Translations under genes and position numbers: made by a program | Shown: positions 1 through 64,000 of the stretch, piece after piece | How positions within the stretch are numbered: the stretch's first letter is position 1 | Layout of the letters: the number at the start of each line of letters is the position of its first letter | The notes under the pieces: generated by a model | Told to the model about the DNA's origin: nothing | The model's input: only the letters and a program-made list of their open reading frames with translations | Database searches by the model: none | Source: Phellopilus nigrolimitatus | Lineage: Eukaryota > Basidiomycota > Agaricomycetes > Hymenochaetales > Hymenochaetaceae | Length of the DNA: 64,000 bases | Reading direction: 5' to 3' | NCBI GenBank assembly: GCA_021029095.1 | Contig: JAJOHG010000020.1 | Coordinates: 62,001 to 126,000, forward strand

Positions 1-203
1 TGTTTAGATCAGGTTTGTTAACAAAAGGAGAAAACAACGAGACATGTATCGACACACGGGAAAGTGGTATGGTAAGTTTACTTTGCAGTCAGAACGGTCA
101 CAGTCGAGAGCGTACATGGAGGGACAGATGGGAATCAAGCAGAACGATCGACAATGCGAAATCAAGACAGAACACAGAAAAAAACAGAGCAGAAAAGACA
201 TGC

Positions 204-1383
204 TCAATGCTCGACGGTGAACACGAGCTTCATCCCCGCGCCCTCGCCCTCCGTCGCACAGCGCACGCTGCGCATATCCTCCACGACGAAATGCGCGCCG
301 CACCCCTCGATCTTGCTGCGTTCGTGGCTCGTGCACACAGCGATGACGGTCGCGCCGCTCGCGACGCCCGCACGGATCCCCGATGGCGAATCCTCAAAGA
401 CGACGCAATGCTTTGCGTCGAAGCCGAGGCATGATGCAGCTAGGAGGAACGGGTCTCGCGCGGGCTTTCCCGCCTTGAGCCGCTTGTCGTCCGCGGTGAT
501 GGTCACGGGCGGCGGAGTGATGCCAACACAAGTCATCGCGCCGTAGGCTGAGTAACGGGCGGATGAGTTACGCTTTAAGAAGATCAAAAAAGACGGAAGC
601 GAACCGTAGGTCCTAGCACCACTGGTAGCGACGGCGTAGCGCCCGTCAGGTATGCACTCGATCATGTCTTTCACCCCGGGCAGGATGCGAATCGAGCGAT
701 CCACGCTGTCGGTCTCCGTCTCCCACGCAGCCTCGATGCCGGCCTCGACTGGCTCCTTCTGCGCGTCGTTCCCAACGTAGTTGATATCTGGGGATTCGTC
801 GAATACGGGCACGTCGAAGTTTTCGGGGATGGCGGAGGTGAGCAGGTCTGAGAGGCGAGTCGCGAAGGAGGGGCGTCGCAAACCAGTGGAGGGATCGGAG
901 GAAGAAAAGGAGGAGGAGGGCGTGGATGTGGAGTGCGAGCCTCTGTGCGAGAAGGCGGATGTGTCGGATAAAGCCGGTGTCGACTCGCCCGAGTCTAAGC
1001 CAGCGCGCATAGAGAAGCCGGCCGACGACCCCCCAGAGTTGCGGCGGCGTGCTTCGCGCTTCTGGAACGAGTCGGCAAAGTCAAGGATGGACTGTTCGAA
1101 AGCCTCGACGGCGGCGTCCATCTCATGGGGATTGATTTCCGGACGGTAGAACGCGAGGTTGTCGATGGCGCGCTTGCCGTGCGTTGCGGCGATGACTTCT
1201 GCGGGGTCGAGCCCGAGGTCAACGGCGACGGCGCCCCAGGCAGCCTCGACGGCGGCGATGGAGTCTGTGAGCGTGCCGTCCTACGAGAAAGAGTCAGTGT
1301 TAGTGAATGGGAGGGGGAGAGGACGAGGGCGGACAGACCATGTCGAAGAGGACGGCGTCGGCGCGGAAGGTGGTCGATGGCAT
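204..1383 (-). CDS. HAD-family sugar/glycerol phosphatase, array copy 1
   Basis: Three exons: 1383-1339, 1280-605 and 547-204, giving about 354 aa. Exon 1 ends inside HAD motif I, so FDM joins DGTLTDS after splicing; this fixes the ATG at 1383. Later motifs are ATSGART (motif II), GKPARDPF (motif III lysine) and VVFEDSPSGI (motif IV acidic pair). The cap region carries a Ser/Thr-rich insert of roughly 100 residues that usual GPP/DOG-type phosphatases (about 250 aa) lack. The family dephosphorylates glycerol-3-phosphate or small sugar phosphates in the cytosol; the substrate here is inferred only. Two oddities: intron 2 (548-604) starts GTTCGC, a weak donor, and is 57 nt without an in-frame stop, so an unspliced message would still be read through. 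Arg replaces the Pro seen after GKPA in copies 2-4. Confidence 0.85.
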
Positions 1384-1499
1384 AGTGGTAAGAGTTTATT
1401 CGGAAAGTATAACGGGTAAAGACTTGGAGGTCGGTGAAGAGACTTGGTAGTAGATGGCAGTTGGAGGTAGAGTTGTGATGCGGACTCGAGCAGCCAGCA

Positions 1500-1605
1500 G
1501 CACTCCTTTATACCCGGCTCGAGGGCGTCTTTCGTCATCGCACGAAAAGGATCAAACAATTGCAATTGTTTGGGCGAGTATCTCGGAAGGTGGATGCATG
1601 GTTTC
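1500..1605 (-). promoter_or_regulatory. Promoter of phosphatase copy 1
   Basis: A TATAAA box lies at 1512-1507, about 125 bp before the ATG. A block at 1554-1600 containing CAATTG and a CTCGG core recurs upstream of all four array copies at similar spacing. Conservation between paralogues suggests shared control, but recent duplication alone could also explain it. Confidence 0.55.
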
Positions 1606-1609
1606 AAAT

Positions 1610-4430
1610 TACGAGAAGTGGGGGCGGAGGCTACAGAGGTCTCAGCCGCATCCGCTGTACAGCCACATATCGACACCGCCCAGTAGCAACTAGGAGCGTC
1701 AAGTGCACTGTGCGCTAGGAGATGTAGAAATCGCATTGATTCAAAGCGACGAGGTTGACAGCAGCTCTTTCTATAATGTCGTCGCCAACCAAGCAAGTCG
1801 ATGAGGTAGCCTGCAGAAAGAGATGCAGCATTCCGAGAACGTCGAAGACGGGTGAGTGAGACATACCGAAACGAGACTGCCCAATGACACCCGCAACCTT
1901 TGCACCCGCGGGCCCGCCTTCCAGAAGCCTCCACGGTCCACACGAAGTGCGTTCCTGTCCTAAGCCGGTATTGTTTCGTTGACGCGATAGGCTGTAGTAG
2001 ATATTGTAGAATCAGAGGTCAGTATTCCGGTTGCAAAATAGCCAATATAGCACTCACGTTCATGTTGAATAGAGCATAACTCGGGATGCCGTCTGGCTGG
2101 CTCTTTCAGGTAAAATCTCCCTTCAGCAAATCCGGTACGCACTGCGAACTAAGCACCATCAAGAAAAAAAAGAACTCAGCACGCGCAACCATGTCACCCA
2201 TATACAATTAAGCTCTGTTCTACTAAAAATTAGTAGATTTTCGACTTCAAGACGCTGGCGACGACAACGAAAGCGTTTCCAAGTAGTAACCCGTCGTAAA
2301 CGCACGAGAGACGATCGAGCGCGCATACATGCTGTAAAACACTACGAAAAGTGCTCGAACACCGACTGCTCCAACCACATCAGGCTTACATAAGCCGTAT
2401 AGTCTCAACAAGAATTCATAGCGGAGGGCGCTCCCTGCGGCGCCTGTACTCTTCAAAACCCAAGTGGACATCCTCGAGCGCAACAGTTATAATCCCAGTA
2501 TCTGAGAAGGGATGATTCAGATGACGAGAGGAGGGAGCGGAAGCTTCAGCCTGATCCGCTGCACGATCAGCACTAGCAGGCACACTTTCGACAGTCACAA
2601 TCTCTTTTATACGTCGATAGGGATTAGAAAGTCGGTGCTGTAAGAATGTGCTTGGTCCATGGCAAGCGGAATACGGGTGATGGAAAGATGGAGATGGAGA
2701 TGGAGATAAAGAATAAAAAGACGCCAACATCGATTGCGCATCCCATCCTCAGCGATCATACCAACATGGTAACACCTCAGTTCTGCATTGCACAGCGCTT
2801 CGCGAGCGTTTGGGACGAGCCACACAGAGCACAGGAGTCGCGCGTAGGACGTGGTCGCTGGTTAGTTGGGCGGACGCGATGGCGCGAGGACAAGTTGGTC
2901 GGCAGTTATCGATCGCAATAGAAAGAAGTTTAGGGCCGGTCTTGCTGGTTTCACACAGCATCTGATCCACTCTCTTTGTGATGGCCAGCGATAACTGTCT
3001 GCTCACCGTACCTCCCGCCACTCACCCCGCGCCCTTGCATTTCGTGTCGACTGTGCCGTATGGTGCGATCTGCAGCACATGCGGCACATTTGGGTGTGAA
3101 ATTGGTGCGGGTTGCAGTGCGACACGGCAGATAGGTGGCAGATATCGAGGGATGGATGCGACCGGGAGTCATACCTTCATGTTCTCGTGAGAGATCTCAT
3201 CGTCATATGCCTGTCTTATTTTCTTTTCTCCTTTCTTCTTTTTCATATCTTTCCCCGAGCTCGACACTCCCAAGCACTTGAATCACGCCTGCTCTTTTCT
3301 CCCCACCAGCACAAGCTTCAAAGTGTGTTCTCTTATTTCGAGAGCTCTTATCTCGAGAGGAAGAAATATCTGTGGCTTTAATTAAAAATCAATCCTGGTC
3401 GAGGAGGGCGCGCTTTCCTGCAATCCGGTGGCTCTTCCTTACGCTGCTATAGCTGGGTATTTCTACTTGTACATACAAAAGTGATTTACACTCCGTCTAC
3501 GCATTACTGTTTTATCTATCTGTGCGTAACTCCGTATTATATGTAGGTACTTTCAAATGGTGCAACCGACGTCCACTTCCTTCGGGACGCCAACAGCAAA
3601 ATAGCTCGCAAGCAATAACATGTGAAAGTACATAGCGAATTCTGAGAGATCAACACACTCGAGTCCAGTGTACCACGTATCGCGAGCTTCCTGCACCATG
3701 CACTGATAGAGCCCTGCAACCCCGCAGAATCGGTTTGAGCAGACGAATCAAAACAACGAGCGGAACAGCCAGACTGCGAGGAGAAAGGCACACGACGCTA
3801 CTGCCTTGATGTAGTATCGCCCCGATGTACGCGGGGACGCGACGGGCCAGCATATGCGCCTGTGAGTGCAGGAAAGACGACGCAAAGAGAGGAAAAAGAA
3901 GTGCATAGCTAGAAAGCGGAAGAAAAGAGAGAACTAGGCAAACAACCGAATACCTGTGCCCCCACCACCGAGCAGGTCAAAATGTACTCTAATCCCTTGA
4001 GCACATGCAAACCGTTGAGAGATCAAGCGCATACATATGCCATCATGGATGAACTCGATGCGTGGTCTGAACACTTCCGCCCGACTGTCGAAGATGTAAG
4101 GGACGTGATCGCCAGTAGTCGCGTACAGTGAGTCCGTTTGTCCCGTTGGTGGTGGTGGGCGGTGGGCAAACGCGATAGATGGCAAGATACAGACGATCAG
4201 TTAATATATGCTCGCTGCTTACTGATATACCCGATCTGTTCGTAACCCCAAAACAGTCTCTGTGCGTTCGCCGAAATTCTAACACGAGGAGCATTAGAGA
4301 AGTTGAGATGTCTTCACAAGTGCTCCTAATTGGATGGCGATATCTGTGCAATTTCGAAACACTGAAGGAGGGGAGAAACGGGAGAAATTATGCATTGACA
4401 AACAGAAACTGTGGGCCGGGTACAATGATT
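1610..4430. other. Intergenic, duplicated upstream sequence, no gene seen
   Basis: No credible gene is visible. The stretch 1740-2160 resembles 6070-6470 upstream of copy 2 (for example the shared block GTGAGTGAGACATACCGAAA), so copies 1 and 2 were duplicated together with about 1 kb or more of upstream DNA. A promoter relic at 2470-2580 is listed separately. The remainder (2600-4430) holds only short ORFs without recognisable motifs. Confidence 0.5.
2470..2580 (-). promoter_or_regulatory. Orphan promoter relic of the phosphatase family
   Basis: The block around 2512-2530 contains GATTCAGATGACGAGA, also present upstream of copy 3 near 8580. The surrounding order (CTGAG, GGATGATTCAG, GGAGCGGAAGC, CCGCTGCAC) matches the copy 3 and 4 promoters. 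No phosphatase exon follows at lower coordinates. It is therefore either a relic of a lost copy or a promoter fragment carried along by duplication. Confidence 0.45.
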
Positions 4431-4562
4431 TTATTTGCAGTTAGAGCGGTCACAGTCTAGAGCGCACATGAATAGTCGGCAAGGGAAAGGTAACATGATA
4501 CAGAGCAAAGCATTCCACGATAGAAGACGACAAGCAAAACACAAAGAAAGGGAAAGAAGCAT

Positions 4563-5727
4563 TCAAGACTCGACGGTAAACACCAACTTCATCCTCTCCC
4601 CCTCGCCCTCCGTCACGCAGCGCACCTTCCGCATATCCTCCACGATAAAATGCGCACCACACCCTTCGATCTTACTGCGCTCGTGGCTTGTGCATACAGC
4701 GATGACCGTGGCGCCGCTCGCGACGCCCGCGCGGATCCCCGAAGGCGAGTCCTCGAACACGACGCAACGCTTTGCGTCGAAGCCTAGGCAGGAAGCGGCG
4801 AGGAGAAAAGGATCTGGCGCGGGCTTGCCTGCTTTGAGCCGCTTGTCGTCCGCGGTGATAGTTACGGGTGGCGGAGTGATGCCGACACGGGTCATTGCGC
4901 CATACGCTGTGCGAAAGTGCGTCAGTTACACTGTAAAACAAGAAAGGGAAGAGAGAAACTAGCATACCATATGTCTTGGCACCACTGGTGGCGACGGCGT
5001 AGCGCCCGTCGGGTATGCAATCGATCATGTCCTTCACACCAGGCAGGATGCGGATCGAGCGGTCAACGACGTCCGCCTCGGTCTCCAACGCAGCCTCGAT
5101 GTCGGTGTCCGTCCGCTTCTCGTCGGCGTGCTTGTCCTCAGCGGACTCGTCGGATACAGGTGAGCCTTCGGGGAGGGCGGAGGCGAGCATAACTGAGAGG
5201 CGTGTTGCGAAGGAGGGGCGCAGTGCACCGCTGGTGGAATCATTGGAGGAAGAAGAGGAGGGGAGGGACGGCGTGGAGAAAGAGTCGCTCCGCGAGGAAG
5301 CAGATGTGTCGGATAGGGCCGGTGTCGACTCGCCCGAGTCCAAGCCGGCGTGCGCTGAGAAGCCCGCCGATGACTCTCCGGAGCTGCGGCGGCGCGCCGT
5401 GCGCTTCTCGAACGAGTCGGCGAAGTCGAGGATGGACTGCTCGAAGGCCTCGACTGCGGCGTCCATCTCATGCGCCTTGATTTCCGGACGGTAGAAGGCG
5501 AGGTTGTCGATGGCGCGCTTGCCGTGCGTCGCGGCGATAACAGTTTCGGAGTCGAGCCCGAGGTCGACGGCGACGGCGCCCCAGGCGGCCTCGACGGCGG
5601 CGATGGAGTCTGTTAGTGTGCCGTCCTGCGAGAAAAACAAATGTTAGTGAATGGGAGGGTGAGAGGGAGAAGGCGGACGTACCATATCGAAGAGCACGGC
5701 GTCAGCGCGGAAGGTCGTCGATGGCAT
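4563..5727 (-). CDS. HAD-family sugar/glycerol phosphatase, array copy 2
   Basis: Exons 5727-5683, 5625-4968 and 4906-4563, about 348 aa. Donors GTACGT and GTATGC are both good and the acceptors are CGCAG and CTGTGCAG-like, so this copy has the cleanest splice signals. HAD motifs are intact: FDM/DGTLTDS across intron 1, ATSGAKTY, GKPAPDPFLLAASCLGF and VVFEDSPSGIRAG. The variable Ser-rich insert in the cap differs from copies 1 and 3 in length and sequence, while the catalytic C-terminal third is almost identical. The downstream flank around 4430-4480 resembles the flank at 70-130, pairing this copy with copy 1. Exact substrate is unknown; glycerol-3-phosphatase or deoxyglucose-6-phosphatase activity is the family expectation. 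Confidence 0.85.
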
Positions 5728-5849
5728 GGTGGTAGAAAATTATTCGGAGAGTAGAGCGGGTAAAGACTTGGAAGTTTGGGAAGAAACGTGGTAGTAGATA
5801 GTGGTTGGAGGTAGAGTTGTGATGCAGACTCGTGCAGACAGCAGCACTC

Positions 5850-5940
5850 CTTTATACCCGCTCGAGGGCGTGTTTCGTCATCGCACAGAAAGGGCCAAAA
5901 CAATTGCGATTGTTCAGGCGAGTATTTCGGAAGGCGGATG
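5850..5940 (-). promoter_or_regulatory. Promoter of phosphatase copy 2
   Basis: TATAAA at 5856-5851, about 125 bp upstream of the ATG. The conserved CAATTG...CGAGTATTTCGG block is at 5897-5935, in the same arrangement as in the other copies. Confidence 0.55.
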
Positions 5941-5989
5941 CAGGGGTTCAGATGCCGGGAAGTGGAGGCGGAGTCTCAGTTGCATCCGA

Positions 5990-7190
5990 TGTACAGCCAC
6001 GTATCGAAACGAGTCGGGGCGTCAAGTGGACTGTGTGCAGGGAGGGCCTGTCGAGGTCTGAATAGCGAGGATGATCACAATGATGACCGAGAGTAGTATT
6101 TTCCCGTAGTTCCGTCGTCGTCCGAGCAATTTGTCAAGGTAGCCCATAGGATGAGATGCAGCATTTCGAGGTATTGAAGATGGGCGAGTGAGACATACCG
6201 AAAAGAAACTGCCAGAGACCCTCCGATATCTACGCCTGCATTCACCAAGCCTTCAAGATTCGCAGGGAGCGGGTTCCCGTCGTGGACTGCAGCATCGTTG
6301 CGACGTGCTGGAACATATCGTAAAATAAGACGCCAATGAGCTAGCTGCAAGAAAAACGTATACAGCACTTGGCGTCGATGATGAACAAATTGTAGGCTAT
6401 ATATGCAACTATCAACGAAACATTATTTCAGCCAAACCAGCGCGAAATACACACCATCAAGAAATAACCCGACATCTGCAATGCCGAGCAGCCTTCAGAT
6501 CCGTCGCGGTGAGCACCCATAGCAGCAGACGACCTTCTTCGCTGAGCTCGCGCTCTTCGAGGCCCCAGATAACTGTCTTGATGTGTGTGTTCGGCCTCCT
6601 CCCAGTGTCTCGGAAAGCAGATGAACGATTCAGATGAGGCAGCGCAAACTTCAGCGCAAACGCCGAGGCATGCACGTGACCGTGATGGTGGATGCGATAT
6701 TCTTAAGTTAGCGACCGCACTCAATGCCGCCCTACAGCTCTCTCCTAAACTAACACGCCAGGATTCAACCGACGAGTCAAAGGCTACAATCTCAAGTGAA
6801 ATACAGTGAGGACTTCCTCCGCCGTATCTTCCACCGTAAGCGAGCAATACGTATACGAGGGTATAAATATGTAGAAAACAGTTAAATACGAGATAGCGCC
6901 CTTGTGAAGCCCAGCGCGGTACAGAACACATCTTTCGTTAGGATATGATGAAGGGGAAACTTGCACAGGTTGATTTATAATTAGAAATCGAAAAGGCAAT
7001 ACATATGAATAGTCATTATATGATAACTGTTTATATTGATTTGCACGGCAGAAGCGAAAAAGAGGAATCGGAAGGAGAGTACTTGGAGAGGCAGTGGAAG
7101 GGGTATAGGAAGACAGGCTAGGAAGACAGGCTAGGAAGACAGTGGACAGAACAATCTGCAGTGCACAACGAGAGAATGCAGGATGGCGGC
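5990..7190. other. Intergenic between copies 2 and 3, with promoter relic
   Basis: 6070-6470 is homologous to 1740-2160. A second orphan promoter-like block lies at 6590-6695. It has GTGTCTCGG, CGATTCAGATGA and then GCACGTGACCG, the same order seen upstream of copy 3, but no gene follows it. Short purine-rich repeats (GACAGGCTAGGAA) occur at 7100-7140. No coding region is supported. Confidence 0.45.
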
Positions 7191-7194
7191 CGGC

Positions 7195-8376
7195 TCAGTG
7201 CTCGACAGTAAACACCAGCCGCATCCCCGCACCCTCGCCCTCCGTCGTACAGCGCACCTTGCGCATATCCTCCACAACGAAATGTGCACCGCACCCCTCG
7301 ATCTTACTGCGCTCGTGGCTTGTGCAAACAGCGATGACGGTCGCGCCGCTTGCGACGCCCGCACGGATCCCCGATGGCGAATCCTCGAAGACGACGCAGC
7401 GTTTTGCGTCGAAGCCGAGGCAGGAGGCGGCGAGGAGGAAAGGATCTGGTGCGGGCTTTCCTGCCTTTAAGCGCTTGTCGTCCGCAGTGATGGTCACGGG
7501 CGGCGGTGTGATCCCAACTCGGGTCATTGCGCCGTAGGCTGAGAAAACGTCGGTCAGTTACACTATAAAACAAGAAAGGGAAGAGAGAAGATGGCATACC
7601 ATATGTCTTGGCACCACTGGTGGCGACGGCGTAGCGCCCGTCGGGTATACGGTCGATCATGTCCCTCACGCCGGGGAGGATGCGAATAGAGCGGTCGACG
7701 GCGTCTGTCTCCGTCTCCCACGCAGCTTCAATGTCGGTCTCGGCTGCGTTCTCCTTCTGCGCATCGTTTGCACCGTAGTTGGAGTCGGGGGACTCATCGA
7801 ATACGGGCGCGTCTAATTCTTCGGGGAGGGCGGAGGCGAGCATATCGGAGAGGCGTGTCGCGAAGGAAGGGCGCCGTACACCGGCGGAGGAATCATTGGA
7901 GGAAGAGGAGAAGAGGGATGGTGTGGAGAAGGAGCCGCTGCGCGAGGATGCAGATGTGTCGGATAAGGCTGGTGTCGACTCGCCCGCGTCCAAGCCGGCG
8001 CGCGTAGAAAAACCAGCCGATGATTCTCCAGAGCTGCGGCGGCGCGCCTCGCGCTTCTTGAACGAGTCCGCAAAGTCGAGGATGGACTGCTCAAAGGCCT
8101 CGACGGCGGCGTCCATCTCGTGTGCTTTAATCTCCGGGCGGTAGAACGCAAGGTTGTCAATGGCGCGTTTTCCGTGCGTTGCGGCGATGACAGTTTCGGG
8201 GTCGAGGCCGAGGTCGACGGCGGCGGCGCCCCAAGCGGCCTCGACGGCGGCGATGGAGTCTGTGAGCGTGCCGTCCTGCGAGAAAGAGGACATGTTAGTC
8301 AGAGGGGAGGAGAGGGAGAGGGAGGACGAACCATGTCAAAGAGCACGGCATCAGCACGGAAGGTGATTGACTGCAT
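7195..8376 (-). CDS. HAD-family sugar/glycerol phosphatase, array copy 3
   Basis: Exons 8376-8332, 8275-7600 and 7538-7195, about 354 aa. The first exon encodes MQSITFRADAVLFDM, as in copy 4 and unlike the MPSTT start of copies 1 and 2. HAD motifs are complete (DGTLTDS, ATSGAKTY, GKPAPDPFL, VVFEDSPSGI). Intron 2 has a good GTATGC donor; intron 1 uses GTTCGT. The Ser-rich cap insert contains the recurrent motif SGESSAGFS and a run of Ser before DSPD. Its 3' flank (7040-7080, ATTTGCAC...GAATCGGAAGGAGA) is shared with copy 4, so copies 3 and 4 form a second pair. It is probably a working gene. Confidence 0.85.
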
Positions 8377-8479
8377 GATGTCAAAGGTGAATTTGGAGGA
8401 GGACGGGGATGGGTAGGGACTTGGTAGTAGATGGCGGTTGAAGGTAGAGTTGTGATGAGGACTCGAGCAGACAGCAGCA

Positions 8480-8670
8480 CTCCTTTATACGCAGCTCGAG
8501 GGCGTATTTCGTCATTGTACAAAAAAGGACAGACAATTGCGATTATTCAAGTAAGTATCTCGGGAGGCGGATGCAAGGGATTCAGATGACGAGAAGAGAA
8601 AGCGGAGGACACAACGGAGGTCTCACACTGACCCGTTACACCGCCACTGCCGTCGCCTGCACGTGACCGC
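8480..8670 (-). promoter_or_regulatory. Promoter of phosphatase copy 3
   Basis: TATAAA at 8489-8484. The conserved CAATTG block is at 8530-8570. An E-box in GCACGTGACCGCGATG sits near 8658-8674 and recurs upstream of copy 4 near 11,879-11,894. CACGTG is bound by bHLH factors in fungi; its use here is inferred from conservation. Confidence 0.5.
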
Positions 8671-8679
8671 GATGGGACG

Positions 8680-10470
8680 ACGAAGTGCAATCCCCAAAAT
8701 CCCTTTCGTATGGGAGGATGGGGCATCAAAATGAGGGCTTAACGGTCATAAAAGACGAGCAGAGCAGCTGTAATTGAGACGGAGGAGGAGCGCAGCGGTC
8801 CTGCGACGAAGCCGAAGATATGATTACCGACTCGAGAGGACGATGCTTGCCGCTGGCTTGTGTGCAGGGAAGATCGAACTGAAGTAGTGGGTGGTGGTAG
8901 GCGTAAGAGCGTTTGCCAGTGTCCCTCATGGTGTCATACGGTGGTGCTTTCGTGGTCTAGGTGTTAGGTTGCTTAGCGTCAGCGTCGTCGATTCAATCGT
9001 CGTGCTCTGAGAGTCGGCTGAGCATCGACACATGGTTCAGCTTGGATTCAATGGGCTCATCTAGACCCCTTCGACCCAACGAATGAAGGCGACAACTGTG
9101 TCAACGGGAACCCCGTACATAGCGTCGCTGCCAGCTTCATTTATGACGTGTAGAGGCCGCAGCTGTTCCTTCTCTGCAAGATGCCTCGCCTTCGAAAACG
9201 AACAAGGACTTGCTTCGCATCCCGTTCTGGCATCTATTGGGAAAGAGTTCTTCGTTTATGTAGATAGACACACAGATACCAGTTTCGAGATATGTTGTGC
9301 CAGAGGGAGCAGCAGCGCTGAGCGTTGACTGAGCATCGAGGTCGAACGAAAAGCAGTTGACGTGCGAGCGCGCGATCAACGTGCGCTTCGTCTGTCCCAC
9401 CAACCGCTCAGCTACTACATACAAGTATTAGCGCTCGATTTCGTGTATCATCCAGCTCCGAATTATGGAAAACGATCTCTGCGTGAAAGGTGTCTTGAAT
9501 CTCTGTCAGCTTGCGGACTTGCCTGAACGCTCGGATAAGAAACGACTGTTTCCTGCCTCACTCCTTCAAAATGGACCCTCGACGTCAAATCAAATCGATG
9601 GTCGTCCCGTCACTGTCTCTGTGTCCAGCGAAGATATAGGTGAAGGGAAAATGTCGACGAGAAGGTGGGCGTCGAAAGCAAGTATGCCGTTTTCTCTCGT
9701 CAGGCAATGGCCCGTGTTCGTAGACAGCGGAAGCGTTTGCCCTGCGAACATCGATTCCCGATTTTCCGGATATTCAGCCGGCTAGGATGATCTCATTCGT
9801 ATACTATCTCAATGCTGCTTTCCTGACCTTCGCAGCTATTCTCCATCGAATGTGGAACTCGTCGCTGAGACATTCAAGGCAGCAAGCGCGCCGCCAAATG
9901 AGAACCTGGTGATGTCACTCTCTTTTCTACATATCGCTACCCAAACAATGCGTCCATTCACTAACAGCAACTTCTCAATCATAATAGTTACCTCTGCCCT
10001 TTCTCTCGCACATCTGCCGGCCGCAACGCGCGGTGGTCTCATTTGACTTACTCGCAAGTTGCCAGGATAGAAGGCACTTAGATACGATAACATGACACAG
10101 CTTTTGCGAAGCAGGACGTGGTCTGAAGAGTGTCTTGCGCCAGGATATAGTCAGAGGGGGACTTGCGCACGCCAACGAGTTAGGAAAAGACGCAAATACA
10201 GCAATACATATGAATAACGTTTATTTGACGATTTTTATGTTGATTTGCACAGTCGGTGTGAAGAACAGGAATCGGAAGGAGACACGGGCGGACATTTGAA
10301 AAAGAGCCGGGGCCTGGAGGGGAAAAAACAGGATAGGACAGGACACAGAAGACAGGATAGGACGCGGAATACAGGATAGGGAGACAAGAAGGCATGATAG
10401 GAAGACAGGATGTCAAACAAAACAATCCACGGTGCGTAGCAGAAGCGAGTCTCAGAATAACAGCAGGAAG
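8680..10470. other. Intergenic between copies 3 and 4, no gene seen
   Basis: Only short ORFs occur, none with recognisable domains. 10,230-10,410 holds the 3' flank shared with copy 3 and imperfect GACAGGATAGGA-type microrepeats. Confidence 0.4.
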
Positions 10471-10478
10471 GCACCGGA

Positions 10479-11609
10479 TCAAAACTCGACAGTAAACACA
10501 AGCTGCATCCCCGCGCCCTCGCCCTCCGTCCTACAACGCACTCTGCGCATGTCCTCAACGATGAAATGCGCACCACAACCCTCGATCTTGCTGCGCTCGT
10601 GGCTCGTGCACACAGCGATGACGGTCGCGCCGCTCGCGACTCCTGCACGTATTCCCGAAGGACTGTCCTCAAAGACGACGCAACGTTTTGCGTCGAAGCC
10701 AAGGCAGGAGGCGGCGAGGAGGAACGGGTCCGGCGCGGGCTTTCCCGCCTTCAGCCGCTTATCATCAGCTGTGATGGTTACGGGCGGTGGGGTGATGCCG
10801 ACACGGGTCATTGCGCCGTAGGCTGAGCAAAGGGCGAGTAAGTAATACTGTAAGAAAGGAAACGGAAATGAAACGGACCGTAAGTCCTGGCGCCGCTGGT
10901 AGCGATGGCGTAGCGGCCATCGGGTATGCACTCGATCATGTCCTTCACACCGGGCAAGATGCGGATTGAGTGGTCGACGGCGTCCGCCTCCGTCTCCCAC
11001 GCAGCTTCGATGTCGGCGTCCGCCCGCTTCTCGTCGGCGAGCTTGTCGTCGGTGGATTCATCGAATACGGATAGGACGGAATCCTCCGGGAGGGCCGAGG
11101 CGAGCATGTCGGAGAGGCGTGTTGCGAAGGAGGGGCGCCGTGCGCCAGTAGTAGGGTCGGTGGGGGAGGTGGGCGTGGAAAGAGACCCAGAGCGCGAGAA
11201 GGCGGACGTAGGGGAAAGTGCGGGCGTCGATTCGCCGGAGCCGGACTCGCTCGACTCAGAGCACGATGCGCGGCGCTCAGTGAACTTCTTGAACGAGTCG
11301 GCAAAGTCGAGGATGGACCGCTCGAAGGCCTCGACGGCGGCGTCCATCTCATGAGGCTTGATCTCTGGGCGATAGAAGGAAAGGTTGTCGATGGCGCGCT
11401 TCCCGTGCGTCGCAGCGATGACAGTTTCGGGGTCAAGGCCGAGGTCAATGGCGACGGCGCCCCAAGCTGCCTCGACAGCGGCGATGGAGTCGGTAAGCGT
11501 GCCGTCCTGCGCGAAAGAGGGGATGTTAGAGGATGGGAGGGAAAGAGGGAGAGGGGAGACGAACCATGTCGAAGAGAACGGCGTCAGCACGGAAGGTGGT
11601 TGATTGCAT
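10479..11609 (-). CDS. HAD-family sugar/glycerol phosphatase, array copy 4
   Basis: Exons 11609-11565, 11506-10879 and 10822-10479, about 338 aa, the shortest copy. The length loss is entirely in the Ser/Thr-rich cap insert, where copies 1-3 have extra residues around SSAGFS. Catalytic motifs are intact: FDM/DGTLTDS, ATSGARTY, GKPAPDPFL, VVFEDSPSGI. The intron 2 donor is GTCCGT, weaker than in copies 2 and 3; unspliced reading through it soon reaches a stop, unlike copy 1. All four copies share C-terminal exons of exactly 344 nt, while the insert varies, so the linker appears free to change and the core is conserved. Confidence 0.83.
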
Positions 11610-11714
11610 GATGGTAAAGGTGTGGATTTGGTGGAGGACGGGGACGGTTAGGGGCTTGGTAGTAGATGGTGGTTGAAGGTAGAGTTGTGGTGCGGACTCG
11701 AGCAGCCAGCAGCG

Positions 11715-11900
11715 CTCCTTTATACCCGGCTCGAGGGCGTCTGTCGTCATTGTACGGAAAGCACCAAACAATTGCGATTATTCAAGTAGGGGTCTCGGAA
11801 GGCGGAAGTAGGAGGGAGCGGAAGCAACTGAGGTCTCAGCTAAGCCGCTGCACTGCCACCGAACCGCATGCCGAGATCCGCACGTGACCGCGATGAGGTT
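11715..11900 (-). promoter_or_regulatory. Promoter of phosphatase copy 4
   Basis: TATAAA at 11,724-11,719; conserved CAATTGCGATTATTCAAGTA block at 11,768-11,790; CACGTGACCGCGATG E-box region near 11,880. Order and spacing match copy 3. Confidence 0.5.
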
Positions 11901-11904
11901 TTGG

Positions 11905-12450
11905 AGACATTGGGACAGCGAGTCGGGAGGTATGAAGGGAGATTGATGTCGAGCGAAGTAGCATGAATAGCGGGTAAGGAATGGCGGAGCGGGCGAAGAG
12001 GGAGGCCTTAATGTAAACAGAAGACTCGCTTTGTCTTGAGAAGACAGCGTCCCTGTCGGCTTGTGTTTGTACGGGGAAAGCTGTACTGAACTTGCAGAGG
12101 TGAAGGCTGGCGGAGGCGCGTTCTGCCGATGTTTTTCTGGGGATTCCGAGCCCGCCTTCAAAGATGTGGATGCGAGCCAGTGAGAATGCGTGCCAGAGGA
12201 CGACCGGAGCGCCCTCGACCACGTAGACGATGGCAAGCTGAGCCATAACTGCGGGAAGACTTGCGCAAGCATAGCGACGGTATCTGTGCACCACTTCGAT
12301 CCGATTTCTAATGCGAATGCGGACGGAGGGTTCAGTGTATGGCGTCTCGCGCAAGAGCGAATGTTGACACATGACGCAGCGGCAGACTTGTTGCGACGCG
12401 CTCGACTCAACGACTGGAGGCAGATGATGCACCAATGAGTTCCTCGCCGA
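11905..12450. other. Unassigned sequence between the array and the gene mosaic
   Basis: Open frames exist on both strands but none carries a recognisable domain. A long minus-strand frame crosses from the promoter of copy 4 into the Nudix fragment and is best read as chance openness in GC-rich DNA. Confidence 0.3.
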
Positions 12451-12910
12451 CGGAACGTATCTTGTAGCTCATCGTACAGCTTGTGCAGCTCGACGGCGCG
12501 CTTGCAGATGTGCTCGTCCTCGACACCCAGCACGGCGAGCTTCATGATTTACTTGTCCATCGGCGGGCGGTACTGTTCAATGATGACCGTCGACGGCGCA
12601 AATGTGTTCTTGGCAGATTGAATGACGATGACAGCAAGGATTGCGACAGCTAGCGTCTATCTCCTAAGCATGTAGAGTAAGAGTGCTCAAAGTGAGAGGA
12701 CGCACCATCGATCCCCGCGTATCTTGCGTTCTGCGCATTCCTCCTCTAAGCATACCGAAACCAAACGCCGTACAGAATCACCCCGATGAACGCAGGGCCT
12801 CAACATTACCTGCCTGCCCTCCTGATCCTGCCATTCGAGCTCCTTCAGCGTGACCCATCTGCAAACAAAGTTGCCGTCAGCGCGTGCGCTTTCGCGACGC
12901 CGAATCGAAG
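12450..12910 (-). pseudogene. ADP-ribose pyrophosphatase (Nudix, YSA1/NUDT5-like) fragment
   Basis: On the minus strand, CRWVTLKELEWQDQEGR (about 12,870-12,806), then ECAERKIRG (about 12,745-12,710), then VIIEQYRPPMDK (about 12,590-12,552) appear in the order expected for the N-terminal part of fungal ADP-ribose diphosphatases. These enzymes hydrolyse ADP-ribose to AMP and ribose-5-phosphate. The expected Tyr after PPMDK is a TAA stop. The following residues (GVEDEHICKRAVE) look like a decayed Nudix box, though this is uncertain. No complete Nudix motif or C-terminus is present, so this is a non-functional piece. It is the first of a run of same-strand gene fragments. Confidence 0.6.
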
Positions 12911-13319
12911 TAGTGAACTGACTTCGCCTCCGAAGCTGGCAACTCGCGTGACGGTATGATTTTTGCCTGAAATGACATTCTCTTGGGGAATGAGGGTCGA
13001 CAGCGAGAGATAAAAGACGCGAATGGTTTTGTGAGTGAGCGAGAGGCGGCGAGTAAACATGGGCGTCGATCCGCAGCCTGGCTGCCTGAAGTTGCAGTAG
13101 CAACTACCAGTCGTCAATGACGTCGAACGCTTGTTCATTTTTTTGTGTCTGATTGTATATTTTACACTTTGGTTGTGGGCCATTGCTGCGCATGGCAAGT
13201 TACGATTCCTTTTTTTCCTCAGTCAAACCTTGCCATTTGCTTTAGTATATATTAGAACTCAGACATCTAGATAGACGAGAGACAAAAAATTATGTAAATG
13301 TTGTTTTTTGGATGATTTA

Positions 13320-15260
13320 TTTGACAGTGCCATAGGCAATGGTGAGTGACACTACAAAACGAAATGCCTGGTCCATCTGGTCATCGGAGACGCCGTCGCG
13401 GAACACGATGATGTACTCTTGAAGCGATCTGATATTCACTAAGTCGCTCGATCATCATGGTCTTGACGTCCGTGATCATCTGGTGTTCGAAATCTCAGCG
13501 TGAAAGACAAGAATAAAAAGGTTATAAAACTTGCCTCTTTGCTGTGTTTTTGGAGGCCTAGACTTGCGAGATAGTGCATGAACTCCTCATTGCAGCTCGC
13601 CACAACAGCGGCGATCGACGGCATCCCTTTTTGTAGCCAACGTCAGGGTGTGTCACACCCATTCCGATGAACATTATGTTCTTCAGCTAATGCATGGAGC
13701 TCGCGCGGAGTTGATGTGCACCTTGTTGCAGCGCTCGCGAACGGCGGGCAGAGTCCGCAGATACTGAATTTTTTGCTGGACACTCGAGGACATGGTGGAG
13801 GTTGCTGGGAGAGATGCAGGTAACTTCAAAGCCCGCGACTGATAATGATCGGCGCGTGGCGATGATAAGCTTAGCCTTAACTGTGGCTTCGAAAAGATAA
13901 GCGGACATGAAGGCAGCTTCCAAGTTTCGTGTTGACCTTGAGGGGGATATTCGAGAGGTATCCATCCCAACCTCTCTTTTCTAATGTTCACCATCTGCAT
14001 GCAGACGGTCGTGATCCCGAATTTGGAGTCGCACAGCTTCTTCAGACCCGGGTGGATTTCATTGTAGGATACGAAAACAAACATGATGTTCGGGCGCCCA
14101 GAACGCGTCTCTATCTCATTCTCGATCGCGTGGATCGCTGCAGTACGCAGTGGGCGCGTGGATCGCTTGCGGGAGCCGCACGAAGAGCAGCGGTGGAGCG
14201 TGCCGTCGACCTGTCTCTCGCACGCCCAGCACATTGCCATAAACCGCGTCACGACACCAAAGAACGCCGGGTCCGGGGTATTCCCGAAGTTCTCGTGCCC
14301 GCCGTCCGCACGGACGAGAATGGCGGCGTGAGTAAGCGGCGCGGGCCGGTGGAAGCGCACGTCGCAAGCGTCCCAGTATCCATTGGTGACGGTGAGAGAG
14401 CATTACTTTGGGCGGGCTGAGCAGGCGCGGGGGAACGACCGCCATGTCGAGGGAACACTTGATCCCGAAATCCTGTATGGGCGGCGCGCCCTCGCGCAGA
14501 CCCAGTACTTTGATTCCCTGTTCGGCGATCGTCTTAGCAATGACGAACGGTGGCATTGATGTGTACTTTGCCCTTATTAAAGTTTCGCGCTCGGAGAGCA
14601 TACCTGCGTATGGCTGGCCCAACTCGATCTCGCAGAGCTCGGCCGGAACAAAGTTTCCCTTGGCCTTGTTTCCCACATTGACAACGGGCAAGTAATCTGC
14701 ACGTTGGAGGCGAATATTGAATTCTGTACACTGTCATGAGTATCTAAGATCCAATTAGTTACACATGCCAGTTGTACTTACTTCGTTGAAACGCTGACCA
14801 TCCCGCCCATTCGTCGCACTGGAAGACTATCTTCTCGCCTAGTGGCTTCCGAAAACCGTGATTCCGCTCTTCCTGCGGTAGCCTAGATGCTACCTTGTAA
14901 ACCTCACGTGTCGGTAAAAGCTCTGGGGGTTGCTTGTCCCATACAATGTCTGTTGATATTTGATCATCGCATTGCTAAGGTGCGCGTTTGGGACGTAAAC
15001 CACGCCCACGCAGATTTTGATGTTGACCATGAGATTTTTGTACACTGGGTGCAAGTTTGCGAAGAATCCCTTCCAAGCCTCGAGACTCGCATTGAGAGCG
15101 AGCGTAAATTCGCCCAAAATTGAAGGGGGAAACAAGCAGCCTTTCTTGTCGGGCACGCCCATTTGCGAGGCCCGCACGATTACGATGAGGTTGAAGGCAG
15201 AGATGATCGGGAGAAGATTATAATTTGCATCCTCACTTCGGAGGTAAGTAGATATTGTTT
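13320..15260 (-). pseudogene. Argonaute fragment (linker, PAZ, MID, PIWI) with disabling changes
   Basis: Reading down the minus strand: linker (ASLEAWKGFFANLHPVYKN, about 15,100), PAZ end (LPVVNVGNKAKGNFVPAE, about 14,690), DMAVVPPRLLSPP (about 14,440), MID/PIWI pieces (MFVFVSYNEIHPGLKKLCD, about 14,070), MPSIAAVVASCNEEF (13,624) and IIVFRDGVSDDQM (about 13,400). This is the order of a fungal Argonaute, the small-RNA-guided RNAi effector. Frames change repeatedly. The first slicer aspartate, expected in GMDVTHP, reads GMGVTHP near 13,650. The protein ends after RDGVSDDQMDQAFRF at a stop, so the PIWI C-terminus with the catalytic His is absent, as is the N-terminal domain. It is a 5'- and 3'-truncated pseudogene. 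Confidence 0.8.
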
Positions 15261-15279
15261 GCTTTCAAGTAGCGTCAGT

Positions 15280-16160
15280 CGCATATCTAGTTGAGAATAT
15301 GAACGCTTACCGATCCAAGTCTGCGGGCGGTGGCTTCTTCGGGCATCCTTGCATTTTCTTTCTCCCGCCGTCGCAGCCGCCACTGTCGTCGTCAAACTCG
15401 TCAGAGTCATCAAATTCGTCGTCAGAGTCGTCAGTCTCCAGCAGGCTTGCCGGGTGTTCCCGGACGGCCTGCACGCCAGCCTCGGTGAGCTGCATGAGCT
15501 ACGCGGCCACGATCTTGAGCTGGTACTCCGGCATGCCGTCATTCGAGGCGTGTGCGCTCCGCGTGGATCTCCAAAATCAGCCGGTGCTCCTCGTCGTCAT
15601 TGCTATCGTCGTAGTCACTGTTCGGCTTGAGCGACGAGAAGTGTCTGGCGATCATCTTCGACGGTGTGCCTGTAACTTCTTCGTCCTGCGGCCTCTTTTT
15701 CCGCGGTTGGAAGGCCCGGCCCCGTCAGTGTTGAGCATGGCGCGCCGCAGGATGCGGAGCACCGCGGGCGCCCAAATGACTGTGCAGAACGCTTGACAAT
15801 GAGCTCGTGCATGCCCCACTCGAACTTGGGCTCGCACAGCGCTGCGAGCTTGCCCAGGTCCGGCTTGCGTATCCAGGAAGTCGACCGCGGACGGCGTGTG
15901 CCCGTTGCGCTCGGACATTTCCGGGTGTATGTACAGTAGGAGCACGTCGACGTCTGGGAAGGACTTGGAAAGCGCCTGCGCGAGCCGTGCCTTCTTCGAG
16001 TTGAGCAGCCCCCGCTCGTTCGTGCGCAGCTCCGGGCATGCTCCCGCGTGCGTGCCGCGTGTCGCTGAACCCGCCGCGCGAGCGCGAGTGCAAAATTCGG
16101 CCCGCAGTTCAGGAGCACCGCCGGGTCGTAGTTGCCCCCGCGCAGTTGGGTAGTCATACA
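15280..16160 (-). pseudogene. XPG/GEN1 (Yen1)-like structure-specific nuclease fragment
   Basis: The minus strand shows GGNYDPAVLLNCGPNFALAL (about 16,137-16,078), ELRTNERGLLNSKKARLAQ, ALSKSFPDVDVLLLYIHP and LGKLAALCEPKFEWGMHELI, then VIWAPAVLRILRRAML (about 15,785-15,740). These are the I-region and helix-hairpin-helix area typical of fungal GEN1/Yen1-type Holliday-junction resolvases. The metal-binding GGDYD motif reads GGNYD, a loss of an acidic ligand. The reading frame shifts at least twice (for example between FLD and the LGKLAALC segment). The N-terminal XPG-N half is missing. It lies directly next to the Argonaute piece with no intergenic promoter, consistent with a joined fragment rather than a gene. 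Confidence 0.65.
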
Positions 16161-16479
16161 AAACGACGTCCTTCGGAAGAAGTTCGCGCGAACTGCTATC
16201 ACAGCACTGGACTTCCGGAGTCCCGGACGCACAGGGTCTGTGGCCGACAGCGCTTGGAAGTGGGAGACAAGAGCGTTCTACCAAGGCGGGAGCATCAGAG
16301 CACTGTGGAGTCTCTGTCTCCGTCTGAGTCGCAGCTTTGATCACGCCCTCAGCGCTTGCAGGGGCCGCAGCCGGCTCGGGGTTCGGATTTATGCGCTGCC
16401 ATGGGCTGCCGTCCGGGCAGAGCGCGGCGCAGTTGATGACGCTGAACGTATAGTAGGAGCTCTCGAGCTCGATGTCCCT

Positions 16480-17330
16480 GGCGCGTTCAAGGAGGCCGGT
16501 GCAGAGCACGAACCCCGTGAGCGCGTCCTTCACTGAGTCTGGTGGTAGTGCATAAGTTCATATATATGTATAACGGACGAATGGGGGAGCGGAAGATGGC
16601 GGACTCAGAATGCTGCTGGATGGCGGGCAGGTTGGCCTCCCAGTTGCTGACCTACGTCTCGCCCTTGGAAAGCGAGCGGCTCTCGTACGCACTGACGAGC
16701 CGCGCAAGACCGATGAGCTGTTTGGATGCACCGGGCCACCGCGTGCTGTCGACGACGCAGGAGCGGGCAGAGACGGCAAAATCCCGGTAGAGGTTCTGGC
16801 AGTCGGTTTCAAGTACAAAACCATGGAGTCAATTTAAGGTGCCAATAACGATAGAGAAAAGATTACCAAGTATATTAATGCCCGCTTTGATGATGCTTTC
16901 AGCATCGAGAAAGTCGATCAGCTTGCTCGGGGACACTAGAACGTGAGTTTAGTCCACTGGAGGCCGAAGAACATTGGATTTAACACGCCAGTGACTCTTC
17001 ATGGCGTTGACCTGCAGCAGCAAAATCATCTCCGGCGTCGCGATCTGCACGAGTGCCACCGGGTGCTTGGGGCTGCCGGACGTGAACGACGGGCGTCACT
17101 CGAGATAGAAGCCAACGACGCGCGGCGGCGCCGCGAAGAGGCCGTCGAGCTCCTTCTTCGCCTCCTCGTGGTCGCGAATATACAGCAGGCGCGCGCGCGG
17201 GAAGTATTTGACGTACGAGTAGGGCGGGAGGTTGAGCGCGCGCTCGGCTTCTAGAATGCGCACAGTTCGGGGAAGGGCGCGAGGCGCAGGTCGGAGGCGT
17301 GGGGGGGCGGCGCGGCGGGAGGCATTGTCG
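16480..17330 (-). pseudogene. WRN/EXD2-type 3'-5' exonuclease fragment
   Basis: The minus strand starts MPPAAPPPHASDLRLAPF (ATG at 17,325), followed in another frame by PPYSYVKYFPRARLLYI, then HPVALVQIATPEMILLLQ, DFLDAESIIKAGINIL, TDCQNLYRDFAV, GLARLVSAYESRSLSKGET and NWEANL. This matches DEDD-type exonuclease proteins of the WRN/EXD2 group. The catalytic DxE motif, normally FDLEW, reads FYLE followed by TGA near 17,100, so both the metal-binding Asp and the Trp codon are lost. A second stop sits near 17,255. It abuts the nuclease fragment below it and the ARG5,6 piece above it. Confidence 0.7.
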
Positions 17331-17539
17331 GGGGGCCGCTGGACGCGGGCGGGCGTGCTGCGAGCTTTGGGTGTTTTTCTGGGTGTTCAGAGGCGGGGTT
17401 CCTGCGGCTGCCGCGCGCAGGATGTGCTCGCTTTCTTGCCTGAGGATGCCTTCACGGGCGGTACGTCTCTCTTGGCGAGACTCCGGCGGCGTCCTCTTCT
17501 TGATGGGTTGTGCGGATGAGTTGGGAGAAAAGACCTGTA

Positions 17540-18755
17540 CAGCCCCAGCGTCCCGAGAAGTAGCTGCACGGATGTCGCGTAGCAGCCCGGGTTCGCGATG
17601 CGCGCCGCGCGCCGCATGGCGGAGCGGTCATACAGCTCTGGATGTTGTGTTCAGATTTTTGCCAGTCGACGAGCAGCGCAAACATAGAAAGAAGCGTATT
17701 CAAAAAAGGCGAAAAAAGTTATTTTGGGTTATAAGTACGTCAAGGAGCCAATTTACATACATGTAGTGGGCGCATTGGTCTGCTCACCCGGAAGCCCGTA
17801 CGTCCACCCGTCCTCAAAGCGGTATTCCGCACTCAGGTCAACAACGACGCTGCCCTTCCCGCCCGCGCGCCTCTGCGCGCCGCTGCCAACCGCGTCCACG
17901 AACGGCTTCGCCGCGCCGTTCGGGAGGGCCATCACCCACGCATCGACTTCCCCGGCCTCCTCCATCCGCTGCACGTCCGCCGCGGACAGGTTCGAGTACT
18001 CCACGCGGCGCTTCGCGTACGAGTCGAGCACAGACCCCGCGAGCTGGTGCGACGAGACGTGCGTGAGGTCCAGGTGCGGGTGGCCCGAAAGCAAGCCCGT
18101 GAGCGTACGCCCGGTGTAGCCCCGCGCGCCGATGAGCGCGAGACGCTTCGGTTCTGAAGATGGCGGGGTTACGGTGGTAGCGTAGCCGCGCGATGAGCCT
18201 GGGAGATGCGTTGCGTTCTTCCGTGCGAACGTCGAGTACGAGCGCACGCTGTTCACGGGCGGAGTGCGGTGCGGCGGAGCCGACGGGCCCACGGGGAGAT
18301 ACGCACGCTCGATGCGGCCCTTCGCCTCGAGGTCCTTGACGTTCTTCTCGACGTCCTCGATATTCTGAATGCCGCACCAGAAGAGGCTGCGGCCCCTGCG
18401 CGTGAAACTGCCGTCCGCGCGCTCAAAGTGCCACACCGAGCTCGGACGCGCGATGGCTGCAGCCGCATCAGCCACGTCATCACTCGTACGAGCGGTCCAG
18501 AACAGGCGGCGGTGGTCGCGGCGGATGGCGGCGAAAACATTGTCGATGACGCTGTTGAGCACGCTGTTCCGCGACGCGAGGAGCTTCGTGAATACGGGGA
18601 CCTCGCCCTCCGGGTGCGACACGATGGCGACGACGTCAAAGGCCTCGTCGCCGTATATCGTATAAGGCGTCTTTTTGAGCTCGTTGAGGATGCCTGCGAC
18701 GGACTGCTGGCCCGAGAACGTCTGGGTCGTCGTGCAGCTTGGTGATCTGCAGTAG
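17540..18755 (-). pseudogene. ARG5,6: ARG5,6 fragment (acetylglutamate kinase C-terminus and AGPR domain)
   Basis: A long open stretch from about 18,752 encodes VAGILNELKKTPYTIYGDEAF, RSLFWCGIQNIEDVEKNV and GRIERAYLPVGP, then PKRLALIGARGYTGRTLTG, ALPNGAAKPFVDAVG and DLSAEYRFEDGWTYGLP (ends 17,753). After a gap, NPGCYATSVQLLLGTLG appears near 17,600. In fungi this mitochondrial bifunctional protein provides acetylglutamate kinase and N-acetyl-gamma-glutamyl-phosphate reductase for arginine synthesis. Here the kinase N-terminal half is absent and the reductase stops just after its active-site NPGCYAT motif. What follows is unrelated. The 5' break lies exactly at the 18.75-kb palindrome. It is the best preserved piece of the mosaic, probably a recent capture. 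Confidence 0.85.
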
Positions 18756-18818
18756 ATCCGTGGGAAAACACAAAAGGTTCGGATCACCCGTGGGTGGGTG
18801 ATCCGTTTCCCACGGATC
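18753..18818. repeat. Palindrome at the centre of the gene-fragment mosaic
   Basis: An outer inverted repeat (GATCCGTGGGAAA ... TTTCCCACGGATC) encloses an inner one (GGATCACCC ... GGGTGATCC). The motif GATCACCCGT...GGGTGATCCGTGGGAAAC also occurs inside the left end of the hAT element at about 46,606-46,642. Fragments to its left are all on the minus strand and those to its right all on the plus strand. Confidence 0.75.
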
Positions 18819-18837
18819 ATGTACTCCGAGGAAACCT

Positions 18838-19350
18838 GTACATGACATCGAGGAGCCGTTCATCAACCCTGCTAGTGCTACTGGCGAGGAGACACGCAAG
18901 AATGTGTTCATCATTTTCACGCACGACGAGGTATTGCTCGCGAAGATTCGTAAGGTTGCGGAGTCAACGGGTGCGACGCTTTATCCTATCGATGCAAACG
19001 CAGACGAGCGCACAGACACTCTGCATGATGTAACGAAGATTTTTCGACTGCGCTATACAACACGGGCCACAATCGGCGCATGGAACTGGACGCGCTTGGT
19101 GACAACTTGACAAAATGGCAAGATGTAGTGCGCAAAGACGTAAAGCATTACTTGCAGAAGGCTGGGTTCCGACGAGGGACATTGTGAATGTCCAGCTCGC
19201 TTTGAGCATGTAACAGTAAGTCTTCGTGCTCAAACTCGTAATATGTCGACTTAACTTCGTTACAATAGGAGTCTGGCACTAATGTCGTGCCGATCTTGCA
19301 CGATCCCCGCACGAACAAGAAACCGCCGACTTTTGTCCGCACAAACAACG
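18838..19350 (+). pseudogene. V-ATPase subunit a (VPH1-like) fragment
   Basis: The plus strand reads IEEPFINPASATGEETRKN, VFIIFTHDEVLLAKIRKVAE and TGATLYPIDANADERTDTLH, then after a frame change LYNTGHNRRMELDALGDNL and TKWQDVVRKD, then in a further frame LLAEGWVPTRDI. After an intron-like gap (about 19,205-19,265) it gives VPILHDPRTNKKPPTFVRTN. This is the cytosolic N-terminal half of the membrane subunit a of the proton-pumping V-ATPase. The match stops at RTN (about 19,345). Neither the true N-terminus nor any transmembrane segment is present, and at least two frameshifts occur, so it is a gene fragment. Confidence 0.8.
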
Positions 19351-19880
19351 GGTGCGCCACGGATGGCAGCGAAGCGCGCCGCGCGCAGGTCATCACGCTC
19401 ATGAAGAGCCTCATGTTCCCATACCATGACTCGAGCACGGGCACACGCTCGCAGGACGCGTCGCCGTTACAACTGCCACACGATGGCCACCCCTCTTTGG
19501 CGCAAAATGACGAAGGCAAGACGATTTGCGAAGCGTACGTCTACTCTGCTTCCTTTGACAGCAAATGACACGGACTGATCTGCTTCTTCTCCTTCCTGCG
19601 GATTCTTCGGCGAAAGGCAAATAATGATTGCAGTGCGTATCTCTGCTTCTCTCGTATGATGTACACGTTGCTTAATAACCCCCTGCGCTTCACAGTTTCA
19701 AGCTTCAAGAGTGTGCGTCCGATCTCCATGAAGTCAGACATCACTCGCAAATGTTTGCGTCACTGTGCATGCCGGGTCTCTGGCGGGACGCCTTCTGCGA
19801 GCCCCAGCGCCTCGCGCTGCGCTTTGCTTAGTGCCACGCAGCAGATGTTACCGACCATCGCATCAGACTCGCCGACCGTG
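19350..19880. other. Unassigned spacer in the mosaic
   Basis: Open frames are present on both strands but none is recognisable. The boundary with the V-ATPase piece is abrupt after the RTN residues. Confidence 0.3.
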
Positions 19881-19884
19881 TAGC

Positions 19885-20290
19885 CGGCGTACAACTACAA
19901 CCAGGAAGACTATGACTTTGCAGGCCCACAGTCCGAGCTCATGGGTGCGTTCAGGGGCGACCCGTACAACAACGGGTCTTCTCGACAAGCAGGCACTTTG
20001 ACAACTCGCTCATGTACAACCCGCATGCGTTCCCCGGGCCGTACAGCCTGGAGCTCCTGCAGCGCTCAGCGTACTACGGCGACAACTCGGACGCGGCGCA
20101 TGCAGAGGAAGGACCGGCTGAGCAAGCGCCGGCGCATGAGCATCGACTCCGCGACCGAGCCGCCGTCGTCGACCGCGTCGTACTCGTCGTACGCGATGGA
20201 GCCGTCGAGCGCGACGCCGTCGCCGTGCTCGTCATTTGACATGGGCATGGTGTACGTATACCCGCCGTTCTCCGGTAACGGCGCGCACGG
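19885..20290 (+). pseudogene. Fragment resembling a fungal transcription-factor tail
   Basis: Three consecutive pieces in different frames read YNYNQEDYDFAGPQSELMGA, FDNSLMYNPHAFPGPYSLEL and DRLSKRRRMSIDSATEPPSS (then TASYSSY and Ser/Pro-rich). The basic KRRRMS stretch followed by Ser-rich sequence resembles regions of fungal DNA-binding proteins, but no DNA-binding domain is visible, so the family cannot be named. The frame changes mark it as decayed. It sits between the V-ATPase and Ca2+-ATPase fragments, in the same orientation as both. Confidence 0.35.
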
Positions 20291-20844
20291 CAGCATCGGA
20301 GGCCGGCATCGGAGGCGGCAATGCGCGGGTGCGTTCTGGCACTGCCGCAGATGGCGGATAAGTCGCTGGCACCGTTCGTGCACCCGGAAAGAAAAAAAAA
20401 TAAGTTGTAACCAAATGGAACAGGGACACAGTCGAACCAGCCGATCATCAACTGTCTCTATTCCTATGACGTACTACTCGCTTTATTTCTTCTCGGCAAA
20501 GTGAGCGGTACGTCATAATGTGCACGAGTAGTCGTCCTCCTGCTCACTCACACGCACTCCGGGTCCGCGTCCGGGTCCGTCTCTTTCTCCCCCTCCCGCT
20601 CGCTGTCCCCGTCGCCCTCACGTGTGGATGGCTCCTCTTCCCTCTTTGCCCGCCGTCCCCGACGCTCTCCACCCGCTTTACCCTTTTTCGGCGGGCCATC
20701 ACCCGACTTTGCTCGCGCTGCGAGATAACCGGCCTGACGTACAGACGGGGCTCTCGAGCCTCACACTCCTCCACCCCAACTCGCCGAACCACGGGCACAT
20801 GCACAAACACTCCTTCAGACGTGGCAGAAGAAGGGAGGAAGGAG

Positions 20845-21700
20845 AAGAGTGAGAGCGATGCGATCAAGAAGGCGCCGTACGCCGACTGCAAGAAGGGGGA
20901 GGCGGACGGTTCTCTAAGCTTGCGTGAGTTGCAGCAAGGTCTTCGAGGGTGTCTGCAGCTACATTGTCATTGCGTTCGGCGTCAAGAGCTTCAATGGACG
21001 GATCATGATGGGTAAGAGCACGCCTTTAATCTCGCAGCGAGCAGCTATTTAAGTTCAATTGATAGCATTGCGGACAGGCAACGATAACATGCTGCTGCAG
21101 ACGAAGCTGAACAATCTCGCGGAGCTGATTGCCAAACTCGGGAGCGCCGCAGGCTTCCTGCTCTTCGTCGCGCTGCTCATCCGCTCCTTCGTGCACCTCG
21201 GCACCGGCGACCCCATGCGCTCGGCGGACCAGGAGGGGCTCGCGTTCGTGAAGATCCTCATCATCAGCGTAACGCTCAGTCGCCGCGGAGCCCGAGGGCC
21301 TGCCGCTCGTGGTGACGCTCGCAACGAAGTGCATGACGCAGGAGAACCTGCTCGTGCGCATTATCGGTGGCTGCGAGACGATGGTGAACGCGAGTGTCGT
21401 ATGCACAGACAAGACGGGCACGCTCACGCAGAATGTGATGAGTGTCGTTGTGGGCTCCGTCAGTTTCTGCGCCAAATTCGTCCTGTGCCTCGCGGAGAAT
21501 CAGGCACACACGAATGTCGGCGAGGAGCCCGGCGTGCGCGAGACGCCGAAGGGGAGGGAACAGCGCCGGCAGCACTTGGACAACTTCTCGATCAACCAGA
21601 GTGAGCTGCACAACGTGCTGTCCCCCGTGCTGTGCCAGTTGTTCAACAACGCGCTCGCGGAGAACTCGACGGCATTCGAGGACGAGGACGGCAAGACTGG
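20845..21700 (+). pseudogene. PMC1-type Ca2+-transporting P-type ATPase fragment
   Basis: The order is ESDAIKKAPYADC (about 20,850), VFEGVCSYIVIAFGVKSFNG (about 20,940), LLQTKLNNLAELIAKLGSAA, FLLFVALLIRSFVHLGTGD and VKILIISVTL (21,275). Then, in a new frame, EPEGLPLVVTLATKCMTQ, NASVVCTDKTGTLTQNVMS (catalytic Asp motif DKTGT at about 21,400) and NNALAENSTAFEDEDGKTG. These are transmembrane helices 3-4 and the start of the P domain of a vacuolar calcium pump that expels Ca2+ from the cytosol. A frameshift lies at about 21,275, and residues between VTLA and the TK...MT segment are deleted. The actuator start and everything after the early P domain are missing. Confidence 0.85.
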
Positions 21701-21959
21701 CGCGCTGCGCTGCATGCCCGCCCGCTATCCCCCCCGCTACCGCACTCGAAGACAACCGCTGACCTCACAGCTACACTCAATTTGTGACCACTCAGCTGCC
21801 ATCGGCCCCTCGAGACTCAAGCCCAAGCCCTCCCCCGTCCCGCTCCCGTTCCGTCCCCCTCCCCTCCAATCTTCAACAACCGACGACGACGACCTCCACG
21901 ACGACCACTCTCCGACGTTGACGTCGCTCCCGCCCACCCTAGTCCTGCCCGTAGTACCA

Positions 21960-23620
21960 ATGGCCTCCGTGCACGGTCCCCAGGTCCCCAGACCTCACCC
22001 GCCCTTCCGCAGAGTACACCGGGCCAACTACGCCCTCCAGCACAAGCCATCGGTGAGCATCCAACAGGGAAAAAAGTTTAGTGTGTAGGCGTCGAGATTG
22101 ATTCTTAAAAATAACGCTAGTCTTCGACGGCCGGCGCAAGCAGTACAAGCGCAGGAGCGGGTGCGGGTGTGTGTGCGGGTGCGGGTGCGGGTGCGGGTGC
22201 GGGCGCGGGTGCGAGTACCAGCGGGCACCCGCATCACGGCGCAGACACGTACTACGGGCACGAGGAGACGTCCAAGATCTGCTCGCGCTTCGTCGCGCAC
22301 ACCTTTAACTGCCCCGAGCTCCTCCCCGCGCCGCCGTCGCCGTCGCCCTCCCCCCGCCGCCGCCGCCGAGCATACCCAGCACGCTCGCGCACTTCGTCGC
22401 GTACGCCCTGCACCGCACGCGGTTGTACGTGTCCGTCACCTTCACCGCGCTCGCGCTGCTCCACCGCCTCAAGACGCGCTTCCCCGCCGCGCGCGGCTCC
22501 TCGGGGCACCGCCTCTTCCTCTCCGCGTTCATGATCGCGAGCAAGGTCGTCTGCGACGACACTACTCGAACAAGTCCTGGGCCGTTGGCCAGGGCCTCTT
22601 CGCGCTGCGCGAGATCAACTAGATGGAGCGCGAGATGTGCGCGTACCTCGAGTGGCAGCTCAACGTCCCCTGCGAGGACCTCCGCGCGTTCGAGGCAGAG
22701 GTCCGCCGCATATACTGCCGCCCGCCGCTCTACACGCACTACGTCAAGCTCTCCCTCGTCTTCGGCGTCGGCAGCGCAGACGCGCCTTCCGCGAACATTG
22801 CCCTCGCCGGCGCGTCCGGCTTGCCCCTCCTCGAGATACCCGGCGCACCCAGCCCGCAGGATGCGAAGCCGGCGCCCGCATCCTCGTCCTCGTCGTCATC
22901 GTCCATCTCGCCCCCGCGCGCGCACCAGCTGACGACGCCCACCGACGCCGGCCCCGCCGCCGTGCCCTTCGCCGCGCTCGCCGCGTCCAAACCGATCCTC
23001 ACGCCCATCAGCACCGGGCCCTCAATAACAACAGCGACCACCTCATCATTGAGCGGCGCGCCATACCCGTCCCCGCCGACCTTGCCCCCGTCGACCGCCG
23101 CGTCCGCAGGGACTGACGACGCCGCAGAGAGCCCCAGCCCCGCGTCGAGCGAGGACAGCGCGGGTGCCACGGCGGGCGGCAGCCCGCCTCACTCGCACAC
23201 GCGCAGCAGCAGAGCATATGCGCCCGGGCCGCAGCCGTACAGCAAGCTCGGCAAGGCGTTCTCGCTGCCCGGGTTCAGCGCGGGCTTCGGCGCGGTGGCG
23301 TCGTCGCGCCGATGGCGCAGGTGCTGCAGGTGCACCGTGCACCTGCGCCCGCGCACGCCGCTGGTGGGAAGACGGGCGGCGAGCCGATGCTCGTGTCGAG
23401 CGTGTCGGCGGGCCACGGCCACGGCCACGGCTTTGGCAGCGGTGTGGCCGGATATGGAGGCGGCGCGGGCGGGGACGAGGACGCGATGATGGTCGTGCTG
23501 GACGACGAGAAGCGCGCGGGCACGGCGTACTACGCGACCGTGCACCGCCCGACGGGCCGCGCGCCGCACCCGCACCCGCACGTCCGGGGAGGGAGAGAGT
23601 ACCTGACCCCACTAGGTCCT
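21960..23620 (+). pseudogene. Pcl/Pho80-type cyclin, near full length but disabled
   Basis: A start MASVHGPQVPRPHPPF lies at 21,960. After an intron-like gap come TSKICSRFVAHTFNCPEL, LAHFVAYALHRTRLYVSV, TFTALALLHRLKTRF, FLSAFMIASKVVCDD, SNKSWAVGQGLFALREIN and MEREMCAYLEWQLNVPCEDL, the cyclin box of Pcl1/2- and Pho80-like partners of the Pho85 kinase. Lesions: a frame change at about 22,350, a 1-nt loss after VCDD (about 22,560), and a TAG at 22,621 where EIN is normally followed by a Gln. The Ser/Pro-rich tail runs on to about 23,600 with one more frame switch. The coding pattern is old enough to have collected several mutations. Confidence 0.8.
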
Positions 23621-23899
23621 CTCACGAAAACATGGGTGTGCATGTGCGCACGGCAAGTCGACCCATGCGGCTGTACGTCGTGCTCGAATTCGACAAGAAC
23701 GAGGTCGAGACAACCCACTGGAGAATGGAAACAGGAGGGCAGCGGAGGACAGCGGTGGCATGCACAAGGTACGTACTCGTGTCCTTTCCTGTGCCCCGCG
23801 CGCGGTACATAGTCCGTGCAGGCCGTCTAGTAGAGTTGTGAGATGCGTCCGTTTTGTGGACACTTGCGCAGCATTTTTTTGTAGTAGTGTAGTATTGAA

Positions 23900-26800
23900 T
23901 AAACACTGTTAACTACTATCAGACAACATAAAAAAATGATACAAATAAGATAGAAATGATGTGCGCAATTGAGACAATACAGACCAGCACCCAAGTAGAA
24001 TAGAAAAAATGGATGTTTGCGCGGGTGGAAACAGGCGTCACGCAGGGAGCGCGCAACCGAACAATTTTTTATGAAGTATAGGTACAACATAAGCACGAAA
24101 AAATTACATGCATATGTATCCTAGGCACAGGCCATCCCAACAGAATATAAACAAATACCATACGAGTAACAGGAAAAGAAAAAGAGGGAAAATACGAAGC
24201 AGAAAGCTCACGAGGCAAGATGTGACGCGTGGCGGTGCTGTGTGGCTATGCCCAGTGTCGATAGTAAGAAAATAATTTATACACTTTTGTACACATTTTT
24301 GTAATAGTGACCATGACAAAATGCACCGCCACTGTCATTGAAAACGTAGAAGTGGAAAGGACGATACCTTCCTTACGTCAGGAATCGTAATTTCCTAAGG
24401 TCTATTCTCTCACTGTGAAGACGAAGAAATTCAGAAGCGCTGCTTTAGTTGCGATATCAGCATGTTTTCTTAAGAACTCAATTTCGTGAACGACGACACC
24501 CTACTGAACTGCGCTCACGATTATCTCGATGAATTTAGAAAATATTTAGCATCTCAGCCTATTGCAAGAATGGTCCTCTGGCAGCAAGCTAGCACCGTTG
24601 CAATAATGTCCCAAGAGTCCCGTTTCGCCATAGGTCACCGAGCACGGACGTGCTTCTACTGAACGATTCACGTCTCGCTGTATCTTTTCTTTCTCTCCGT
24701 AGTTCGAAATCAGAATATATTTTGAACCCCCCATATAACAATGCTTCTGCTAATCCGAAGAGTTACGCTATACGAAAAAAAAGACCAGGCCCCCCGCCGC
24801 CGCACATACATGGCCCCACGCGTGCAACATTGCTAAAGAAGAACTGGATTCGATGGCTAGCAATAAACAGCTATAACACAAGGCTGTGCTTAACAGTCGA
24901 TTCCAGATGGCAGACCAGGATCACGCGTGGGGACCAAAATGACTAGGCTGGTGAGGGTGGATGGACGACGAACGCAAAAGGATAGAAGAAAGTGCGGGGG
25001 AGATTGGGCTTCAGCGCACCATGTACCTTGTGTTACATCACAGTGCCGCTCCTAAAGCGCATCCCCCAAAATGCATGTCTAGGCTTTTGCGAATTCCTAC
25101 ATTGTCAATCTGTAGCAGCATATGCAGCTACTCTATCGGCTGCGAAAGCAGAGAGCACGGTCAGTACATTAAGTGCTGGAGATCTGGATTCAGCGTTGAA
25201 CGTGATATTATGAGATGCATGCGAAAGGAGGGAGACGTGGAAGAGTCCACATTTGCTAGAAGGCAAGGAAATGAAAGCGCGCTCAGCAGCAGAAACCGGA
25301 TGGCGGGGAAGGCTAAACTAACGTACAAGATAGATAAACCGCACAGGTAAACTTGCTCTCCGCATTGTCGCGGCGTGCCCGTGCCAGATCTCTTTCTGGC
25401 ATCGACCAGTCTCCTGTAGGGCGATTCAGATTGTACGGAGCAGACACAGGCAAGGCTGAAGATCGGGACAGGAGAGAAAGAAGATGGATACCTAGAGATG
25501 ACGTTATATCCTGCATCTGGCCGTCGTGTCTTCGGTAACGTTCGGAGGATACATTCTGCTTGTTGAAAAACGGCGCCCGATGCTCTTGGATGTCCGAGGC
25601 TCGTTTCTAATCAGCGACGCAGAATGCTGAGATCACTCGCAGAGTATACATAGGTTGCAGGTTGCAGATGCGTATCGATCGCGTTAGCGAGAGTTTAGGG
25701 CCGGTCACTTTCCAGCTTCACTTCTCGGATCTATCGACTCCACCCCTTTCTCTAACCTCCCATGATCAGTGTTGTCTCTGCTCAGGCTGCCTTTCGCCGC
25801 TTCGCCCCCGTGTCTGCATCTGCGAGGTCGACTGTACCGTATGAAAAGAATTCTACCATGCAGTACACGGAAAACGCATATCTGTTTTGCCACGATTGGG
25901 AGCGGGCGGCGTGAGTCCCGCAGCCGACGACGAGCGCACAGATGGGCAATCTAGCAGCAGATCTCAATGGATCTGGAGAACGATGACTACAGGGATTCTC
26001 TGGCGTCGATATCTGTCTTTTTGTCTTTTTCTTTCTTTCTCTGTTTCTTTCTTTCATTCGTTCCTTTCTCTCCCTTTTGTTCCCCTCCGTCCTTAGAGCT
26101 CGATACCCCCAAAGCACCCAACCGCACACCCCGCGCCTTTCGTCTTTCGCCAACAGGAATCGCAAAATCTGCCTCCATTCGATTCGAGAAGGCAGCATTT
26201 GGTATTTCTGGAGTTCTTGGATATCGGGGGCGCGGGCGCAGTCCTGGTTTGGGGCCTTTCATATCGATCCTCCTTACTTCGCTATAGCTCTCCTATTTCA
26301 TCGTACAAGAATGCACCGCGTCTACCTTGTCTCCTTCGTTATTCAATTGTTTAATTCTATAGGTTTTGAACTTTGAGCGTAGCTTGCACGTACATACGTA
26401 TTTCGATCGATATAATATGGTCGCCCTTTTGTTCCCACTGATATTGAAGCATTATGAACAATATATTCCATTGGCATATAAACATAAAACTATTTGAAGC
26501 GATAGACCCGACCGAGTCGCACCCTCGATTCCTAAAGATATAACCATCGCGACATCCGAAACGAGCGTAGTGCGACAGGGAAGCCAAGCACGCGAGGACA
26601 CAGGACACACTAATAACCATGGCGCGCAGGGAAAGAATGAAGCGAACAAGAACAGATAGAAACCTGACCAAAGCAGCAGACGGGAAGTCAAGAAACGAGT
26701 AGTGGAAAGCAAGGAACGCAACTACGCGCATGAACACAGGGGCGCACGTGCCTGTCACCGCCTGCGCCCCGCCCGACTCGCCAAGATCCCTGCAGCCCGC

Positions 26801-27360
26801 GCAGAAACTGTTGTACGCATACCCCGATAGCGCGTCCTTCATTCACTTTTCTAGAGTGGCCAGGTCCGACGGACGCGCATGACGAGAGCTCGAACAGAGT
26901 TCTGCGCGAGGCGAAGAGTATCCTAGCTGCAAGCAGGCTTCAGCATCAAGAGTATGCGCCGTTTGAAAGACAGGGAGAGAGCGCGTCAGTCCTTCCGCGA
27001 GCAGTAATTGCTAAAATTATAACAAAATCTACACGAATGGTGCACAACCCTACGTGTCGGTTCGCCTATGTCATTGTAAAAATATGAATACAGCCTTTTC
27101 ATTTGCTACTATACGCGTTATTTGACAATTAGCACTGTAACACTTGACAATTGGTATGCCGTGCGGTCAATTGCTCTACACCAATTGTTACAGAAGCTAT
27201 GACTCATTTCAAAACTTTGCGTAGATATTATCATATATTGTACATGAGGTGTAAATACAAGTTGTATCTGTTTTAAAATCCTGTTAAAAGTGAGCGAGGC
27301 ATTGTAAACCTTACTCAAGCCATTTTTGATAACCGTGTGCATGCTTGTAAAACGAGTTCA
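23900..27360. other. AT-rich intergenic region, no gene seen
   Basis: No domain-bearing ORF was found. A pyrimidine-rich tract (TTTCTTTC type) lies at 26,015-26,090. The block AGTTTAGGGCCGGTC near 25,690 is also found near 2928, so a short dispersed repeat may be present. A minus-strand ORF ending at 26,357 begins KDALSGYAYNSFC, faintly like the KDALTGFVLC stretch of the exonuclease fragment at 16,530. This is too weak to annotate. Confidence 0.4.
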
Positions 27361-27369
27361 GGCCAATAG

Positions 27370-28740
27370 TTAAAAAATGGAAGACGTCTTGTAGATCGCT
27401 CTCCAGCTGTTTTAAATTAAAGCATAGGTAATGTAGATCACACTCCAGTGATTTTGAAATATTTCATAGGCATTGTATATCGCACTCCAGGCAGTTTCAA
27501 ACAACAGTATAGGCATTGTAGATCGCGCTCCAGCCATTTTTAAATAAAGGGTAGGTATTGTAAATCGCGCTTTAGGTAGTATTAAACAGCAGTATAGGTA
27601 TTGTAGATCGCGCTCCAGGCAGTTTCACACAACATCATAGGCATTGTAGATCGCGCTTTAGGTAGTATTAAACAGCAGTATAGGTATTGTAGATCGCGCT
27701 TTAGGTAGTATTAAACAGCAGTATAGGTATTGTAGATCGCACTCCGGGCAGTTTCAAGCAACCGTATAGGTATTGTAGATCGTGCTTTAGGCAGTTTCAA
27801 ATAGCAGCATAGGTATTGTAAATCGCACTCCGGGCAGTTTCAAATAGCAGCATAGGTATTGTAAATCGCGCTTTAGGCAGTTTCAAATAGCAGCATAGGT
27901 ATTGTAAATCGCGCTTTAGGTAGTATTAAACAGCAGTATAGGTATTGTAGATCGCGCTTTAGGTAGTATTAAACAGCAGTATAGGTATTGTAGATCGCAC
28001 TCCGGGCAGTTTCAAGCAACCGTATAGGTATTGTAGATCGTGCTTTAGGCAGTTTCAAATAGCAGCATAGGCATTGTAGATCGCACTCCGGGCAGTATCA
28101 AATAGCAGCATAGGCATTGTAAATCGCGCTTTAGGTAGTATTAAACAGCAGTATAGGTATTGTAGATCGCGCTTTAGGTAGTATTAAACAGCAGTATAGG
28201 TATTGTAGATCGCACTCCGGGCAGTTTCAAGCAACCGTATAGGTATTGTAGATCGTGCTTTAGGCAGTTTCAAATAGCAGCATAGGCATTGTAGATCGCA
28301 CTCCGGGCAGTATCAAATAGCAGCATAGGCATTGTAAATCGCGCTTTAGGTAGTATTAAACAGCAGTATAGGTATTGTAGATCGCGCTTTAGGTAGTATT
28401 AAACAGCAGTATAGGTATTGTAGATCGCACTCCGGGCAGTTTCAAGCAACCGTATAGGTATTGTAGATCGTGCTTTAGGCAGTTTCAAATAGCAGCATAG
28501 GCATTGTAGATCGCACTCCGGGCAGTTTCAAGCAACCGTATAGGTATTGTAGATCGTGCTTTAGGCAGTTTCAAATAGCAGCATAGGCATTGTAGATCGC
28601 ACTCCGGGCAGTATCAAATAGCAGCATAGGTATTGTAAATCGCGCTTTAGGTAGTATTAAACAGCAATATAGGTATTGTAGATCGCACTCCGGGCAGTTT
28701 CAAGCAACCGTATAGGTATTGTAGATCGTGCTACAGCTGT
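27370..28740. repeat. 43-bp minisatellite, about 30 units
   Basis: The unit is about 43 bp with a constant core TATTGTAGATCGC and variable inner part (GCTTTAGGTAGTATTAAACA or ACTCCGGGCAGTTTCAA). A higher-order period of about 215 bp (five units) is visible, for example between 28,081 and 28,296. Units nearest 27,370-27,560 are the most diverged. It ends about 190 bp from the stop codon of the KDZ transposase gene. Confidence 0.9.
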
Positions 28741-28799
28741 GTTTAATTTAAAGGGAGGTACTGTTGAAATTATGATTATGGTCGTGTATTTGCCTTGGA

Positions 28800-28915
28800 T
28801 GCAGGGGAGGGAAGGTTCGAACTGTAGGGGGCTAGTATGAAAGGGAAAAAAAGGCAAAATGCCTAATCAAGATTTCGCAAACACTGACCCACGCCATTGC
28901 ACCACGGAAGCGTAA
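28800..28915 (-). ncRNA. tRNA-like (SINE-type) promoter boxes
   Basis: On the minus strand an A-box-like GTGGTGCAATGGCGTGGG (about 28,907) is followed by GTCAGTGTTTGCGAAAT and, about 75 nt later, by a B-box-like AGTTCGAACC. A related sequence (GTGGCTCAGCGGTGTAAG, GTCAGAGCTTGCGAAAT) lies on the same strand at about 34,330-34,290. No cloverleaf can be folded by eye, so a tRNA-derived SINE head is more likely than a tRNA gene. Confidence 0.3.
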
Positions 28916-28931
28916 CTATCCTAAGAATATT

Positions 28932-31900
28932 TCACATGTCCTCTATAGTTCCGTCGAGCAGGGAATAGTATTCATAATTGTCGAACTCATCCTGCAAATG
29001 TTCTGCATCTTCGAACTTTGAAAAATCAAAAACGTCATCATCTTCAACCATGTAATCACCATTAAATTCGGAACGACCAGCGCTTGACAACCATCGCGAC
29101 ATATACCCCCGGTTTTCCTCTCGCCCGGTTTCAGCGAGCCGCATACTGCCCTCAGATTTTCGATGAGCATTGGCAACAATTTTACGACGAGAACTTCCCT
29201 GTCTGTCGCTGTCCCACAGGAAACATCCTTCGTCACCACCTGCACGCTTTGAGTGCTCTGCGAGGTGGCTAAGGTGTTCGCGATCGCCATGACCGTCCCG
29301 CGGGTCAATCGGTGGGTGCTCCTGCGTGCAGGTATCGACCGCGCCATCCGAGTGCGTCTGTCCTTCCCCTTCGCCAGAGAAAAATCCCCTCTCTTCTCTT
29401 TCTTGCTGCGAGGGCTCTGCGAGGTGGCTAGAGCAATCGCGATCAGTGCGCGAGTCCCGTGGGTTATTCGGCGAGTGCTCTTGCACACAGGTATCGACCG
29501 CGCCATCCGAGCGCGTCTGTCCTTCCCCTTCGCCAGAAAAAAATCCCCTCTCTTCTCTTTCTTGCTGTGAGTGCTCTGCAAGGTGGCTAGAGCAATCGCG
29601 ATTAGCACGCGAGTCCCGTGGGTTATTCGGCGAGTGCTCTTGCACACAGGTATCGACCGCATCATCCAAGCGCGTCTGTTCTCCCCCTTCGCCAGAAAAA
29701 AATCCCCTATCGTCATCGTGTTCTTGTAATGCATCGAAAACACTTATAGAATGAAGTCTATTCATATTCAGAGCTTGAAGGTCGAACTGTAATGCCCAGT
29801 TCGGTGGACTGTCCATCGCTCGGAGACGATGCACCCATTTCTCTGCAAAGTGGGTGGACAGACAAGAAAAAATTGTGGCCTGCTTTGCTGCATAAGCGTC
29901 GAGGCCGCTCCGAAGTGCGGTTGAAGCACTATCATGCACCCCTTTCTTTTCGTGCCACTGCAAGGCCCGCCAATCAAGGAAAGCCAGCACACGACGCATC
30001 TCCTCGCAGAGGAGTTCGATCTCTTCTTTCCAACGCTCAGTTCGTGCCTTTGCTTTCGCCCATTCAACCCGGACGCTTTCGCCAAACTCTGCTAGGGAAC
30101 CATCTTCATTGATATTGGCATCCTGGACCAACCATATCCACGACGGTGCGACTCGCCCCTCACTTGGCTCCAATACTTCGTCGCGATCAGGCCCGCGAAC
30201 ATCGTTGTCGTGAAGATATTGAAACCGCGCCTCCCATTTCTTGCGTGGATCGAGTGCAGGGAGGGTTTCGCGAATGGCAAGAAGCGCCATACGCCCTACA
30301 CGATATCGTTTCACAGCCTGATTTATTTTGAGATGGAATCGCTGGAAAAGCGTATGGACGCGGGTATTTGGCTTATTCCCTGAGCCGCTGACGTTAAGAG
30401 TCTTGAACGCACGAAGTCCAGTGACAATTCTTCGAAGACGGCGAATTGTGGCCAGTGCGTCATCAGCCTGGGCGTATCGGAGCCTCGATTCCATTATCAG
30501 CAGTTCTCTGCTAGCAATATGTGGGACGGATGAAGGTAAAAGAAGAGGGATTCTATCGGGCTCGATACGATTCCCCTTGTCGTCAATATCAATTGCAGAT
30601 GAGCCCGTCATCTCATCAAGCACTTCCTGACGTGGCACGAGGCCCTGAGAGCGATGAGCAGCTACGCTGCTCATGTATATATCCTGGACATGACGCCACT
30701 GTGTTATCTGGCGGTGCAACACATTGCGCGACTGCTGGGCATTTGCAGCAAGTGCTGACGTGCGCGCAGCTCTGGCTTTACTAGTAATTTCAAAGGTTCG
30801 CCTATCGTATTGCAAACGGGATTTTGGTCAGTAGACACATATTGACTGAACGAAGACGCATGACTTACTGTTTCTCTTCAATCTCGAGGCCTACCACAAG
30901 AAATGACCGCTTCGTCAATGCATGCACAGATATCTGTCCATGCGCTGCCTCCTCTGCATCTTCCCTTGCGAATTCAAGTCGGACATCGTTGAGTGTCATT
31001 TCTATACAAGTTTGTCAGCCATCTGCTTTGCTTAAAGACCTCTTGCGACTAACCTATTGCAGGCTCAGCATATGGGTCGGGTTCGTTAGTGTCCGCGAGC
31101 CATGCGGTGATCATAGCTTCCCATCTTATTATCGTCTCGACAGGCACGGTCGACGACAGAGAGTCCAGGTTGTTTTTCGACCTCTTATACCATTCCACGG
31201 CCTCGGCCAGCTTTCGAAGGAAGTAGACGCCTTCCAAGTGAAGCAGTGGTAAGTAGATAATAGATTAAACAAAAAAGGAAAAAAAAAAAACTAAATACCA
31301 AATCCAAGGATCTTCGTCCAGTTCCAGCCCGACCAGTGGTCATTGAGAGTTTCATGCCGGACTGCAGGTGCCATCTCTTTCGAACTCGGTGCGGTGCCAT
31401 TAATGTGTGCCCACTCAGACTCTACACCTTCACCGTATGTGCGACCGACCTTGGGTAAAAAATTCAGTGAAAACTTCGACTGACATGACGCGCCGTGCGC
31501 AGGGAGGTGGAACTTTGGGACGGCTGTTCTGATGTTTATGTTTCTGGTATCAAGCCTTAAACTAGCCGGATATCTGGGGATGCGCGCAAGCAAGTTCTTC
31601 GACCACTGACAGGCAATATCATACGATATCAGCAGGTCGCGCACCTGTGTCTTGCGGAGGGCTGATAAAACCGTATAATCCATGCTAACGTATCTACATT
31701 CATTGGTAAGTACTGCAGCACAAGTAGAAGCAAGTAGATACATACTTTTCGCCATTTTGGAGGTCTACAACAGACATAACGACTGAGTGACGGCCACAAA
31801 CGGTTGCACCAGCGCCAGACGTTTTGTAATTCTTTGTATTGCGGAGATTCGCTGCCAGTATAGCGTTGTGATGCGAGCGACATGTATTGGTCTTGACGGC

Positions 31901-33495
31901 CAAATATATCAATGAAATTGAACCATAATTACAATTGCGCGAACATCAAGATCACCTCGGTATCTGTGTTCGCAAACTGCTGGACTACACCCTGATACGC
32001 CTCCTCCTCTACAAAATATGCCCATCCAGGGGCCAACTCGATGTCTTTGAGGCCTCGTTCTTTCGACTTTAATCTAAAATTGGCATCCACTGCAATTGAC
32101 AGTGCGTACAACCATCTTTTAACGATCTATTATCAGAAATAGCGAATGGAAAGACAGCATGAAGCATACCTTTTGTCTTCGTGGGTGTTTTCCCATCCAT
32201 CCGGGAGATTCCGACCAGGCTGAGGACACGCAGGACAAACGACAGCCAATTCCCCTAGTCCTGTCGCGTCAGCTCCACCAGGAGCATGTCCGCGCCCGCC
32301 CCGTTTCAACATCATCAGATGACGCCACAAACGAACAACAAACGCGAATTCGTTGTACCGGAACTAGATACAAAGGTCAGACAGTACGTGAGAGAGCTTG
32401 AGTGACTTACTGTGGTCGGAGGCTTGCTATTGTCGGTCTTCCTAAGGATGGTGCGATAGAAGTCGTAAGCGTTCATCTTTCCTTGCAAAGTCAACTCGTG
32501 AAACGTTGCAAGCGCATCAAACGTGAATGCGGTACGAGGACGTTCCCATGATGCCGGAAAGAGCTTGGCGCGCAGTAGTTGTATAAACGGTAGTCCGCCG
32601 AGCCCGCAACCGCAGAAATTGACATTAACCAGATGAAAGCCACTGACGTCCATAACGATAAAATGCTTGTGGGAAGGGGAAGGTGCAGCGCAACTGCGCC
32701 CATCGTGGCCAAGCTGAAGGTGTAGGCCGAGCTTTTGAAGCGATATCTTGTCGAAGAATTCCCCTGTCCAAACCTGCAGATGTATCAATTAGTATCTAAT
32801 TATCTTAAACAGTAGACAGAACTCACTTCGACTCGGTGGAATGGATGCCTCTTGTGCGATGCGACAATGCACGACTGGCAACATATCCCACCCCCAAAGC
32901 AATCCGAACACCTATAACTGCCCACGCATGCACCACAATCCCAGCACCTCTCATCAGCCATCAAATTCTGTCGGCCATCGCATCGTATGAGCTCGTTGAG
33001 ATATGACTGGCGCAAAGGTAGCCATCGCTGCAGTTTGACCTATACAAAGATTAGATATAGCATAGACACATGAGTTTTGCGACGACGTACGTGAATGGTT
33101 CCTCTGGCTTGGCTTTTCGTCTCGTAACGAGCAGGTTTCACTGGTATGGTGGGATCCTCGCCAACCTCCTTCTCGCCAGGCGGAGGCATTTCGTCCAACA
33201 TGTCTACAGGTTCATCTGCAGAATATGGCACAGAGGAAGACGACGGGATATTCGATAGTTGATCAGGAGGGAGCACGTACTCCGGCATCGCAGCATTGAC
33301 TAGCTCTCGTTGCCCGCGTCGTCCAGACTTTGTCCTGCGCACTTCGAATGCTTGCACATTGTCGTTGTCGTTATGGTCATCGTTCGGAGCTTCAGCCTCC
33401 ACTCGCTTTCGCTTTCCCTTTGGGAGAGGATCCGCAAACAGATCGATGGCCTTGCTGTGCTTCTTCCGTGAGGTTGAGCCTCCCCTTTTCGCCAT
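28932..33495 (-). CDS. KDZ (Kyakuja-Dileera-Zisupton) transposase with CxC2 cysteine cluster
   Basis: A multi-exon gene starting MAKRGGSTSRKKHSKAIDLF at 33,495. After an acidic linker, a cysteine cluster (CWDCGACVGSYRCSDCFGGG, about 32,950-32,880) marks the CxC2 domain. The transposase core follows: VDANFRLKSKERGL (about 32,080), GAGATVCGRHSVVMSVVDLQ, SYDIACQWSKNL, FHLPAHG and WAHINGTAPSSKEMAP. The conserved Asp, Asp and Glu positions of the family are present. Introns are short and canonical (for example GTACGT...TATAG at about 33,090-33,040). The last exon (30,815-28,932) carries three repeats of about 62 residues (GFFSGEGEGQTRSD...). KDZ enzymes move DNA transposons in basidiomycetes. No frameshift was seen, so it may be functional. 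Element ends were not identified. Confidence 0.85.
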
Positions 33496-33499
33496 TGCA

Positions 33500-35110
33500 G
33501 AGCCGTCGCCGTCAGTGTTGTGGGCAAAGAAAACGACATGGTGCCAGCGTGCAAAGAGTATTGATTGGCGAACGGCTAATCTTTCAATACCTAATAGGTA
33601 AGTAAATATCTTAATTAGGAAATCCCATCATAATTGACAGCCAGCCACGCAAGTCCGGCCGCTGCGATAGATCATCTCCCTGGATGAAGAGGCAAGAGAC
33701 AGGTGCATGTAGCTGAGTGAGGTAGATTTTTTCAGCCGGTTCTGGAGAGAAAACGATTGTTGATTCTTGTTCTCAACATTTTCGATGGTCCTAGTTCGTG
33801 ACGGTCAACACGCGGGCGATGGACTTGCGCATGGTGTTGCTTTGTTTCTGCATCAATGCATCAGCCAAATGACACCAAGAGACATATAGCGATACGACAC
33901 ACATCTTCGTCACCTTCGAGCCGAACCACCAGCAATCTTCTGCACACGCAGAGCAAGCAGCATTGATGGCTTGTCCCGGTTTCTTCATGTCGGCGAAAGT
34001 CTTGGATTTTAGAAATCTCGACTTCAGAAAGAACTGTCTTGCCAGAGAATTTAGCTTAGGTCTTACCTGCACATTGCTGATAGATTTCTTAAATGATTTT
34101 GTGAATGATCGTCCTGTCAGTCATTGAAGGCTTGTTTTGACGTCTTCTTGTTGTTCACGATGCTCCCACTTCAAGAGGCTCATAGGAAATAGAATGGAGA
34201 TTCTGAAGCATATGGATAAAAAAAAAGAAGACAAAAAGAAAAGACAAAAGACTTCTGCTTCCCATTTGCACAAGGGAGTGAATTGAATGAGCAACGCAAT
34301 TTCGCAAGCTCTGACAACTTACACCGCTGAGCCACAGACAACTCAGACAAATATTTCTTATCCTACTAGTACCTTTTAGTTGAAGTCTAGTGCCGAAAAC
34401 CTTCTTGTCTGCTTTGTCTGTGAAATCTCATTAAAAAGTTTATGAAGCCTATCCAACACATTTTTCTCAACTGTTCGGATTGATGACACGGGTGGTTCAG
34501 ATGTCAAAATTCAAATGCAATTACCCTATCATGAAATGTTCGGCTCTTTAACTCTTGTGGCTGCATACTTGGGGATAGATGGACATAAATCCAGCAGTAA
34601 TAAATATAATATGACTTCTACTTTCAATCATGTCTCAACATAGACCTGGCATTGAGAAATTGCAGAAGCATACAACTCTAGCATTAGATACTTTACATAC
34701 ATAAATAACATTACCGGACTTCCGGCTTTCTCAGAGAAAGAGAGGTGTTGACCACGGATGTCAATACAGTGAGCAAGACAAGATATTGGAATGGCACGAA
34801 GCAACAGGATATACCGACAATCGCAACAAGCAACATGTAGTGCACTTCTCAAAACCTCACGAGACAAATGCGAGCACAGAAATAAATGAAATGGGTACGA
34901 GCACAAAATCATACCATATTTTTTTTCTCTAAACGACTGGACATAATGCGAACAACACTATATAATAACAAGACGCACCGCGGCCACTCAGCAAAGATAA
35001 GACTTTGGACTGACGGCAAGCGTAGTTAAGAAGACAAAAGACCAAGCAAAATTCAAAGAAAATCTGCACGCGTGCAAGAATTACCAAAAAAAAAGCCATG
35101 CCCGGCCAAA
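33500..35110. other. Intergenic, no gene seen
   Basis: AT-rich. It holds a diverged tRNA-like box pair on the minus strand at about 34,285-34,345, related to the one at 28.8-28.9 kb. A 93-codon minus ORF at 33,791-34,072 has no recognisable domain. Confidence 0.35.
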
Positions 35111-35113
35111 TTA

Positions 35114-36165
35114 CTACGGACCCTCGCCCACCATACGGTATACCTCGACACGGCCTTCTAGGAACGCGGCCCTAAGAGACTCATAGGCTTCTGCGTATGT
35201 CTTAAAACCTTTGTAGCGGTTTTCCGAAACACCCATGACTTGATCATCGGTCCAGTTCCTGGAAACAAACAAAATATTAAGAAATATTTAAAATGTAAAG
35301 TATGCAACTACGCACCATTCCGCGAAAATGCCGACGCGCTTTCCTTTGTATACTACATAGCAGCCCGGCTTCCCGCGCTTTCCGCTATGGAAGATCGGAT
35401 TCCTTGAGTTGTACTCAAGAGCGCACATAAAGTCACCCACGCCCTCCTCATCCTCCGTCGCAGCCGGTGAGGAAGGAGCGCGCACAACGTCGACGCCCTC
35501 GAGGTCGTGTACGGTTGCGGGCCGGTAGACATGCGCAGTGCTGGCCCGCCGAATGACGACAGCCGCGGACGCTCTGCAGCAGGAAACTACGTGAGACTAC
35601 AAAGTACAAAAACTACTATCTAATGCGTACCCGCCACCACCAGCGCTGGGATCGGCCTGTTGGACAGACCTGTCGCTTGGCCTAGACGCGTCCTTCTTAT
35701 CATTGTCATCGCTGTCAATATCGACCGCGCGAGCTTTGGATTCAAAGATATAAATGCAGCCCGGAATCGAAGAAAAAAAGAATTAGCGCCTCCCCACAGA
35801 TAGAGTCAGGGGACTTACCAGCTAATTCTGAGGGAGCACCCTCCGATTTGACGGAAGACGACCCGTGGCGACGGCCTCCGTCCGTCCTCGCGACCCGCCG
35901 TTGGTGGTTGGCATCAAGACTAAGGGAGTCGAGCGTCACCTGAAGATCGCGCACGCCGTAGACCGCCTGAACGGCAGGAGGCTGGGGGACAGTGCGAATA
36001 TTATCGCGAACAGCCCTGAGATAACCTAGTAGTATTGTTAGCGCTGTTCTAAGTTCAAATGATACGAAGCAACTTGCCTCGCACTTCAGCACCTGGTCGA
36101 CTGGCACGCGGTGAAGCGGACGGCGTGCCCTCCTCACGGACAGCGTCATCGGATTTGTCTTGCAT
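35114..36165 (-). CDS. Protein with RNase H1 N-terminal (viroplasmin-like) domain
   Basis: Probable start at 36,165 (MQDKSDDAVREEGTPSASPR). A GC...AG intron follows EVRG, then VRDNIRTVPQPPAVQAVYGV, an acidic exon (ARAVDIDSDDNDKKDASR) and a longer exon with RKPGCYVV-type sequence. The diagnostic part is KPGCYVVYKGKRVGIFAEW, joined across an intron to GVSENRYKGFKTYAEAYESL and a stop at 35,114. This YVVYKG...GIF...W...V.G....YKGFKT pattern is the RNase H1 N-terminal/caulimovirus viroplasmin fold, which binds RNA/DNA hybrids in RNase H1. No catalytic RNase H domain follows, so it is a stand-alone binding protein. Such truncated forms are common in agaricomycetes. Start and first exon are uncertain. 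Confidence 0.7.
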
Positions 36166-36199
36166 CCAGGGCGACCTAAGAAAAAGCGTAAGTAAAGCG

Positions 36200-37350
36200 A
36201 GAAACGACGAGGACAGAGGGGTGGGGTGACTTGCGTTAGGGAAAGGGAGAGGGGGGGGGGTCAAGGTGTGCTGCCAAGGGGGAGGACGATGGGAGTGCGA
36301 AAGAGACGATGGGAGTGCGATAAGACGGGAGGGGTTTGAGAGCGCGTTATTTAAGTCTTTCAGGCAAAAGAAGCGATGAAGCGACGAAGCGATCGCTTCC
36401 GCTTGCTAAAGTTCGCCGTCGCTTGGTCGCTGCGTGCTCACCGCCGCTTATGCCCTCGCCCTCGCGTATGCCCTTGCCGTCGCCTAGTCGTACAGCGCTC
36501 ATCGTCGCTTGTCGCGCTAGCAGCGGCGGAAGCTACTGTGTCAAAACACGCAATGGCGATGTCAGTACATTGTGCAATACCCGGTATGAAGGTTCAAAGC
36601 ACTCACATTAAAGAGGCCTTCAGTGAAATGCCCCAAAGCGACATGAAGACAGAATGATGTGCAACAGAAACCAGACCTTCGGACCGAGTTGTTGAAGTCT
36701 GTCGGCGCACGGCAGATGGTCATGGTAAAACACGGAGCACTTGCCGGATGGCTTCTCTGAGTTCTCCGCATCATGTCCGACCTCCACCGAAGAGTCCGCG
36801 CGAACTTCGGTGGCACCGAAGCTGCTCAGCAACGAATCAGCTCCAAGATGAAGCTGTGAATTGTGAATTTTATATAAAAATAAACGTACTTCTTTCCAGG
36901 CCGTTGGTGAGAAGGAGTTCGAGTTCGAGCTGTGAGTTCAAGCGGCCGGCTAAACTACATAGTATTTGCCAGGAGGGAAATAATTACGAAAAAAATAAGT
37001 GAATCGTGGAGATCTATATGACAACGAACGTACCACTGGTAACGGTGAGCTCGGGTCTTTGGGCCATTGGCCGAGCCGCTTAGCATCGGTTCTGACAAGC
37101 TGTGACGCGTGAAGCACATATAGAAATTGTGAAAAATTGTGTTGCGGTTATGAAATTTATCCATCGGACAAGTCGTTTGAGGGACATGGTAAATTTGACG
37201 ACGAATAAAGCATATCTTTTCTGCCTGACGTCTCATTCACCTCTGCCCCACTTCCAGTTCAATCATATCATCGTCTCACCTACGTGTAACCAGCCAGTCG
37301 TCTTGAACTTAGACTTGCTACACTTCTGATTTTTTCATATTGGTCAGCAC
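36200..37350. other. Intergenic, no gene seen
   Basis: Includes a G-rich tract near 36,250 and several short ORFs without motifs. The upstream region of the plus-strand gene at 37,353 is CT-rich just before the ATG. Confidence 0.4.
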
Positions 37351-37352
37351 TT

Positions 37353-38268
37353 ATGGGAAGGAAATGGACGACGAAGAAGCAACGCAAATACCTGAAGAAA
37401 GTCCTTCCAAATTTCTTGAAAGCGCAAAAGGAGGACAACACCCAACTGTTCCTCCCTCCGACCTATGAGCAGTATTTCGAGAAGTTCCCCATTCCTTCCC
37501 CAACAGGGGAGCAGATAGAGCACGCAAAGGGTGATGTGGAGGCCGCGCACCAGCTGAATATGAAAAAAGCCACACAGGTTCGTTAGATAGATGTATTTTT
37601 GTTGTCAAAGTAGCAAACGCACTTACGTGTTTCACAGAGAGTCAAAACCTGGTTGTACAATCGAGCTCGATCGACATCGCAGGCTGCGGCATCCAGTCGG
37701 AAGAATACTATCAACCTCGCGCAGGTGAAAAAGAAGAAAGGTCGCGTTACGGAGATCCAGGCCTACATGAAACTCTATCAGCGAAAGCTCAAAGCTCGAA
37801 ACGAGGGAGCTTACTCCGCGTACAAGTCCAAGCTGAAGGAAGAAGAGTCCACCGAGGAAGTGCTCGATTCACTCACGTTCACGCGGCTTCGCAACGAAGA
37901 GGTTTATGCGCAAGAACCAGAGCATGTCAAGAATCGTGTCAAGAGGGTTATGGCAGAGTTCAACTCGGGGAAGTTGGCGACAATTGTTCCCGATAAGGAC
38001 GACAGTGACAGTGACAGCGACGAACACGACGACTCTGCCTCTGTCATCGATGACCCCGCCAGGCAGAAGCTTTGTGCGCGCGCAGAGTAAGTCAAATTCA
38101 TCACGCTTCAAAGAATCTGTCTAATTTTGTGATATGCAGTGCAATCGCATGCGTGCAAAATGCAATGGAGGTGATTTTAAACAACTTCCTCGAACAGACT
38201 GGCTGGACCATTGCAGTCTTGTTCGGAGGACCTAATCCCCACAAAGGGGGATCCCTGGATGCTTTTCT
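37353..38268 (+). CDS. Agaricomycete orphan family protein, N-terminal half only
   Basis: Exons 37,353-37,577, 37,638-38,086 and 38,140-38,268. It begins MGRKWTTKKQRKYLKKVLPN, followed by a region ending in VKTWLYNRAR, an acidic stretch (DKDDSDSDSDEHDD), then NNFLEQTGWTIAVLFGGPNP and GGSLDAFL. This resembles the N-terminal half of a large orphan family common in mushroom genomes, which has a W(F/L)xN motif and a GGPxP motif and continues for several hundred residues. The last exon ends at GTGAGT in phase 2, and the following intron runs into a minisatellite with no further exon. The C-terminal half of the same kind of protein is found at 61.3-63.1 kb. Function is unknown. Partial gene. Confidence 0.65.
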
Positions 38269-38334
38269 GTGAGTTTCTGGTTTGATTTGAGCTACTTCAT
38301 CAGGAAAATGGATTTTCAGCGTTGGTTTGTAGAC

Positions 38335-39075
38335 GTCTGTAGACATCTGTAGCGTCACATAGCTATTGTAGCAAAATTGTAGTGTTGACTTGTAGCACTG
38401 TAGACGTCTGTAGCGTCTGTAGCTTACTGTAGCTTACTGTAGCTCTATAGGTACATAGCAGGGTTGCACTGTAGACATCTGTAGCTTACTGTAGCTTACT
38501 GTAGCTTACTGTAGCTTACTGTAGCTCTATAGGTACATAGCTGGGTTGCACTGTAGACGTCTGTAGCTTACTGTAGCTCTATAGGTACATAGCTGGGTTG
38601 CACTGTAGACGTCTGTAGCTTACTGTAGCTCTGTAGCTTACTGTAGCTCTGTAGGTACATAGCTGGGTTGCACTGTAGACGTCTGTAGCTTACTGTAGCT
38701 TACTGTAGCTTACTGTAGCTTACTGTAGCTCTATAGGTACATAGCTGGGTTGCACTGTAGACGTCTGTAGCTTACTGTAGCTCTATAGGTACATAGCTGG
38801 GTTGCACTGTAGACGTCTGTAGCTTACTGTAGCTCTATAGGTACATAGCTGGGTTGCACTGTAGACGTCTGTAGCTTACTGTAGCTCTGTAGCTTACTGT
38901 AGCTCTGTAGGTACATAGCTGGGTTGCACTGTAGACGTCTGTAGCTTACTGTAGCTCTGTAGGTACATAGCTGGGTTGCACTGTAGACGTCTGTAGCTTA
39001 CTGTAGCTCTATAGGTACATAGCTGGGTTGCACTGTAGCATCTGTAGCTTCCTGTAGCTCTGTAGGTACATAGCG
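38335..39075. repeat. 52-bp minisatellite with inner CTGTAGCTTA repeats
   Basis: The main unit is about 52 bp and contains CTGGGTTGCACTGTAGACGT, then a variable number of CTGTAGCTTA decamers, then CTATAGGTACATAG. It begins about 60 bp after the donor site of the preceding gene, so it lies in what would be its intron, and ends where the HMG-box fragment begins. Confidence 0.9.
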
Positions 39076-39129
39076 TGGCAGCTTGGGAAATATATAGTAG
39101 ATGTATAGTATGTATAGTAATTGTATTGT

Positions 39130-40470
39130 ATGATTCAATCCTGCAGCGACGCCGGACAAGAACTTGTAGTCCACGTCCAACAGGCTCGAGAGCGAGGACA
39201 GGTCATCGTCGATGATGCTCGGGCCCGTCTTCGCCTTCGGAGACGGTGGCTTGCGAGTGCGGGGTGTCTCGGTGCGTGCCCGCTTCGATGGCGAGCGGCG
39301 CGCGTCGTTGCCGCTGCCCGTGGTGCTCGCGCTCACTGCCGACTCCACATCACAATCCCCAAGCGTGCACTTCGTGCTACGCTTGAGCCGCAGGGTGATG
39401 GGCGGCTACCCCACGGGTAGGGCGCATGCGCGCTGGGTGACCGAGACGCTCACGAGCAGGTCGAGGCTGCCCGCGGCAGATGCTCAGGAGGTCGTGCTCA
39501 TGCTCGTACTCCTGGATCTCGGCCTTGAGGCTTTTGAGCTACGAGCGCGTGCGCTAGAGGTGGTCTCCTTCTCGAACTTGAGCAGCTTGCGCTGGCGCGC
39601 GGCGAGCGCATCCGCAAAGCTCGGCGCGAGTTTGGTGAGCATGTGCAGGAGCGACAGCACGAAGCGGCGCACGAGCTGCGGGCACCTGCATGGTGGTGCG
39701 GCCGGTCCTATCTGGAGGGTGAAGCTCGAGAGCGGGTTGCGCGTGTCGACCGAAAGCCCGTTCGAGAGGGAGGGCATCATGAGCGACATGGTGAGTGACT
39801 CGGAGTCGGCCATGTTGAAGTCGCCGTCGGCCATGTTGAGCTCGCACAGCTGGAAGTGCTCGCCCTCATAGCTGTCGCCGGAGTCAAAGTCGGCGAAGTT
39901 TTCTGAGTCGACAGTGCTGACAGAACCGGACGCGCTGCTGACAGCGGAGCACAAAGACGAGTTGCGCGTAAGCAGGCCGTTCGTGCCGCACACGCGGTTC
40001 GTCAACTTATCGCGCTTTTCGCAGCACTCCTTGCTGTCCTTCTTTGCTGCCTTCCCGTCCGCTCCTGCGCCTGCACCCATAGTCATCGACGAGGACGACT
40101 TGCCCTTCTCCTCCCACGTGCGCGTCGGCTGGTACACGTACCAGTACTTGCGATCCTCGGCCGATAGCGACCGCTATCGCTGGGAGATCGTCTTGGAAAG
40201 GTCGATCTGGCGCTAGCGTCGTGCGATTGAGACGCCCTCGGAGACGGCGACGGCTTCCTCAGCGCTCTTCTTGAGACAGCTCTTTCGCATGGGTCGGAAC
40301 AGGGATGATGGCATTCTCGGGGCGCTTGATGTAGTCCTCGTTGTCGTGCTTGGGCTTGCACCGATGAACTGGAGGGTGGTTGGGCGGCTGCTGGAGGATG
40401 GCAAGTGAGATGCTGGAGCCGTGGCAGCAGTGGGCGAGGGTGATGGGCTCGCCTGCGTGGGATCAACGTA
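39130..40470 (-). pseudogene. HMG-box transcription factor fragment
   Basis: On the minus strand, DPTQASPSPSPTAATA (about 40,455) leads to a HMG-box core: DNEDYIKRPENAI in one frame, then in others IDLSKTISQR, a stop, and RSLSAEDRKYWY (about 40,215-40,140). The stop (TAG) stands where Trp is almost invariant in HMG boxes. A Ser-rich tail follows (MYQPTRTWEEKGKSSSS, SLTMSLMMPSLSNGLSVD, ALAARQRKLLKFEKETTS). The last piece, RRSPSKRARTETPRTRKP and IDDDLSSLSSLLDVDYKFLS, runs to about 39,150. The sequence is GC-rich against AT-rich surroundings. Several frame switches and the nonsense codon show it is dead. The part of the HMG box before the Trp is also scrambled between frames. Confidence 0.65.
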
Positions 40471-40664
40471 GCGATAGGCGTAAAAAATTGATTTTAGGAG
40501 GCTCGAGTTAGCGAGGTCACAAAGCGCGAAAGCAACAAAAAAATCAGGACAAACTAGCGAGACCACATGGAGTGCAATCATGATGAACAAAACTTCAAGA
40601 TGCAATACGCCGAGTACAGAGATAGGAAGCAAGAAAAACTGCAGACATGAGGAGGCGTGATTTC

Positions 40665-41116
40665 TCAAAAAAGAAAATACGGAACTATCGGCAGGTAAAC
40701 GAACCCTCCGTCCTATATTGTCAGGTCAGAAATCGCAAAGTTAGAAATAAGAAAATCTGAGCTTACATTGAGATAGTCCAACCTCCAAAACCGCACGTGC
40801 CTGACATAATCCTTGATTTCCGGGGCCCCTCCACCCACGGGATCAGTCCAGACGTAGAAATCGACTGCGAGGTGCGGCACCATATCGTTTCCCGGGACAT
40901 TGTTTGCTCCGCCGTCATGTACGGTAGAGCTGTTATCTTAAGAACATGGCCAAAATGACGTCAGATTAGGTAAACTCACCGAATATCAGCGCGAATGAAA
41001 TCGGAGCCGAAGTTATGTTCGCCGTATCTGAACACAAGCCACTCGCAAATCCTACGTTGGACATCCTGCTGCGAATACGACTCCGGGTGCTCCCATGCGA
41101 CGCGTGTTTCCGCCAT
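40665..41116 (-). CDS. Small three-exon gene, 115 aa, unknown function
   Basis: Exons 41,116-40,980, 40,929-40,767 and 40,712-40,665 join in phase with canonical sites (GTGAGT...ACAG and GTAAGC...TATAG). The product reads MAETRVAWEHPESYSQQDVQ ... GDMVPHLAV-like ... DFYVWTDPVGGGAPEIKDYV ... DGGFVYLPIVPYFLF. Two of the three exons are too short to stand out on their own, but the in-phase splicing over three exons with no stop supports a real gene. No signal peptide or domain is recognised. It has its own upstream region and lies between the HMG-box fragment and the Plavaka gene. Confidence 0.5.
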
Positions 41117-41499
41117 TTGGAACGTATAAGAAAAGAGAGCAAAAGAATAGCAACGTAATTTCACTGCGCACGCAGTCGAAGATGACGAAAAGCACGACGT
41201 GCAGAACCAGGAAATCACAAAGAAAGCAAAAGAGAAACGTGAGCTGCAGTGTTTGCAGCACGTAGCACGGTACTGACCTAGTATGCAGCACTAGAAGAAA
41301 TCCGTACTCAACAGTGTCCTCGACTTGCTCGTTGACGTTCGAAATTGCCGCAGTCGAGTTTGCGCAGCTCGAGGATCGGTCTGCCTGTCGCGAGAACGCA
41401 ACGAGCAAGGATCCAACTTACGCCTCTTTTCTACGAATGGCAAACACATATTTCGATTGAGCTTTCTATCACATCTCGCTCTTCACGACCTTTCAATAG

Positions 41500-41560
41500 C
41501 GCGACGCCGAGGTAGGTGTGACAATTGTCACATTTGTGACACGCCGATCTTTCCGGCAAG
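41500..41560. repeat. Palindrome and motif shared with 57.7 kb
   Basis: Perfect palindrome GTGACAATTGTCAC at 41,518-41,531, followed by GACACGCCGATCTTT. A matching CACACGCCGATCTTTT preceded by GTGACATTTACTGT lies at about 57,708-57,737. It may be a transposon end or LTR piece; not resolved. Confidence 0.4.
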
Positions 41561-41819
41561 GCCACTGCGGGGAGTTATGCTCAATGTATTTGTACGATTG
41601 ATCGCCCACTGAGCTGCAAGTTTCAGACCAGACAAAGGGTGAATTGGCAGGGCATGGTATTCCACACATAGTCGAAGTACAGACTGCGGAAGAGCACCCC
41701 GCAGCTCAATTCCAACCTATCTTCAATTCCGAACACAATCTGTGCTCTTCGTCTGAAGGTTAAGTCGATTCAGTGTAAGTACGTGCTTATCTTGAAAGTA
41801 AACGTACCTCATGTAGAGC

Positions 41820-44800
41820 CTAATATACTTCCTGGAAGGTTGTTTTGTCCGCAAAACAATTTACGTAGAACTGCTTTGCCAATTCAACTGCAGTGTCACA
41901 GGTCCAATCTGCAGGACAATTTTCACCGTATCTTGGAATAAGCTCCACTGGTCTCCAGATGTCAACCAATCGAATGATAACTCCCTTCCGACTTCCGTCA
42001 GATCGCAAACGGCGCTCAACGCGGAACATTTCAATGTTGTCATCCGGGACATGTGCTATTACTCCATTGTCTTGCATTGCAGTCGAATTTCGTACAGGTT
42101 GAAATACCTGCACGTATGCAAGTGGTTCACTGTCTTTCCGAAGATCGTGATATACTCCTTGGAAAAGCATACGGACCTGACCAACGAAATGGCCTTCGTG
42201 TATATTCAGCAAGAATTCATCTCGTTACTTTTTGTATGATTTTGTGCTCACCTTGTATACCCTGCACCTTAGCATCCGGTCTGTCTTTACAGAGTACGAA
42301 GTTGTATCTTCCTAGTGGTAGTCTCTCTGACGGCGGAGCGGCAAGAACCTTGACCTTGGGTAAAGCATTATCTGCGTCTTGAGGATCCTTCAACTGTATT
42401 GACACATTCCACCAGGTGTTCATAGAGTTGAATGGCAAAAGGACCCGGAGTCCTTTACGATCTATGCCAAGATCAGCGGACTTGAAATAGTGGATAAGTT
42501 CTTTGCGAAGGTCCGGGATGTCGTAACGTGCCATAGCCGCCATTATGCCAAGGTCTTTCTGTGAATACTTTGAAGGCAGGATGAATGTAGTAGTATCGTT
42601 GCGAATTGCTCTTTTGTGATCGGAATAAGATGGGATGGCTGCAGGGAGAAATCTGTCGATGAGACGCTTGTAAGTGCGTTGCCGTATCTTTACTTGGTCA
42701 GATGTTATCATAGGTGAGTGCCGTCGTTCTGCATCAGTTAATCCCACGGGGAAGTCTCCAGTCGTGTCCGTCTGACAATCATTCCACTCCAGAAGCCAGT
42801 CGAATAAGCGCACTCGCTCTTGTCTATCAAGAAACCTACACATTTGTGATGCAAATTCCTTTCTGTTGGTGGATCTGTAAGGTATCTTTGCCATCTCGAT
42901 ATGACACCGTTCCGTTTGATCACTCGAAAACTGTGCAACAGATCCAAGGGCTTTTATGTGTCGCTCAACGTTCTGCATGAGCTCGAGTTTGGGAATGCAA
43001 AACCTCCCTTTCCTCCTCTTTCCATCTCGTACTCCTGCCCTGCTCAATGCAATCTTGTTTTTGTGGAACTGCTTCAGTGCGTTCCGAAGGTAGGACAAGG
43101 TCTCTGTGGAATGGCTCTCGTATTGAGCAACGTAGATAAAGTCCATTAGCCCGCGGAAGGCTCGCAGGATTTTCACATCGATAGATTTGTGTCCAGCAAG
43201 TACGGCAACGAAGACACGCTCTATATCTCGCTGCTCTCGCCCTGTATGCTGCTTGAAACGTGTAAAACCATCATCAAAATGACGGCATCCAGATCTGGGT
43301 TGAATCACGGACATGCGCCTGTCAATCTCGTCGTTCCCTAAAAGATGCTTTGCCCATTTTACTGCGTGATCGACGAAGAACTTATGCCATTGGTGAAGCG
43401 CATCTGGAGCCAGGAAACATGAAGGATCTGCAGATTCCCAGTCCCGCCAAAATGGAAGGTGAACTCCGTTTAGGCCAACCATCTTTGCTTCTTTGAGGTA
43501 TCGTTTCAGTTTATATGGATCACACGATCTCGATAATTCTGATATTGCAAGCAACGTCTGAGCTCCTACGCGTGGTGGATGTGGATATGCGTCTCCGAAC
43601 TGGTGATATTTTGCAGTCGATGTCGCCGCCTCGCTACTCGCCACTGCAGCTATTACCTGTTGCTCTGGATTGTCAGAAATGTGGACGACCAGGAGTAATC
43701 GTGTGAGGCGTATGTTTCCAGAAGGATCTGCCATGCACTCTGGAACGACAGAGCATTTTTTCATGTTTGCAGTGACGATATCCATGCAATCATGGTATAA
43801 TCTGTTCGAAAGTAAGCCCTGTAGATCCTGTTCATGAAATTTCGCAACAGGGATCTGTGCTATCATGAGCCAACAGTGTGCGGAGGCCTTCGTCCGAAGT
43901 GATTTAAAGATATTGCCGCATGAAATGTAAACGGCATGACATTCTTTATCCCCCTGATGATTTGTCAGATGGGTCTTGTCTGAACCGAGCATAACAAGTC
44001 CGAGCGTTTCCCCTGCACCGACGTTATCCTATACAAATAGTGTAAGTCCAGTTCGTCCTCCTCCACGAATCTACACATACCTGTACATCCCATACGTAAT
44101 CTCCGGTCATGATTTCGCTGTATAACCGTTCTTTTTGTGTATTGTCAGTGTATACGCGTCGTGGAATGAAGTCCATGTGATTTTGGAACAGAGGGTTTCC
44201 GAATAGATATTTGAAACACTCCAGTCCATCCCTATACAATAGAGTTAACGGTTTCTTCGTCGTTCCGCCTTTCACGGAAACCTTTGTTTCCTTCCATTTT
44301 GGCGGGCTCGGTAGCTTCTCGATCTTTTCTCTCATCTCCTTACAAGATGTGAATGAAATGTCGGGTTTTCGGGGTGCCTTTCTCGCAAAATTGAATTATT
44401 ACTAGATCAATATATGCTTAGGAAGGGGTATTATATCTTACCAGTTTCAGTTTGAAGAAAGTGTCTACTTTCTCCATGGATACATTCAAATCTTGAAGCC
44501 ACTTTGCAAGCTCCCAATCATCCACGTTGTTGAAAGGATAATATGGGTTGCGTATCCGTTCTTCATAGAACGGATCGGCAGTCCACGTTTCTGAGAAGCG
44601 GTTATTGCCAAAACCAAAGATTTTCCCTGCGATTGGGTGGAGCTCGGTAAATTGACCTAGATTCTCTTCGCGGTCCCCAGCAGACTCTGAGGAAACACTA
44701 TCTTCGCCATCAGCTGAAGAGCCTCTGACTTCATCGCCACCCCCGACATTGTATTCGAGGTGAAATCCTTGGAACACGTTCCCAAATTCTTCATCATCTA

Positions 44801-45026
44801 CATCCTCCCCTTCGTCGTCGCTACGAGGAGGGCCAGTGGAATCACTCTCTTCGTCCGATACCCACTCCTCTCGATCGTCTGATGCTTCATTCTTGTTTGT
44901 CCAGTCCCAGCACAATTTCGTACAGCCTATATGTTTCTTTAGATTGCCAAAGGTACCGAAACGCTTCCTGCACTTGGGGTTCGAACATCGTATGGGGAGC
45001 TGAACCCGAGCAGTAATTTTTCGCAT
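41820..45026 (-). CDS. Plavaka-type transposase (CACTA/CMC-related DNA transposon)
   Basis: Starts MRKITARVQLPIRCSNPKCR at 45,026 with a C2H2-like finger (CSNPKCRKRFGTFGNLKKH) and an acidic linker. Exon 1 ends near 44,442. The next exon gives PPKWKETKVSVKGGTTKKPL and TLLYRDGLECFKYLFGNPL. The main exon from 43,992 has LGSDKTHLTNHQGDKECHAV, GVHLPFWRDWESADP, ALHQWHKFFVDHAVKW, EQRDIERVFVAVLAG and SDQTERCHIEMAK, ending after a last exon at 41,820. SDKTHL...GDK, the D/H-rich core and the TER(C)HI motif are typical of Plavaka transposases, which are abundant in basidiomycetes. Introns are short and no stop or frameshift was seen, so the gene may be intact. Terminal repeats of the element were not identified. 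Confidence 0.85.
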
Positions 45027-45179
45027 TGTGGTCTTCGAGCTGGGATACAGGGAAGCAAAGAAAAGAGAATTTGGAGAATTGAGATCGAGATATATTTTCA
45101 AGTGGCCTTCGGCGCGTGTTCAAATGCGTAATTCTAGTACACGTACGCTCCTTCGATGATGTAAAGGGCACCTGATAAT

Positions 45180-45820
45180 TATTACGCATGTCCTTTAACA
45201 GCCGTAATTGCCTTGTATTTCGAAGAATCGCCATGAGCGAGGCATGGACTTCTCACATGCTGCAGCAACTCGCAAACGGCGAGGATGGATCTGACGTGCC
45301 CGCACGCGGTGAGAAGACATGCACGACGATAGTCGTGCTGCGAAGCTCCACGATGAATGCGCTCGACGTCCCGGGCGCCACCGCAGTGTAGCTCGAGTTC
45401 GCAGACGGTGAGGGTAGGCCCAGTGTGCTCGCGCGGCGCCACGAGGAACGTCCTGGTCGTCCTGGAGCGCGTGGTCAAAGCCAGCGCGAGCGTGCTCAAT
45501 TTTGCTGTTGTGTAACGCGCGGCTTGTATCAGCTTGGGTGTGGTGGAGCTTGAGCTCACGCAGCGAGTTGAGGCGCGACGGATGAGAGCCGCAGCCGCAG
45601 CACGCGGGCTTCCCAGGCATGAGCGGTATCCAGCCGCAACCGACTGGATCTCAGCCGAAAGAAGAAGGCTTTCAGCAAAGCAGATCCAGACAGTCCCGCC
45701 TTTACCTGGCAACTTTGGCGGTCGTGCTAGTGCTTTCTCGGAGGCCGTGGACAAGGGAGACAGCCAAATAGCACTGTTTACAACTTTCATAGTCATAGCA
45801 TGGGTGAGCCTTTCTTAATT
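45180..45820. other. GC-rich open region, unassigned
   Basis: A 204-codon minus-strand ORF (45,796-45,182) and overlapping plus-strand ORFs are present. The minus frame contains two similar stretches (TLTVCELEL and ILAVCELLQ), but nothing is recognised. It could be another decayed gene fragment. Confidence 0.25.
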
Positions 45821-46774
45821 ACTTAAACCAATTTGCATCCTCATTTTTACGACATCAATGTAGGATAATCTGTTGAGTGTAGCATATCTTATAGCAGAAA
45901 CACAGTAATCAGTATGTCTTGACGAGGTGCAGGAAGGCTCGATTTGGAAATTGATGCTAAGCGATTAACCTCTGTGATCGCCATTGGCTACTATTTTGTG
46001 GCCGAGCATCTTTCTCTCACAATGATGACTATCTTGCGCTATCATTGTTGCCGCCGTTGTCATTGTCGTCCCCGCTGGCCATACACTTGAGAAAATGCCC
46101 TACCTCAAGTTTCACTATCCGTACAGGACGCCAATGGAACTGCTCTCCTTCCAGCTGGCGAAGCCCAACAGTGCTGCGTCGTCTGCAGCCGTGAGGGAGT
46201 ATGCCAACACACAGAAAGCGATAACATCGGCATACGGGGCCATTGGACAGAATTACACGGAAATGACAATTGATATGAAGTCCCATCTCCTCGACTATTT
46301 CATGCAGGCCGCGTCGGAGTCTATCGTTCGACCAGCGTCGTACTATGAGACGCTCCCGAAGTCGGTCAACGAGGTGTTCGTCACCAATATAGGTGAGCGA
46401 ACTAAGCACAAAGAGTTCCTACTTCACCTTTTGCATGGTGTGGTGAGTCACTTTGTTCTTTCTTTTGTTGGCGCGCTGGAGACGATCTCTTACAACAGTG
46501 CATTGCGTTGGAGCATGAGACGGAAACACATGCAATTAGAGCTCACCACGAGTCCTTAAAACCCGTGAGGACCCGTGACCAAACCCGGACTACAGATCCG
46601 TATTCACGGATCACCCGTTGACGGGTGATCCGTGGGAAACGGTTTGTCACGGGTCCGGGTCGAGAATTTGTGATTTTTCAATACCCGCGGGTAGTTCACA
46701 GGTTTTCAAGGACAGTGTAGCAGTAGTATATTCATTCATATATTGTATGTACATGTATATATATACGTAGCAGT

Positions 46775-47430
46775 GCTATCGGTTTCCGTCGTCGATGAAC
46801 TGCACGAAGGGGCGGCAGCGCGCAATCAGTGTCGGTGACGAGTGGGACCGGAATATCACCCTCCCTGAGCGAGTGGCACGGAGTGAGGAGGAAGTTTGGA
46901 TTTGTTGAGCAGCGCGGAGGTCGTCGGAACTGCGTTGATCGCGCAGCGCTGGTAAGATGGGTCTGCGTGCGGCAATGGTGAGACGCACCCATTCGGCAGT
47001 AAGTGGATCTCAAAAGGCGGCGCGTATAGCTCGCGCGGGCAGGCGGGGGCCGTCAGTAGCTTTGTGGTATACAGTGCGTGTGGCTTTTTCCCGTCTCCGA
47101 GCCCCATCTGCGAGAACTGGTCAGTCACTGTGCCCATCTCCTGCTGGTATCCCGGCTACACAGGTGGATGCACGGGTGCGCCGCTACCGAAGCCAGTCAC
47201 ATTGGTGTTCTTGAATGCGGCAGACTGGAATGACTGCTGAGTCTGCTTCCCCGTAGACTGGCCCTCGCCGACAAGGCTGGGCGTGAAGAGTTGCCCACTC
47301 GGAGCAGGTTGCGTGCCCGGTACCACACCTGGCGCAGGCGGCATCCTGGCGTCGTACCCAGGATCCGCGCCATAACCATCCGCTCCGCCGTAGTATGCCT
47401 GCGTCACGCCTGCTGTGTATTGCATACTGC
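46775..47430 (-). pseudogene. SEC24 N-terminal fragment captured in the hAT element
   Basis: The minus strand reads QAYYGGADGYGADPGYDARM with Pro/Gln-rich sequence, then VTDQFSQMGLGDGKKPHALY, LYTTKLLTAPACPRELYAPP, EIHLLPNGCVSPLPHADPSY, INAVPTTSALLNKSKLPP, SLREGDIPVPLVTDT and IARCRPFVQFIDDGNR followed by a stop. This is the disordered N-terminus and the lead-in to the zinc finger of SEC24, the cargo-binding COPII coat subunit at ER exit sites. The segment between IARCR and PFVQFID that holds zinc-binding cysteines is deleted, and frames change near 47,155 and 46,895. Only about 200 of roughly 900 residues are present. Confidence 0.85.
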
Positions 47431-47639
47431 CGCCGTTTTGAGTGAAGCGCGGGCGTATCCAGTAGAGCTAGTTGCACGGCGCCCGGAGCTTGTTCTGGCA
47501 CATCCCACTGCGTATGCCCTGTGGCAGTTTCTGTCGGACATGTCGACATTGTCGTTCAGCGGCGCACTTTGGGGAGAGTTACAATACACACACCAATGAA
47601 CAAATATCCCTGGCTATTGGCTCCTGGATCTCAGAGTTG

Positions 47640-49012
47640 TCTTGCACTTCGCACGCGCGCGACAGAGATGGCCGTCTTTCTCGAACTCGAGGGGCGTGCT
47701 GCACGCCGAGGATGTGCCCGGCTGTGGCTGCGCGATGCGGAAGGGCGACTCGGTGCTCTCGACCGGGCCCCTTTGCTGGACGTGTGACTTCACGGGCACG
47801 ACGGGCGACGCGCCGCCGCTCGCGGGCGAGACCTCGCGGAGGCGGTTGATGAGTGGTCTGCTGTGCGCGGACGCGCTGATCGCGAGTCCCTGCGACCTGT
47901 CCGTGCCTTCGAGCGTGGTGGCGGGCGTCGACATGTCCTCGCCTTCGGAGTTGCGCAGGATCAGCGAGGACGACGGCACGCCGGCCTGGGTGGAGTACGA
48001 GAGGTACTCAGCGAAGGAGAGCAGCAGACTCGACGCTTCGCAGCTGTCATGCGACACGCTTCCGCAAGCGGAAACAGCTGACAAAGGCCGAAAGACGCCC
48101 GCAAAGCCGCTCTGTCCCCCGCCGCTGCCTTCTCCCCTCCTGTGCCCTCGTCGCACGTTCCTCGCTGCACTTATTCTGGCCTCGAAATTCTTGCAAGACA
48201 GATGCTACTCAAACCGTGCATGGAGCAAACTCCCCGGGCTTCCCGCGCAGGAGGTCGGCCGCTGCGAACGCGCTCTCGGAGATGCGCTAGAGTGGCGTTT
48301 GTGGGTCGGTAAAGGTGCTTCGGTGCCCGAGGAACGCTCGTGCTCGATCTGAGAACGAAGAGCGAGAGTGCAGTTTCAAGGTCGGCGTCTCCTGCTGCGC
48401 GTGCGTCATCAAATATGCCGAGCCCGCTGCTGTCGGATTCCGGTGCAAGTCCAGAGATTGGGTGCGTGCTACCTTTGCTGCCGCCCGCGTTACAGTGCCG
48501 CTCAAAGCGGCCAACCAATGATGCTGTTGATCCCACCCGCTTCGCAGATGCCAAGCGCGTCGAACCCCATCCGACATGAACTTTATCGCACTAGACGAGA
48601 CGACACCGCGCTTTTCTTACTCGCCCGTGTCCCTCGTCGAGCCCAATCTCAACACCCCGAGTGCGCCTCGTTCAGCGCCTCGTGGTCGCATGCGCACAGC
48701 ACGAGCTCGTCGGACTCATCCGAGTCCGGCTCGAGCGGCGGATCCATCGTGATGCACCCGGAGGTGCTTCGCACGTTTGCGCCGGGATCCGCGGCCAGCT
48801 CCAGTACGCAGCGCGCCGCCGTGTCGCGCGCGAACTCTCTCTACAATGAGTATGCGAAGACCGCCGCCCGCGATGCGGCACTCAGGTGCTTCCCGCCGGT
48901 GGACGCGAAGGACGTGACGGACCCGGCGTCGTGGTACGCGCAGGTCCTGTCCTCGAGCGGCGGCGTGTTCGGCAGCGGCCAGGTGTCCATGCTGGACAGC
49001 CTGGGCAGCTAG
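47640..49012 (+). pseudogene. Pcl5-like cyclin fragment captured in the hAT element
   Basis: A 236-codon frame (47,642-48,352) contains MSSPSELRRISEDDGTPAWV and then a cyclin-box segment: PRRTFLAALILASKFLQDRC, YSNRAWSKLPGLPAQEVGRC and ERALGDALEWRLWVGK. This is the second half of the cyclin box of Pcl-type (Pho85 partner) cyclins. Downstream, Ser-rich tail pieces continue in other frames (SESAVSRSASPAARASS; ALDETTPRFSYSPVSLVEP; VMHPEVLRTFAPGSAASSST; ending VSMLDSLGS at 49,012). At least two frame changes occur after the cyclin box. It differs from the cyclin fragment at 22-23.6 kb, so two separate cyclin genes have been copied into this neighbourhood. Confidence 0.75.
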
Positions 49013-50559
49013 TGGTACGGGCACGCCGCACACATGGTTGTTGGCGCAGCACCCCCGCGGGACGCTCGAGGCTCGTTTCGCGCGCGCGGCGCTTGTGCAC
49101 TCCACCATACACGGTGTCGGTGGCTACTTGCGCTGCAGAGCGGGACAGGGATGCATGTTTTCTTTTGTCTTTATTATTATAATAACACTACATAAACCCG
49201 TGAACTAACCGTCGACCCGCTTGACCCGCACCCGCGGGTTTCTGAGGACCCGTGGATCTGTGTCCCAACGGATCCAGGTCAAGACGGGTCCGGGTCGAGG
49301 ATTTTTCGTCACGGGTGACCCGCCAACGGGTCCGGTTCAACCCACGGGTGGACTCGTGGTGAGCCCTACATGCAATAGTTGCCCTCTATAATTCTGATTC
49401 TGTTAATTACAATATCGCAAACCAACCAGCGGAGGATCTTGCTGCAGCAATCGATTTTCGTATGCCACCTCTCCTCCTCCATCATTCGCCCATCCAACTC
49501 GGTCAGGTCACGGAGAATTTTGGGGTAAATGTTGCGCGTTTGTTATTCAACGTCGCGAATGAACACAAAAAGCGTCGTAAGTGGTCAGCAAAGGTTGGGC
49601 GGGTGCGTGATGGTATATTGTTGTCGTTAAGCTGTCACTAACACTACAAAAGACGGATTGCTATTCTGCACCGAAACAAACGGAGCCAATGCCCTCGCCG
49701 CTGCTGCAGACAAACAAGTTACTGCTATCCCCACCGCGTTCTCCTGAAAAGTCAAGAAATACGTCTCCATCCATCACTAGAACCGTCTCGTCATCTTCTC
49801 CATCACCAGAGTCATCAGTCTCCTCAACGTCGACAATGGGCAAAACAATGGGAGGGCGCGGCAGCTTGATGAAGGAATTGGACGATGACGAAGAGTCTTT
49901 GTGGGAAGGACTCGACGACATTAGCATAGCCGACTTCGAAGAGGCCCAGGAGTCCATCGACAGGTCCTATAATGTGCCATCCGTAGGCATTCCCACGAAC
50001 ACTTACGACGGCTACATTATGCGGGCTAATCAAGTAGACTTGGAGGAGTCCCCTTCCTATGCTGGTAGGTTTTATATGGTGCCGACAGCCACTCCGCCAT
50101 CAAATTTCTCGCCATCTCGCCAGCGTGTCAATGTATCCGCTGATCCCCTCAGGGTTTCTCGTCACGCGTCGCAGCAGGACAACTACGAGCAGCAGCAAAC
50201 GCGTCGCATGCCGCAGCAGGACAACTACGAGCAGCAGCGAACACGTCTCGCGCCGCAGCAGGCCAGCTATGAGCAGCAGCAAACGCGTCGCATGCCGCAG
50301 CAGGACAACTACGAGCAGCAGCGAACACGTCTCGCGCCACAGCAGGCCAGCTACGAGCAGCAGCAAACGCGTCGCATGCCGCAGCAGGACGACTACGAGC
50401 AGCAGCAAATGCGTTACGTGGATGAACAACATGCACCTGGCAATGAATATCAGGCCGCTCGGGAGAGCACTACACGCAGTAGGAAGGGGAAACAGCGTGC
50501 GCCTGCAGCTTCGCAGGCAAGACGCGGTGGCTACAATGCTTAATCTGGTTGCTTGTCAT

Positions 50560-51300
50560 TTGTTGGTTGGGGAATATGCTCTCTTTTTACATGTCGTTTT
50601 GTCTCTGTAACTAGTAGGCTCGCCTTCTGCAAACAATTTCTTTTCTTTTTCAAACATTTTGACGCCGAGCCGTGCCCGCGTGCTTGGAAGATATACCTCG
50701 TTATTTGCAGGGGTAGGAGGAGAATGGGTAAAATATATAAGATCCAAACGCCACAGATAAAGGGTTGAGGACCATTAGCCTTTTTCGGACTCGCGCGTGG
50801 ACGGGCACCGTTACTCACTCACCAACACCGACGACGTAGACGCCGACGGTGCTCAGCTTACCTTAGGTCTTTCGCGAACTAGCCGGTTAGGTCGATGGCG
50901 GCCTGAATTCAATGGACTTCGAACGACATCAGGCAGCGTCGAGTTCATCGTCCCACACGCAGGCTGCATCGTCTTCATCGAACGCAAACCACCGTGACAA
51001 GGTGCCGACCCGCGCAAATACGCGTCTCAAAGCCGCAAAGGAGAAAGAGAGAGGACGAGAGAAGGACGAGCAATAGACCAAATAAACTGCTGTGTGTCGC
51101 TCATCTCTTACTTGAAATATGAGGGATGCTGACATTCCGATACGATGTGATGCAGAGACGCGCCCGTGACCACGCTGGTAAATGTAAGACCAAAGAAGTT
51201 CTTACCGATTCTCCATCTACACCCACTCGTGCAAGCAAGAGGTAAGAAAAATCAACTTTGCGACCCTTGCCTTATTCTGAGAGGATTGTTGACTCCGCTT
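50560..51300. other. Intergenic, no gene seen
   Basis: Only short ORFs without motifs. A plus ORF at 50,797-50,997 has no recognisable domain. The 3' region of the disrupted gene and the upstream flank of the UFD4 fragment lie here. Confidence 0.35.
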
Positions 51301-51304
51301 TCCA

Positions 51305-52690
51305 GGACTCGTCGCGCCACTCTTCCGCCAACCGCTGCGTCCTTAATCATCAACGCGCCCACCACCAAAGATCCGAAGGGAAAGAAACGAGCAAAAAGTT
51401 ATCCTGACTCCGTTTCGGAAGACGAATCGACACTCAGCTCCCCGAAGAGGCAACGCTCGTCCAGCTCCTATACACTCCGAACTAGAAAGGATTTGACTTC
51501 GTGAATGCCGAAGAAAACCAGGTTTGCACTTTTATTGCTCAAAGCAACTTGTTCTTCTTAGCTAATCATTTCAAAGTAGATCTACGGCGAAGGGTAAAAG
51601 TACGGCAAAGGGGAAAGCCGTGGCGGCACCTGGACCTTCGCGATTTGAAGACGACGAAGAGATGATGAATGTCGATTACGGTGTGGGGGTGCATGATGAT
51701 GAGGAACCTATAAATGAGGAGGAGGACCATCGTGATGGTGACGAGAATGCGGAGAAGAGTGACGATGAGCAGTATGAAGAAGAAAGGGCGGTTCAGCCGC
51801 CAGCCGAGGTGTCGCCAGATTCTCGCCGGACTCTCGAGGAGACGATGGCGATGTTCGACTTCTCGTGGCTTGAGGTTATATGAGCCAGCTGAACGCCCGT
51901 CTACTGAACTTTTCTTAACAATATCAAGCCCTCGGCTGATCTGACGACGAAGCTCATTGCTCTCCAAGAGCTCGGTGAACTTCTAAGTATCAGTACTGAG
52001 GAGGATACACTCGCAGGTTCTTTCCAAGTCGAAAGCTTTGTCAGAGAGCTCGTTCGTATTCTTGGGGGTACTGGCGGTGAAGCGGCTCAAGATGAGGGTG
52101 ACGACGACAATGAGAACAACGACGAAGATGCGGCGCTTGCCTCAGCGTTCCAAATGAGTGCCGGTGGCACCCTCCCTGGTGACGAGAACCTAGAAGCTCA
52201 ACTACTGGCTTGTAGATGTCTTGCTAACCTGATGGAAGCTCTTCCTGGCTGTGGCCACATTCTAGTGTACCATGGTGCAATTCCTGTTCTCTGCAGCAAA
52301 TTGCTTGAGATCTCGTACATCGATCTAGCTGAACAGACTTCACTCGTAAGCTTCCTTATAAACCGAGCATTCTCGTACGTCTACTTAAAACTTTTCGTAG
52401 ATGTTAGAGAAGATTTCAGAAGAGTATCCCAGCGTGCTCGTGCGCTAGGGTGGCCTAGCTGCTCTTTTACTTTTTTGGATTTCTTCTTAATCGCTGTTCA
52501 GCGCACAATGCTGCAGACTGCGGCTAACGTCTGTCGTAATGCACCTGTGGATAACCTCCCGATGATTAAGGACGTCTGGCCCATCATACGCAACTGCCTG
52601 GGTTGCGCTGAACAAAGACTTGTCAACTTCGCGGCACTCTGCGTCATAAGGGGTGATAAGTCCCGCCATCGTTGGCACACTGAGAAGCTT
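51305..52690 (+). pseudogene. UFD4/TRIP12-type HECT ubiquitin ligase, N-terminal fragment
   Basis: A basic/acidic N-terminal part (KGKKRAKSYPDSVSEDESTL, then STAKGKAVAAPGPSRFEDDE) leads to the armadillo-like region: TKLIALQELGELLSISTEED, LAGSFQVESFVRELVRILGG, ENLEAQLLACRCLANLMEAL, VYHGAIPVLCSKLLEISYID and then QRTMLQTAANVCRN and MIKDVWPIIRNCLG. In living homologues this region binds substrates of the ubiquitin-fusion degradation pathway. Lesions: frame changes around 51,880-51,930 (WLEVI / MSQLNARLLN / FLNNIKPSADL), a TAG at about 52,448 where homologues have Glu in REGGL, and a 1-nt loss at about 52,475. The HECT domain is absent. One intron (about 52,349-52,402) keeps good splice sites. Confidence 0.8.
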
Positions 52691-53133
52691 GAGGTTCTCG
52701 TATCCCCTTGATCGAGGACGGTCTTTACTTACGACTTATCATAGTCCATCTAAAGCTACACCTGCAGGAGTTAGCTCCGTTCAAAGGCGAAATTAGCCTG
52801 GAGGTTTCACTTAGCACTTCGTTATTTCCCCCATTCCCAGTCTTATTTTTCTGCGATAATATGTACGCTTTTGAGTTTTCTTTTTTACTTTGCCTTGTAT
52901 TCTGCATTGTCTATAGCGCATGTCCCACCTGAACTACCTAGAGCCTTGCATGATACACTAATAGGAGCCAACGGCCAAGTTTTCTGCACAATATCAGTCA
53001 CAAACACAAACACAGAATACGCGAACAGTTACGTGTACGTGACGGCATAGTAACTTTGCTGTGTCAACCCGCATCTCAACCCGCATCTCAGCCCGCGTCT
53101 CAGTCCATATATCACGCACCTTCGTTTGACAAC

Positions 53134-56100
53134 ATGTCTGTCATTGTCGTCCACGCACAGCCCGACTGTCCCATTCCTTTGTCGAACAACATGTCTGCTG
53201 TCTCAGCTTCTGACACTTTAGGAGAGTTCATTCGAGAGCGGAGAGTAGCGAATGGCTCTGGTATACCCATCGCATTCCTACTTACACCTATTGGAGCATC
53301 AGCGCCCTTTTATTGCTTGCCATCGTCATGGTCAACGTACCCTATCCCGGACTATGGGCCTTTGACTGCTTCTGGGATTGTTTCACGTCTCTATCGGACG
53401 ATGATGTCCTTTAACATGGCGCTCATTTCAAGTTTGAGAGCAAGCCAACCAAATGATCGATCGCTCGCCCGCGCATCTGTCTCGGTCACTGGATGCACCG
53501 AGTGGTACCACGGCATTATGCAAGCTATGCTCTTCGACAGGGTTGACTGGGCTGTACGGTCGAGCGGCGCAACTGGTCCAATTCTCCGCAACGAGCAGAC
53601 ACCATACACGAAACCAACTGCGCTCCCAAAGCAAGCTGAACGTATGTGGGAGATCTATCGGAATTGGCCCGAGACAGCATCGTTGTTCGTTACTGCTTGG
53701 GTCGCGAGCGAATCTGAAGATATCGAAATGGAGTACCCCTATGTAACCAATGAAAACGATGGTCAAAAAGCCATTGGCCCGGCTGGAAACGATGGTGAAG
53801 GGGCCATTGGCCTGGTTGAGGATGACAACGCCAAGTCTACCACTGGCTCCGGCACTGAGTCCACTGGTCGTACGTGGTATGGGGTGCGTAGTGTGGTAGA
53901 ATCTCTTGTGCGAGGGACAGAGCAGACTTCCGCGGCTATGCACGTAAACCTCGTAGAGAATAACTTCTGCTGGGCTGCTCTAGGTTTACTCGCTATCTCA
54001 CTGGTAAGCTTTTTTTCTGTGCGTCTTACATTTCGTTTCAAACTAGTAATTTTTCATTCAAATCATGTCCGGCTTCTTTCCCTCACCTTCTCCCCCCTTT
54101 TCTTTTCCTTCATTGAAACGCAGCGTTTGTTTTTCTAAATTACATTTGTTTTAGCGCGCGTTGGATGAAATGAAACACGTGACCCGTGCTATCAGTGACG
54201 GAGCCATGCCGAAGAAGAGGTTGACTGAGTATTTAGCGTAAGTGACTATATCTCTAGCCTCTACTTTGAAGAGCAATTTTCTCATTGATTGCATCAGTGA
54301 CAACTATGGACACCTTCCGAAAGAAATCGCAGGATTAGCAGATTACGACTTACTTCGTCCACTTTACGCGCTGGCAGGAATCTCACCAATCGTGTTGCTC
54401 AGTAAATTACAAATCACGGTAACTGGGAAATGCAAAGTCGGCCTATCGCACCTTGCTGAGGTGTGCAACAAGTACAATTTTGGCCTTTTCCCCTTTGCTA
54501 AATCCTTTTTTCCAGTCAATTACGCATCCTTCTCTCAATGACGACCGGTCCCGCCGCTATATCGAAAGCGATCTCATCAGAGTTGTCGTTACAATGGCCC
54601 TGAAGGGACGTTCCCATTTCAAAACATGCATGGGGCCAGTGATCCAGAGATGGCGTGAATATGGTGTCATAACTGAGTCAAATACAGTTGCACCGGAAAA
54701 ACCTGTCACTGAAATTGACCTAGCTGGTTCTTTCAGGCGTGCGCAGGAAACACAACCAGCAGGCTTCCGCATGATACAGAGTCTTACAAAGATGCTCGAG
54801 AAGATCGGCAGGCGATCCAAAGCGAAGAGCCATGAACTCATTGACATCGCGCAAGTCATAAACCTCTCGGGTGAAATACCCTCGTGGCTAGCATCCGCAC
54901 TCGTCTCCGAGTCATCGAAGAAGACTTCGCCTTTGTCGGGGAAGGACACCGATACCGAGACATCTGAAGACGACGAAACGCGATGCAGCAAACGCGAGAA
55001 GAAAGGCGTTGAACGTGGCCTGGGTGGAGAACTGGGGAAGCTGAGTTTGAAACGAAACAGAAAGCGAAACAAGCAGCCGGAATTCTCAGAAGACGAATAC
55101 ATTGATAAGTCACAACCATTATTAAAGGAAGGTGGAGCGAAGGAAAGGCTTGCTGGAAAGGGAAACAACAAGCGAGGAGCAGAGGACGACATCGAACTGA
55201 ACGATAAGACATCTCGGGTGAAGAAATCGCGACGCATTGATGATTCCGACGACAGCGATGACTCAATCGGAAACATATTTTCTGCTGACTATGTTGCTCC
55301 AACATTCCAGTTCGAATATGTAGATTTTTCGAAACCTCCTCGTGGTGTACGTATACCAAATTCATGATGCTGCATCGTGATTGATATTCCATCCCTTCCC
55401 ACAGACCTCCCGGACTTGTACTTTTCACCTTCTGTACCCCTTGGAAAGTTCTGAGGACATTGTGATGAGCGCTGCTGGCGATGAACGCTCTTCTATCGCT
55501 CCGGAGGCCTCACCTAGCGATCCGGAACACAAAGAGATGGAAAGACGTGAGGACATTGTGACGAGCGCTGCTGGCGATGAACGCTCTTCTATCGCTCCGG
55601 AGGCCTCACCTAGCGATCCGGAACACAAAGAGATGGAAAGACGTGAGGACATTGTGACGAGCGCTGCTGGCGATGAACGCTCTTCTATCGCTCCGGAGGT
55701 CCCACGTAGCGATTTGGTATACAATACAATTGCAAAGGATGACGATGGCTTTGGTTCACCGCTCACACCTCTCGTTTCATCTCCTGACCCGCCAAACACA
55801 GAAGCGTGTGTCCTTTCCAAAAAGTCCGTTCAGCGCGAGAAGTCTCCATGCGACCCTGGGTACCTTGACTGGGAAACCATCAAGTATGAGTACTCTTTCG
55901 ATAAATTGACAATTCCGGTTTGGCCGAGCTTAGTAAGTTTTGCGGCTGCTTTTAACTAAATGATGTTGATGACGTGTCATTGCAGTGGGATGGATTTGCC
56001 GAGCGTTTACGACTGCTGAAAGCCAGTAAGGGCAAACAGCCTTCAAGTTGCACGATAACATTACTGCGTAAGGATTGGGACAGGCTGGATTTGGCACAGC

Positions 56101-57528
56101 GTCGAGCAGCCTTCAAACGCTCGAACGTGCATATCAGCGGGCCTCCGCAGACGCAGACGCCATTATTTGGAATTAAGGACTGGTCATCACCAAACTTTGA
56201 TGGTCTATTGAACCTTTCTCATCCTCGCCAGGTTCACGGTACGTTCATTAACATAAGGACGCTGCTGTTGACTAATCAAAATTTGCAGATCTCACCGTTC
56301 CGATCGTTGACGATGAAAACGCAAATCTGCGCAAAACTACACTTGGCAAAATGATCAACTACATCACTGCTATGAAAAAGGAAGAGAGACTTGCACCAAT
56401 GAAAAACGCAAAGAGTAAAATGGGTGCTCAGTGTCTGAACGCACTAGATATCCCACTATGTGGTACACTACCTGGAGTCAATTTTGACGTGTGAGTGAGT
56501 TGTGTGTTGGATGAGTGAAGTATTAAAAGAGGTCCTCAGCGAACTCGACGATTGCTCAAAGTTTGCCTTCCAAACCGATGACGCGTTCAAATGGCGCACC
56601 AAATTAGGGCTGAATTCGCTAGGGAATCGTTGGGGGTTACTTGCTCTGCAGTCCGCACGCTCAGGAGTCCACATGGATGCAGGTGGAGGGTGCACTATGG
56701 TCCGTATGGTTCTTGGTAGCAAAGAGTGGCTTATCGCAACGGACCCCGATATGATACCCGGTCCTCGTGGATGGCATCCTGAAGATTCAGACTGGGAATC
56801 TGTGTACTTGCGGCCTGGGGACGACCTGTACGTACACCTTGGTTCATGTTTAGTCCCTAAACTGAATGTCAACAATGCAACTAGGCTTATGCGACCTGGT
56901 ACGGTCCACAGTGTCATCACTTTAGATGATTGCTTTGCCGTGGGTGGGCACTTCTACCATTCGGGCTTGTTCATTGAAACCCTCAATGCAATGATCATCG
57001 AGCACTACCGTGGGAAATGGGTTACGAACACAGAACACACTCGCATGCCGATGCTTCTCCTCAAGGCATTGACGGGATACGCGGAGATTCTCCGTGATCA
57101 AAGTGAATGTAAGTGCGTTTCTTAAGGTTCAGTAACTGCTGCTAAATCAAGAAACAAAAGCAATTCGCTTTCCTGACTCGGTGCAACTCGCATTTCTTTT
57201 TATTCTCGTTCGCCATCTAGACCAGCTTGGACCTGAACTTCCAGAAGGCGCGAATGAGAGTTCGTGGACAGATTCACTGCAATTCAAATCTGACTTTATA
57301 CACGCGCTCATTGTCTTACATGACTGCAACCAGATCATGACTGAGCGTTTCAGTCTTACTTTTCAGAAAGAGCTGGCAAACGCAGAAGAGAATTTTTCCA
57401 CTTTAGTGGCTGCTTTGAATGACAGCTTGGACGAGACTGAGATGGACAAGCTCGTCACATGCATATGCATCTGCGGACTTTCCCACAAGCAGGCTGGCCG
57501 TTTCAAGGTCAATCCGCCGCCGTATTGA
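53134..57528 (+). CDS. JmjC-like domain protein of agaricomycete type
   Basis: Many exons join well: 53,134-54,003, 54,155-54,237, 54,298-54,418, 54,516-55,346, 55,405-55,932 and onward to a stop at 57,528. The N-terminal part is Ser/acidic with a possible membrane segment (FCWAALGLLAISLV). A charged middle holds three 31-residue repeats (REDIVTSAAGDERSSIAPEA). The C-terminal part carries the JmjC-like cupin: SGVHMDAGGGCTMVRMVLG (HxD metal ligands), KEWLIATDPDMIPG, and across a short intron MRPGTVHSVITLDDCFAVGG followed by HFYHSG (distal His). Such proteins are expected Fe(II)/2-oxoglutarate oxygenases; the target is unknown. Between 56,490 and 56,516 the frame changes over only 25 nt, too short for an intron. 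Either there is a lesion or the JmjC part (ATG at 56,502) is a separate gene. Confidence 0.6.
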
Positions 57529-57699
57529 CTGACAAACAAGGCATCAGGAAGGAGGGCGTCCAGAGTGACGGCTAAAATGTTGCTGCCGATGGGCTTGTAC
57601 GGGTAGCTGCGAATGTTGAGTGTACTGTCATCCTCTATTTTCTAATCTATTGCTACTTTCATAACTTTGCGACTCAGTTTGAACAATGTCAACCGAACG

Positions 57700-57850
57700 T
57701 GTATAAGGTGACATTTACTGTCACACGCCGATCTTTTCTGCATGATCGACGCGGAATGGATGTGACATCCCCAATTTGCCCCCGACTAATTTATTTGGTT
57801 TCTATTTGGTAACCCCGGCTAATTTTCAACAGTTGGTTCTCGCTTTGTTC
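57700..57850. other. Possible LTR or transposon-end remnant upstream of the DUF6532 gene
   Basis: CACACGCCGATCTTTT at about 57,722 repeats the motif at 41,538. TGTGACATCCCCAATTTGCC near 57,772 looks like the start of a basidiomycete Ty3-type LTR. Neither end is proven. Confidence 0.25.
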
Positions 57851-57898
57851 GCTTAATATCGACACGTCCTGCTGGCAACGTCGACCACTGGGCCCCAG

Positions 57899-60527
57899 AT
57901 GGCTCCCAAAACTCGGAAAGCATCTAACGATGAAAATGGTGCTACCAATAAAGCAAGTACGTTAATTCTATTGAGATGCACGAGATGCTGCTTATCAGTA
58001 TAAGTCGTCGCAGAAAAAGCTGGCAGTGGTAAGATGGGGCGAAGGGAGGTGGAGATACTAAGACTGACGTCTACACAGGTGAAAAACGTGTCCCCGCTAC
58101 CCGCAGCAGTACGCAAAGCGCCAGGAAGGACCCTTCGCCATACGTGCGGACGTCCATGGACAAACACGGCGAAGACGACGAAGACGACAATGCAAATACC
58201 GGGGTGAAATCGAAAGGCAAAACCGTCGTAAGTGCAACTTCTGTTGAGATAGCTTTATCTAACAAGGTCCGTATACTCACTAGGCAGCGAAAGAGAAGCC
58301 AAAGAATGTCAAGCAGACGAAGACTCAGCCTAAACCAAGACCAGTAAGCCTTACAATGACGCGAGAAAACAAGCTTCATCTAAAACATATCGAAAGATTT
58401 TTGCAGCGGACGACGTATCGACTGAGACGACACGTGGCAGTCTATCAATGAAACGGCCGACGCTGAATGGAAAAGAAGCCGCTATCAAGAATAAACGCAC
58501 GGCTTCCGACTCTCCTCTTAACTCGGTTCCTGCCAATGACAACATGGGAGGAAGGTCACCTCTAGAGACGGACGGAATGACACAGATGGGTGAAGATGCG
58601 GACGAGTACGTTACGGTCCTATCGAACGATTTGGCTGCGTCCGATGGTGCTTACAAATTCGTCAGCGACAACGACAGCGAGTTGGGAAGTGCTAGTGACA
58701 AAAACACTGGTGATGAAGATGGGGACGGAGGTCATCATGATTCTGAGTCTGATGCTGCAGAGGAGAAAGCGAAGTCAAAAGGCAAGGGGCGACGTATCTT
58801 CGAGTCTTCCGACTTTCTCTCCGGCAGTGACGAGGAAAATGAAGACATCGGTGATGCAATGGTGAGTCTCGTTTCATACTTCAGGGATAGATCATGCTCA
58901 TATGTATTCAAAGGACCTCGATCTGCAGGCCGCGCGGTCTGCGCAGGGGAAAGATGTTCTAGAGAAGCATCGTGAGAAGATGAAGTCCGAAGGACACGCA
59001 CGCAAGCAAGACAAAGGCTTGGAAGCCTTCGTGGCATGCAAGGAGAGCACGGTGTTCCAAACCAAGGGCACTCGAAAGGAATCGAATGGGCAGCAGGCGC
59101 AGTCAGGGCAGGTAAGTTCCCAAGTCTCATTGAGGCAGGCTGCTTTGATTCCTTCGCACAGGCAGCCTGTCCGGAAGTGAGGAAGGTCCAAGCAGCTAGC
59201 GAGCGTCAGGGAAAGAGGGCTGTGGAGCCGTCTGCAGACACTGACTCTGATTCGGATGGGCAACAGCAACCGCTTATAAAGAAGCGACGCAAGAGGCGCA
59301 CGATTATCCGCAATGTCGAAGGTGAGTGCGGTATCCGGCTGAGCTGTACTTATAGTATACTGATGGATATGCATTAGACGAAGAAAGACAGAAAGGAGAT
59401 GATACACTTGGATATTACAAGGGTTCAATAAGACTCGCTCTGAAGTGCGCCGCACGGTTCTTTAGGTTGTATTGCTTTACATCTAAAGCATTCATATCAC
59501 CCCGCGAAACCAAAGAAGATAGCAGACTCTGCTTTGGACTAGCTTGCCATGAAGTCTACGGGGGGAATAGTGAGTCAATCGTCGCATTTAAGTGAGCAAC
59601 TTTAACATAATTCTTTTATCTAGAAAGAGATCATCCACCGTTCAGCACGGCATTTGAAGCTCTGGTACGTCTCCTTAAACATTCCAAAAGGCATGCTGAT
59701 ATTTTTGTGTAGTTGGCGAAGGAACCCTGGGTCACGCGCGGAAAGTTGAAAGCAGCGGCGAAAGTCGTCATTAAAGAAGAGTACGACATAGCCCCACCGG
59801 CCTTAAACGGTCCCGAGTATGCTGATCTTTCGGCGAAAAGGAGAGAAAAAATGCGTGTTACGGCTGTCCGTTCAAAGGTAGAAGCACTGATTGGTACTGA
59901 AACGAACCCGACGAACATCTACGCATTTGCGAACAAAGTAAGTCGTCAAATTACATGTATGCGACATCGACGCACGCGCTAACTACACGCTGCAGAATGG
60001 CCGAGGAGAAGACACTATGCCGTTCAGTCATCCGGCAATTAAGGAGTTGATATTCCGCTTTGCCTTCAACAGCGCGGGCAAAGCTGATCCTCTCGTTTAT
60101 GCGAGGCAAGACTGGCTTAACCCGATCCCGAAGAAAACCATTGCATTGGCAACGCTTGCGGTAAGCCCTGAAACTACCACAACATGTTATATGCTAACCC
60201 TTGGCGCCCAGCTCCATAATAGCCTGAACGAATTTGCCACCGGTCGGCACGTCGAAGTTGCATTCGATGAGAAAACATATTCTTCAGCTTACGTTGATAT
60301 GGTTGCTCAACTACGTCGTCTCTCGCAGTCGCAGAATAAACGAGACATGCTGGCCGATTGGCAAAGGAATGTTTATGCGGAAGGAATGTATGTTTTCTGT
60401 TGGATGTCTTCGCTATTGACGAACCGTAACTCAATTCATCCACAGGGAGAGGTGCGATTCTCACCCGAGCTGCAAAGAATTTGCTGCAATTTACGTACCC
60501 TCGTCGGATATCGAACTCGACGAGCAT
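57899..60527 (+). CDS. DUF6532 domain protein
   Basis: Starts MAPKTRKASNDENGATNKA at 57,899 and continues over several short introns through a low-complexity charged region (KDPSPYVRTSMDKHGEDDED; KKRRTIIRNVE) to the C-terminal domain. That domain reads AKEPWVTRGKLKAAAKVV, PALNGPEYADLSAKRREK and SHPAIKELIFRFAFN, then NPIPKKTIALATLA and, after an intron, QLHNSLNEFATGRHVEVAFD and MVAQLRRLSQSQNKRDMLA. This is the pattern of DUF6532, an expanded domain of unknown function in agaricomycetes. The protein is probably nuclear given its basic/acidic N-terminus, but this is inference. Some intron boundaries in 58.2-58.45 kb are uncertain; a GTAAGC...TTTTGCAG intron there would put the flanking frames out of phase in my reading. 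Confidence 0.65.
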
Positions 60528-60679
60528 GACAACTAGCCTCCGCGACTATGGGTTGAAGGGCAGCATTCATACAGTGCCTAATAGATAGCGTAGTACTCGG
60601 GTTGACTAGCTCACCATACAATCATATTTGTAGCTTTCGATTCAAATTTATATATGCAATTTGGATCCCTCCCCTGCCA

Positions 60680-61300
60680 GAATCGATCCAACAAGATACC
60701 TACAGTGCTACGTACTATCAGCACAACGTACCTACAATGCTATGTACCTACAATGCTACGTACCTACGTACCTACGATGCTACGTACCTACAATGCTATG
60801 TACCTACGATGCTACGTACCTACAATGCTACGTACCTACGTACCTACGTACCTACAATGCTACGTACCTACAATGCTACGTACCTACGTACCTACGTACC
60901 TACAATGCTACGTACCTACAATGCTACGTACCTACAATGCTACGTACCTACGTACCTACGTACCTACGTACCTACAATGCTACGTACCTACAATGCTATG
61001 TACCTACAATGCTACGTACCTATGTACCTACAATGCTATGTTGGGCAATATAGTGGGTAGGTATCTATGAACCACTACAAAGCTACAATGCTACGTACCT
61101 ACAATGCTACGTACCTACAATGCTATGTACCTACGATGCTACGTACCTACATCACTATACAGCTACAGCGCTACATGCCTATAGTGCTATGGAACTATGG
61201 ACCACCCACGCTATGTTGGGCAATATAGTGGGTAGGTATCTATGAACCACTACAAAGCTACATGACCTATATTGTCCTATATAGGAGTGTGTAGCGTCGG
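60680..61300. repeat. 16-bp CTACGTACCTACAATG minisatellite
   Basis: Units CTACGTACCTACAATG alternate with extra CTACGTAC steps from about 60,700 to 61,035. A 50-bp-scale block (TATGTTGGGCAATATAGTGG ... TATGAACCACTACAAAGCTA) occurs twice, at about 61,037 and 61,210. It ends about 40 bp before the acceptor site of the following gene. Confidence 0.9.
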
Positions 61301-61341
61301 AAAATTTCCTGATGTTGTTCTAATGCATGTTGTGATTTAGC

Positions 61342-63111
61342 ATGCATCGTGGCGTGTCGGCCAACTTGAAGCAGCCATGGCCCGAGACGGACGAGCATTT
61401 TCAGAAGAATGTCGTTGGGTCATTCAAAAGACACTTGACCTATGTCTATCGTACGTCTCATGATGTAGCCTGACCTAGATAACTGACTGACTCCAATATG
61501 CAGCTCCGACTGTTCGCGAGGAGTGGAGTCTCGGCGGCGCCTCAATGAAGGAGGAGGTTGACTCGGTTCATCTCGCACCTAGCGTACCGTTAACGTCTGG
61601 AAAAGCCAAGAAGAAGACCATATCCCCTTCCGTGGTCACCGACAGCGACGACAGCGACGATGATGACGACACCTCATCCGAAAGTAGCGGCGACACTGAC
61701 CGCAGTGAGGAAGAAGCACCACAAGAAACAATGTCGAAGGGGAAGGGGAAGGGAAAGGGGAAAGGAAAGGAGAAGAAGAGGTCGCCTTCAACTGTCAGAG
61801 AGCCGCATCTGACAGACGCAGAACGCCGACGCAACGAGCGCGTCGAAAACCTCAGCTTGGCGTTTCAATTGTTCGACCAGGATAGGGCGGCATCTGACAA
61901 GTTCTTCGAGGAGCTTTCCTGGCCTGACGGAGTCGGTGCTAACTTTAGGGAAAGAGTACTGGAGGAGTGCGAGAGGGCATCCTCAAAGAGATTGGCCGTG
62001 GCTCCTGGTAATGTCGGTACATCCTCGCTGTTGACACCCAATCAGCTTAGCCCTAAGCCGACATCAACCATGCATGTACCGCCGCCTCCCGCTGTGTCTC
62101 CTCCCGCGGTGCCTCCTCCCGCTGTGTCACCTCCGGCCGTGCCTCCTCCCGCTGTGTCTCCTCCCGCGGTGCCTCCTCCTGCCGTGCCACCTCCCGCGGT
62201 GCCTCCTCCCGCGGTGCCTCCTCCCGCGGTGCCTCCTCCGGTCGTGCCACCTCCTGTCGTGCCACCTCCTGCCGTCCCGCCTCCCGCTGTGTCACCTCTG
62301 GCCGTGCCTCCTCCCGCTGTGTCTCCTCCCGCGGTGCCTCCTCCTGCCGTGCCACCTCCCGCGGTGCCTCCTCCCGCGGGCGCTGAGTGGAAGGAACTGG
62401 TGGAGGAATTTGTCATGTTAGAAGAGTCTGCGCGTCCTGTTGATGTGAGTATATTGCATCAATTTTTTTTTTGACGTCCATTCTCTCATATTCTTTCGGA
62501 GGAGCACGAAGCTGCCAACAAGAGGCCGGCCTACCGAATTTAACAAATTCTTGAAGTCAAACGCAAATCTGGGTAATTGGTCCATCAATAACATTCCGAA
62601 GTTTGTGCAGGGATTCGAGTCTTGGTGGTCAAATGTCCAGCCATCCTGGCGTCTTACTGATAATAGCCCAACTCTTTCGCGTGTCGACGGAACGAATACC
62701 GGTTTGGAAGATATTCGATTTGCTGGTCCCGGAGGCCTCTACCTCGTCGTTCTAGCTCTTGCGATGTGGGGGACACAGCGGAATATTACATATTACGATA
62801 ACAAACTTATTTCTGCTGTGAACGATGTCAAATGGGTCATCTCAGGTTTGAACTCCACGCCGGAGTATTCGCGGAAGCGCGTCCGTGTCGAAGGTGATGC
62901 TGGCAAGAGGCAGTACGTATGAATCATTTCTTTTCCATTAGCTTTCATTTGACATCTAGATTCTGGTGCAGTAAGAAACAAAAGTCCAGCAACGCGAGTT
63001 CTAGTGCTGCTGGCGTTCACACAATGCAGTACGTCCTGTTTGTAGTCATTCTAACCGCACGAGCTCAACCTGAATTTAATGCGTAGGACGCGGAACCGAG
63101 TACCTGTCTAA
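61342..63111 (+). CDS. Agaricomycete orphan family protein, C-terminal half, with PPAVP repeats
   Basis: Exons 61,342-61,450, 61,504-62,444, 62,512-62,912, 62,972-63,028 and 63,087-63,111 join in phase with canonical introns. The product begins MHRGVSANLKQPWPETDEHF and has an acidic/lysine-rich stretch (SKGKGKGKGKGKEKKR), a coiled segment (RRNERVENLSLAFQLFDQDR), and a long run of PPAVP/PPAVS pentapeptides (about 62,080-62,380). The conserved C-terminal block RPTEFNKFLKSNANLGNWS, FVQGFESWWSNVQPSWRL and GPGGLYLVVLALAMWG follows. This last block is characteristic of the orphan family whose N-terminal half lies at 37.35 kb. The first exon is preceded by TTAG plus one base, exactly completing a phase-2 codon. 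The true N-terminal half is not found upstream. Function unknown. Confidence 0.65.
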
Positions 63112-64000
63112 CCATTTCTTAATGCTGCTTTTCTTTTGCTGAATTTCTTATTACCTTTTAATACCATTCGCTGCTAGTAATGTTTGACCGTGTTGCGTAG
63201 ACTAATATCCCCATGCTCAATCGAGTTAATGTTTGAACTACCATGTGTGCAGTAAAAATTTGTGCTTTGATTGTAACAAACACAATGCTTGTCTTAAAAA
63301 GCGGCACATCGTGTTTTCAAATCTGCTCGACTTTGTTTCAATAAATTACGTACCTAAGAGTGAAAAAAGGTGTATCGCATCATGAGATAGTATAGTCCAA
63401 ACGTAACAATACATATTACGCAACGTAACATTGCCTTGGCCAACATACACAAACTGACAATAGCATTTGTACAAAAGCATTGGGATTTATTCAAACGGCC
63501 TAATCCATTTTCAAAACCTCTCTGAAGACAGATGAATATGCTCGGTATGCTGTTGCTAGGGCTGTCTGCGACATTTCCAGAATTTGCTACACATATTGTA
63601 ACAACGATACTAGACTCATTGTGAAATAAAACTACCTGAACCGACACGTAGGGTTATGCACCTTTCGTGTGTATATTGTATATAATGATAGTAATTAGTA
63701 GTGCTTCCGCGTACTCTATAATAAGCCAGTGAGAAAATGATAAGATCGTGCGCGACAGTATTCGCAACGTCCACCGTACTTGTGCAATTGAGAAAAGACA
63801 TGTATCGCACAGTGCGCCCCTTATCACGAAGATCAGTAGCTCGGCGCACCGCAACAAACCCGAAAAAAAGAATCTAGAAACGCGATTGACAAGCAGATCC
63901 TGGCCCCGTTAAATATGCATACCTGAAAGCCCGCCATACTGTATGTCAATAGTGGGCGCAATGACGACGCTGTGCGCGAACAGTATAAATATTCAAAATG
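63112..64000. other. Intergenic to window end, no gene seen
   Basis: AT-rich, only short ORFs on the minus strand without motifs. Confidence 0.4.

Follow-up and report, generated by a model that had tools for sequence, protein, structure and literature searches.

A Probable Pack-hAT Insertion in the Cargo Gene of a PlavakaB-Type Giant Transposon of Phellopilus nigrolimitatus

Introduction

When a reading frame breaks off at a transposon-like sequence and resumes behind it, the question is what was inserted, into which gene, and whether the uninterrupted gene can still be found. Such a case occurs in a stretch of 64,000 nucleotides (hereafter, the window) from the fungus Phellopilus nigrolimitatus (contig JAJOHG010000020.1, positions 62,001 to 126,000), for which an initial annotation, made from the sequence, described a hAT-like element splitting an exon of a host gene. 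Gene capture by hAT elements is already known from maize Ds2 (PMC3260210), the frog Pack-hAT (PMC8277862), and ascomycete hAT elements associated with histone H3 (PMC3538342, PMC6710886), as far as the available excerpts of these papers describe it.

Ends of the Element and Its Family

The element proper spans 46537-49368 on the forward strand (2832 bp), as delimited by its ends, its target site duplication, and an empty site. The span initially given, 46529-49376, designates the right locus, but takes in both duplications. The 19-bp terminal inverted repeats, TAGAGCTCACCACGAGTCC at 46537-46555 (forward) and, on the reverse strand at 49350-49368, a repeat whose reverse complement is TAGGGCTCACCACGAGTCC, agree at 18 of 19 positions both in the sequence and in a repeat search, as first reported, and both flanking copies of the 8-bp CATGCAAT were found (46529-46536 and 49369-49376). 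YARNG is a hAT terminal motif, and the termini TAGAG and TAGGG are indeed of this type. The elements of this family share more than their tips: a left conserved end of about 170 bp (46537-46708, forward) is common to all 12 other elements compared, with 91.5-98.7% identity in 11 of them and 86% in C1, while the right conserved end of about 173 bp (49196-49368, forward) shows 91.9-98.9% identity in 11 of the same 12 and 84.7% in C1.

The search for further copies proposed at the outset was carried out on the whole assembly with the 19-bp end and up to three mismatches. It returned 153 forward and 153 reverse matches, whereas the reversed control pattern gave 12 in each direction; the matches thus exceed chance. 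The 8-bp duplication, which had been invoked as a hAT hallmark, is exact in 27 of the 31 convergent end pairs examined (13/13 and 14/18 in two sets) and absent as an exact repeat from the other four; C55b and C123 have one insertion site in common. Over approximately 156-222 bp, the ends are 91-99% identical in 11 of 12 comparisons, whereas the interiors are mostly different: among 13 elements compared, several interiors are partly shared and several are unrelated. The idea that interiors simply diverge much faster than ends was dropped because, with gaps disregarded, most 200-bp bins show 82-96% identity to C36. The closest interior relatives of the window element reach only 84-87% identity, so its donor copy was not seen, and a comparison of the element with public plasmid records gave no match.

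Ten ORFs from seven other family members were scanned for domains, and five, from four of these members, contained STT3, EF-G, or UCH domains. In the member on the C112 contig, a 67-bp GT..AG stretch is kept within the EF-G coding piece, across which the EF-G sequence is presumed to continue; this suggests that genomic DNA was the source of capture.

Empty Sites and the Rejoined Gene

A genome search for the empty site, as originally recommended, was successful. The flanks 45960-46536 and 49369-50540 each match C555 at 100%, with a single CATGCAAT there, and the two matches overlap by exactly the 8 duplicated bases. The C390 copy is likewise empty at this position. The claim that the insertion splits an exon whose frame is intact without the element and one duplication is thereby borne out by natural copies in the same genome, and the uninterrupted exon, on whose existence in some paralogue the claim depended, is present in C555.

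Read from the natural C555 copy, the rejoined gene is a three-exon frame of 500 aa with no internal stop, and the paralogue C544 has the same structure. On the forward strand, the predicted exon 1 lies at 46095-46442, exon 2 at 46499-46536 (left piece) and 49377-49602 (right piece), both from the rejoined C555 frame, and exon 3 at 49653-50543, from the C555 frame and C544; other splice choices are open too, and the exact exon limits are therefore predictions. The frame running from 46499-46536 into 49377-49593, as initially proposed, is open in C555, but comparison with C544 moves the exon end to 49602. In the window, read-through from exon 2 reaches a TGA at about 46619, within the element, so this copy of the gene is presumably interrupted.

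The initial argument had counted three independent signals. The ends stand, but the deposited model P0001 on C555 places an intron at this position, jumping from 771393 to 771555 and hence past the junction at 771532. If the interrupted stretch were an intron of the gene, no exon would have been split. P0001 is nevertheless a doubtful guide because upstream hAT sequence is also fused into the model, and its donor GTGAGC is missing from C544. Moreover, this diverged paralogue conserves the rejoined exon as an open frame, with a dN/dS of 0.14 for exon 2 between C555 and C544, and with 11 changes in its first 30 codons, distributed as 4/0/7 over codon positions 1/2/3. The intronic reading consequently appears unlikely, and the junction is predicted to be coding on the strength of its conservation with C544. 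A protein search with the gene returned one record, the same genome's own, and hence no outside homologue spanning the junction. In Pfam searches of the exons, the sole hit was PF11498, on the repetitive exon 3 (4.1e-6, over the cut-off), which was taken as low-complexity similarity.

A Giant Transposon as the Landing Site

The interrupted gene is not a host gene in the sense initially assumed: it is carried as cargo by a PlavakaB-type giant transposon, of which there are three near-identical copies. This transposon occupies 38298-61314 (23,017 bp in the window, the hAT element and one duplication included), with the ends CATCAGGAAAAT.. and ..ATTTTCCTGATG. Searches for its copies with short probes placed the left edge exactly at 38298 in C555, C390, and C83, and the right edge exactly at 61314 in C555, C390, and C106, with differing flanks in each case. 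In the window, TT stands on both sides of CATCAGG..CCTGATG (38296-38297 and 61315-61316); the corresponding flanks are TA/TA in C555 and CG/TA, without a match, in C390. Subterminal tandem repeats, recognized by repeat matches, lie at 38328-39074, and the right subterminal repeats at 60690-61160 show inverted similarity to them. A transposase region of several ORFs extends over 42217-45119 on the reverse strand; its 603-aa ORF (42217-44028) was scanned, and the Plavaka domains PF18759 (E 1.2e-55) and PF20722 (E 5.6e-14) were found on 42220-44028. PlavakaB giant transposons have been described, in the available part of the source, with termini 5'-CATCA..TGATG-3', 2- or 3-bp duplications, and a Plavaka transposase (PMC12730594). 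The assignment to this type appears justified by the CATCAGG..CCTGATG termini, the transposase, and the 2-bp duplication in two of three copies (TT in the window, TA in C555).

The three copies are 99.9-100% identical where compared, and each carries its own hAT insertion and lacks, as far as compared, those of the other copies. ACGGTGAG, single in the window at 45405-45412, is duplicated in C555 around a different Pack-hAT of 2148 bp, and GCGTCGGA, single at 46311-46318, is duplicated in C390 around another of 2440 bp. The near identity of the C113, C555, and C390 copies could also be expected of allelic or assembly duplicates, in which case the empty site would be a collapsed or haplotype artefact. 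However, the flanks beyond 38298 and 61314 differ among the three copies, two of the three have their own 2-bp duplications (TT and TA), and the hAT, together with its 8-bp duplication, is a different one in each copy, which makes such an artefact extremely improbable.

All three near-full giant copies compared thus carry hAT elements, at different positions within about 1.1 kb of 20 kb. Such close spacing arises in 0.9% of random draws of three points, in a test picked after the pattern had been seen. The notion that Pack-hATs land in the cargo gene by preference, or are selected there, is quite tentative, if anything doubtful.

Captured Interior and Source Genes

The interior of the window element resembles host genes. 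A SEC24-like fragment lies antisense to the element at 46770-47621 (reverse strand), with 82.5% identity to C57:410052-410936; it contains a stop, frame breaks, and deletions, whereas its C57 parent bears PF04810 and PF04811, and 142 of 180 aa are alike in the longest tblastn block between the two. A cyclin gene fragment comprising the end of the CDS and downstream sequence lies at 48030-49115 (forward), at 84.5-97.1% to C112:1092356-1093620. It shows stops, frame breaks, and one internal deletion, and PF08613 scores 22.1 bits (cut-off 21) in its ORF, against 23.4 bits in the C112 parent. Between them, a third captured-type piece (47729-48022, forward) has 18 genome matches in a protein search, most within other repeated or chimeric stretches, and none that identifies its source gene; in C625, it is antisense and adjoins a frame taken to be septin-like.

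In the main blocks, the source genes are 82-90% identical to the element, so the capture is old, even if the insertion in the window is recent. From parent C to element T, the SEC24 piece shows 33 changes at 199 CpG positions and 25 at 345 others (opposite direction: 11/148 and 14/358), and the cyclin piece 31/312 and 22/392 (opposite direction: 12/269 and 22/409). The C-to-T excess is mild, without a strong RIP-like signal. The locus displays the features by which Pack-TYPE elements are recognized: a non-autonomous element, host coding DNA bounded by hAT ends and an 8-bp duplication, source loci on C57 and C112, and captured DNA that varies among elements with shared ends.

hAT families often include deletion derivatives, and the ends of the window element resemble those of the transposase-bearing C603 and C4 elements. 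Its interior might, hence, be decayed transposase, with incidental similarities to genes. Against this, stretches of 850-1100 bp are 82-90% identical to host genes, whose source loci encode Sec23/24 and cyclin domains; the six interior ORFs that were scanned matched no transposase family; and other family members contain different host genes. The derivative explanation is strongly weakened and seems barely credible. As no transposase of its own was found, the element is considered non-autonomous, as hAT members may be.

Transposase-bearing relatives were sought in the genome, with the PF05699 profile at two thresholds. C603:962483-968038 is flanked by TTTCAATA at both sides, scores 22.1 bits for PF05699 (cut-off 21.4), and has ends 86% (left) and 77% (right) identical to those of the window element. 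The right end of C4 is 86% identical; the 5.2 kb of retrieved sequence did not reveal its other end. These searches yielded no transposase copy whose ends match as closely as the ends of family members match one another. C622, where an exact 19-bp end occurs near a hAT domain, was rejected as one simple element, since the end points away from the domain.

Alongside the observed ends, 8-bp duplication, same-genome empty site, shared-end family with differing interiors, and two source genes, the sequence very probably reflects the recent insertion of a non-autonomous, gene-fragment-carrying hAT (Pack-hAT) into exon 2 of the cargo gene of a PlavakaB giant transposon. Its interior would by then have taken up pieces of genomic DNA, most likely through template switching while gaps between transposon ends were being repaired, and the captured pieces would later have decayed, partly through C-to-T changes. 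A hAT transposase supplied in trans by C603, C4, or similar relatives may then have excised the element from an earlier site, followed by its pasting into exon 2 with a staggered 8-bp cut.

Comparison with Known Systems

The window element adds to a known class. The comparisons below follow the available excerpts of the cited papers. Maize Ds2 (Ac/Ds, hAT) has similar 8-bp duplications, retains about 200 bp per end, and has filler DNA replacing the interior, with gene fragments, introns kept, in 2 of 39 elements (PMC3260210). Unlike Ds2, the window element is fungal and has a different end sequence; many family members carry fragments, and it combines two identified genes and a third piece. 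Plant Pack-hAT and Pack-TYPE elements of maize and rice (PMC8903248) and animal Pack-TIRs, for example, the frog Pack-hAT-N8_XT (PMC8277862), are likewise non-autonomous, with superfamily-typical ends, an 8-bp duplication, captured host DNA, and several loci, but they belong to other kingdoms, and the mosaics described here are larger, with pieces of about 850 and 1,090 bp.

Among fungi, hAT gene capture is described in Pyrenophora tritici-repentis (PMC3538342) and in Pseudocercospora fijiensis and its relatives (PMC6710886), the P. fijiensis elements having 8-bp duplications and an intron-less H3 copy. These ascomycete elements carry one gene, H3, alongside hAT transposase sequence, whereas several unlinked fragments, no detected transposase, and, in one member, a probable retained intron are found here. 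The rust hAT7 elements carrying TET/JBP are also basidiomycete hATs with a non-transposase gene, but they are autonomous-type, have 7-bp duplications, and carry an entire enzyme gene rather than host-gene fragment mosaics (PMC12730594). The mushroom elements MarorhAT-4/10/11/12 of Marasmius oreades, active there, include non-autonomous members whose ends are also those of an autonomous element; these members are short (597-631 bp), with no captured genes in the available description (PMC9674265). The available text of five further papers (PMC4289320, PMC13317346, PMC10853768, PMC3516569, PMC4210507) contains no other case of hAT capture, and the first states that Pleurotus Helitrons do not capture host genes. 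The giant element resembles the published PlavakaB in termini, duplication, and transposase (PMC12730594); the difference is its role as a landing site.

In the papers found, as far as available, fungal hAT capture thus concerns one histone gene (ascomycetes) or whole TET/JBP genes (rusts), whereas here one end family bears mosaics of several housekeeping genes, and the cargo gene of a giant transposon serves a second mobile element as its target. With natural before-and-after copies within one genome, a mushroom-forming fungus is shown to have a hAT family that shuffles genes and has moved recently. Transposon-on-transposon damage and the birth of chimeric genes become directly testable with RNA and population data. 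In the C555 copy, the hAT insertion has brought in an STT3 fragment, which now lies upstream of the cargo gene; if transcribed, this would constitute a new chimeric gene made of the host DNA captured by one transposon and the cargo of another. The deposited model P0001 merges this STT3 fragment and the cargo gene in one protein, which calls for caution in annotation, as it appears to be a fusion spanning two transposons.

The Inserted Element and Its Empty Site

The insertion is a Pack-hAT, a non-autonomous hAT element carrying host-gene fragments, which occupies positions 46537-49368 (2832 bp) and was delimited on the basis of its inverted ends and flanking duplication. The initial annotation had claimed both features, and both were seen again, in the sequence and by repeat search: the ends are 19-bp inverted repeats with 18/19 bases alike, and CATGCAAT flanks the element on either side. 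A search for an empty site, which the annotation had suggested, found it on contig C555 of the same assembly, where window positions 45960-46536 and 49369-50540 correspond to C555:770956-771532 and C555:771525-772696, respectively, at 100% identity, the two matches overlapping by the 8 duplicated bases. Contig C390 is also empty at this position, and the junction stretch is uninterrupted in a paralogue on C544 (78-82% identity).

Both empty copies contain an element of their own: a 2440-bp one on C390 (43567-46006), inserted at window 46311-46318 with duplication of GCGTCGGA, and a 2148-bp one on C555 (768253-770400), at window 45405-45412 with duplication of ACGGTGAG. An element at another site, on C69, shares 99.96% identity with that of C390. 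The three insertions cluster in 1.1 kb of 20 kb, for which the random expectation is 0.9%, in a test made after the pattern had been seen (in the draw, one site was misplaced by 8 bases, which is immaterial to the result).

A Giant Transposon Carries the Interrupted Gene

The near identity between the window, C555, and C390 begins exactly at 38298 and stops exactly at 61314, the flanks outside being different. Where compared (blocks of 226 to 2,674 bases), the copies are 99.93-100% identical; 200-base probes inside these limits matched at 100% in 8/8 cases, a ninth having fallen beyond the end. The termini read CATCAGG..CCTGATG, with 2-bp duplications (TT in the window, TA on C555; C390 has CG and TA), the tandem repeats on the left show inverted similarity to the right part, and Pfam places a Plavaka transposase at 42217-45119. 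The same termini, with 2- or 3-bp duplications, appear for PlavakaB in excerpts of PMC12730594. The copy limits, termini, duplications, and transposase together indicate that the exon is cargo of a giant transposon: the initial annotation was right that a hAT interrupts an exon, but not that the gene belongs to the host. As far as searched, C83 has only the left end of this transposon and C106 only the right end.

Other parts of the giant element were also inspected. An open frame at 51908-52708 matches PF25579 (N-terminal TPR, TRIP12-like ubiquitin ligases; E 1.8e-14) and is, as predicted from this match, a further host-type gene piece carried as cargo. At 54240-55850, which encodes a 32-aa repeat, C555 and C390 have 288 and 192 additional bases, multiples of 96. 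The GC-rich stretch 39091-40468, with an HMG-box-like frame recognized by eye, has many copies elsewhere (71-82%), some within hAT end pairs (e.g., C1:2430365-2432680), and may be an older captured piece.

Coding Capacity of the Cargo Gene

The open frame that the initial annotation obtained by rejoining the exon exists naturally in the C555 copy as a 500-aa frame in three exons; the C544 frame has the same exon structure. Read through from exon 2 into the Pack-hAT, the frame meets a TGA at about 46619. Between C555 and C544, dN/dS is 0.38 overall (0.55, 0.14, and 0.38 for exons 1, 2, and 3), and the 11 changes in the opening 30 codons of exon 2, a stretch that includes the junction, are distributed 4/0/7 over codon positions 1/2/3. 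A Pfam scan of exons 1 and 2 revealed no domain, and the repetitive exon 3 gave PF11498 only. A protein search with the cargo gene gave a single match, a hypothetical protein of Phellopilus nigrolimitatus (Hymenochaetales, Agaricomycetes), a wood-decay fungus.

The protein model deposited at the C555 copy (DFH11DRAFT_1824379) aligns to C555:771151-771393 and then to 771555-771758, placing the junction (771532) in an intron. We judged this model unreliable at the junction because C544 does not share its splice donor. The N-terminal ~234 residues of the model map to C555:769301-770190, within the upstream hAT. Over C555:768253-772696, the model fuses the STT3-bearing stretch of that hAT with the cargo gene: either the model is wrong or a new chimeric gene has formed here.

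The End Family

In the 56.4-Mb assembly (635 contigs), of which the window is C113:62001-126000, the 19-bp end pattern, allowing ≤3 mismatches, occurs 153 times in forward and 153 times in reverse orientation, versus 12 and 12 for a reversed control. Among the matches listed, 31 convergent end pairs lying ≤4 kb apart were taken, a C190 pair 17.9 kb apart being left out. Exact 8-bp duplications flank 13/13 pairs of a first set and 14/18 of a second, the four exceptions being C131:21201-22762, two pairs on C13 with identical flanks, and one on C61. These 27 pairs represent at most 26 independent sites, because one of the C55 pairs and the C123 pair share one: C55:37107-40499 (3393 bp) and C123:12856-15325 (2470 bp) have an identical insertion site and flanks and differ in length, being one insertion that was duplicated and then changed inside. 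At C131:21201-24573, two 1562-bp members stand head to head, one with the exact 8-bp duplication and the other without it, a pattern that an inversion of the stretch could explain.

A comparison of 13 elements shows that ~156-222 bp of each Pack-hAT end are common to the family (91.5-98.9% identity to the Pack-hAT in 11/12 other elements, about 85-86% in that of C1), and interiors are common only to some pairs.

Captured Gene Fragments

Element positions 234-1085 align in antisense to C57:410052-410936 (82.5% identity), part of an open frame in which Sec23/Sec24 zinc finger and trunk domains were recognized; judging from the N-terminal part, we take this frame to be SEC24-like. A second piece, at positions 1494-2579, corresponds to C112:1092356-1093620 (84.5-97.1%), where a cyclin domain (23.4 bits, cut-off 21) lies in a frame of 590 aa. 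Both pieces are broken: the SEC24-like one has an in-frame stop, deletions, and changes of frame, and the cyclin one has stops, changes of frame, and a gap in its interior. For a third piece, protein searching of the genome gave no identified source. Of ten ORFs from seven other family members, five pass the Pfam cut-off (STT3 twice, EF-G twice, and UCH) and five fall below it. In one EF-G-bearing element, the coding sequence still contains a 67-bp GT..AG stretch, which suggests that genomic DNA was what had been captured.

Gene-fragment capture by hATs is already known elsewhere, and the present element adds to it. Excerpts of the respective reports describe it for maize Ds2 (PMC3260210), maize and rice Pack-hATs (PMC8903248), a frog hAT (PMC8277862), and histone H3 in ascomycete hATs (PMC3538342, PMC6710886), and those of PMC12730594 mention a TET/JBP gene carried by rust hAT7. 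No basidiomycete hAT with a mosaic of host-gene fragments came up in a literature search that, with most subscription journals outside its reach, is weak as evidence.

Transposase Source and Proposed Mechanism

Six interior ORFs of the Pack-hAT showed no transposase in a Pfam scan. A 5556-bp relative at C603:962483-968038 is flanked by TTTCAATA on either side and has inverted ends with 18/19 bases alike; a Pfam match to the hAT dimerisation domain lies within it (22.1 bits, cut-off 21.4). Identity between its ends and those of the Pack-hAT is 86% and 77%. On C4, a closer right end (86%) adjoins hAT frames, with no other end in the 5.2 kb examined. Either relative is a candidate mobiliser of the family, judging from these resemblances. 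A transposase acting in trans would cut at the Pack-hAT ends and paste the element with an 8-bp stagger. Before that, the interior would have been built up from genomic DNA copied in between transposon ends, a route put forward, in the excerpts considered, for Ds (PMC3260210) and Pack-TIRs (PMC8277862). The insertion is younger than the giant-element duplication, and the captures, at 82-90% identity to their sources, appear older than the insertion.
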